The position numbers and the translations under genes are program-made. A stretch of DNA of 40,022 nucleotides from Candidatus Brockarchaeota archaeon (GTDB taxonomy: Archaea > Thermoproteota > EX4484-205 > JAAOZO01), in assembly GCA_017601145.1 (NCBI GenBank), contig JAFNIV010000015.1:1-40022 (forward strand). The letters are read 5' to 3'. The notes under the pieces were generated by a model that saw nothing but the letters and a program-made list of their open reading frames with translations, was not told the DNA's origin and did not search any database. Of this stretch, positions 1-40,022 are shown one piece after another (position 1 is the stretch's first letter; every line of letters starts with the position of its first letter).

Positions 1-154
1 AGAGACGCCTGCTGAGGGCAAGACCTCCGTAACCCACCTTCCACACGGGTTCCTCGAAACGGCCTCACTTGCCGAGGCCTCCGCTGTGGGTGAGTGGAGA
101 TCGAGTCTGTCCGTGGAAGCAGGAAGCCCCTTGCGAAAGCTAGTGGTAGTTCAC
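1..154 (+). mobile_element. 3' (right) end of an IS200/IS605-family tnpB-type element, cut by window edge
   Basis: This GC-rich block sits in AT-rich DNA and ends in an imperfect terminal hairpin (about 127-146) followed by GTAGTTCAC, the usual right end of archaeal IS605/IS1341-type elements. It is repeated in inverted orientation at 22177-22330 with 148 of 154 bases identical, which fixes its right boundary at 154. The 5' part would lie outside the window, so I cannot say whether an intact tnpB is attached. Visible pairings include 61-66 with 74-79, 32-37 with 86-91, and 38-44 with 113-119. The last two interlock as a pseudoknot, as expected for the omega/reRNA scaffold made from tnpB 3' ends. 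Family assignment is fairly sure; RNA function is inferred. Confidence 0.75.
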
Positions 155-554
155 TAGTTAACACCTTACCGATTTTTTTAGAAGTTTTTTATGAATTACA
201 CAATGCTCATTACTCTTTACCTTAAAACCTTTAGTTAAGAAGGATAAAAGAAGAAATATAAGCGAAATTGTATTACGCCTGATTAGGAAAGAGGTGTTAT
301 GAGCTTAAGAATTTAATAATGAGACTAATACAAAAAGATAGCATAAAATATTCTAAAAGTGCTATTCTATAAAGTCAAAGAAAAAGTTGTTAGACTGTTG
401 GACATAGCTCTTGTTTTTAAGATAAGCTTCTTGTAAAAGTATCATACGCTTGTCATGAAGCAAGAAGCTCTCTAGATAAGAAAAGGTAGCTCACAACTAC
501 CGATTGCTACAAAAATTTAAATAAGCATTGCTAAAATAGCCCTAGACCTGTAAA
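155..554. other. Intergenic stretch, no gene seen
   Basis: No convincing coding frame or RNA gene is visible. There is a small perfect hairpin (485-489 with 497-501) and a TATA-like site at 516-523 serving the next gene. The stretch starts immediately after the IS605-type right end. Confidence 0.5.
516..523 (+). promoter_or_regulatory. TATA box for the HAD phosphatase gene
   Basis: TTTAAATA lies about 35 bases before the ATG at 555, giving a predicted transcript start only a few bases upstream of the start codon. No GGTGA-type site precedes the ATG, consistent with leaderless or near-leaderless transcription. Confidence 0.5.
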
Positions 555-1361
555 ATGAAAGTAGACCAAATAATAATGGATTTAGATGGGTGCGTTTATC
601 TGGGAGATCACCCTATAAATGGTTCTCCTCAGGCGATAAAAAAGCTAAGAGACAAAGGAGTAAAAATAAGGTTCTTGACAAACAACGCAACAAAAACGAG
701 AGAAGATTATAAAAATAAATTGAGTAAGATGGGTATCCCTGTTGAAAGCAATGACATTTTAACTTCTGGCAGTGCAACAGCAATTTACTTAAAAAAGAAG
801 TTTGGAGAAACAAATATATACCCAATTGGAGGTAAAGCTTTAATAGAAGAACTTTCAAGAGAAGGACATAAAATAGTGGAATGGAATAAAGCAGATTTTG
901 TAGTTGTATGCTTAGATTTCGATATAAATTATGATAAGCTTCTTAATGCTACTAGGGCTGTAATGACTGGAGCGAAATTAATTGCTACTAATAGAGATCC
1001 CACAGTACCTTCTGAAAATGGATTTATGCCTGGAGCTGGAGCAATAGTTTCAGCAATAGAGTGTGCTACAGGTACTAAAGCATTCTTAGTAGGAAAACCT
1101 TCAAAAGTAATCTTAGAAATAGCTTCTTCTTACTGGAATTTTAAAGACAATGTCGTAATGATAGTTGGTGATAGGTTAGATACGGACATTTTAGCTGGAA
1201 ACGAAATGAACTGGATAACCGTTCTTGTTCTTTCGGGGGCTACAAAAATTGACGATCTGAAAAAAGAAAATGGACAAAAGATGAAGCCGAAAGTTATTGT
1301 CAGAGATTTGCTAGACTTAGCGAATAGATGGGATGAAATTCTTAAAAATTTAGGTGAGTAA
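555..1361 (+). CDS. HAD-superfamily IIA phosphatase (NagD / 4-nitrophenylphosphatase type)
   Basis: Soluble 268-residue phosphohydrolase of the HAD IIA subfamily. The nucleophile motif DLDGCVY carries D9 and D11. Motif II is TNNAT near residue 43, the motif III lysine is in GKPSK, and motif IV is GDRLDTDI near residue 205. The length is normal for the family. Members hydrolyse small phosphoesters (phosphoglycolate, sugar or nucleoside phosphates) with Mg2+; the substrate cannot be read from sequence. The stop is two bases before the TTG start of an acylphosphatase, so the two are probably co-transcribed, giving a pair of small phosphate-ester hydrolases. Confidence 0.9.
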   Translation: MKVDQIIMDLDGCVYLGDHPINGSPQAIKKLRDKGVKIRFLTNNATKTREDYKNKLSKMGIPVESNDILTSGSATAIYLKKKFGETNIYPIGGKALIEELSREGHKIVEWNKADFVVVCLDFDINYDKLLNATRAVMTGAKLIATNRDPTVPSENGFMPGAGAIVSAIECATGTKAFLVGKPSKVILEIASSYWNFKDNVVMIVGDRLDTDILAGNEMNWITVLVLSGATKIDDLKKENGQKMKPKVIVRDLLDLANRWDEILKNLGE

Positions 1362-1363
1362 AG

Positions 1364-1639
1364 TTGGGCTATATAAGAGTAAGAATGAAGGTCTATGGGA
1401 GAGTTCAAGGTGTTTTCTTTAGGCAGTCTGCAGCTGTAGTTGCAAGCAAGCTTGGAGTTTTTGGGTATATACAAAATTTAGAAGATGGATCCGTTGAAGC
1501 TGTTTATGAGGGCAATGAAGAAGCCGTAAAAAAAATGGTTGAGTGGACTAAGAAAGGCCCTCCTACTGCAAAAGTTACCTCTTATAGGATAATTTACGAG
1601 CCTTATAAGGGTGAATTTAAAAGCTTTGAAACAATGTAA
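1364..1639 (+). CDS. acyP: Acylphosphatase
   Basis: A 91-residue acylphosphatase that hydrolyses carboxyl-phosphate bonds such as acetyl phosphate or 1,3-bisphosphoglycerate. The signature GRVQGVFFRQ contains the catalytic arginine (R20), and the second catalytic residue is N38 in GYIQNLEDG. Length matches the 90-100 residue family. The start is TTG: a GGTGA Shine-Dalgarno at 1353-1357, inside the end of the upstream gene, sits six bases before it, and no ATG fits as well. It is the second gene of a two-gene operon with the HAD phosphatase. Confidence 0.93.
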   Translation: MGYIRVRMKVYGRVQGVFFRQSAAVVASKLGVFGYIQNLEDGSVEAVYEGNEEAVKKMVEWTKKGPPTAKVTSYRIIYEPYKGEFKSFETM

Positions 1640-1693
1640 AACTAAAATTCTTTTTCAAAGAATGACTTTCTCAGACGCACTGGTAATAAACAT

Positions 1694-2518
1694 TCAAAGA
1701 CGTATAGAAGATAGTTTATCATCATTTAGCACTAATGCTCCAGGTTTTATACCGTAGTATCTACAGCTAAAAACTACATATAACTTTCCACCCATCTCTA
1801 TGGAGACGCCGTTTGCTCTAGGTTCGTGACTTCGTATGAGTGCTTTAAGTTTGTTTTCTTCAAGGAATTTATCTAAGACATCTTTTCCAAAGTAATATAT
1901 ACCTGGGCCTCTATCACTAGACTCAAAACCTTCAATAAAGTCTATTGGATCGTTCCACAAAATTTCCATTGCCATTCCTCTTGGGTTTGTCTCGCCTTTT
2001 TCAAGCTCTCTTATGTTATCTAAGCTATTTAGGTTTCTCGCTAAGCCACCATGTAAGGCTATAAATTTCTTGTTTACTACTACAGCATAAGGTAAGCTAG
2101 AAAACAATTTCATATAAAGCTCATAAAATCCTAAGCCATATCTCTTTATAACCTCTCTTAAAAATCCATAAGCTTTATTCATCTCCTCTGTTTCATGGTT
2201 TCCTCTTAGAAGGATTACCTCGCTCCTTTTCTCTAGTTTCTTACTAATTAAGAAGTTTATGTTTTCAATCTGGTACTCCCCTCTGTCTACATAATCTCCT
2301 AAAAATATCATTTTATAACCTGCATTCTCATACTTACTGAAAGCTGAAAGTGTTGAACTTAAGTCACCATGGGTGTCTCCAACAAAAACTACTTTTTCGG
2401 CTTCAACTTCTATTAGGTTTTGCTCTTTTTCCAGAATTGCCGTTACTTCTTTTATATTTCTTTCAACCTCCTCTTTTGATTGATTCTTTATTTTTTCAGC
2501 AGTTTCCAAAGCAATCAA
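1694..2518 (-). CDS. PPP-family serine/threonine protein phosphatase
   Basis: Metallophosphatase of the PPP family (PP1-arch type), 274 residues, soluble. All metal-binding motifs are present in order: GDTHGD (47-52), GDYVDRG (74-80), RGNHE (105-109), HGG (156-158) and a late RSHE near residue 230, where PP1/PP2A also have a histidine. It should remove phosphate from Ser/Thr in proteins; no kinase gene lies nearby. The start read here is TTG. A T-rich TATA-like site about 2534-2541 upstream would place the transcript start close to that codon, so it is probably a leaderless single gene. It is convergent with acyP. Confidence 0.9.
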   Translation of the reverse strand: MIALETAEKIKNQSKEEVERNIKEVTAILEKEQNLIEVEAEKVVFVGDTHGDLSSTLSAFSKYENAGYKMIFLGDYVDRGEYQIENINFLISKKLEKRSEVILLRGNHETEEMNKAYGFLREVIKRYGLGFYELYMKLFSSLPYAVVVNKKFIALHGGLARNLNSLDNIRELEKGETNPRGMAMEILWNDPIDFIEGFESSDRGPGIYYFGKDVLDKFLEENKLKALIRSHEPRANGVSIEMGGKLYVVFSCRYYGIKPGALVLNDDKLSSIRL

Positions 2519-2710
2519 GTCTCAAAAGAAAGTAAATAAAAGCTTTATGTTGAAGAAAAGACTTTATTAAATTGTGCTTCATTAATTGCTAAACCCTAAA
2601 AAAGTTTAGCGAAAATCAATAAATTTTTAACATTTCAAGAGTTTTAAAGTACCACGTACAAAAGTAAGTTTTCTAACTACAAGACTACAAAAATGAATAG
2701 AAAATTAAAG

Positions 2711-2977
2711 CTAGTAAGGAAAAGTCGTTTTGAATCTTTTCAAAACTAATTTAGTCTCAGTATTTTCTATGCCTTTCATACTCCTTAGATTTCTAAGAAA
2801 TTCACTTAGTTCTTCGATATCGATAAAGCTTCCCATGACAAAAATTAAGTTCTCTTCGAGAATAAAAATTTCTTCAACGTTCTTGTTCTTTTTTATATCT
2901 GAAACTAAACTTGGAGCATCCTTCTCATTTATCTTCAAAAAAATTATTGCTTGCATCTTTATTCCACTTGAACTCAC
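2711..2977 (-). CDS. Stand-alone Lrp/AsnC-type RAM (ligand-binding) domain protein
   Basis: Small protein (about 81-88 residues) made only of the beta-alpha-beta-beta-alpha-beta RAM domain that binds amino acids in Lrp/AsnC regulators; the N-terminal helix-turn-helix is absent. Two starts are possible: GTG at 2977 or ATG at 2956. The ATG begins directly at the first strand (MQAIIFLKI) and I slightly prefer it. A TATA box at 3006-3014 fits either. Such proteins typically form ring-like oligomers and may act as amino-acid sensors or partners of full-length Lrp proteins. A second, different RAM-only gene lies 219 bases upstream on the same strand. Confidence 0.75.
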   Translation of the reverse strand: MSSSGIKMQAIIFLKINEKDAPSLVSDIKKNKNVEEIFILEENLIFVMGSFIDIEELSEFLRNLRSMKGIENTETKLVLKRFKTTFPY

Positions 2978-3005
2978 ACAAGCTATTTCTTACAAGAATC
3001 TGTCT

Positions 3006-3014
3006 CTATATAAG
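3006..3014 (-). promoter_or_regulatory. TATA box for the first RAM-only gene
   Basis: Minus-strand CTTATATAG predicts a transcript start near 2985, leaving a leader of about 8 bases to the GTG at 2977 or about 29 bases to the ATG at 2956. Confidence 0.5.
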
Positions 3015-3195
3015 TTTTAACTTTATCGGCAAGTGGCATTCTTAGAGCGAAAAATATTTGATTGTCGTCTATACTAGAGTAAAAAAATATGAAGTAGAAT
3101 ATCTATTGCCTTCTAGATAAACTTCTTTAAAAATCCACACTTATAAATTAAAGCAAGAGACTCTCTAGATAGGGATAACAATTAACGATTGTGCT

Positions 3196-3417
3196 CTAGC
3201 CAACAACCTTCAAAACTCTAACTTCTTCAGCTTTGCCAGTTTCCCTTATCTTTTTTCTAACCCATTCTAAATTCTCGTCTGAACTAATGGAAAGAAGTAG
3301 TATTATGTCTTCTGGGCCTGTTACCATGTAAATTTCTTCAATTTCTTCTATTTCAAGCAATTTTTTTATTGTTTCTTCCCATCCTTCTCTATCCTTCAAT
3401 GTAACAATGTATTTCAT
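3196..3417 (-). CDS. Stand-alone Lrp/AsnC-type RAM domain protein (second copy)
   Basis: A 73-residue protein starting at ATG, again only the RAM fold, with the strand pattern MKYIVTLK, IEEIYMVTG, DIILLLSIS and a C-terminal VRVLKVV strand. GPEDIILLLSI corresponds to the conserved G-x-D-hydrophobic turn of Lrp ligand-binding domains. It is clearly diverged from the neighbouring RAM protein, so the pair is not a recent tandem duplication. Likely an amino-acid sensor or oligomerising partner; no DNA-binding part is present. Confidence 0.75.
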   Translation of the reverse strand: MKYIVTLKDREGWEETIKKLLEIEEIEEIYMVTGPEDIILLLSISSDENLEWVRKKIRETGKAEEVRVLKVVG

Positions 3418-3471
3418 CTATCGTTAAACTTAATTATTGAGTTTAAAAATATTCTCCCTACTCTTTTAGTT

Positions 3472-4086
3472 TTATTTCGTATTTAAGTAAACTTCAACAA
3501 CAGCTCCTCTTGGTGTTTTTTCCTTAAAAACCCTTGCAGAAAACGAATAAATCTTTGTTCTTGGGTCTAAGTATGCATCAGGGGGGAGATTGGCTTTTAA
3601 GCATGCATACTTAAGAAAAGTTTCAACATCCCAGTTTTCTTCAACTGGGACTTGAGGTAAAAGCAATCCTCTTCTTATTCCTCTTTCAACAATTAGTCCA
3701 TCCCTTCCAATCTTTATCAAATTCAGTAGGTCTTCTCTTCTTTCTACGTTTATTAGTTTTGGTGAGGTTAAGACACTGACTTCAACTATTATTTTTTCCA
3801 TCTCTTCCAACTCTACCGGAAGAAACCTGGGATCTTCAGTAGCTGCAGCTATAGCTGCTTCCACTAAAGCTTCAGAAAGTTTCATAATGGGTTCTGGATA
3901 ACCAATACATCCTCTAAGCTCTTCTCTTTCGTTCTCTTGTTTGTTTAGTGTTACAAAAACTCCAGAAGGTACATCTATTTCTTTAGGTATTTTCGCTTCT
4001 ACAATTTTACCACTTTTAAGGAATTCTTCAATAGCCCTTCTTGCTTCTCTAACTAATACTTCCCCTTGAAGCAAATTTAAGTCCAT
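3472..4086 (-). CDS. AMMECR1-domain protein
   Basis: AMMECR1 family protein of about 204 residues with the invariant LRGCIGY motif and the downstream AAIAAATEDPRF stretch that forms the conserved pocket. Biochemical function of the family is not settled. The frame stays open to an ATG at 4131, but I chose the internal ATG at 4086: a GAGGT site precedes it, and a TATA-like sequence at about 4137-4147 would start the transcript near 4117, downstream of the first ATG. Transcribed divergently from the aldolase gene; the roughly 150-base gap carries both promoters. Confidence 0.85.
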   Translation of the reverse strand: MDLNLLQGEVLVREARRAIEEFLKSGKIVEAKIPKEIDVPSGVFVTLNKQENEREELRGCIGYPEPIMKLSEALVEAAIAAATEDPRFLPVELEEMEKIIVEVSVLTSPKLINVERREDLLNLIKIGRDGLIVERGIRRGLLLPQVPVEENWDVETFLKYACLKANLPPDAYLDPRTKIYSFSARVFKEKTPRGAVVEVYLNTK

Positions 4087-4235
4087 TGATTTTCTACCTC
4101 TTTTTTCATTGTAATTAAAATCTTTGTACATTATAGGTTAAATAAACATTTCGTAAACTCTTTAGATTTTAAGATAAGGTTTCTCTAGAATAAACTTAAT
4201 TAACCTAAAGGCGATAAAGTTGTTGTGAGAGTGAG

Positions 4236-5066
4236 ATGGAAGCGACGTATACAGCTTCAGCTGTAGGCAAAAATATTAGACTTCAACGTATCTTGGGTAA
4301 AGGAACAGGAAAAGCTGTAGTTTTAGCTATGGACCATGGTATAGAGCATGGTCCAAAAGATTTTATTCAACCTCATCTAGATCCTAGAGTAATCATAGAC
4401 AAAGTCGTAAAAGCAGGTGTTGATGCAATAATGTTACCAAGAGGCTTAGCAAGATTAACCTGGAAAGTATGGGCAAATAAAACGGCCTTAATAGTTAAAG
4501 TTACTGGAAAGACAAGTCTTAGACCTTCAGATAAGCAGTTTACTCAAGACCCAATAGCAACCGTAAAGGATGCAGTTGCTTTGGGAGCAGATGGTGTTGC
4601 TGCTACCGTTTATTGGGGGGCCCCAGAAGAAGATGTAATGTTGAGACAATTTACAGAGATTGCAGCTGAATGTGAAACTTACGGTATGCCATTACTAAAC
4701 TTAGCTTATCCGAGGGGTCCACATATAGCTAAAAAAGAAGACGTAGAGATAGTAAGATATGCTGCAAGAGCTGCTGCTGAAGTTGGTGCTGACATAATAA
4801 AAACATATTGGACTGGTTCTGAAGAAACTTTTAGAGAAGTTGTACGTGCAACTCCAATTCCAGTTATGATGTCTGGAGGTACAAAAACTGAAACTCCTGA
4901 GCAGTTTTTAAGAGTAGTTAAGGGCGTAATGAATGCTGGCGGGGCTGGAGTTGTAGTAGGACGAAACGTATTCCAAAGAGAAAAGGCTACAGAAATGATG
5001 AGAGCAATACTAAAAATCGTTCATGAGGACGCTTCGGTAGAAGAAGCTTTAAAGCTTACAGAGTGA
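4236..5066 (+). CDS. Archaeal class I aldolase (FBP aldolase / ADH-synthase family)
   Basis: A 276-residue TIM-barrel Schiff-base aldolase of the archaeal DhnA/FbaB type. The lysine expected to form the Schiff base is K189 in ADIIKTYWTG, and the phosphate-binding end is MMSGGTK plus GVVVGRN. The family includes fructose-1,6-bisphosphate aldolase (glycolysis/gluconeogenesis) and 2-amino-3,7-dideoxy-D-threo-hept-6-ulosonate synthase (first step of archaeal shikimate-independent aromatic synthesis). The VVVGRN..Q and KIVHE ending resembles both, and no aromatic or glycolytic neighbour decides between them. A GTGAG stretch lies directly before the ATG. A T-rich tract follows the stop. Confidence 0.85.
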   Translation: MEATYTASAVGKNIRLQRILGKGTGKAVVLAMDHGIEHGPKDFIQPHLDPRVIIDKVVKAGVDAIMLPRGLARLTWKVWANKTALIVKVTGKTSLRPSDKQFTQDPIATVKDAVALGADGVAATVYWGAPEEDVMLRQFTEIAAECETYGMPLLNLAYPRGPHIAKKEDVEIVRYAARAAAEVGADIIKTYWTGSEETFREVVRATPIPVMMSGGTKTETPEQFLRVVKGVMNAGGAGVVVGRNVFQREKATEMMRAILKIVHEDASVEEALKLTE

Positions 5067-5087
5067 TTTTTTCTTTTTATTTTTTTA
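5067..5087 (+). terminator. T-rich terminator after the aldolase gene
   Basis: Three successive runs of five to seven T begin at the stop codon, the usual form of an archaeal intrinsic terminator. Confidence 0.6.
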
Positions 5088-5173
5088 TAGTCTAACTTTG
5101 TCAATAGGTAATAAGTTCTTAGTTTATGTTTATTTATTTTAGATTCATTAGTTTAAAATCGACATTTGAATTT

Positions 5174-5187
5174 GCTTAAATTTAAGC
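5174..5187. promoter_or_regulatory. Perfect 14-base palindrome, possible operator
   Basis: GCTTAAATTTAAGC is a perfect palindrome ending 17 bases before the TATA box (5204-5211) of the downstream gene, whose product carries a PadR-like DNA-binding domain. Placement suits autoregulation. It does not match the classical PadR consensus (ATGT-N8-ACAT), and AT-rich palindromes of this length occur by chance every several kilobases. Confidence 0.3.
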
Positions 5188-5203
5188 GAATTCTTTAGAA
5201 AAA

Positions 5204-5211
5204 TATATAAG
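5204..5211 (+). promoter_or_regulatory. TATA box for the threonine-synthase-like/PadR gene
   Basis: TATATAAG, a near-consensus archaeal TATA box, predicts a transcript start around 5232-5236 and a short leader containing an AGGT site before the ATG at 5248. Confidence 0.65.
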
Positions 5212-5247
5212 CATTAACTTACATATAGGTGATAAAGCAGGTTAAAG

Positions 5248-6669
5248 ATGGCAAAAATAGCTCATCTTAGATGTACTAACTGCGGAGAAACTTATGATTT
5301 TGATATTAATCTTAAGTTGTGTAAGAAATGTGGAAGTGGGCTTTCAGTCGAGCTAAACTACAGCGATAAATTCGAATACTTAGACTCTCAAATCGGGTTA
5401 TGGAAGTTTGCATCAATACTTCCAGAAGTTAAAGAAATTTTTAGAATTTCTCTTGGCGAAGGAAATACTGTGCTGCATAGGAGTAAAAGAATAGAAAATG
5501 AGTTAGGAATTAAAGAGTTATTTCTAAAAGATGAAACTGTGGAACCTACTGGTTCATATCTGGATAGAAGTTCTGCCCTCTTTATGTCGTTTGCGTTGAT
5601 GTATGGTATAAAAAGAATAATTACCTATTCGACAGGAAACCTTGGTGCCTCTTTATCTGCCTATTCTTCGAAATCAGGAATCAGTTTACAAGCATATGTA
5701 AAGCAAGGTATTGATCTTGGGAAACTTTATCAAATGATTGCATATGGCGCCAACGTAAGTGTAGTTGAAGCTTTTAAAGAACTAAAAAGTAAAGAAGGAG
5801 CTGTTGTAGTAACAGAGTATGATCCTTTAGTTAATGAAGCGAAAAAAACTATAATGAGCGAAGTGTTTCACCAACTTAACTTCAGACTTCCAGATTATGT
5901 AATAGTTCCAATGGGTGAAGGAGGTCTTGCTTATGCTACTTATAAGGCGCTAAATGAACTTAAATTTTTTTTAAAAAATATAAAAAACCCTAAAACAAGG
6001 ATAATAGGAGTCCAACCAGAAGGTTGTGCGCCGATCGTAAAAGCATATTTTAGAAGTTCAAGTGCAGTTGAACCAGAAATCACGCCTAAGACCAGAATTT
6101 TTGACTTAAACATTGCCGATCCAAAGTTCGGAAACGCTGCATTAAGAGTAATAAAAGAAACAGAAGGTATCGCAGTTTCAGTTAATGAGGAAGAAATTCT
6201 AGATGCTATAAGTTTCTTAGCAGAAAAAGAAGGACTACTTGCTGAACCAGCTGCAAGCTTAACAATAGCAGCACTAAAAAAATTAATTGAGCATAAAGAA
6301 ATAAAAAAAGAATCTACTGTAGTGTGCTTTATAACTGGAAGTGGCCTAAAGGATCCAAGAATTCTAAAAGAACTCGCTCTCCGAAAGTCAAACTTAGGGA
6401 CATTAATTGAAGAACTTAGTGGTGGAAAAACGTTAAGCTCTACAAAGGTGAAGATCTTAAAGATTCTATCTGAGAAGGATGCATATGGCTATCAAATTTG
6501 GAGAGAACTAAAAGAAAAGTACGAACTGAACATAAGGATTCCAACAGTTTATCAGCATTTACTTGATCTAATTAATGATGGCTATGTAAAAAAATCAGAG
6601 ACAATCACAACTTCTGGAAGAAAAAGAATATACTACAAATTAACAGATAGAGGAAAAGCTCTTATATGA
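5248..6669 (+). CDS. Threonine-synthase-like pseudoenzyme fused to a PadR-type winged helix
   Basis: A 473-residue three-part protein. Residues 1-30 form a zinc ribbon (C9, C12, C25, C28), as in many archaeal threonine synthases. Residues about 55-390 are a fold-type II PLP domain: LKDET..PTGS motif, STGN loop, a weak glycine-rich loop and a GSGLKDP ending. Residues about 395-473 are a winged helix with the PadR pattern LKILSEKDAYGYQIW, TVYQHL and a basic wing. The PLP-binding lysine of the PTGSFKDR motif is replaced: the gene reads PTGSYLDR, with L105 coded by CTG at 5560-5562, so normal PLP catalysis is not expected. I infer a ligand-sensing transcription regulator derived from threonine synthase. 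Annotation as a working ThrC would be wrong on this evidence. Confidence 0.8.
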   Translation: MAKIAHLRCTNCGETYDFDINLKLCKKCGSGLSVELNYSDKFEYLDSQIGLWKFASILPEVKEIFRISLGEGNTVLHRSKRIENELGIKELFLKDETVEPTGSYLDRSSALFMSFALMYGIKRIITYSTGNLGASLSAYSSKSGISLQAYVKQGIDLGKLYQMIAYGANVSVVEAFKELKSKEGAVVVTEYDPLVNEAKKTIMSEVFHQLNFRLPDYVIVPMGEGGLAYATYKALNELKFFLKNIKNPKTRIIGVQPEGCAPIVKAYFRSSSAVEPEITPKTRIFDLNIADPKFGNAALRVIKETEGIAVSVNEEEILDAISFLAEKEGLLAEPAASLTIAALKKLIEHKEIKKESTVVCFITGSGLKDPRILKELALRKSNLGTLIEELSGGKTLSSTKVKILKILSEKDAYGYQIWRELKEKYELNIRIPTVYQHLLDLINDGYVKKSETITTSGRKRIYYKLTDRGKALI

Positions 6670-7110
6670 AATGAGTTCTATATAGAAAGAAATTTACAAT
6701 AAAAATTGACAAGAAAGCCTAAAACTTTGGATCTAAGATGAAATGTTGAAGTCAATAGCTTATAATTGACATTCTCTTAAACTTTAGTCTGAGCTTCTAG
6801 GTTCTTGAGCTTAGCCTTTCATACAAGTTTTAAGCCATATAAAAGCAATCCTATACTAAGCATAGCTCACTTGCTAAAACTTCTGCTCTTCTTAGCAAGC
6901 CTTATTTCAATTTTTAGTACCTCGTTTAAAAAGAGATAATCAAAAACTAAAGTTCTAGGCTTTTTCGTCTACTTTTTGTAAGAGTTCTAAAATATAGCTC
7001 TCAATGCTCACTACAAGTATGAATAGAAGTTAAGAACTTAGAAGTCGATTCAGTCGCGAAGAATACTAGTAAAGTGAAAATAAACTAGTCTAAGTCAAAA
7101 AATTAGCTTA
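6670..7110. other. Intergenic stretch between convergent genes, nothing recognised
   Basis: About 440 AT-rich bases between convergent genes. All frames are broken by stops and no RNA gene, hairpin cluster or repeat with copy-number support is visible. Confidence 0.5.
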
Positions 7111-8373
7111 TTAATCTCTTATTTGGCCATTCCCATAAACTACATACTTAGTAGTGGTAAGCTCTCTTAAGCCCATTGGTCCTCTTGCATGTAACTTTTG
7201 AGTACTTATTCCAACTTCGGCTCCAAAACCAAATTGATTTCCATCTGTAAATCTAGTAGAAGCATTAACATATACTGTAGAGGCATCAACTAGCTTAGTA
7301 AAAAGTTTTGCATCTTCAATGTTCGAAGTAATTATAGCTTCTGAGTGCTTAGTTCCATATTTGTTGATATGTTCTATTGCCTCTTCCATTGAATCAACTA
7401 CTTTAATAGCTAATGTTAGGTCCATATACTCTTCATACCAATCTTCTTCTTTAGCTTCTTCAATGTCTTGTGCGATTTCAATTGTTTTAGGGCAGCCTTT
7501 AATTCTTACTTTATACTTCTCCAACGACTTAACTAAAAGTGGAATGAAACTTCTTGCAATTTTATTATGAACTAATACCTTTCTTACTGCGTTGCAAACT
7601 GTTGGTCTTTGTACTTTAGCATTTATTATTATTTTTATTGCCATATCAAAATCAGCATCATAATTAACAAATATATGGTTATTTCCTGCTCCTGTTTCAA
7701 TTACCGGAATCTTTGAGTTTTCTCTAACATACCTTATGAAATTAGCACTTCCTCTTGGAACAATTATATCTATATAGTCTTGAAGACCAAGCATAGCTTT
7801 TACTGCTTCTCTACTTGTGTTTTCAATAATTTGTATTGATTCTTCTGGTAAAAAATCAGAAATTGCTTTTCTCATTACTTTTACTATGGCGATGTTTGAG
7901 TTTATTGCTTCTTGTCCTCCCTTTAATACAACAGCATTTCCAGATTTAATAGCTATTCCTGCAACGTCCGAGGTAACGTTTGGTCTTGCTTCATAGATTA
8001 TTCCAATTACTCCAAATGGAACTCTAACTTTCAGTATTTCTAACCCATGCCTCGTTGTCCATCCTTCAATGACTTCTCCTACTGGATCGGGTAGGTTAGA
8101 AAGTTCCACTAAACTATTTGCCATTTCCCCAAGTCTTTCTTGGTTTAAAAGAAGCCTATCGATAAGAGGAACTTCTCCTAAAGTCATTCTTAACATTTTT
8201 ACATCCTTCTCATTTTCTTTCAAAATGTATTCTTTGTTTTCAATTATAGCAGTCGCAGCACTTCTTAGTGCTTTGTTCTTTGTTTCACTATTTACTGCTG
8301 CTAAAAGCTTAGAAGCTTCCTTAGCCTTTTTAGCCTTTAAAAGAACCTCTTCATAAACACTATCTAAACTCAT
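7111..8373 (-). CDS. proA: Gamma-glutamyl phosphate reductase
   Basis: A 420-residue aldehyde-dehydrogenase-fold enzyme that reduces gamma-glutamyl phosphate to glutamate semialdehyde with NADPH, the second step of proline synthesis. The catalytic cysteine is C260 in VQRPTVCNAVRK. PFGVIGIIYEARPNVTSD and the C-terminal RGPMGLRELTTTKYV are diagnostic for ProA. Full family length. It is downstream of proB on the same strand with a 45-base gap, so the two form a proBA operon. ProC is not in the window. Confidence 0.97.
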   Translation of the reverse strand: MSLDSVYEEVLLKAKKAKEASKLLAAVNSETKNKALRSAATAIIENKEYILKENEKDVKMLRMTLGEVPLIDRLLLNQERLGEMANSLVELSNLPDPVGEVIEGWTTRHGLEILKVRVPFGVIGIIYEARPNVTSDVAGIAIKSGNAVVLKGGQEAINSNIAIVKVMRKAISDFLPEESIQIIENTSREAVKAMLGLQDYIDIIVPRGSANFIRYVRENSKIPVIETGAGNNHIFVNYDADFDMAIKIIINAKVQRPTVCNAVRKVLVHNKIARSFIPLLVKSLEKYKVRIKGCPKTIEIAQDIEEAKEEDWYEEYMDLTLAIKVVDSMEEAIEHINKYGTKHSEAIITSNIEDAKLFTKLVDASTVYVNASTRFTDGNQFGFGAEVGISTQKLHARGPMGLRELTTTKYVVYGNGQIRD

Positions 8374-8418
8374 TTTAAGTTTCTAAGTTATACACAAATT
8401 TTTTAAGCTTTTCTAAAC

Positions 8419-9225
8419 CTAATGTATTATTGTTCCTACTCTTTCACCCAAAAGTACCTTGCTTATCGTGTTTCTTTTTTTTCCATTAGCTATAACTACC
8501 TTCACTCCTGCTCTTTTCGCTATAATTGCTGCTTCTAGCTTTGTTTTCATTCCTCCCCTTCCAAATTTACTACCGCTTCCAATACTTGACTTTATTTTAT
8601 TGTTTATTTTTTTTATTTCTTTAACTAATGTAGCTTTCCCATTTTTGTTAAAAGTCATGAAACCATCAACATTGGTTAGTATGATAAGCAAATCTGCTCT
8701 AATTTTTGACGCAATTATCGCCGAAAGCCTATCATTATCGCCAAACCTAACTTCTTCCGGAACATAAGGATTAACTGGAACAAGTTCTTTGACAGATAAA
8801 GTATCGTTTTCATTCAATATTGGAATTATGCCTCTTGAGAAAAATGTTTTTAAAGTCTTCCATAAGTTTTCATATCTATATTTGTTTGCTAGATCTTCTT
8901 CTGTTAATAATACTTGAGCCACTAAAATACCATGACGCTCAAAGTACCTTGAGTAGTAGTTCATTAATATTGGCTGCCCAACTGCAGCGCACATTTGCTT
9001 ATAATTTAAACTTAGCTTATCTGGAGTCACGTTCAATTTTAGTTTTGAAATACCACATGCTATGGCTCCTGAAGTCACTATAACGAAATTTTTTGCCTTT
9101 TCTCTGTTTTTGGCTATTTGTTCAACTATGGAATGAATAACTTTCGTATTTATTTTTCCATTTTCGTCTGTTACTACAGACGTACCAATTTTTATGACAA
9201 CAGTATCTAGTTGTTTTTTACTCAA
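8419..9225 (-). CDS. proB: Glutamate 5-kinase, short form without PUA domain
   Basis: A 268-residue amino-acid-kinase-fold enzyme phosphorylating the gamma-carboxyl of glutamate, the first step of proline synthesis. Motifs are VVIKIGTSVVT at the start, VTSGAIACG, ILNENDTLS, FGDNDRLSAIIA and GRGGMKTKLEAA. Residues beyond about 268, where E. coli ProB carries a PUA domain, are missing; kinase-only forms are known. The start is TTG at 9225, since the nearby ATG (9231-9233) is in another frame and meets a stop after four codons. A T-rich TATA-like site lies at about 9253-9262. Confidence 0.95.
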   Translation of the reverse strand: MSKKQLDTVVIKIGTSVVTDENGKINTKVIHSIVEQIAKNREKAKNFVIVTSGAIACGISKLKLNVTPDKLSLNYKQMCAAVGQPILMNYYSRYFERHGILVAQVLLTEEDLANKYRYENLWKTLKTFFSRGIIPILNENDTLSVKELVPVNPYVPEEVRFGDNDRLSAIIASKIRADLLIILTNVDGFMTFNKNGKATLVKEIKKINNKIKSSIGSGSKFGRGGMKTKLEAAIIAKRAGVKVVIANGKKRNTISKVLLGERVGTIIH

Positions 9226-9310
9226 TCTTCATTTTTTTGGCCAAAAAATAGGAAATAAAAACCTTTTTTCATGGATTTTTTAAGGTTTTGCTCGAATGTC
9301 TTCACAAAGG

Positions 9311-9318
9311 TTTATAAT
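9311..9318 (+). promoter_or_regulatory. TATA box for pyrophosphatase
   Basis: TTTATAAT lies about 30 bases before the ATG at 9344, so the transcript should start within a few bases of the start codon. Confidence 0.6.
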
Positions 9319-9343
9319 CGGTTTTTTAATATAGTTAAGCAGG

Positions 9344-9889
9344 ATGAAGCCCCTCTGGTACATAGGCCCAGGAGAAAAAGTGCCAGATGAGCTCAATGTA
9401 ATTATAGAAATTCCTAAAGGCGGGCATGTTAAGTATGAAGTAGATGAAAAAACAGGTATGTTAACCGTAGACAGATTCCTTTTCGCTTCTTTTATGTATC
9501 CCTTTAACTATGGTTTTATTCCATTGAGCTTAGCAGAAGATGGTGACGCACTAGACGCAGTAGTCTTGTGTGACGCTGAACTTGTTCCAGGCTCGGTAAT
9601 TAGAGTAAGGCCTATTGGAGCATTGCTAACAAAAGATGAAAGAGGCAAAGACGTTAAGGTTATTACAGTTCCAACAAAAAATATAGACCCTCAAACTAGC
9701 TTAATAGATGACATTAATGACCTCTCCGAATCTACAAAGAAGCAAATAGAATACTTCTTTAGGCATTACAAAGAGCTTGAACCTGGAAAGTTTGTAGAGA
9801 TAGTTGGATGGGCTGACTCTAAAGTTGCTAAAGAAATAGTAACTAAGGCAGTAGAAAACTTCAAAGAAAAAGAATACTCAGAAGTTTAG
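9344..9889 (+). CDS. ppa: Soluble inorganic pyrophosphatase (family I)
   Basis: A 181-residue cytoplasmic family I pyrophosphatase that hydrolyses PPi and pulls biosynthetic reactions forward. Key features are the KYE segment (30-32), YPFNYGFIP (52-60) and the metal-binding aspartates D66, D68 and D71 in EDGDALDAVV. Length is normal. Its 3' end overlaps the convergent Nre gene by four bases. The short TATA-to-ATG distance indicates a leaderless messenger. Confidence 0.97.
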   Translation: MKPLWYIGPGEKVPDELNVIIEIPKGGHVKYEVDEKTGMLTVDRFLFASFMYPFNYGFIPLSLAEDGDALDAVVLCDAELVPGSVIRVRPIGALLTKDERGKDVKVITVPTKNIDPQTSLIDDINDLSESTKKQIEYFFRHYKELEPGKFVEIVGWADSKVAKEIVTKAVENFKEKEYSEV

Positions 9890-11151
9890 TAACTAATTTT
9901 TAGCTTTCTTTGCTTCTTCAAGGATTTAAGTAAATTGGAATTAAGTAAAACGTCGTTCAAACTTGCTTTCATTTTAGAGAATGTTTCCTTTAGGGCGTCC
10001 TCTAATGTGGAAAAGCTCTTGAAGTTATCTTGTAAAGCTTTTCTTACTCCCTCTCTAACTATCCATACTCCAACTGGTATATAGTAAGATGGTAAGGCCT
10101 CTCTAACCACTATTGCACCGCCAGAACGCCTTATTTTACTAAAATATTCTAGTACAGCAAACCTTGAGGCATAGTAGCAACCTCCTATTGAAGCATACGT
10201 CGTTCTTCCATTTGGTCCTTCAAAATCACTAGCTATTGCTGGTGTTTCACTCCAGGTATTCCAAACTGATCCTTTATGAAATATTTCAATGAATTCATAA
10301 CTCCAGTTTCCTGGCATTAATATTACTGAGAACACATTACCCATACTTCTTGAGAAGAACACTCTGTATTCGTCTATACTTGGAAAGTCCCTAATCTTTC
10401 TCATCAAAAACTTTGCCAAAGAATCGTCTACTGCTGTTATACTCCACCTTGTTGGAACAACTTTCCTTCTATTTTTTGAACCAAGCATCCCCAAGCTAAA
10501 AACTTGCTGTATAGTGTAAAGGTTTCTTTTTTGTTCATAAAGTTTCCAAATGGCTTCAGTCGCTTTTAAGTCCTTATCGTAATAAACTTTCTCTATTACT
10601 TTATCAGAAGAAGAAGGATTGTACTCCATTCTCTCTAAGTATCCATATGGCCCAAAAGGCTGTACATCTTCGCTTAAGTAAACTTTTGATATGATCTTAC
10701 CTTTAAAATCCATGCGTGTATCAACAGGTTTGCTTGAAAGTACTAAATCATGCAAGTTTAAGAGAAAGTTATAGTTTTCTGGTAGTTTGTCTGCTCTTAC
10801 TGGGTACATTCCCCTTACTAAAGATGTAACTTTTTGGACGTATTCTTCTATTTGTTCACTATACCAATAGTCAAATTTAGACAAGTAAGAAGTATCTCCT
10901 TGAAACGGAGGCACCATGGGCCCAACCATAACTTTTGGGTACCCAAATCTTCCAACGAATACGGATGGTGGGCTTGATCCGAAGATTTCTTTTTTATTCG
11001 CGATTTCAAGCCTAGTAATACTTGAAGTTCTAACAAGTATTGGACATGCTGGTTTTCCACAAAGAAGTTTTGTGCCTCTACATAATAAACAAATATTTAC
11101 CTCTCTTTGCTTTCTTTCTGAAGAGTTACTATAAAGTTTTTGTTGAAGCAT
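9886..11151 (-). CDS. Nre-family DNA repair protein
   Basis: A 421-residue protein of the archaeal Nre family, implicated in DNA-damage repair with PCNA and UvrABC in haloarchaea. The N-terminal zinc-binding motif has C21, C24, C31 and C36 in CLLCRGTKLLCGKPACP. Typical core segments follow: PSVFVGRFGYPKVMVGPM near 60, WSITAVDDSLA near 230 and EGPNGRTTYASIGGCYYASR near 315. No clear C-terminal PCNA-interaction motif is visible. It starts one base after the Hsp20 stop and is the last gene of a PAC2-Hsp20-Nre operon. Confidence 0.87.
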   Translation of the reverse strand: MLQQKLYSNSSERKQREVNICLLCRGTKLLCGKPACPILVRTSSITRLEIANKKEIFGSSPPSVFVGRFGYPKVMVGPMVPPFQGDTSYLSKFDYWYSEQIEEYVQKVTSLVRGMYPVRADKLPENYNFLLNLHDLVLSSKPVDTRMDFKGKIISKVYLSEDVQPFGPYGYLERMEYNPSSSDKVIEKVYYDKDLKATEAIWKLYEQKRNLYTIQQVFSLGMLGSKNRRKVVPTRWSITAVDDSLAKFLMRKIRDFPSIDEYRVFFSRSMGNVFSVILMPGNWSYEFIEIFHKGSVWNTWSETPAIASDFEGPNGRTTYASIGGCYYASRFAVLEYFSKIRRSGGAIVVREALPSYYIPVGVWIVREGVRKALQDNFKSFSTLEDALKETFSKMKASLNDVLLNSNLLKSLKKQRKLKISY

Positions 11152-11152
11152 C

Positions 11153-11572
11153 TTACTCTACTTTTATTGTAAAACCTTTGCCTATCTTCCTTAAATTTAT
11201 GATTAATACTCCATTCTTAAACTTAGCTCTTACGTTTTTAACATCTATCTCTTCTGGTAAGCTTACTTCTAGGACATAGTTCAATGGCTTATTGGAAGCT
11301 CTTCTTCTAGTAACTATTGAGCTGCAAGGAGCCTTAACGTACATTTTTCTTTCACTTATTCTTAAGTCTATTTTCTCTTTTTCAACTCCAGGTAAGTCTA
11401 CTGTTACTATGTACTCTTCTGGGGTTTCATTTACTTCATAAAGCGGAACTATGCAATTTTCTCTTTCTTCAAATTGCTTAATTTCTCTCATAATCTCTTC
11501 TTCTTCCTCTCTAGCCTTTCTAATGAGGCTTCTTAGTTCTTTCATAAAATCATAAAAGAAATCTTCGCTCAT
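11153..11572 (-). CDS. Small heat-shock protein, Hsp20/alpha-crystallin family
   Basis: Holdase chaperone of about 139 residues. An N-terminal acidic/basic coiled stretch (REEEEEIMREIKQ) is followed by an alpha-crystallin domain: YEVNETPEEYIVTVDLPGVEKEKIDL, SLPEEIDVKNVRAKFKNGVLIINL in overlapping pieces, ending in KIGKGFTIKVE. The frame opens to 11641, but the ATG at 11572 is preceded by a strong GAGGTGGTG site (11576-11584) that overlaps the PAC2 stop codon, so 11572 is the start. Middle gene of the PAC2-Hsp20-Nre operon. Confidence 0.9.
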   Translation of the reverse strand: MSEDFFYDFMKELRSLIRKAREEEEEIMREIKQFEERENCIVPLYEVNETPEEYIVTVDLPGVEKEKIDLRISERKMYVKAPCSSIVTRRRASNKPLNYVLEVSLPEEIDVKNVRAKFKNGVLIINLRKIGKGFTIKVE

Positions 11573-11582
11573 CTTCACCACC

Positions 11583-12338
11583 TCAAACAAGCAAAGATGG
11601 CATTTCAAATTCCTTCGATTTTCCGGCTTTGGCCATCTCACTCGAAGTTCTTCTCATTAAGTCTCTAAATCTTACTCTCATTTCCTCACCAGACTTAATT
11701 AATTCTGAGATATCAGACCTTATTTCTTCTATTCCAACTAGCATGTTTAATGCTACAGCTGCTGCTCCAGGGTCTGGGTAGTTTGGAAAGGCTTCTACAA
11801 AAATTCCTAAAGTAGGAATATTATATTTAAAGCAGTAGTACAAAAAAACTGCTTTTGTACCTGCTAAGAAGGCAGAATCTAAAGGCTTCATATTTTTAAA
11901 GTTAATCTTACCCTCCAATTTTTCTTTTATATTCGTTATATAGTATGCTGCCGGTGTTTCAGTTTCAAGTCTGTTAGGGTCTGCTAATCCTCCTATTGAA
12001 ACAACTAGAGAAAAGTTCCTCTTATTCAACCAACTACATAAAGACCTTGAGAACACTTTACTGATTTCTGCTGAAATTGGGACCTCTGAAGTTAGTACTG
12101 AGAGAGAAGAACTTGAGTGAATTAAGATTGGGCTATAAAGCTTATTCTGTCTTACAACAACAATTGGTGATATTAGATCTGATTCTATACTAACAGAAGG
12201 CTCTAAAGATTTCTGTTTAACTAAATGAACTGCCGCTATCGTGCCAAGCAAGCCCGTATCTGGTAAGCCCTCTAGTAAAACTTGGTTTTGAGGAATTGGT
12301 TTTATTTCCTCAAAATTAAACTCTTCTAACTCGCTCAA
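11583..12338 (-). CDS. PAC2-family protein (proteasome assembly chaperone-like)
   Basis: A 251-residue PAC2-domain protein related to archaeal PbaA/PbaB and eukaryotic PAC2. Family segments include LLEGLPDTGLLGTIAAVHL near residue 20, VSIGGLADPNR near 112 and EAFPNYPDPGAAAVAL near 180; the C-terminal 60 residues are helical and charged. It may assist proteasome or related complex assembly; archaeal roles are only partly known. The start read is TTG at 12338. It shares a roughly 70-base promoter gap with the divergent RNase J-like gene and leads an operon with Hsp20 and Nre. Confidence 0.85.
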   Translation of the reverse strand: MSELEEFNFEEIKPIPQNQVLLEGLPDTGLLGTIAAVHLVKQKSLEPSVSIESDLISPIVVVRQNKLYSPILIHSSSSLSVLTSEVPISAEISKVFSRSLCSWLNKRNFSLVVSIGGLADPNRLETETPAAYYITNIKEKLEGKINFKNMKPLDSAFLAGTKAVFLYYCFKYNIPTLGIFVEAFPNYPDPGAAAVALNMLVGIEEIRSDISELIKSGEEMRVRFRDLMRRTSSEMAKAGKSKEFEMPSLLV

Positions 12339-12363
12339 TTCTTGGTTTAAACGTTACTTCAGT

Positions 12364-12375
12364 AATATTTAAAAC
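12364..12375. promoter_or_regulatory. Overlapping divergent TATA region
   Basis: AATATTTAAAAC reads as a TATA-like box on both strands. On the plus strand it lies about 35 bases before the RNase J-like ATG (12407); on the minus strand about 30 bases before the PAC2 TTG (12338). The two promoters may compete or be co-regulated. Confidence 0.45.
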
Positions 12376-12406
12376 TTTTACTTTTTCTACCTAAGCTAGC
12401 TTAAGA

Positions 12407-13720
12407 ATGGAAACTAGTATTTCTTTCTATGGAGGTGTTGAAGAAGTTGGAGGCAACAAAATTCTCGTTAGTACAAGAGAAACTTCAATAATGCTTGACT
12501 TTGGATTATCTTATCAATCTAGAAGAAAATTTTTTTCAGATCCATTTATTATTCCAAGGGACGTTGAAACATTGATGAAGTTGGGAATAGTCCCAAATAT
12601 CCCAGAGATGTACAGTGAAACGATTAAGAAACCATTTAGTGTACTTTTTCTTTCGCATGCGCATCGTGATCATACAGGACATATAGGTCTCTTAAGGAAA
12701 GACATACCTATCTATGCGGGCGAAGCTTCAATAAACATACTAAAAGCTCTTAATGAAGTTTCAAGAAAAAGTATCGAAAGTGATATTCATGGGAAAACAC
12801 TGAAATCGTTTCATACTGGAGATGTGATAAAACTTGACGACCTAGAAATAACTCCAATTCACGTTGACCATTCTATACCAGGTTCTTATGGTTTCATAAT
12901 CAAAACCCCTGAAGGAAGTATTGCCTATACAGGCGACTTTAGAATGCATGGACCAAAATTTGGCATGACTGAAGATTTCATAAGAAAAATGAAAGATCAA
13001 CAAATAGATGTGCTTATAACCGAGCACACAAATATGCTAGATGGTATTGTTTCTTCAGAAAAGGAAGTAGAGGAAAAGATAAGTGAAATAACTCGTTCGT
13101 GCGAAGGGTTGGTGATCGGAGACTTCGCCATAGCAGATATCGATAGGTATAATTCTTTCTACAATGCTGCTATGGAAAATGGAAGACAACTCGTAATTAC
13201 TCCAAAGAGGGCTGTAGTGCTAAGTTCACTAAAAAATGATAAGAAAATTAACGTTAGAGTTGAAGATACATTAGTTTTAATGAAAGAGAAATCAAGAGTA
13301 TATAGTTGGGAAAAAAAGGTCTTTAAAGAATGGAAATCAATAGAGCCTGAGGAAGTATCAAAAAAGCAAAAAGAATTCTTAGTTTTAATTCCTCAAGTTG
13401 AAATGCAACAAATTTTTAAAATTTCTCCAATTCCAGGTAGTGTATTTATTTTTTCTTCTTCTGAACCATTCAATGAGGAACTAGAAATAGATTATGATAA
13501 ATTAATCAATTGGCTGGATGCTATGGGTGTCCCAATGTATACTGTTCACGTATCTGGCCACATAATGCCAATCCATTTAAAAAAGGTCATAAGAGAAATA
13601 CGGCCAAAGAAAGTAATCCCAATTCATGGAGAGAATCCAGAGCTTCTGAAGAAATACGTCGGCGACTTTAATGTACAGGTAGAAATTCCTAAAGTTGGAT
13701 CAAAAGTTTTTTTGGGTTAA
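12407..13720 (+). CDS. Beta-CASP metallo-beta-lactamase nuclease, RNase J-like
   Basis: A 437-residue cytoplasmic metallo-hydrolase. The metal-binding HAHRDH is at residues 84-89, a further histidine in HVDHS near 153, TGDFRMHG near 175, and the beta-CASP motif histidines in HVSGH and PIHGE near 385 and 405. Archaeal RNase J homologues are 5'-3' exoribonucleases and/or endonucleases in RNA turnover. The usual acidic EGT segment is replaced here by TEHTN, so the exact subclass is uncertain. It is followed after 5 bases by a rhomboid protease gene, likely co-transcribed. Confidence 0.87.
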   Translation: METSISFYGGVEEVGGNKILVSTRETSIMLDFGLSYQSRRKFFSDPFIIPRDVETLMKLGIVPNIPEMYSETIKKPFSVLFLSHAHRDHTGHIGLLRKDIPIYAGEASINILKALNEVSRKSIESDIHGKTLKSFHTGDVIKLDDLEITPIHVDHSIPGSYGFIIKTPEGSIAYTGDFRMHGPKFGMTEDFIRKMKDQQIDVLITEHTNMLDGIVSSEKEVEEKISEITRSCEGLVIGDFAIADIDRYNSFYNAAMENGRQLVITPKRAVVLSSLKNDKKINVRVEDTLVLMKEKSRVYSWEKKVFKEWKSIEPEEVSKKQKEFLVLIPQVEMQQIFKISPIPGSVFIFSSSEPFNEELEIDYDKLINWLDAMGVPMYTVHVSGHIMPIHLKKVIREIRPKKVIPIHGENPELLKKYVGDFNVQVEIPKVGSKVFLG

Positions 13721-13725
13721 AGAAA

Positions 13726-14400
13726 ATGATTCCAATTGGCGATGAAAATCCAAAAACTATAAAACCTTTTGTTAACTATGCCATAATCTTAGTTAACATA
13801 GTAGTTTATTTTTACGAGTACATTGTTCCTAGCAAAGTATACGATGAAATAATTCTTGAGTATGGCTTTATCCCACTAAGATTTTTGAAATCTTTCAATT
13901 TTCTCCCAATTTTTACTTCTATGTTTATTCATGCTGATTTGTTGCATTTACTTGGAAACATGCTATACCTTTACATTTTTGGGGACAACGTAGAAGATGC
14001 TTTAGGTCATTCTGGTTATCTCCTTTTTTACTTTCTCTCTGGACTTGGCGCTAGTATTTTTCATTTTTTAAGCAATCCTCTCTCACCATACCCTGCAATA
14101 GGCGCTTCAGGTGCAATTTCTGGAGTTCTTGGAGCTTATTTCGTTCTTTACCCTCTTTCTAGAGTTAGAACTTTGGTTGTATTAGGTTTTTTTATAACAT
14201 TTATTCGAATACCTGCGTTTGTTTATTTGTTCGTTTGGTTTGTCTTTCAAATTTTTTATGCTTCTTTACCTGAAGTGTCTGGAGTGGCATATTGGGCTCA
14301 TATAGGCGGTTTTATCGTTGGCATATTCTTGGTTAAGGTGTTCCCAAAAAGGAAAAAAAGATTTTCGTACTTCTTTACCTTTGAAACAAGCTTTCTTTAA
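13726..14400 (+). CDS. Rhomboid-family intramembrane serine protease
   Basis: A 224-residue integral membrane protease with about six transmembrane segments. The catalytic dyad is visible: S128 in GASGAISG and H192 in AHIGGF. The oxyanion-side asparagine is N78 in HLLGNMLYL. The N-terminus begins MIPIGDENP, typical of bacterial/archaeal rhomboids. It cleaves membrane-spanning substrates within the bilayer; its substrates are unknown. It starts 5 bases after the RNase J-like gene, so it is probably the second gene of that operon. Confidence 0.93.
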   Translation: MIPIGDENPKTIKPFVNYAIILVNIVVYFYEYIVPSKVYDEIILEYGFIPLRFLKSFNFLPIFTSMFIHADLLHLLGNMLYLYIFGDNVEDALGHSGYLLFYFLSGLGASIFHFLSNPLSPYPAIGASGAISGVLGAYFVLYPLSRVRTLVVLGFFITFIRIPAFVYLFVWFVFQIFYASLPEVSGVAYWAHIGGFIVGIFLVKVFPKRKKRFSYFFTFETSFL

Positions 14401-14549
14401 GTTTAATTCTTAGTAAAAAATTCATTTAAATGTTGTTTAATTCAAATAATGAGATAGCTTTAATTTCATTGTCTTAAGATTCTAAAAAGAAAAAGTTAAA
14501 AATATGTTCTTAAGAATATGCTAGATAGAAAAAGAGAAGTGGCAATAAG

Positions 14550-15023
14550 ATGTTGCCTAAAGTAGAGTTAGGAGAAGTTAGTGGTTTAATAAAAGAAGTT
14601 AGAAGTTATGAAAATCAAATTGACATAGCTACTGTTGCTGATGAGCTTGTATACGATATAGATGAACTTTTTCCAGTAATAGATACCGCAGAGGCTTTAG
14701 GATTCATTGAAGTTAAAGATGGTAAGCTGAAGTTGACGGAAGTTGGAAATAAGTTTTTGGATTGTAAATACGATGAAAGAAGTAAAATAGTTAGGCAGCA
14801 ACTCCTAAATAATAAGCAATACAAAAGTATACTTGATGAAATAAAGAAAAGAGGAGAAGTAACTAAAGAGGAACTTAAAGAGATTATCAGAACAATCGAA
14901 ACTTCAGATGAAGAAACTTTAACTTCTATAACCGAAAAGTTTATTTACTATGGTGTATATTCAGATCTTCTTGAATATAACTCTAGAAGCAATATTATTA
15001 GACTATATGAAAATAGCAAGTAA
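14550..15023 (+). CDS. Stand-alone AAA-associated (AAA_assoc_C-like) protein
   Basis: A 157-residue soluble protein resembling the AAA-associated domain normally fused to the C-terminus of NitT/TauT-type ABC ATPases in archaea. It contains a winged-helix-like half (ADELVYDIDELFPVIDTAEALGFIEV and KLKLTEVGNKFL, residues about 25-75) and a helical half ending IIRLY. Here it is a separate gene, convergent with and 41 bases from the ATPase gene, which itself ends without this domain. I infer that it works with that ATPase, perhaps as a regulatory subunit. Confidence 0.65.
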   Translation: MLPKVELGEVSGLIKEVRSYENQIDIATVADELVYDIDELFPVIDTAEALGFIEVKDGKLKLTEVGNKFLDCKYDERSKIVRQQLLNNKQYKSILDEIKKRGEVTKEELKEIIRTIETSDEETLTSITEKFIYYGVYSDLLEYNSRSNIIRLYENSK

Positions 15024-15024
15024 T

Positions 15025-15040
15025 AACCTTTCTAAAGGTT
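15025..15040. terminator. Hairpin between convergent genes, possible two-way terminator
   Basis: AACCTT and AAGGTT form a perfect 6-base stem with a 4-base loop just after the stop of the AAA-associated gene and before the ATPase stop on the other strand; a T-rich stretch follows on the plus strand. Confidence 0.45.
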
Positions 15041-15064
15041 TGCATCATTTTTAATTCATCGATG

Positions 15065-15832
15065 TCATGAAATAAGTGAGATTATCCTATCAACATACTT
15101 GAAGAAACTTCTTGTTTTTGTATTTCTTGGTCTTGGAAGGTCTATCTTCACTTCTTCAATTACTTTTGCTGGTCTTCCTGAGAGCACAATTGCCTTATCA
15201 ACTAAGTACACTACTTCTTCAACATTATGTGAAACTATTATTCCAGCTTCTACAGGAGTCTCTGTTGATTTTACCAACCTTATAAGAAGATCTCTAAGTC
15301 CTCTTGCAGTTAATTCATCTAATGATGAGAGTGGTTCATCCATTAACAAAAGAGAAGGCTCTCTAGCAAGAGCTCTTGCAAGCCCTACTCTTTGTTTCAT
15401 ACCTCCAGAAATTTCACGAGGGAAAAACTTCTCAAATCCATCTAAACCAACGAACTTTATGTATTTACTTACTCTTTCCTTTTTTTCCTTCTCTGGTATG
15501 TTTAAGCTATCTAAACCCAATTCAACGTTTTGCTCAACAGTTAGCCAAGGCACCAATGCAAAGGTTTGAAAAACAAAGCTCATTCCATCTGAAGGTTGTA
15601 GTACTTCTTTCCCTTTAAAGAGAACTTTTCCTCCTGAAGGACGTATCATACCATCAATTATCCTTAATAGCGTACTCTTTCCACAGCCAGAAGGGCCAAT
15701 AATGCCAACAAATTCTCCTTCGTTAACTGAAAAACTTATGTTTTGTATTACTTGAAATTCTTTATTTTCAACAATGAATACCTTTTCTACATTCCTTACT
15801 TCTAGTATTGGAATTGGTTTTTTACTTTCCAT
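15065..15832 (-). CDS. ABC transporter ATP-binding protein, NitT/TauT (SsuB) type
   Basis: A 255-residue ATPase with Walker A GPSGCGKST, Q-loop FVFQTFALVPW, signature SGGMKQRVGLARAL, Walker B LLLMDEP, D-loop SSLDE and the switch histidine in IIVSHNVEE. The sequence style (VPWLTVEQNVELGL, VLSGRPAKV) is that of nitrate/sulfonate/taurine-type importers. The start is ATG at 15832: GGTGA at 15838-15842 sits five bases before it, and the upstream permease stop is one base away. It lacks the C-terminal AAA-associated domain common in archaeal relatives; that domain is encoded separately by the convergent neighbour. Confidence 0.93.
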   Translation of the reverse strand: MESKKPIPILEVRNVEKVFIVENKEFQVIQNISFSVNEGEFVGIIGPSGCGKSTLLRIIDGMIRPSGGKVLFKGKEVLQPSDGMSFVFQTFALVPWLTVEQNVELGLDSLNIPEKEKKERVSKYIKFVGLDGFEKFFPREISGGMKQRVGLARALAREPSLLLMDEPLSSLDELTARGLRDLLIRLVKSTETPVEAGIIVSHNVEEVVYLVDKAIVLSGRPAKVIEEVKIDLPRPRNTKTRSFFKYVDRIISLIS

Positions 15833-15833
15833 T

Positions 15834-17519
15834 TTAATCACCAAATCTAAACCTCTTTATTCTATTTAAAATTGGAACCCAAACAAGCCTATCAAAAGTT
15901 GCAACAAAAACAATAAAAACAAATAAACCTACAGTTAAAGCAACAACATTTCCAGCATTTGAATATTTATTTAGAAAAGATCCTATTCCTCTTACTGTAA
16001 GTACTTGAGATCCAAAAGTTATATATTCTGATACAACTAGAGCATTATAACCTCCCCCAAATGCTTGTATTGTGCCATAGAATATTCCTCCAGCTGCAGC
16101 TGGTAAGTATATTCTTAGTATTTTAGTGGATGTTTTTGCTTTGAAAGATTTCAGCATTTCTTCTATATCTTCAGGTATGTTACTAAGAGAAATTACTACG
16201 TTAAAGAGAAGATACCAAATCATACCAGTCATAGTTAAAACTAAGCTTATCAGATTAATAGAGAACTGATTTATGCCCATAATTGAAGAAATGAAAACTA
16301 TCAAAAATGGAAAGAATGCTATTGCAGGAGTTGACTGCATAATATCAAAAATTGGAAGAAGTAGTTTCCTCAATACTGTTCTTGCAGCTATTATTCCTAG
16401 AGGAATTACTAAGAAAAGAGTTACAATATAAGCTGTAAAAACTCTAAAAAATGAGTAGATCATGCATATTGATGCCTCAACTATTATTAGCAAAGATGCT
16501 TGTAACTGTGTAAAACTAAAATTGGTAGGTTGGATTGAGTAAAGAGAAAATGCAAGATAAATAACTATTAAAAAGATTAAGACAATTTTAGTAAATTTAA
16601 CAAAAGTATCAAATGTGTTTCTTACTCTTTGTCTAGAAGTTAAAACAGAATTAAAGAAAAAATAAACTTTTTCTAAAGTTCTAAGAATAACTTTTGTAAA
16701 ACTAAATATGAGCTTTATTGTTAGAGCTGGTTTATGAGTTACTTCGCCAGAAGTAAACTCGTACCTAAAATTTTTACTAAACTCACTCAAAGGTGACCAA
16801 AATATCTCATGTATAAATACAACAATCAATAAAAGAACTAACAAACCAAGAAGGTATTCTTTTAGGTTTCCAGTGTAAGCTGAATAAAACAAAAATGTAC
16901 CTAATCCAGGTAAGTTTACTTGTTCGTTACCTAAACTAAAACTTTCAGCTGCCATCAAAAAATACCATCCTCCTCCAAAGGCCAAAATGCTTCCGCTCAC
17001 TAAAAAAGGAAAGGTGTAAGGAAGCAATATCTTGATTATAAAGCTAGATTCCCTTTGGTTAAATGCTTTTTTAAGCTCTAGTAGATCTGAAGGAATTGTT
17101 GTAAATCCTTCGAGCGCAGAATACATTAAAGCCCATGCTTGGCTAGTAAATATCAGGAATATCGAAACTAACTCAGTCCCAAGCCTTCCAGGAGCAAGTT
17201 GCCTTATTACGAGCAAGCCTGCTGGTAAAAAACCAAGTATAGGAACAGATTGTAGAACATCTAACACAGGAAAAATATACTTCACTAAATGTTCTGATCT
17301 TGAGACCCAAATTTCAAGAAGTATCGCAGAAATTAGTCCAAGAAGATAAGCAGTAGTCATTCTTCCAAGTGAAAAAAGAGAAAGAATAGCTAAGTTTCCC
17401 AGAGAAGCTTCAAGTAAATTAGCTCTAATAGTAACTAGTCTTGCTGGTACCCAAGTTAGCAAAATGGTAGCAAGCAAAGTAAAAAAATAAAGCTTTTTTC
17501 TTGTAAGTACTATTAGCAT
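15834..17519 (-). CDS. Duplicated (two-domain) NitT/TauT-type ABC permease
   Basis: Integral membrane protein of about 561 residues formed by two tandem binding-protein-dependent permease domains. Each half carries an EAA-like loop: LDVLQSVPILGFLP with LLPYTFPFLVSG in the first, FDIMQSTPAIAFFPF with YLPAAAGGIFYG in the second. A single polypeptide therefore supplies the usual permease dimer. The frame also allows a TTG at 17537; I chose the ATG at 17519, without strong Shine-Dalgarno support. No periplasmic or lipoprotein substrate-binding gene is nearby. It lies between an S-component-like gene and the ATPase on the same strand. Confidence 0.87.
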   Translation of the reverse strand: MLIVLTRKKLYFFTLLATILLTWVPARLVTIRANLLEASLGNLAILSLFSLGRMTTAYLLGLISAILLEIWVSRSEHLVKYIFPVLDVLQSVPILGFLPAGLLVIRQLAPGRLGTELVSIFLIFTSQAWALMYSALEGFTTIPSDLLELKKAFNQRESSFIIKILLPYTFPFLVSGSILAFGGGWYFLMAAESFSLGNEQVNLPGLGTFLFYSAYTGNLKEYLLGLLVLLLIVVFIHEIFWSPLSEFSKNFRYEFTSGEVTHKPALTIKLIFSFTKVILRTLEKVYFFFNSVLTSRQRVRNTFDTFVKFTKIVLIFLIVIYLAFSLYSIQPTNFSFTQLQASLLIIVEASICMIYSFFRVFTAYIVTLFLVIPLGIIAARTVLRKLLLPIFDIMQSTPAIAFFPFLIVFISSIMGINQFSINLISLVLTMTGMIWYLLFNVVISLSNIPEDIEEMLKSFKAKTSTKILRIYLPAAAGGIFYGTIQAFGGGYNALVVSEYITFGSQVLTVRGIGSFLNKYSNAGNVVALTVGLFVFIVFVATFDRLVWVPILNRIKRFRFGD

Positions 17520-17577
17520 AATACATCGCCGCTTCAAGTGCTTTATTGAAATTAGTAATTGATAAACTTTTCTTTTT

Positions 17578-18123
17578 CTAATGAATTATTTTTAATTCTT
17601 CTTTTATATTTCCTAAGAACTTCTCAAAATATGGAAGCATTATTTCTAATAGCGCAGCATCTATAGCAATTTCAAGAAACGCTTTAATGTTAATAAGTAC
17701 GATTATAGGAACTAGGATATTAATTTGAATCCCAAGTACTAGGCCTGACCATATAATTACCGTTAACCAAATAAAGGGAGTTTCAACAATTTCCCCAAGT
17801 ATACAAGAAGGAATCACTGAAATCTTTTTTCTCACAAAAGTATGTCTATAAAAGTAACCTGTTGCGAAAGCTAATATAAAGTTTCCAAAAGGAACAAATG
17901 GGTTTTTGATGAAAAGTACGGTCGAAGCTATAGTACTCAAAAATCCAACTATGCCTCCTTCTAGAGAGCCAACGTAGATTGCAGTAAACAGCGCTGGTAA
18001 TTGAGACAACGTAAAGGCTACGTTTACTAATGGTATTGGTAGGGGTATCGAATAAAATCCAAGTATATTGCCAGCAACTCCCATTAGAACAATAAAAACT
18101 AGGGGCTTTGCTTTTATTTTCAT
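17578..18123 (-). CDS. Membrane protein resembling an ECF-transporter S component
   Basis: A 181-residue hydrophobic protein with about five or six membrane segments. Segments such as LSQLPALFTAIYVGSLEGG, GFLSTIAST and NPFVPFGNFILAFATGYFYR match the pattern of ECF S components (substrate-capturing membrane subunits for vitamins and similar compounds). The ligand is not identifiable. It is the first gene of an operon with a NitT-type permease and ATPase; no EcfT or EcfA-type genes are present. I infer it replaces the missing substrate-binding protein. Assignment by pattern only. Confidence 0.6.
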   Translation of the reverse strand: MKIKAKPLVFIVLMGVAGNILGFYSIPLPIPLVNVAFTLSQLPALFTAIYVGSLEGGIVGFLSTIASTVLFIKNPFVPFGNFILAFATGYFYRHTFVRKKISVIPSCILGEIVETPFIWLTVIIWSGLVLGIQINILVPIIVLINIKAFLEIAIDAALLEIMLPYFEKFLGNIKEELKIIH

Positions 18124-18141
18124 GGGCTATGTTTCTTCTTA

Positions 18142-18151
18142 CTTATATAAA
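18142..18151 (-). promoter_or_regulatory. TATA box for the importer operon
   Basis: Minus-strand TTTATATAAG predicts a transcript start within a few bases of the ATG at 18123, so the operon's first gene appears leaderless, while the ATPase inside the operon uses a GGTGA site. Confidence 0.65.
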
Positions 18152-18259
18152 TGTTTTTCTCAAAAATAAGTAAGCTAGTCCTTAGTGGCTTATGCTTGAC
18201 GCTTATGCATTATGTTGTACCTATTAGATAAATTTTCTAAGATTAAAAAGTTTATGATC

Positions 18260-19198
18260 TTAGCTCAAAAAAGTGTTCACTATGAACTTAGCTAGATTAA
18301 CGCTATCTGATTTTCTTTGAATCATTATGTTGCGAGTAAAAACTTTAATTCCTTTTTCTTCAATTTCTCCTTTTAGTCTTGCATCAACTTTATCTATTAT
18401 AATTGCATCTATTAATCCTGAATAAATCTTTGAAATAGTTACTGGAGAAATTTCTAGTTTTAAGTCTTTCAACATCTTTGCTAACGGCCCCTTAACAACT
18501 TTACCGCCAATTATTGGAGAAACTGCAACAGAATAAGACGCTCTCCTTTCTATAGCTTCTCTTACCTTTTTTATATGAAGTATCGGTCCAATACTAACTA
18601 ACGGATTACTTGGTGGAATGATTATAATATCTGATTTTTCTATGGCCTCAACAACTCCTTCAGATGGAGTTAATTTCCTATGTATAAACTTTATCTTGTT
18701 TACTTTTGGTTTCATCTTAAGTTTTACTAGATACTCCTGAAAATGCATCTCTCCAAGGTTAGTTACGATATGAGTTTCAAATGGTTCATCTGTCATTGGT
18801 ATGACCTTTACTTTTACTTTAAGTTTTTCACATATCAGTGAAGTAACTTCAGACAAGCTTTTACCTTGGTTCATTAAACTAGTTCTAAAGATATGGGTTG
18901 CAAGGTCTTTATCTCCTAAGTTAAACCAAGTAAGCTTTTTATCGTACTTAGCTAGTTGTGATATCATATTAAATGTATCTTTAGCTATTCCCCAACCTCT
19001 TGATTTTTCAACTAATCCTGCTAATGAATAAGTTATTATATCCAAATCTGGAGATATATGAAAGCCTAATAAATTTATGTCATCACCAGTATTAACTATA
19101 GCGTAGATATTCTCAGGCTTTATAACTTCAGCTAAACCAACTAATAGTCTTGAAGCTCCAACTCCACCGCATAAAACAGTTGCTTTAACGTTCCTCAT
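18260..19198 (-). CDS. cofD: 2-phospho-L-lactate (or PEP) transferase, F420 biosynthesis
   Basis: A 312-residue CofD family enzyme that joins the activated phospho-three-carbon unit to Fo to make F420-0 or dehydro-F420-0. Diagnostic segments are LCGGVGASRLLVGL at the N-terminus, VNTGDD near 36, SPDLDIITYSLAG near 49, WFNLGDKDLATHIFRT near 91 and PPSNPLVSIGPIL near 195. Length is normal. Its start lies 14 bases inside the end of the upstream nitroreductase gene, so the two are translationally coupled. Presence implies the organism makes coenzyme F420. Confidence 0.95.
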   Translation of the reverse strand: MRNVKATVLCGGVGASRLLVGLAEVIKPENIYAIVNTGDDINLLGFHISPDLDIITYSLAGLVEKSRGWGIAKDTFNMISQLAKYDKKLTWFNLGDKDLATHIFRTSLMNQGKSLSEVTSLICEKLKVKVKVIPMTDEPFETHIVTNLGEMHFQEYLVKLKMKPKVNKIKFIHRKLTPSEGVVEAIEKSDIIIIPPSNPLVSIGPILHIKKVREAIERRASYSVAVSPIIGGKVVKGPLAKMLKDLKLEISPVTISKIYSGLIDAIIIDKVDARLKGEIEEKGIKVFTRNIMIQRKSDSVNLAKFIVNTFLS

Positions 19199-19808
19199 CC
19201 CAAATTACGACCTCGTCAATATTCTTTCTTTTTGGTGCTTGAGGCACTTCTTCAGGATATCCTATCGAAATAGCCGCTATTGGCTCCCAGTTTAAGTTTA
19301 CTTTAAGAACTTTCTTTACTTCTTCCTGAGCGAATAAAGGAGCACATCTCCAATTTGAACCAAGACCAAAAGCATGAGCCATTAGAATAAGATTTTGAAT
19401 TGCTGCAGACACACTTTGTATTGCCATTACTTTTTCATAGTTGTTTCTTTTTTCATCATGGTATCTTTGCATCTCGCTCATATCTACAAAAACAACTATA
19501 ATAACTGGAGAGAAAATAAATCTTTCATGTGAATCTTCTGTAAGTTCTCTTATGGTTTTTTCATCGACCTTATCTTGCCTTAGATCCTTTTCCCATTTTC
19601 TTGCCATTGACAACGAGAAGGCTTCTTTTGTTTTTTTACTAGTTATTACAAAAAATCTCCAGGGTTGGCTGTTATGCGCAGAAGGTGCCCACATTGCAGC
19701 TTTTATTAGGTCTTTTATTTTTTCTCTTTCTACTTCTTTCTGTAAAAATTTTCTAACAGTTCTCCTTGTCTTAATTAGTTCCTTAACTTGAAGTGGATCT
19801 ATCTTCAT
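19185..19808 (-). CDS. Nitroreductase-family FMN protein, FbiB C-domain-like; candidate dehydro-F420 reductase
   Basis: A 207-residue nitroreductase-fold protein: RRTVRKF near the N-terminus, WAPSAHNSQPWRF near 40 and GLGSNWRCAPLF near 160. The APSAHNSQPWRF segment resembles the C-terminal FMN domain of mycobacterial FbiB, which reduces dehydro-F420-0. Its 14-base overlap with cofD supports a role in F420 maturation, but a general NAD(P)H oxidoreductase cannot be excluded. No separate CofE/gamma-glutamyl ligase is in the window. First gene of the pair. Confidence 0.8.
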   Translation of the reverse strand: MKIDPLQVKELIKTRRTVRKFLQKEVEREKIKDLIKAAMWAPSAHNSQPWRFFVITSKKTKEAFSLSMARKWEKDLRQDKVDEKTIRELTEDSHERFIFSPVIIVVFVDMSEMQRYHDEKRNNYEKVMAIQSVSAAIQNLILMAHAFGLGSNWRCAPLFAQEEVKKVLKVNLNWEPIAAISIGYPEEVPQAPKRKNIDEVVIWDEER

Positions 19809-19858
19809 TTCAAGGAATATTAAAAGAGTTAAGCTTAAATTGTTTATGTTGCTAAAAA

Positions 19859-19868
19859 CTTATAAAAG
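19859..19868 (+). promoter_or_regulatory. TATA box for the Gfo/Idh oxidoreductase
   Basis: CTTATAAAAG lies about 27 bases before the ATG at 19890, predicting a leaderless transcript. Confidence 0.65.
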
Positions 19869-19889
19869 CTTTCTTAACAATTAAAAACT

Positions 19890-20906
19890 ATGAATAAACT
19901 TGGAGTTGCACTTGTAGGGTGTGGATTCATAGGAAACGTACACCTTCAACAATGGAAATCTATGGAAGACGTAGATTTAAAGGTGTGTGTTGATATAGAA
20001 GAAGAAAGAGCAAAAGAGCTAAGTCAAAAATATAAAGTTCAAAAGTATTATACTGACATTGAAGGAATTTTAAAAGACAACTCAATAGATTTAGTTGATG
20101 TTTGCACTCCAACGTATACACATAGAGAAATAGTTGAAAGATTACTTGAAAGTGGAAAGAATGTAATAGTAGAAAAACCGATTTCTCTTAAATTGAGAGA
20201 TGCTAAAGCTATGGTAGAAAAAGCAAAGAAAAGTGGGAGAAAGCTTATGGTTGCTCATGTTCTTCGATTTTGGAATGAATATACAATAGCGCATGAATTA
20301 ATAAAAGAAGGAAAAATTGGAACTCCGATATTTACGAGAGCACATAGACTCTCTACGTTTCCTTCTTGGGTTTGGAGAAACTGGCATGACTTCATAGATA
20401 AAGGGGGAGGTGTTTTAATAGACATGAGCATACATGATCTTGACTTCTTGCGCTGGACCTTTGGAGAAGTTCAAGAAGTTTTTGCAAGAGGCGGTACATT
20501 TCTAAGAGAAGGTGCTACTTCGCATGACTTTACTGATGTTTTCATTAAGTTTAAGAGTGGTACATTTGCATACGTAGAAGGAAGCTGGATAATGCCAAAT
20601 AGTTTTCCCTTTTCTACGGAATTAGAAGTAATTGGTAGTGGCGGTTCAATAAGCTTCACTAGTAATATGCCAAATGAAGTAGTGCTTTATCTGAAAGATA
20701 AATCAGCTCAAAAAATTTCAAGAAAAACAGAAGATCCTTACTTGCTAGAACTTAAAGCTTTTAAAGACGCAGTAAAAAATGATAAAGAAGTTCCAGTTCC
20801 TGGAGAAGAAGGACTAAAAACGCTTGAAGTTGCAATTGCAGGCTTGCTTTCGGTGATAAAAGGAAAGTTGATTAGGTTACCTCTAGAAGATGATTTTCCT
20901 TTCTAA
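19890..20906 (+). CDS. Gfo/Idh/MocA-family NAD(P)-dependent oxidoreductase
   Basis: A 338-residue two-domain dehydrogenase: Rossmann motif VGCGFIG (about residues 9-15), the family EKPIS motif with its conserved lysine near residue 95, and the C-terminal GGGVLIDMSIHDLDFLRW with the metal/substrate histidine. Family members oxidise or reduce sugars, inositols or related polyols; the substrate cannot be assigned. Single gene, divergent from the nitroreductase/cofD pair. Confidence 0.92.
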   Translation: MNKLGVALVGCGFIGNVHLQQWKSMEDVDLKVCVDIEEERAKELSQKYKVQKYYTDIEGILKDNSIDLVDVCTPTYTHREIVERLLESGKNVIVEKPISLKLRDAKAMVEKAKKSGRKLMVAHVLRFWNEYTIAHELIKEGKIGTPIFTRAHRLSTFPSWVWRNWHDFIDKGGGVLIDMSIHDLDFLRWTFGEVQEVFARGGTFLREGATSHDFTDVFIKFKSGTFAYVEGSWIMPNSFPFSTELEVIGSGGSISFTSNMPNEVVLYLKDKSAQKISRKTEDPYLLELKAFKDAVKNDKEVPVPGEEGLKTLEVAIAGLLSVIKGKLIRLPLEDDFPF

Positions 20907-21178
20907 AACTATTCTGTAGAATATTTGTCATATTAAACTTAGGTTTTTAATCTTTATATTTTTGTTCTGGGCTAGCCTTTAAGTTTAACTTTATCGGCAG
21001 AAAGTCTTGTGAGCGTGAAGATGGAAGCAGGGAAATACTCATAAAGTTGCAATCTACTTCTAAAATAAAGTAAGAAAAATGGGATACATTAACTCTCTAC
21101 TAAGATAAACTCATTATAGAAATACCGCAACACCACTTTTTAATGTTTATATTTGCCACTTTGTTAAAGTAATTAAAA

Positions 21179-21754
21179 ATGGTCTCTCTTTCAAAGAAAG
21201 CTATTAGAGTCCTTGGAATCGCAGAAAGCTTTCGTGAAACTTCAAAGAAATCAATCCTTGCTGGAGTTGTTATGCGAGGGGATTTTTTAATAGATGGTTT
21301 TTCTTTTTCGTTTGTAACTTTACGTGGGAATGATGCTACTGATTCTTTAATCAAACTTTACACCAAGCTTAACAGAAAAGATATAAATGTTCTTATGATT
21401 GGTGGCATTGTGATAAGTTTGTATAACATCATAGACATAGACGAGGTTTACAAAAGTTTGAAAATTCCAATAATTACTGTAACTTACAATGAGTCTGAAG
21501 GCTTAGAAGAGCACATAATTAGAAACTTTCCAAACGATTATCAAGAAAGGCTAGAAGTTTATAGAAGGCTTGGAAAAAGAGAAAAACTAATGCTTAAAAC
21601 AAACAAGGAAGTTTTTGTTAGAGCGGAAGGAATCAGCATAGAAAGTTGTAAAGCTTTACTTAATAGGTTTACCTTAAATGGAAAGATACCTGAACCTATT
21701 AGAGTAGCAAGACTCCTTGCAAGGTCTCTGTTAAAGACATTTATTGAGTTTTAA
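21179..21754 (+). CDS. DUF99 (UPF0215) family protein, endonuclease V-related fold
   Basis: A 191-residue protein of the archaeal DUF99 family, a relative of endonuclease V with unknown function. Recognised by the opening KKAIRVLGI, LRGNDATDSLI near 55, VLMIGGI near 76 and the C-terminal PEPIRVARLLA. The position where many relatives have GxDDG reads GIAES, so the acidic pair corresponding to the nuclease site is not conserved. A TATA-like GTTTATATTT at 21145-21154 precedes the ATG by about 30 bases. It lies upstream of tRNA-Pro on the same strand. Confidence 0.85.
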   Translation: MVSLSKKAIRVLGIAESFRETSKKSILAGVVMRGDFLIDGFSFSFVTLRGNDATDSLIKLYTKLNRKDINVLMIGGIVISLYNIIDIDEVYKSLKIPIITVTYNESEGLEEHIIRNFPNDYQERLEVYRRLGKREKLMLKTNKEVFVRAEGISIESCKALLNRFTLNGKIPEPIRVARLLARSLLKTFIEF

Positions 21755-21902
21755 TCTAAAGTGTTCAAAAATTCATGTTAACTTTGAAATGGAGTGGATA
21801 TCAGATAAAAAAGATAACGAATACCTGAAGACAGAGGCATACATTACTTAGGTAGAGGTATAAGAAAAGCTAAAATACTTGAAAGATGTAACCTATGAGA
21901 AA

Positions 21903-21978
21903 GGGGTCGTCGTCTAGCTTGGTCTAGGACACCAGCCTGGGGCGCTGGAAATCTCGGGTTCAAATCCCGACGACCCCA
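21903..21978 (+). tRNA. tRNA-Pro (anticodon GGG)
   Basis: Full cloverleaf: acceptor GGGGTCG (21903-21909) pairs with CGACCCC (21971-21977), discriminator A at 21978; the anticodon stem CCAGC/GCTGG encloses the loop CTGGGGC with anticodon GGG (21939-21941). The T-arm contains GGTTCAAAT. No intron. The 3' CCA is not encoded (ACC then T follows). A TATA-like AGCTAAAATA lies about 30 bases upstream. Confidence 0.96.
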
Positions 21979-22176
21979 CCTTCCTCTAAATTACAAATTA
22001 GTTAAAGTCCTAAATTCGCGGTCTTACTTTTGCGTAATAGTTGTGCAAACTTATCTTTGCCACATAAAGAGGTTTGTTCAAAGTACTTCCTGTATCGTCT
22101 TGTTTTGTAGAGTTGGCTGCAAAGAGGCTTTTGTTTTAACTAAACGCGAAACTAAATAAATTGCTATGTTTAACAT

Positions 22177-22330
22177 GTGAACTACCCCTCGCTATTGCAA
22201 GGAGCTTCCTGCTTCCACGGACAGACTCGCTCTCCACTCACCCACAGCGGAGGCCTCGGCAAGTGAGGCCGTTTCGAGGAACCCGTGTGGAAGGTGGGTT
22301 ACGGAGGTCTTGCCCTCAGCAGGCGTCTCT
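22177..22330 (-). ncRNA. Candidate omega/reRNA-like structured RNA
   Basis: This 154-base segment differs from the inverted copy at 1-154 at only six positions, five of them in the terminal hairpin. Counted from its 5' end on the minus strand, 32-37 pairs with 86-91, 38-44 with 113-119 and 61-66 with 74-79, an interlocked arrangement like the scaffold of tnpB-associated guide RNAs. In this copy the terminal stem pairs fully when G-U pairs are allowed. Expression is inferred, not shown. Confidence 0.45.
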
Positions 22331-22455
22331 TTCGGCCTGTCCCATGCCTACTAGGTCTGCCAGCCCTTCCAGCCAAGCAGACAATGATAGATATAATGAG
22401 AAAAATATAAGCTTTTCGGCTTTCATCCCCCTGCGAAAGCTGGGGGACTTCCCGC
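22177..22455 (-). mobile_element. Miniature IS605-type element (both ends, no transposase gene)
   Basis: Read on the minus strand, this starts with a left-end hairpin (five C/G pairs 22427-22431 with 22442-22446, GAAA loop), continues through a short AT-rich segment with a TATA-like GCTTATAT and joins the 154-base GC-rich right end shared with 1-154. The right end closes with GTAGTTCAC at 22177. The tnpB reading frame is missing, so this is an internally deleted, non-autonomous derivative. The outer left limit (22455-22460) is approximate. It lies about 200 bases after tRNA-Pro. Confidence 0.75.
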
Positions 22456-22987
22456 CATCAAAGTTAAAAACAAGAAACTCAAGAAATTTACAAGAAAACC
22501 TAGAGTAACTCTGAGATGAATTTGAAGAATTCGAAATCTAAGGGTAACGTAATTTAAGGCTCTTCATACCGTATTATTGAATGAAATAAATGGCAGAAGT
22601 ATAATTCAGTATAGCTTGTACGTTATCCAAGGTTTTAATAAGCCTAAGGCAAACAATAGCAACTCTTCAGAAGTAGCGTTTGAAGAATTACCCAGAAAAA
22701 TTGTGCTTTCCGGTTATGTTAAAGGAAGACGATCTTAAAAATTTTTTGTTTAAAGTTACAGCTGAACTAAAGTTAAACAATCTTAGAATAAGAACTAACT
22801 CTTAACTTTGGCGGTGATAAACTTTTGCCAATGAACACCTTAGAAATGAGAATCTTTTAGCTTTAACTTGAATAGTGTCAACTAGCGCCAGTAATGGAAA
22901 GCAACGAAAGTACTCATAGTGTTAAAAATTTCATAGCTTTGGTTATAGGAAAACTTTTAAAGTAATACTTTCTAACTCATATCTAGT
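22456..22987. other. Intergenic stretch, nothing recognised apart from a promoter
   Basis: About 530 AT-rich bases between the miniature element and cysS. No supported reading frame or RNA gene is seen; only the cysS TATA box near the end stands out. Confidence 0.5.
22954..22964 (+). promoter_or_regulatory. TATA box for cysS
   Basis: CTTTTAAAGTA lies about 29 bases before the ATG at 22988, predicting a leaderless messenger. Confidence 0.55.
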
Positions 22988-24406
22988 ATGACGTTACGAA
23001 TCTACAACACTCTTAGCAATTCTATAGAAGAATTTCATCCAATTCAAGAAGGAAAAGTAAAGATGTTTGTCTGCGGACCAACTGTCTATGACGATCCTCA
23101 TCTTGGGCATGCTAGAACTTATTCTTTCTTCGATGTCCTAGTAAGGTTCCTTAAGTTTTCAGGTTATGAAGTTTTCTATGTTATGAATGTGACAGACGTT
23201 GGCCACTTGACAGAAGAAGGTGAAGATAAAATCATCAAAAGAGCTGGTTCTTTAGGAAAGCATCCAATGGAGATTGCGGACTACTACTTATGGCGCTTTC
23301 TGGAAGCAATGGACAAGTTAAGAATAGCTAGACCGAGCATGATGCCAAGAGCAACTGGGCATATTCCAGAAATAATAGAGCAAGTTTCAACTTTGATAAA
23401 TAAAGGTTATGCCTACATTTCAAATGGTTCAGTTTACTTTGATGTTTCTAAGTTTAAGGACTATGGAAAGCTTTCTCATAAGAAAATTGAAGAGCTATTA
23501 CCAGGAGCAAGAGTGGAAATAAATCCTGAAAAGAAAGATCCAAGAGATTTTGCTCTTTGGATAAAAGCAGAAAAAAGTCATATCATGAAGTGGAATTCTC
23601 CTTGGTCTGTTGGTTATCCTGGATGGCATATTGAAGATACTGCGATTGCTCTAAAATACCTTGGAAGTCAGTATGATATACATGGAGGTGGTATCGACTT
23701 AGTTTTTCCGCATCATGAAGCTGAGATTGCTCAGGCTGAAGCCACAACAGGAATTAAGCCTTATGTAAAGTATTGGATCCATACTGGTTTTTTAACGATA
23801 AGAGGTGAAAAAATGGCAAAGTCTCTTGGAAACTTCATTGTCATTTTTGACCTCTTAGAAAAATATAGAGCTGAAGCAATACGATTATATCTTTCTTCGA
23901 CTCATTTCAGAAAGCCATTAGATTTCGATGAAAAAGAACTAGATCGCGCAGAAAACAGAATAAATGATTTGGTCAACAATATTTTAGCAATCGACGACGC
24001 TATAAAAGATGGAGGTGGTAATTCTAGTGACATATCTTTTGTTTATGATTTAAAAAATAAGTTTGTTGATGCTATGGAAGATAACATGAACACTCCTCTT
24101 GCGCTTCAAGTTTTCTTTAAGCTACTTGAGAATTTGGCCTCAAAAAGCTCAGGGATAACACTCAATAAACTTATTGAGGCAAAACAAGAGACGACAAAAC
24201 TTTCAGATATTTTTCAAATAGTACCGAAGGAGTCAACCATCGTTCTAAGCGAGGAGATTCTTTCCATATTAATTGAAATAAGGAATAAACTAAGAGCAAT
24301 GGGAAATTACCAGCTTGCTGACGAAATTAGAGAAAAATTAAAAAATGTTGGGATTGCACTCGAAGACACAAAAAGTGGGACGAAATGGAAAATTGTAAGA
24401 GGTTAA
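22988..24406 (+). CDS. cysS: Cysteinyl-tRNA synthetase
   Basis: A 472-residue class I aminoacyl-tRNA synthetase charging tRNA-Cys. The HIGH motif is HLGH in DPHLGHART near residue 37, the zinc-ligand cysteine lies in FVCGPTVYD, and KMSKS is KMAKS near residue 275. The zinc histidine/glutamate segment FPHHEAEIAQAE is present, but the position that is cysteine in E. coli (GWHIEC) is aspartate here (GWHIED), a variant I believe also occurs in other archaeal enzymes. The helical C-terminal half is complete. Single gene. Confidence 0.96.
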   Translation: MTLRIYNTLSNSIEEFHPIQEGKVKMFVCGPTVYDDPHLGHARTYSFFDVLVRFLKFSGYEVFYVMNVTDVGHLTEEGEDKIIKRAGSLGKHPMEIADYYLWRFLEAMDKLRIARPSMMPRATGHIPEIIEQVSTLINKGYAYISNGSVYFDVSKFKDYGKLSHKKIEELLPGARVEINPEKKDPRDFALWIKAEKSHIMKWNSPWSVGYPGWHIEDTAIALKYLGSQYDIHGGGIDLVFPHHEAEIAQAEATTGIKPYVKYWIHTGFLTIRGEKMAKSLGNFIVIFDLLEKYRAEAIRLYLSSTHFRKPLDFDEKELDRAENRINDLVNNILAIDDAIKDGGGNSSDISFVYDLKNKFVDAMEDNMNTPLALQVFFKLLENLASKSSGITLNKLIEAKQETTKLSDIFQIVPKESTIVLSEEILSILIEIRNKLRAMGNYQLADEIREKLKNVGIALEDTKSGTKWKIVRG

Positions 24407-25168
24407 TTCCTGAAGATTATGAACCAAATTCTTTTAGATGAATCCATACCTTTAATTCTATTCTTCTAACTAAAGTTAAAGGCTTTATTAGCTGTCCTCT
24501 AACATTCCCTGAGAGTTAGGAGCTTTTGCTTTTAGTTGTAACTCGCAACTAAATAACTCGTTGATAATTATCTTGTCCTCCACGACAACTCAAAGAAATG
24601 ATTAGCAATGAAGAGAAATTGAGGTTTAAAGCTTAAATGTTGCTTAACGCTTTTTGGAGATACAACTGTATAAACATCAGTATGCGAATGGAATACTCAA
24701 AAGCTCTAATAAAGTTTCATTAAGATTATGAAGAAATTATAGTTGCTACTCCTAAAAGGCATGAATCTTTTTTCTCTTCATGATAAACTTTTGTTTCTGT
24801 AATTAAAAATAGGAGTTTTTTGTCGAAATCCATGTAAAGATTGACAAGAAAGCTTACCGTTTAACCATGGTATGAATTGTCGATAAGTATGGATATGTCT
24901 TAGACAGAGCAATATTTGAGTAACTTGCTCAAATTCAGATGGGTGTTCAAAAGTTGGAATAAGGCTCCATCTAAGGTAAGGGGGAGAAGTTTCAGCAAAC
25001 GGGCTATATACTTATAGTAGGGGCTGAATTGATGCAGCCTAACTCAGTATGGTGAAAGGCTCATCCTTGAAAAACCGAGAATCTCCAGACTTTAGTTATA
25101 GAGAGCGTCAATGCTTGTAGTAGCATTTTTAAAAACTTAAATAAGTTTAAAGTATTAAAATTTTAATT
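24407..25168. other. Long intergenic stretch, nothing recognised
   Basis: About 760 bases without a supported gene. Between about 24960 and 25110 base composition is somewhat less AT-rich, but the frames are broken at about the rate expected by chance and no tRNA, CRISPR or C/D-box RNA is seen. A TATA box for the next gene is at 25136-25145. Confidence 0.5.
25136..25145 (+). promoter_or_regulatory. TATA box for the GH31 gene
   Basis: CTTAAATAAG lies about 28 bases before the ATG at 25169, again fitting a leaderless messenger. Confidence 0.55.
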
Positions 25169-27589
25169 ATGAGCTCGAATGATGTAAAAACTGCATTCAC
25201 ATTTCTAGGTCCAGTGGAATCTGTCCGCAGAGAAGGTAATGTGTTAAATGTATTTTGTAAATCAGAAAAACTTGTAAAAGTCTATGTGTTAGATAACAAC
25301 ATAATTAGAGTAAGATTCGATCCAAAAGGAGCTTATAGTGTAGATGATAGTTATGTAATCGTGAAAAAAGAGTGGCCAGAAACTAACTTTTATCTAAGAG
25401 ATAATAAAGACTATTGGGAAATTGAAACAGCTGAGCTTAAAGTGAGGCTTTTTAAGGAAAAGTTCAGGTTATCTTTCTATAATAAGAATAACAAGTTAGT
25501 AAATGAAGATTACGAAAAATATAGCATAGGTTGGGATGAGAAAAGTGATAAAGTTAAATGTTGTAAAAGTCTTTTTGCTGACGAGCATTTTTATGGCTTT
25601 GGCGAAAAAGCAGACCGATTAGATAAAAGAAGAAAAAAACTTGTAATGTGGAATACTGATGCTTTTGGTTATTCTTTTGGTTCAGATCCTTTGTATTTAA
25701 GTGTACCATTTTTTATTGGTCTAAGGAAAGGTGAAGCTTATGGTATATTTTTTGATAATTCTTATAGAACAACATTCGATATGGGTTTTTCTTCCGAAGA
25801 ATACTATTCCTTTGAAGCTGATGGTGGTGAACTAAATTACTATTTTATCTATGGCCCATTGATAAAAAAAGTTTTAAAGTCTTATTCAGAGCTAACAGGC
25901 AAACCTTTTTTGCCTCCAAAGTGGTCGCTTGGATATCAACAAAGTAGGTATAGCTATTATCCAGAGGATAAAGTTTTGGAAATAGCAAAAAAATTCAGAG
26001 AATTAAACATACCTTGTGATGTGCTATATCTCGACATTCACTACATGGATAATTATAAAGTTTTTACATGGGACAAAGAAAGATTTCCAGATCCAAAAGG
26101 TTTTTTAGATTCTCTCTCAAAATTGGGCTTTAAAGTTATTACCATAGTCAATCCTGGCATTAAAGCTGATTCAAATTATAATGCTTTTAGAGAAGGTGTG
26201 TTGAACGACTACTTCTGTAAGTATTCAAACAATGAGATTTACTTTGGTAAAGTGTGGCCTGGAACCTGCGCATTTCCAGATTTTACTAAGGAAGAAGTAA
26301 GAAATTGGTGGGGTAACAACCACAAAATCTTAGTAGATGTAGGTGTAAAAGGAATTTGGAATGACATGAATGAGCCTTCTGTTTTTTCTTCTTCCAATAA
26401 AACAATGGACTTAGAAGTTGTTCACTTTGACAATGGTAAGCTTAGTCCTCATTCAAAAGTTCATAATCTTTATGGTTTTCTGATGTCAAAAGCAACTTAT
26501 GAAGGTCTTTTGAAAATTAATTCGAATGAAAGACCATTTGTTTTATCAAGATCCGGATTCGCTGGTATTCAAAGGTACGCTGCTATATGGACTGGAGATA
26601 ATACCTCAAGTTGGGAACATCTTTACTTACAGGTCCCAATGCTTCTCAGCTTAGGACTATCTGGAATACCTTTTATTGGAGCTGATGTTGGTGGGTTTGC
26701 AGGAAACACAGAAATGGAGCTTTTGATTAGGTGGTATCAGGTATCCATGTTTATGCCTCTATTCAGAAACCATACATCAATTGGAACTACTGATCAAGAA
26801 CCGTGGAACTTTGGTTACTATGCTCTTGACGTTATTCGTGAAATAATAAAGTTAAGGTATACGTTTCTACCGTTAATGTATACCTTAGTTAAGGAGTCGC
26901 ATGACACTGGACTACCAGTAGTTAGACCATTGCTCTTAGAGTTTCAAGATGATGAAAATACTTATTGCATAGATGACGAATTTTTGCTTGGAAGTAGTAT
27001 TTTGGTAGCACCAATAGTTAAACAAGGAATAAATAGGAGACTAATATATTTGCCAATGGGGAATTGGTACGATTTTTGGACTAATAAAGAAATAAGTGGT
27101 CCTCGCTATATTGAATATGAAGTACCTTTAAATAAAATCCCGATTTTTGTAAAGCATGGTTCGGTAATTCCAGTTCAAGATAGTACTGAGTATATTAAGG
27201 ATGAAGACTTAAGCAATTTAACCTTGAACATTTACATTTCCAATGAGAGATTTAATTTCGAACTTTATGAGGATGATGGCCATACTTTCAATTACTTGAG
27301 TGGTGACTTTAAAGTTACAAAGGTTTTCTTCACTCCAAAGGAAAATGAAATTGAACTTTTTGTTGTACAAGAAGGAAAAACTAAGGCAACTTCAAAACGA
27401 AAATTTTCAGTAAGGCTAATCGGAGTTCATAGTCCTCCCAAAAAAATAGAAACTAACGGAAAGAAAATTAGAAGTATTAAGAGAAGTGAAGAATTAAAAA
27501 TTGGATTTTGGTTTTATGATAGCATGCGCAATACAGTTGAAATTCCTTTAGAAGAAAAAGAACGGATAAACATTAAAGTCTTCTTTTAG
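25169..27589 (+). CDS. Glycoside hydrolase family 31 alpha-glucosidase
   Basis: An 806-residue GH31 enzyme, probably cytoplasmic because there is no signal peptide. The N-terminal beta-sandwich domain includes the FYGFGEKADRLDKR segment near 148. The catalytic TIM barrel carries the nucleophile aspartate in WNDMNEPSVF near 397 and the acid/base aspartate in TGDNTSSWEHL near 479, followed by RNHTSIGT; C-terminal beta domains follow. It releases glucose (or xylose) from alpha-linked oligosaccharides. It is somewhat longer than the Sulfolobus MalA type. Convergent with the radical SAM gene, with only four bases between them. No sugar transporter is adjacent. Confidence 0.93.
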   Translation: MSSNDVKTAFTFLGPVESVRREGNVLNVFCKSEKLVKVYVLDNNIIRVRFDPKGAYSVDDSYVIVKKEWPETNFYLRDNKDYWEIETAELKVRLFKEKFRLSFYNKNNKLVNEDYEKYSIGWDEKSDKVKCCKSLFADEHFYGFGEKADRLDKRRKKLVMWNTDAFGYSFGSDPLYLSVPFFIGLRKGEAYGIFFDNSYRTTFDMGFSSEEYYSFEADGGELNYYFIYGPLIKKVLKSYSELTGKPFLPPKWSLGYQQSRYSYYPEDKVLEIAKKFRELNIPCDVLYLDIHYMDNYKVFTWDKERFPDPKGFLDSLSKLGFKVITIVNPGIKADSNYNAFREGVLNDYFCKYSNNEIYFGKVWPGTCAFPDFTKEEVRNWWGNNHKILVDVGVKGIWNDMNEPSVFSSSNKTMDLEVVHFDNGKLSPHSKVHNLYGFLMSKATYEGLLKINSNERPFVLSRSGFAGIQRYAAIWTGDNTSSWEHLYLQVPMLLSLGLSGIPFIGADVGGFAGNTEMELLIRWYQVSMFMPLFRNHTSIGTTDQEPWNFGYYALDVIREIIKLRYTFLPLMYTLVKESHDTGLPVVRPLLLEFQDDENTYCIDDEFLLGSSILVAPIVKQGINRRLIYLPMGNWYDFWTNKEISGPRYIEYEVPLNKIPIFVKHGSVIPVQDSTEYIKDEDLSNLTLNIYISNERFNFELYEDDGHTFNYLSGDFKVTKVFFTPKENEIELFVVQEGKTKATSKRKFSVRLIGVHSPPKKIETNGKKIRSIKRSEELKIGFWFYDSMRNTVEIPLEEKERINIKVFF

Positions 27590-27593
27590 ATTG

Positions 27594-29069
27594 TTATAAT
27601 TCATGATCCAATCTATATCTATGCTCAACATTTTCTCTGAATAAACCTGCTTCATAAATTTCATTAATGGCTCTATAAATTTTTTCAGTAACTTCTGCAA
27701 TTTTTTTCTTACTCATGTTTTTTGTTTCGTGTGCTACCCAATCTATCCACTTTAAGCTTGAAGTAGCTTTATAGTAATCCTCAAAGTTTTTATACAATTT
27801 TTTTATTCCATATTGTTCTGGGTTAAGAGCCATAGGTGCATTAGGATCTAACGTATAAGGAAATGGTGGTATAACTACAGCATTCTTGTATAATCTCATT
27901 AAGTCAGAACTTTTTGAAATTATTTTTAGTGCACTTTCTTCTGTTTCTCCAGGAAGTCCTATGGTCCAGTATATATCGATTCCAATCCTTTTATCATTCA
28001 AGTAATCTCGTGCTTTTATAAACTCTTCTATTGTATACTTTCTTCCAACCTTAAACCTAACTTCATCTAACGTTGATTCTAAGGAAATTCCAACAATTAT
28101 GTTACTAAATGTTTTTAAGGCCTCATCTACAAATTCTTTCTTAGGAATTCCAAAGCTATCCCAATATGCAACGATATCTTGTTTTTTTCCTCTTATGTTT
28201 TCAAAAAGTTTTTTGTAGTATTTTTCTCCAAATGCTTCAGGGTCATGACTAAAGTTTATCAGCTTCACGCCATACTTTGAGCTTAAAATGTCTATGTCTT
28301 CAGAAATTTTTTCTGCTTCTCTTAAGTGTAATAAGTTGCCCATTCTTGCTGCTTTGAACCCTTCTATACCTCCTCCACAGTAACCACAATTTCTCATACA
28401 TCCTCTTCCAAGTAATACCCAAAATGAAGGTTTTCTTGAACTATCGTATCCTGCTGGACCACATTTTAAATATTCTCTCCAGTTATCCATCTTTTCCACT
28501 CTAACAAAGTTATATTCATTTATTTTATTCTCGCTTTCATACTTTCCATAGTTTACTATTGTTTTATCTCCTTCTCTTATTGCAAAACTTGGGACTTCAT
28601 TAACATTTATTTCTTTATGCACATATTTAGCATATTTTACTATGCTTTCCTCAGCAAGTCCTAATGCTATTCCATCTATAAACTTAAACTTTTTCATTAT
28701 CTCTTCGTAAAAGAATGAAGAGGTATACCCTCCAATAACTACTTTTGAATCATTCTTTAGAAATTTTAGCAACTTTGCAAGCTCAATCGCGCCATAACTA
28801 TGAGTAAACCAATGAAGGTCTACTCCAAAAATTGTTGCATCTAATCCTTCAATTAACTCTTCAACTTTCTTTTCTGGATTAAGTAATTTAAGTAAGCTAA
28901 CGTTAACTATTTTTGTTTCAAATCCTTCTTCTTCTAATCTAGAAGCCATTGAGAAAAGCCCCATTGGTACTAATGGATATTCAGAAACATTACCTTTAGC
29001 TTTATTTAGTTCTTCAGATAGCTTCCTTAAAGTTACGGGAGGGTGCAAAAAAATGAAAGACTTTTTCAT
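27594..29069 (-). CDS. B12-binding-domain radical SAM protein
   Basis: A 491-residue protein. Residues about 1-160 form a Rossmann-like cobalamin-binding domain (PMGLFSMASRLEEEGF, GVDLHWFTHSYGAIELAKLL, VVIGGYTSSFF). The radical SAM core begins near residue 220 with the 4Fe-4S motif GRGCMRNCGYCGG (CxxxCxxC), with further SAM-barrel strands down to IDIYWTIGLPGETEES near 370. The layout recalls archaeal B12/radical SAM proteins of the Ta0216 type, whose reaction is unknown. The classic DxHxxG cobalamin motif is not present. It starts one base after the stop of an unrecognised partner gene. Confidence 0.82.
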   Translation of the reverse strand: MKKSFIFLHPPVTLRKLSEELNKAKGNVSEYPLVPMGLFSMASRLEEEGFETKIVNVSLLKLLNPEKKVEELIEGLDATIFGVDLHWFTHSYGAIELAKLLKFLKNDSKVVIGGYTSSFFYEEIMKKFKFIDGIALGLAEESIVKYAKYVHKEINVNEVPSFAIREGDKTIVNYGKYESENKINEYNFVRVEKMDNWREYLKCGPAGYDSSRKPSFWVLLGRGCMRNCGYCGGGIEGFKAARMGNLLHLREAEKISEDIDILSSKYGVKLINFSHDPEAFGEKYYKKLFENIRGKKQDIVAYWDSFGIPKKEFVDEALKTFSNIIVGISLESTLDEVRFKVGRKYTIEEFIKARDYLNDKRIGIDIYWTIGLPGETEESALKIISKSSDLMRLYKNAVVIPPFPYTLDPNAPMALNPEQYGIKKLYKNFEDYYKATSSLKWIDWVAHETKNMSKKKIAEVTEKIYRAINEIYEAGLFRENVEHRYRLDHEL

Positions 29070-29070
29070 C

Positions 29071-29736
29071 TTAACCTTCCGTTAAAAGTTTTATTTCAAG
29101 AAATTTTCTTACTATTTTTCCTGACAAAATTACTAAGTCAAATAGTTCATTGATTGTTCTTCCTAAATTTGGAGAAGAAATTATCGAAGATGCTGTTATA
29201 AAGAACCTTAGTCTTCTTGGATTGTAGAAATAGTCAACAATTACCTCTTTTTTTACTTCTGGACTTAAGTTTTGAACAGCATACTCATCTGGAAAAGAGT
29301 CTAATGCAACTTTAAATTTAGCTGGTCTAATCCTTTTGAACTTCCCTATGAATTCTTTGTTTTCTCTAAAAAGATTAACTAATTCTTCAGATCTATTGAG
29401 CTCTAGCCTTTTTTTGAGAAAAACTAATTCTTCTGTTGGCTGAAAGTTTGGTTTTGCAAAAACTAAACTAGGAGCCGCATCAAATTCCATTGTCTTTAGT
29501 TTTCTAAACATGTCTTTCATATCTTCATTCATTCTTTCTTCTGAGCAAACATTCAAAACTCCTGTCATCTCCCAATTTGGATCCATTGAAAGCATATTTT
29601 CCAAGTATTTTCTTATTAAAATTTCGTCAACGCTATCTTCATATACAGGTAAGACTCTGATGAAAATAGGCGTAACTTGAGCATTTTTTATTTTTTTTCT
29701 AAGGATTTTGGTTACACTATTGTAATCTAGAAACAT
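29071..29736 (-). CDS. Unrecognised protein, operon partner of the radical SAM gene
   Basis: I do not recognise this 221-residue protein. It is soluble and charged, with an N-terminal alpha/beta-looking region (AQVTPIFIRVLPVYED), the segment SMDPNWEMTGVLNVCSEERMNED near 50-72 with a single cysteine, and a helical C-terminus (ELFDLVILSGKIVRKFLEIKLL). There is no metal-binding cysteine cluster, signal peptide or membrane segment. It is the first gene of a tight pair with the B12-type radical SAM gene (one-base gap). A TATA box at 29759-29770 implies a leaderless start at 29736. A substrate-binding or accessory role is a guess. Confidence 0.7.
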   Translation of the reverse strand: MFLDYNSVTKILRKKIKNAQVTPIFIRVLPVYEDSVDEILIRKYLENMLSMDPNWEMTGVLNVCSEERMNEDMKDMFRKLKTMEFDAAPSLVFAKPNFQPTEELVFLKKRLELNRSEELVNLFRENKEFIGKFKRIRPAKFKVALDSFPDEYAVQNLSPEVKKEVIVDYFYNPRRLRFFITASSIISSPNLGRTINELFDLVILSGKIVRKFLEIKLLTEG

Positions 29737-29877
29737 GATTATTTTGCTTTCTAAGATACTTTATAAGTATTTCTATGCACTTAGAGTTAATTTTAAATAT
29801 TGTAATTTATAAAAGCTTATATTTAAATTTTTTTCTTTTTTTTATTTATCACTTTTAGTAGTATTTTAAAAGAAAGA

Positions 29878-29887
29878 TTTATAAATA
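29878..29887 (+). promoter_or_regulatory. TATA box for the OPT-like/M28-FtsX cluster
   Basis: ATTTATAAATATC around 29878-29887 predicts a transcript start near 29907, giving a short leader with a GGTGA ribosome site (29913-29917) five bases before the ATG at 29923. Unlike most single genes in the window, this messenger is leadered. Confidence 0.6.
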
Positions 29888-29922
29888 TCTTTATTCCTAT
29901 AAATTAAGACAAGGTGAAAAGA

Positions 29923-31926
29923 ATGTCTACTGAAGTAAGCGTAACAAAAAAAGGTTTATCCACAAGAGTTCTAATACTTAGTTTGCTGGTTATACTTATA
30001 GGAATTCCTTATAGCGTAATAGTAGAAGTTGTTGGAATAGGAACTGATTCCATATTCTTTCCATTTATACTCATAGTTCTTTTTAATGCAATCTTACCAA
30101 AACGTATTAGGCTAACTCCACAAGAACTTGCAATTTTATTCATACCGCTCTTTGCTATGGCTGGAAAAGCTTTCATAGTTAATGGCGATGGTCGAGAGCG
30201 GTTAGGTGCTACTGCTGTTCAATACACATTAGGCTCCTTGATTTATGCTTTTAACAATCCTCCTTATGCAGATTTTTACAAAAAAGTTATTCCTTCTTGG
30301 ATATTTCCTTCTGGACTTGAGACAATCCAAGCCTGGACTGGTAGAGCTGCTGTTAATTGGGGTCCTTGGATAGTCCCAATCATATATTGGACAATTTTCT
30401 CCACGTCATGGATGATCTTTGTAATATTTCTGGTATGGGGCCTTATAGGACCTCAATGGACTGAAGTTGAACGTCTGACGTTTCCAATGGCAATTCCTTC
30501 CACTTACTTAATTAATTCGCTCGAAGAGCAAGAAGGTAAAGTAAAGCTTTTTAATATTAGAACTAACGAAATGAAACTATTTTGGGGAACTTTTGTTATA
30601 GGATTTGTAGTAAGTGCAGTCGTAAGCCTTGGAGATATACTGCCTGCTTTTGGTATGTATACAGAGGTTTGGGAAAAGCATATGAACTTTATGTTCATTC
30701 AAAGTGTGTTTGGAAATGGTGCTATGGTCAATGGTGTATTAATACCACATCAAGTAATGTTATCCCTCCTTTTACCCTTTGATGTACTTTGGACTGGTGT
30801 ACTTACTTGGGTGGTCGTTGGATTAATTTATCAACCTTTGGGTGTACGTTTAGGTTTCTTACCATATACGCCCGGAGTTGAAACTTATGCAGATTGGTAT
30901 TTTGGAGAACTACCTCCTTGGCCTTATCAGTATATGGCTCTTAGTGGATTATCGATGAGCGTTGCTATATATGCATTATGGGCAGCAAGAGATAGGATAA
31001 GGAAGATATACAATGCAATGGTAAAAGAAGATATTAATGAGAGTGGTCTCTCTCTAAAGTTGATGGGATGGGGTATGGTACTTTCAGCGATATTTCTATT
31101 TGTTTTCTGGGCAATAAGTGGAGTTCCAGTGATAATGAGCTTTATAGTGCTATTTCTTTATATTCTTTGGGTAATAGCGGACGCGAGGGTCATGTCTGAA
31201 GTTTGGTGGCATGATCCCGTTCTATGGTTCTACTCATTTTACCTAACGCAACCAGCAGGAGCTTTTCTTGGGTTGTGGCCTTCTACAGTTCCAACTTATA
31301 ACTCCGGTAACCTAATGACTGAGCAAGTTGTAGCAGGTATTGGAAATTGGATTCCAAGACATTCTCCCATGGGTGCAGGTTTTACAACCCAATACTATTC
31401 TTTAGCTAAAAGAACAAATACAGACGTTAAAGAAGCTTTTTACATGTATGTGTTAACAGCAATAATCGGGACATTTGTAGCTATCGTAACTTTTGTATGG
31501 ATCACCACATTTTTTGGTTACCAAAACAATCCTGGTACTGGTAGCTATGCAATTAGCTATCTAACTTCAAAAGGTCCTATAACTGGCAGTTCACTTACAC
31601 TTACTGCTAGCCAGGCTTACTTATGGGCTATAGTTGGGTTACTTTTAGGATTCGGATTATACTACATTAGAATGGTGTTTCCAGGATTTGTGATAAATCC
31701 AGTTGCTTTAATACCTTCCCTTTGGCTAATGGAATTTATGTGGCTTGCATGTCTCATTGCTTTAATAGTAAAGTATGCGTTGGTAAAAGCAGTTGGACCT
31801 GCAAGGTTTCAGAATATTGTAGTTCCAATCGCTGCAGGTTTAGCAATAGGTAGCGGTTTCTTTGTATGGATAGGTCCACTATACAAACTCTTTACAGTTG
31901 TAATTCCAAAATTAGCTGCTGTATAA
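29923..31926 (+). CDS. Large polytopic membrane protein, DUF6785/DUF6784 (OPT-like) family
   Basis: Membrane protein of 667 residues with about 12-15 hydrophobic segments. WTEVERLTFPMAIPSTYLI near 190, WIPRHSPMGAGFTTQYYSLA near 485 and a C-terminal IRMVFPGFVINPVALIPSLWLMEFMW-like stretch (read in pieces) fit the DUF6785 body with a DUF6784 tail, a group distantly similar to oligopeptide transporters. Substrate unknown. The ATG at 29923 is chosen over the in-frame GTG at 29914 because GGTGA (29913-29917) overlaps that GTG and is correctly spaced for the ATG. It opens a four-gene co-directional cluster. Confidence 0.78.
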   Translation: MSTEVSVTKKGLSTRVLILSLLVILIGIPYSVIVEVVGIGTDSIFFPFILIVLFNAILPKRIRLTPQELAILFIPLFAMAGKAFIVNGDGRERLGATAVQYTLGSLIYAFNNPPYADFYKKVIPSWIFPSGLETIQAWTGRAAVNWGPWIVPIIYWTIFSTSWMIFVIFLVWGLIGPQWTEVERLTFPMAIPSTYLINSLEEQEGKVKLFNIRTNEMKLFWGTFVIGFVVSAVVSLGDILPAFGMYTEVWEKHMNFMFIQSVFGNGAMVNGVLIPHQVMLSLLLPFDVLWTGVLTWVVVGLIYQPLGVRLGFLPYTPGVETYADWYFGELPPWPYQYMALSGLSMSVAIYALWAARDRIRKIYNAMVKEDINESGLSLKLMGWGMVLSAIFLFVFWAISGVPVIMSFIVLFLYILWVIADARVMSEVWWHDPVLWFYSFYLTQPAGAFLGLWPSTVPTYNSGNLMTEQVVAGIGNWIPRHSPMGAGFTTQYYSLAKRTNTDVKEAFYMYVLTAIIGTFVAIVTFVWITTFFGYQNNPGTGSYAISYLTSKGPITGSSLTLTASQAYLWAIVGLLLGFGLYYIRMVFPGFVINPVALIPSLWLMEFMWLACLIALIVKYALVKAVGPARFQNIVVPIAAGLAIGSGFFVWIGPLYKLFTVVIPKLAAV

Positions 31927-31960
31927 AGTTTTTTTATTTTTTATGTTTTTATCTTTTTGT
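31927..31960 (+). terminator. T-rich tract between the two membrane-protein genes
   Basis: Several runs of five to seven T fill the short gap. They could cause partial termination within the cluster and so lower expression of the downstream genes. Position and composition only. Confidence 0.35.
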
Positions 31961-31975
31961 TAAAGGGTGGTTAGA

Positions 31976-33877
31976 GTGTCTTTTTCTAATTCTGACCAAG
32001 AGATTATTTTTAAGAAAGGTCTAACTTGGAAAGTTGTTACAGCAATAGTTGTAAGTTCATTGCTGTTTGTCCCTGCATCTATATATCTCTCAATGGTAGC
32101 TGGTGGAACTTTGTCTTTTGCAGCTACTTTATTAATGGTTATAACTTTTAGTGAACTTTCAAGATTGTTAGGCGAAAAATTATCTAGACAAGAAACTCTT
32201 GCCATGTATGAAGCTCTTAATCTTGTATCTTCATTAGGTGCAGGCGGAATAGGAGCATATTGGATAATCTTTAGACTATTTTTCATAGAGAGTCCAATCA
32301 GCTGGGCTTACAAAATAAATAATATCCCTCTACCTCTTCTTGTTCCCTCTTGGCTTGCTCCCTCTAAAGTTGAAATTAGAACTTTGTTTCAACCTTCCAT
32401 GGTTATTCCAATCTTGGTTTACTTAACATTTTCTGCATGCTATTTATTAGCAGAATTCTCACTAACGATGATGTTTGCTCCTCTCTTTTTAGAAACTGAA
32501 AAACTTCCATTCCCTTTTGCTAAGATAGACGTTGGAATAGTTGATACTCTATCTTCTCGAGACTTTGAACAAACGAGAATCTTTATTACTTTTTTGTATC
32601 CTGGAGCTCTTTATGGAATTTTTGTAATAATGCTACCAATATTAGTAAACATAACATTTATTCCGTTACCTTGGGTTGATCTTACTTCGATTACTGATGC
32701 AATAATTCCTGGAGCAATAATTGGTGTTGCTACAGATTTAATGCCATGGGCAACTGGTCTAATAGTTCCACTTAACGCTGCTATTTCAATTTTTATAGGC
32801 TCAATTTTAATTTGGATTTTCGGTAATAACATTTTCTTAACTTCATTCCCAAACGTGTTTCCAAAATGGGTAGCAGAGTATAGAAGAGGCATGAATATCT
32901 CACTAATATGGCAGAGGTCTTTATATAGAGTATGGTTTGCTCCACAAATTGGATTTGGTTTAGGAATCTCATTCATGGTATTCATTCTTACTTTTAAAAA
33001 TATATTAAAAGTTATGAAGGTAATGATAACAGAAAAGAAAAAAACAAGTCTTTATCCCAACTTCTTGATGTTGCTTGCTCTCTTTGTGTTTGGAACTTCA
33101 TTTTCTGCCCTTGTTCATAGCATGCTTACCTCTTTTCCTTTATATATCTCACTAATATACTCTGTTGGGTTAAGCTTTTTGTTTGCTTTAGCAAACAGTA
33201 CTACATTAGGTATGACTGGTTATAGTATCTCTATACCTTACTTATGGGCTACTTTAGTTTACTATAGTGATTATAGAAGTTACTCAGGTTGGGTAATTTC
33301 GCCAGTGTTAGCCGGAAGCTCGACTCCTGGTATGCTTAACACACTAAAAGCGGCATATCTTACTGAAACATATCCTATGGATGTAATTAAAGCACTTGTT
33401 CTTGGTGTTATTGCTTCAACTATCATAGGAACTCTATCTCTAGACCTATTTTGGAGGATGGCTCCAATACCTTCTTCTATGTTTCCTTTTACTACTATCG
33501 ATTGGGCAAGAACTGCAATAGGCGATTCTCTTTTAATTACAAGACAAATAGACATTAACCCAAAAGTTATACTTTTCTCCGCGCTTAGTAGTGGGATTTT
33601 ATCAGGCTTATTTGAGATTTCCAATAGACTTTTCTCTTTACCTTTATCTGGGCCTGGGCTTATAGCCGGATTCTTTACTTTGCCTCCTTATGCTATAGCA
33701 ACGTTAATTAGTTCGATAATTGGAAACTTACTAATTCCTAAAGTAGTTAAAAAAGAAAGTTGGGATAAAGTAAAGGGAACAGTGGTAGCTGGACTTGCTG
33801 CTGGGTATGGTCTAGTTATAGGATTTACGATTGCGTTGTTCTTTGTACTTAACTCAGGGTGGATTTGGCCATGGTGA
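31976..33877 (+). CDS. Second large polytopic membrane protein, OPT-like
   Basis: Membrane protein of 633 residues with about 12-14 segments, similar in size and layout to the preceding gene but clearly diverged. Segments such as SPVLAGSSTPGMLNTLKAAY near 445 and LSGPGLIAGFFTLPPYAIA near 560 recall oligopeptide-transporter-type folds. The start is GTG at 31976: GGGTGG (31965-31970) is spaced five bases before it, while the GTG at 31967 falls inside that site. Its last bases overlap the ATG of the next gene. It may form a complex with the DUF6785-like protein. Confidence 0.75.
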   Translation: MSFSNSDQEIIFKKGLTWKVVTAIVVSSLLFVPASIYLSMVAGGTLSFAATLLMVITFSELSRLLGEKLSRQETLAMYEALNLVSSLGAGGIGAYWIIFRLFFIESPISWAYKINNIPLPLLVPSWLAPSKVEIRTLFQPSMVIPILVYLTFSACYLLAEFSLTMMFAPLFLETEKLPFPFAKIDVGIVDTLSSRDFEQTRIFITFLYPGALYGIFVIMLPILVNITFIPLPWVDLTSITDAIIPGAIIGVATDLMPWATGLIVPLNAAISIFIGSILIWIFGNNIFLTSFPNVFPKWVAEYRRGMNISLIWQRSLYRVWFAPQIGFGLGISFMVFILTFKNILKVMKVMITEKKKTSLYPNFLMLLALFVFGTSFSALVHSMLTSFPLYISLIYSVGLSFLFALANSTTLGMTGYSISIPYLWATLVYYSDYRSYSGWVISPVLAGSSTPGMLNTLKAAYLTETYPMDVIKALVLGVIASTIIGTLSLDLFWRMAPIPSSMFPFTTIDWARTAIGDSLLITRQIDINPKVILFSALSSGILSGLFEISNRLFSLPLSGPGLIAGFFTLPPYAIATLISSIIGNLLIPKVVKKESWDKVKGTVVAGLAAGYGLVIGFTIALFFVLNSGWIWPW

Positions 33878-36800
33878 TCACAAAAAATAAATTAAAATCA
33901 TTATCGATATTAACTCTCTTTTTGCTTCTTATAAGTTCTTCTGTTTTTTCATCCACTTTTGGAGAAGTACAAGCAAACTTGGGTGACATAGTAACTCAAG
34001 CTATAAATTTTGTTAACTTAACAAATATTGAAAGCAACGTAAGAATTTTTTCATCTTTTGGTTCTAGAGTACCTGGTTATCCAGGATATTATGAGGCCAA
34101 AAACTACATTATCGATTACCTTAGGGGATTGGGTTATGAGGTTGCTTTATATAACTTTACTACTGTTTCTCCTATAGATGAAGAATCATTTATTGCTTTG
34201 CCAAATGGCACAACACTTAAGGCTTATGCACTTTGGCCCAATGGATTAATTCAAACATCTAGCACACCAAATCAAGGATATTATGGTAAGTTAATTTATG
34301 TTGGAAAAGGAAACTTAAGTGATTTTGATGGAAAAGATGTTTTTGGCTCTATTGTGCTTATGGATTATGATTCTGGATCAAATTGGTTAAATGCCGCTAA
34401 ACTTGGTGCAAAAGCAGTTATATTTATTGAATCAAAAGAGTTTAGTAGGTATGAAGCTTTGGATAAGTTCTTGATGACTCCAATAAAATTCACAAAGTTA
34501 TACGTTAATTTTTCAGTGGGTCAAATACTGAAAAATATTGCTGCTCTAAACGAAGATGTAAAAGTATTTTCTAAGGTGACTTTAAAAGAAGTAAACGCAT
34601 CTATTATAATAGCCCGACTTGATGGTACTAAGATGAAAGATCAGGTTATAGTAGTTTCGGCAAGATATGACTCTTGGTCAATAGTTCCGTCAATATCTCC
34701 TGCAGCTGGAGAGGCTATAGGCATCTCTTCACTTCTTGAAATTGCTAGATACTTTTCCTATAATAGGCCAGAAAGAAGTATTTGGATAGTTGCTTTTTCA
34801 GGACATTGGAATGCATTAGATGGTCCAAGAAAGTTTGCAGAAGATGAAATGTTTAAGCCGGAAATCCAAAATGGAACTTATAAAATATACACTTGGATAG
34901 GAATAGATATTGGTTATGAGTCTCAAAAAATTTCTACTTTGTATTCAGGATATGCTATTAGATTTTCTAGTGATATAATGGCTTCTAGTTACTCTCCTAT
35001 TCAAAAAGTGTTTAACTCATACTTACTTTATAAAAATAGTGAAGGAGTTTTTCCCATTAATTTATTAAATAGTTTAACTAGAAACAACAATTATAGTATA
35101 GATAATTATATAAGTTGGGATATACAATCAAGTGATTGGTGGGGAAACCAGCGTAGTCCATATATGCTTGATACTGAGCCTCTTGCATTACTTAACATGC
35201 TTGCTTTTACAATCAGGACTTCTGATCAAATTGATTATTATTGGGGAAACCCACAAAATGATTATGGAAAAATTAATTTCGCTAATGTTTATACTCAAAC
35301 CTTAACTATAATTGCTAATTTAGCAGGATTAACTAATGATGAAAGTTTCTCAGTTGATTGGAAATCTCATAAACCAACAACTTTTACTACTCTTTATGGT
35401 TATATGGTAGGACTAACTACGTTAACAGGAGAAGTTATGAAGCTAAACTTAACTAGTGGCTGGTACACTCCTGTATCGCATGCATTAGTAAGAGTATATC
35501 CAGAAGGTCCACCTGGAACAGCTGGTTATCCATTTTCGTATCTCTTACTTTATGCAGATAAAGAAGGAAAGTTCAATGTATCAATAGGCCCAATTTATTC
35601 CACGCCTGCTTGGAGGTACGACGCTTGGGTTTTTAATGAAAATAACAGCGAAATTGTTGCAGCTCCAGACATGGGCCCTCTTTACGGTCAACAGGTTACT
35701 AAACCTTCAGTTAGTCCAGTTTATGGGCATGAGTCCACTATAATTCCTCTTTTTGATTGCGAACCAATAACGTTATTCGATGTTTATGATCCAGGTTACT
35801 TTAGAGTACCTTGGAAACTTGACCCAAGAATGCCATTCAATTTGTTGTTGCAAGAAAACTTTAGAGTTTCTGTTTTGGACTTTAAGTCTGAGGCCATACC
35901 ATACTTTTTTGGCACTCTGTATGTTCCATGGGAACCTGTAGTAATGTTTTTTGTTAGGCCTAATTCAAGAGTTTCTTTCACTTTTTATTTTGGAATTGAA
36001 TCTTCAGGAAGACCCTCCCTGTTTTTAATCAATTCAAGTAAAAACTATATGGAAGGTTATGGAATATTTGTTAACAAACCTATAATATTTAACTTAACTT
36101 CGCTACTTTATGCAAGTGACCTAATAAACGTAGTGAATGACAGATATTCGAAGTTGAATAAGTTTAACATAAGAAATCCAAGTATAGATGAAGCCTTATC
36201 ACAAGCTATTGCTCTACTAGATATTGCAAGAGATGCTTTAGGTAAAAAAAATTATTCAGCTGCATACGATAGCTTGATGCAGTCAATAGCATATGTTTCT
36301 AGCGCATATAAGCAAGACTTAATGCCAATATACTCTGACTCTGGCTTAACTTCAGTTTTACTCCTACTCATTTCAGTTCCATCTATAGTAATTATGGAAA
36401 GGTTATTTATACACGAAGAAGGTAAAAAAAGATTTATTTACACAATGGCAATAGGTGTTGGTACTTTCTCTATTTTCTTGTTTATTCATCCTGCATTTTC
36501 TGTTACGTCCAATTCGCTCATGGGTATTATGGGCTCTTTACTTACTTTATTATTTTTATTAACTTTATTTGTTTTATTTTCAGAAACTAGCTGGGTGTTG
36601 ACAGAAACAGCAGAATCCCTCTTAGGGAAACATAGAGTTGCAAGAGAAGAGATTAACGTTTTACAAGTTGCAGTTCCTACATCATTGGAATTCATGAGGC
36701 GTAGAAAATTAAGGTCTATACTTACTGCAGTAACTATGATGGTTGTGGTAATTGGTTTAACTTCTCTTACGTCTTCTTCATATTATACTACTGTAAATTA

Positions 36801-38358
36801 CTTTAATTATGGTACTGTTCAGATTCCTCCTAAGAATCCAACAGCTTTAGTTAAAATGGGTTATGGTGTACCTCCTTATGAACTTCTCGATAAGCAAACT
36901 ATTAAGTACGTAAAAAGTGTTATAGGCAACTCTGGAGATGTCTTTCCAAGAGCATGGCTTTATCCAATATATAGCAATAGACTTGGGCATAGTTTTTCGG
37001 TAACAAGCAAAACTGGAAAAATTGTAAAGCCAGTGGCTCTTCTTGGACTTTCAAATCCTGAATTAGTCAATTTATTTAATCAATTGAATTCGACTTTACT
37101 TACTTTAAACTCTTCTAATTTGTACTGTGTATTAACATCGTCTCAAGCAAATAGTCTTGGAGTATCTGTTGGAGACACTGTAGAGTTACTTGGCTTACAA
37201 CTTAAAGTTGCTGGGATACTTCCTTCAGAAAAGCTTCAAAATATTTTAGATATAACAAATAGTTTTCCAACTCCAGTAGATCCAATTGGGAACTCTCAAC
37301 TAGCAATTCAAATTCCTGGGCAACCAACTAGTAATCCTCCACCGCTTAGTTGGGAAAATATAATAATACTGCCATTCGATTTAGCAATGAATCTTGGGGG
37401 ATATGTTGGTTCTATAAAAATTGTTTTTAAAGTAAAAGAGGACGCTGCTTTTAACATTATAAAAGCTCTTTCTTTTCAAAGTTCGCTTCCTTCTTACTTC
37501 ACTTTAGGAAACAAGGTAGTGCAAACTTATAAAACAAAAACTTACTTACTACTTGGAATGGAGGCTCTTCCATTATTAATTGCAATAGCGGCGCTAAATA
37601 TAACAGTTGCTCTTTTAGGTAGTATAAAAGAGCGCACGAGAGAAATTTACATTTTTGCTTCTGTTGGTCTATCCCCTAGAGGATCTGCAGTTATGTTTAT
37701 AACCGAGGCTGTTACTTTTTCACTTATTTCTTCAATTGTAGGTTACATAATTGGCTTTATTATGAACAAGTTACTTATATCATTTGGATTTTTACCATCA
37801 AACTTCGTAATAAATGCCGCTTCATTGTTTGTAGGTGTCTCCTTGGTTGTGGTTTTCTTATCTTCTATTCTTGCTTCAATATACCCAAGTATAGTATCAG
37901 CCAAATTGATAACCCCCTCTCTAGAAAGACGATGGACACCACCAACAAAGCCGAAAGGAGATTTATGGGAAATGCCGCTACCAATCGAATTTCCATCACT
38001 AGATGAAGCAAAAGGTTTCATGAGGTTTCTAGCTGAGTACTATTCTGGAGAAGGAAAAGAAAAAGCATACTTTATAGTTCGTAATTTTTCGATCGATTTA
38101 AGCAACCTTACGTTGTTAGCTGAAGTGCATTTAGCTCCTTTTGAAGCCAATATAAGTCAGCATGTAACGATAAGTATAAATTACGATAAAAATATAGCGA
38201 AGGGATTTACAACGTTGTCTATAAAAAGAACAGGAGGTGTGCGAAGCACCTGGATTACTTCAAGCTACAATTTCATAGATGATATAAGAAAGCAAGTGCT
38301 GCTTTGGAGATCTTTACCTCCAGAAGAACACGAAGCATATATTAAAGGTGTAAGGTAA
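33871..38358 (+). CDS. Giant fusion: degenerate M28 peptidase-like ectodomain plus ABC3/FtsX permease
   Basis: About 1,495 residues. A signal/anchor (about 1-30) is followed by an outer-face region of about 790 residues rich in N-x-S/T sites: an M28 peptidase-like domain with PA insert (about 35-345), then a carboxypeptidase-regulatory-like beta region (LTGEVMKLNLTSGWYTP, near 520). Three membrane helices (about 825-910) precede an FtsX/MacB-type permease: RRRKLRSILTAVTMM near 943, an outer domain, then helices about 1226-1340 with IKERTREIYIFASVGLSPRG. A soluble tail ends the protein. M28 metal positions look lost: ARYDSW replaces the usual HxD, SPAAGEAIG the ANDNASG-like ligand loop, and SGHWNA the EE pair. 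ATG 33871 follows AGGGTGG and overlaps the upstream stop. No ABC ATPase is adjacent. Confidence 0.8.
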   Translation: MVITKNKLKSLSILTLFLLLISSSVFSSTFGEVQANLGDIVTQAINFVNLTNIESNVRIFSSFGSRVPGYPGYYEAKNYIIDYLRGLGYEVALYNFTTVSPIDEESFIALPNGTTLKAYALWPNGLIQTSSTPNQGYYGKLIYVGKGNLSDFDGKDVFGSIVLMDYDSGSNWLNAAKLGAKAVIFIESKEFSRYEALDKFLMTPIKFTKLYVNFSVGQILKNIAALNEDVKVFSKVTLKEVNASIIIARLDGTKMKDQVIVVSARYDSWSIVPSISPAAGEAIGISSLLEIARYFSYNRPERSIWIVAFSGHWNALDGPRKFAEDEMFKPEIQNGTYKIYTWIGIDIGYESQKISTLYSGYAIRFSSDIMASSYSPIQKVFNSYLLYKNSEGVFPINLLNSLTRNNNYSIDNYISWDIQSSDWWGNQRSPYMLDTEPLALLNMLAFTIRTSDQIDYYWGNPQNDYGKINFANVYTQTLTIIANLAGLTNDESFSVDWKSHKPTTFTTLYGYMVGLTTLTGEVMKLNLTSGWYTPVSHALVRVYPEGPPGTAGYPFSYLLLYADKEGKFNVSIGPIYSTPAWRYDAWVFNENNSEIVAAPDMGPLYGQQVTKPSVSPVYGHESTIIPLFDCEPITLFDVYDPGYFRVPWKLDPRMPFNLLLQENFRVSVLDFKSEAIPYFFGTLYVPWEPVVMFFVRPNSRVSFTFYFGIESSGRPSLFLINSSKNYMEGYGIFVNKPIIFNLTSLLYASDLINVVNDRYSKLNKFNIRNPSIDEALSQAIALLDIARDALGKKNYSAAYDSLMQSIAYVSSAYKQDLMPIYSDSGLTSVLLLLISVPSIVIMERLFIHEEGKKRFIYTMAIGVGTFSIFLFIHPAFSVTSNSLMGIMGSLLTLLFLLTLFVLFSETSWVLTETAESLLGKHRVAREEINVLQVAVPTSLEFMRRRKLRSILTAVTMMVVVIGLTSLTSSSYYTTVNYFNYGTVQIPPKNPTALVKMGYGVPPYELLDKQTIKYVKSVIGNSGDVFPRAWLYPIYSNRLGHSFSVTSKTGKIVKPVALLGLSNPELVNLFNQLNSTLLTLNSSNLYCVLTSSQANSLGVSVGDTVELLGLQLKVAGILPSEKLQNILDITNSFPTPVDPIGNSQLAIQIPGQPTSNPPPLSWENIIILPFDLAMNLGGYVGSIKIVFKVKEDAAFNIIKALSFQSSLPSYFTLGNKVVQTYKTKTYLLLGMEALPLLIAIAALNITVALLGSIKERTREIYIFASVGLSPRGSAVMFITEAVTFSLISSIVGYIIGFIMNKLLISFGFLPSNFVINAASLFVGVSLVVVFLSSILASIYPSIVSAKLITPSLERRWTPPTKPKGDLWEMPLPIEFPSLDEAKGFMRFLAEYYSGEGKEKAYFIVRNFSIDLSNLTLLAEVHLAPFEANISQHVTISINYDKNIAKGFTTLSIKRTGGVRSTWITSSYNFIDDIRKQVLLWRSLPPEEHEAYIKGVR

Positions 38359-38362
38359 CGAG

Positions 38363-39427
38363 TTGGATTCTGTAGTTAATTATAATCCATCTCAAAGAGA
38401 TAGCCTTGTTGAACGCCTAATGAATCTAGGCTTAACTCTGTATGAGGCCAAATCTTACTTAGCACTGGTAAAATATGGTGAATTAACTTCAACCAATCTT
38501 GTGAAGTTAACTGGAATACCACAATCTAGGATTTACGATGTAGTTTCTTCATTGCAAAGGAAAGGCTTAATTTGGGTACAATCTGGTAGACCTATGAAGT
38601 TTCGTGTAGTTGAACCATCGATTGCTATAAAACGTTTAACAGAAGAAATTACTAAAGATTCTGAAGAATTAATTGATGAGCTTTCTAAGTATTTTCTAGA
38701 AAGAAAAGTTATTGCTGGGCCGTCATTGTGGATAGTTAAAGGTAAGAAGAGCATAGAAAACTGGATTAACAAATCTATAGGGGAAAGCAAGAAAGAGATA
38801 CTTTTTGCTGCACCTTTATACTTGTTTGAAACAATGTACCAAACGCTATTAGATGCTTATGAAAGAAGAAATGTTTCATTAACTTTGGTAATTTACTATA
38901 AAGGAGGTCATGAAGAGTTGCAGCATAAGTTAACTAAAATAGCAAATGTAAGGATCAGAGAAATAGTTGGCCCCTACATTCTAATTTCTGACAATAACAG
39001 GTGCATAATAGGTTCTTCGTTGTTTCTTAATTCTGAAGATTGTTATGCTGATGTTATAGAAATGGAGGACGAATTACTTTATACATTGGCTTACTTCTTC
39101 AATCAATCATTATTCACAACAGCTAAACCAATTGAATCTCTTTTTGTCCCAACTAAGAAAATGACTTTCTTAAATATATGGTCTGCGATAGAAATAATAA
39201 GAAATATTTTTTCTGTTGGTCGTACTCCTTACGCAAAAGTTCTAGGAAAAAGTATAAAAACAAATGAGTCAGTTCAAGTTGAAGGAAAAGTTGTCTCTAC
39301 CAACGTTATACCAGGCTTGATTTATTCCTTTACTTTAGAAGACAGCAGTGGGAAACAACTAACAGTAGGTGGTATGAGGGCGACGCTAGAGGATATCGAA
39401 GCGAAAGAAATTTACATTTGGGCATAA
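38363..39427 (+). CDS. TrmB-family transcription regulator
   Basis: A 354-residue regulator. The N-terminal winged helix (about residues 15-80: LMNLGLTLYEAKSYLALVK, GIPQSRIYDVVSSLQRKGLI) is typical TrmB. The middle region (SIENWINKSIGESKKEILFAAPL) resembles the phospholipase-D-like/effector-binding part, and the C-terminus is a beta-rich domain (VQVEGKVVSTNVIPGLIYSFTLED). Relatives control sugar uptake and metabolism genes in response to sugars; the ligand here is unknown. The start is TTG at 38363, four bases after the preceding stop, with AGGT just upstream. Position suggests it controls the membrane cluster. Confidence 0.87.
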   Translation: MDSVVNYNPSQRDSLVERLMNLGLTLYEAKSYLALVKYGELTSTNLVKLTGIPQSRIYDVVSSLQRKGLIWVQSGRPMKFRVVEPSIAIKRLTEEITKDSEELIDELSKYFLERKVIAGPSLWIVKGKKSIENWINKSIGESKKEILFAAPLYLFETMYQTLLDAYERRNVSLTLVIYYKGGHEELQHKLTKIANVRIREIVGPYILISDNNRCIIGSSLFLNSEDCYADVIEMEDELLYTLAYFFNQSLFTTAKPIESLFVPTKKMTFLNIWSAIEIIRNIFSVGRTPYAKVLGKSIKTNESVQVEGKVVSTNVIPGLIYSFTLEDSSGKQLTVGGMRATLEDIEAKEIYIWA

Positions 39428-39777
39428 TTTATAATATTCTTATTTTTTGAAGGCGTTTTATCTTCGTTTTATTTTTTAAATAAATGGCTTTAAGAGTTTT
39501 GCAATGTTTCAATATAACTTCTTTTATTTGACCTTTGTTCTGATCATTTAACAATAACATTATCAAGTAGCGAAACTTAGATTTGTAAAGCATTGTTAAA
39601 TTAAAATCGACGAGGAAGCCTATAGTTTTAGCCATAAGCGATTTTTCGATAAGCTTAAAATAATTTTTGAGCAAGTCGTTCATGCTAACTAGAAGCTATC
39701 AAAGCTAAGATTCTTGAGCTCTGTAAAGGGTTCTGAGTTAAGTAGAGATAGATGATGTTTCATTCCTACTTAACCCT
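39428..39777. other. Intergenic stretch with an inverted repeat
   Basis: Short frames on the minus strand (39429-39683, Lys/Leu-rich, 84 codons) look like chance in AT-rich DNA; I do not accept them as genes. An inverted repeat, TTAAGTAG (39738-39745) with CTACTTAA (39766-39773), extended by GGG/CCC, encloses a 20-base loop and lies just beyond the tnpB 3' end. Confidence 0.45.
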
Positions 39778-40022
39778 TCCCTCTCGATTATTTCATCGAG
39801 GGCTCTTTGGGGGACCCTTCTCCCCGCATCTGAAGGTTCAATACTGCTACAACGTCTCTATCTAAGATTATGTTACATTCTTCGCATTTCATTATCCTGC
39901 CCTCATAGGAAGCCATGCTTCCAGAACAGAGAGGGCAGGTTTTAGAAGAGTTTTTAGGATTAACATATTTTACAGGCAACCCGTTCCAGAGGAGCTTGTA
40001 TTCAAGCATGAACTGAAACGTT
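39778..40022 (-). mobile_element. 3' part of an IS200/IS605-family tnpB element, cut by window edge
   Basis: Contains the end of tnpB and a terminal hairpin (about 39779-39802, stem CCTCGAT/ATCGAG with a bulge). Its right-end sequence is unrelated to the 154-base repeat at 1 and 22177, so it is a different subgroup of the family. The exact right boundary is not established. Confidence 0.7.
39788..40022 (-). CDS. tnpB: TnpB RNA-guided nuclease, C-terminal fragment (runs off the window)
   Basis: The last 77 or so residues of TnpB; the frame is open to the window edge, so the ATG at 40009 is internal. Visible are the family segment LLWNGLPVKYVNPKNSSKTC, the zinc ribbon CPLC...CEEC and the last RuvC aspartate in DRDVVAVLNLQMRG. 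TnpB is the RNA-guided DNA nuclease of IS200/IS605 elements and the ancestor of Cas12. The final codons overlap the terminal hairpin, normal for this family. Whether the rest is intact cannot be seen. Confidence 0.92.
   Translation of the reverse strand, partial: TFQFMLEYKLLWNGLPVKYVNPKNSSKTCPLCSGSMASYEGRIMKCEECNIILDRDVVAVLNLQMRGEGSPKEPSMK

Follow-up and report, generated by a model that had tools for sequence, protein, structure and literature searches.

A threonine-synthase-like domain joined to a PadR winged helix as a probable regulator of vitamin B6 supply in archaea

Introduction

The known regulators of vitamin B6 are those of the MocR/PdxR type, and bacterial PdxR resembles the protein studied here. 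In its ligand-free form PdxR is described as an activator of pdxST and a repressor of its own gene, and the binding of PLP ends this state (PMC5320631). The MocR regulators, to which PdxR belongs, are reported to be bacterial and absent from Archaea (PMC5320631), and the control of vitamin B6 in archaea seems to be unknown so far. The transporters of B6 are an open puzzle in most prokaryotes (PMC9997740). The S-component HmpT was formerly believed to carry HMP; pyridoxamine is the substrate that was extracted from it (PMC4860826). At archaeal promoters, activators bind upstream of the BRE/TATA elements and repressors bind downstream of them (PMC4158304).

The window analyzed here, a stretch of 40,022 nucleotides from a Candidatus Brockarchaeota archaeon, carries a gene that fuses a PALP domain to a PadR domain. 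The gene belongs to a large, hitherto unrecognized and mainly archaeal PALP-PadR family, the members of which are very probably gene switches that control the synthesis and import of vitamin B6. The window protein is proposed, with a probability of about 0.8, to control the B6 supply in response to PLP, to repress its own gene, and to be the fold type II/PadR counterpart of the bacterial PdxR. The evidence is comparative throughout and comes from the loss of a lysine, the conservation of the pocket, gene linkage, operator sites and the geometry of these sites.

Results

The fusion gene and its predicted structure

The gene is an intact open reading frame (Table 1). The PALP domain (PF00291) scores 210.7 bits in Pfam with a cut-off of 35, and the PadR domain also exceeds its gathering cut-off of 27. 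An AlphaFold2 model of the protein has a mean pLDDT of 91.7 and a pTM of 0.80, and its top Foldseek matches are all threonine synthases. Threonine synthases (2zsj) are also the solved structures closest by sequence, with an E value of 6.4e-97 for the profile match. Residues 100-107 read PTGSYLDR, and Leu105 aligns exactly with the lysine of PTGSFKDR in solved threonine synthases. The original prediction had described this motif, its CTG codon and the PadR winged helix; the reading frame, Pfam and the alignment agree with it in every detail. Among the putative zinc-ribbon cysteines, C9, C12 and C28 are invariant in a 60-sequence alignment and C25 is nearly so. The N-terminal CxxC...CxxC arrangement is also found in unfused archaeal ThrC-like proteins.

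Table 1. Positions of the fusion gene, its domains and the elements upstream of it, numbered within the window
Feature	Position	Strand	Evidence
26-bp inverted repeat GAATTTGCTTAAA/TTTAAGCGAATTC, immediately upstream of the TATA-like element	5168..5193	.	sequence
TATA-box-like element AAATATATAAGC of the regulator promoter	5201..5212	+	sequence
Predicted operator copy CTTACATATAGG (consensus CCTATATATAGG), between the TATA-like element and the ATG	5218..5229	.	
PALP-PadR fusion gene, 473 aa, proposed PLP/vitamin B6 regulator	5248..6669	+	ORF, Pfam, AlphaFold2, Foldseek
Putative N-terminal zinc ribbon CxxC...CxxC (Cys9, 12, 25, 28)	5272..5331	+	sequence, alignment
Threonine-synthase-like fold type II (PALP) sensor domain, residues 67-364	5446..6339	+	PF00291; profile match to 2zsj
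Leu105 codon (CTG), Schiff-base lysine position	5560..5562	+	sequence; family survey
PadR winged-helix DNA-binding domain, residues 403-471	6454..6660	+	Pfam PF03551, 52.1 bits

Loss of the Schiff-base lysine across the family

Relatives in the genome set together with named records gave 83 distinct PALP-PadR fusions, and the lysine column is readable in 81 of them. The records carry labels such as Thor-, Loki-, Heimdall- and Jordarchaeota, Bathyarchaeota, Thermoplasmata, Nitrososphaerales, Terraquivivens and Desulfurococcales. Gene starts were assigned by an automatic procedure, the sampled genomes are mostly metagenome assemblies, and a few labels are possibly wrong (e.g. a 'Thermococcus' bin). 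The lysine is missing from 76 of the 81 scorable fusions, which come from Thermoproteota, Asgard archaea and other groups. The column holds R in 36 proteins, L in 28, I in four, M and T in three each, V and A in one each, and K in five. All 66 complete unfused relatives have K, and this column discriminates between the fused and unfused sets better than any other. One apparent unfused protein without the lysine (L142, with R) was rejected as such, since the sequence of its locus stops short of where the PadR region would lie. A sequencing error and an alternative aligned lysine, either of which would have undermined the idea of a dead enzyme, were both examined and neither was found. Leu105 is not a sequencing error, because L, I, M, V, T, A or R takes the place of the lysine in orthologues that come from independent genomes; the alignment contains no replacement lysine column gained in the fused proteins.

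The five fusions that keep the lysine (L057, L059, L060, L070 and L054) are four from Lokiarchaeota and one from Bathyarchaeota. They read PTNSFKDR or YTNSFKDR, yet they are without the ThrC substrate residues. An ECF-transporter S-component gene adjoins four of the five; therefore, the loss of the lysine is not strictly needed for this linkage. The Lokiarchaeal proteins among them show that the lysine can stay in the sensor.

In a tree built without the lysine column the fusions fall into two subclades. One is mostly aliphatic at this position (29 rows, SH-aLRT 97) and the other has Arg or Lys (36 rows including L142, SH-aLRT 100). Both lie inside one 67-row branch (support 86), and the tree requires three changes of the lysine state. 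The fusion probably arose only once, but this is less than certain because the branch also contains two unfused rows.

PLP pocket and loss of threonine-synthase function

The window protein has the Asn, Gly loop and Thr of the ThrC pocket as N131, G223, G225 and T363, which we take to be contacts of the PLP ring and phosphate. These residues are kept in the fusions almost without exception (Asn131 in 81/81, Gly223 in 82/83, Gly225 in 83/83 and Thr363 in 80/83). The residues N154, S155 and R160 of the T. thermophilus threonine synthase presumably make up the substrate-phosphate site and correspond to three columns of the alignment (N..S..R). N, S and R occupy these columns in all 32 proteins of the ThrC clade (32/32), whereas neither the N nor the R occurs there in any fused protein. 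The window protein has Leu105 in place of the Schiff-base lysine of PTGSFKDR, and its score of 138 bits against TIGR00260 is below the cut-off of 167. The same genome has a separate, canonical thrC beside thrB that scores 304.5 bits; its product bears the lysine and looks active. Two further lysine-bearing ThrC-like paralogues are also present. Since the N..S..R residues are lost and the genome contains a canonical thrC and other lysine-bearing paralogues, the sequences indicate that catalysis is not the job of the window protein and that it is not a threonine synthase.

The original prediction of a dead threonine-synthase scaffold that serves as a transcriptional sensor is well supported by the loss of the lysine, the separate ThrC, the gene context and the operators. 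The effectors that it proposed fared differently. Phosphohomoserine is disfavored by the loss of N..S..R, and threonine by the scarcity of thrC neighbors and by the distribution of operator-like sites. PLP is favored because the genes that are linked to the fusions or marked by operators are pdxST and that of an HmpT-like S-component.

Gene neighborhood

Clustering of the neighboring genes revealed that most fusion genes are next to a gene for a small membrane protein. It belongs to PF07155, an ECF-transporter S-component family that Pfam names riboflavin transporter S-component, and its nearest solved relative is HmpT (4HZU chain S, E values of 2e-20 to 1e-9). Neighbors were counted in the 72 fusion loci for which each flank extends over 700 nt or more. 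The S-component gene adjoins the fusion gene in 45 of these loci, pdxS/T in four and thrC in four, so that a B6 gene is a neighbor in 49 and is not next door in 23. Among the unfused relatives, a B6 gene (S-component or pdxST) is a neighbor in none of 59 loci. In the aliphatic clade the S-component gene is divergent in 18 of 20 cases, and in the R clade it is downstream on the same strand in 21 of 21. In other loci the pdxS-pdxT genes, which encode the PLP synthase, are divergent from the fusion gene. These include G006, with the predicted operator situated between the regulator and pdxS, and G009, both of which belong to the window's own order, and the pdxST-divergent loci are found in genomes labelled Thermoplasmata, Nitrososphaerales and Heimdallarchaeota as well as in window-related genomes. 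The thrC gene is divergent from the fusion gene in four Bathyarchaeal loci and in G099 (L142). PdxS and PdxT were identified in the window's genome, where pdxS-pdxT and the S-component gene are on another contig (C24), apart from the regulator. One distant solved homologue and the gene context suggest that the S-component may be a B6 importer.

Several other observations concern the membrane proteins and their surroundings. The Glu, Asn and Gln of the HmpT pocket are seemingly kept in the S-components (L202 5965-6702 and others), and the archaeal HmpT-like S-components have Lys in place of His in the LVIHG of HmpT; both points were read off the alignment. A gene for an AIR-synthase/HypE/ThiL-like protein (L202, on contig C24 of the window's genome, 4911-5972, minus strand) overlaps the end of the S-component gene. 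In the sister genome it comes directly after that gene, and it lies near the fusion gene in nine loci; its product is a candidate for a B6-vitamer kinase or partner. At L148 5188-5913 and L049 1-1455 (both minus strand), fusion genes have other membrane proteins as divergent neighbors, in L148 together with a perfect operator; these are possible further candidates for B6 transporters. The window itself also contains a cluster at 15065-18123 on the minus strand, with an ABC ATPase, a permease and an S-component-like small membrane protein, which is unrelated to the finding.

Predicted operator

In the aliphatic clade the palindrome CCTATATATAGG lies near the start of the fusion gene and is perfect in 14 of 40 promoters. 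With up to two mismatches it is present in 30 of 40 aliphatic-clade promoters, compared to 0 of 40 in the R/K clade (p 2e-13), and in 2% of first-order Markov shuffles; a few promoters, inspected by eye, first revealed the palindrome, which was then scored in all of them, and these family-wide counts include the discovery set. Scans of whole genomes are a more independent test. The form CCTAYRTATAGG (exact or in Y/R forms) occurs about once per genome across 13 genomes, mostly at the regulator. The sister genome G001 has two exact sites; one is before an unlinked pdxS and the other is before an unlinked S-component gene. No exact site was found in the 1.6 Mb of the window's genome. It has 12 sites within one mismatch, which include those in the promoters of the regulator, pdxS and the S-component gene. 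Exact or near matches thus mark these three genes in both genomes. The chance that random sites strike all three promoters is roughly 7e-10. The regulator in the window lies apart from the genes that it is proposed to control, and the link between them consists of operator copies with mismatches. The PALP-PadR protein itself is predicted to bind the palindrome.

Matches inside unrelated genes (G004 C11, G174 C20, G127 C124 and most of the one-mismatch matches in G000) were judged to be due to chance. A search for an R/K-clade operator using inverted repeats and shared 8-mers gave nothing convincing. The 26-bp inverted repeat has 12 of 13 bp paired and is absent at the sister genome's regulator promoter. 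It was rejected as the operator since, of the 205 loci compared, none outside the window's own genome contained its core; it is possibly the site of a second regulator.

Geometry of the operator at promoters

The position of the operator differs between target genes and regulators. At target genes it is immediately upstream of a TATA-like box, mostly with 34-43 nt from the operator end to the ATG (19 of the 25 listed); the outliers have uncertain starts or a neighboring operator copy. At regulators it is between the TATA box and the ATG, 2-25 nt before the ATG in those where an ATG start could be placed (21 of the 30 listed); for the other nine the automatic search picked a later ATG. Most promoters of orthologous regulators have this TATA-like element ahead of the operator, and divergent gene pairs have one operator and one TATA-like element in common. 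Since archaeal sites upstream and downstream of BRE/TATA are associated with activation and repression, respectively, this geometry fits activation of the targets and self-repression.

Discussion

Proposed mechanism and alternative explanations

The proposed mechanism is that the fold type II domain without its Schiff-base lysine would sense PLP or an adduct of PLP. Loss of the lysine would abolish turnover and make the binding of PLP reversible, and the occupancy of the sensor domain would then track free PLP. The PadR winged helix would read out the state of the sensor at the operator. The ligand-free protein would activate pdxST and the B6 transporter while repressing its own gene, and bound PLP would reverse both effects. 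One operator and one TATA element common to both directions could thereby turn pdxST or the B6 importer on and the regulator off. Judging from the fold, the pocket residues and the regulon, PLP is probably the ligand; the sign of the response to PLP could go either way.

Three other explanations were weighed against this proposal. Regulation of another micronutrient imported by an ECF transporter, such as the thiamin precursor HMP or riboflavin, with pdxST as one of several targets, would agree with the Pfam label of the S family, with the earlier belief that HmpT carries HMP, and with the different divergent neighbors of some regulators, which include unidentified membrane proteins. It is very unlikely, given that a divergent pdxST lies beside the regulator in genomes with three different labels and in window-related genomes, an unlinked pdxS carries the same predicted operator, the sensor domain itself is a PLP-binding fold, and the nearest solved S-component is one in which pyridoxamine was found. 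A regulator of the threonine/aspartate family, with a dead ThrC pocket that senses threonine, homoserine or phosphohomoserine and controls thrC, is suggested by the derivation of the fold from ThrC and by the divergent thrC at the Bathyarchaeal loci and G099. This explanation is very unlikely: an S-component or pdxST neighbor is found in 49 of 72 loci versus thrC in 4 of 72, the contig with thrC-thrB (C4) is free of the operator-like sites, of which the window's genome has 12, and the fusions are missing the N..S..R residues that presumably form the substrate-phosphate site of ThrC.

A bifunctional protein that is still an enzyme (e.g. a lyase that uses PLP without Lys or with Arg) and only secondarily a regulator would account for the strict conservation of the PLP-pocket residues and for the lysine in five members. 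It is highly improbable, as seven different residues, mostly aliphatic or Arg, replace the lysine, the substrate residues are gone with no alternative lysine column, and the genome also encodes ThrC-like paralogues that do bear the lysine. The preferred explanation remains a regulator that adjusts the B6 supply in response to PLP.

Significance and comparison with known systems

The PALP-PadR family offers a candidate regulator, operator, regulon and B6 importer in Asgard archaea, Thermoproteota and other archaea. No earlier description of a fold type II PLP transcription factor or an archaeal B6 regulator was found in the open-access literature that was searched. The family may well be the first of PLP-sensing transcription factors with fold type II and include the first archaeal B6 regulator, with a pseudoenzyme that binds PLP reversibly and an operator and TATA element shared by two directions.

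The window protein resembles ThrC (TIGR00260, PRK08197; PDB 2zsj, 6nmx and 1v7c) in its fold, its archaeal zinc-ribbon-like Cys pairs and its PLP-binding residues. However, the fusions mostly lack the Schiff-base lysine, lack N..S..R and have an added PadR domain, and the window protein scores under the ThrC cut-offs. Its C-terminal winged helix is that of the PadR family (PF03551), but here it is attached to a 370-residue sensor domain derived from an enzyme. The NCBIfam model PRK05638 (NF004170), an equivalog model named threonine synthase, spans the whole PALP-PadR architecture. The window protein scores 264 against its cut-off of 421, and L118 and L119 exceed this cut-off. Since these two members read PTGSFRDR, with Arg for Lys, whereas the name implies catalysis, the name is probably a systematic misannotation, and this curated family is suggested to carry the wrong function.

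The closest functional likeness is to PdxR, a member of the MocR subfamily of GntR regulators. In both cases the fold of a PLP enzyme is joined to a winged helix, the regulator gene can be divergent from pdxST, and the regulon consists of PLP synthesis and B6 transport. The linkage and the predicted operators are common to the fusion genes and the genes of pdxST and B6 transport, and the geometry of the operators fits the target activation and self-repression described for apo-PdxR. The two differ in that PdxR has the fold type I of aminotransferases and an N-terminal GntR domain, whereas the window protein has fold type II, according to its sequence and predicted structure, and a C-terminal PadR domain; the lysine is also mostly missing in the PALP-PadR fusions. 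Different PLP folds have thus very likely been combined with a winged helix into a B6 switch on two or more occasions. The PALP-PadR family would function as PdxR does but falls outside MocR, because the PLP fold, the DNA-binding domain and the domain order are different and MocR regulators are reported to be absent from Archaea.
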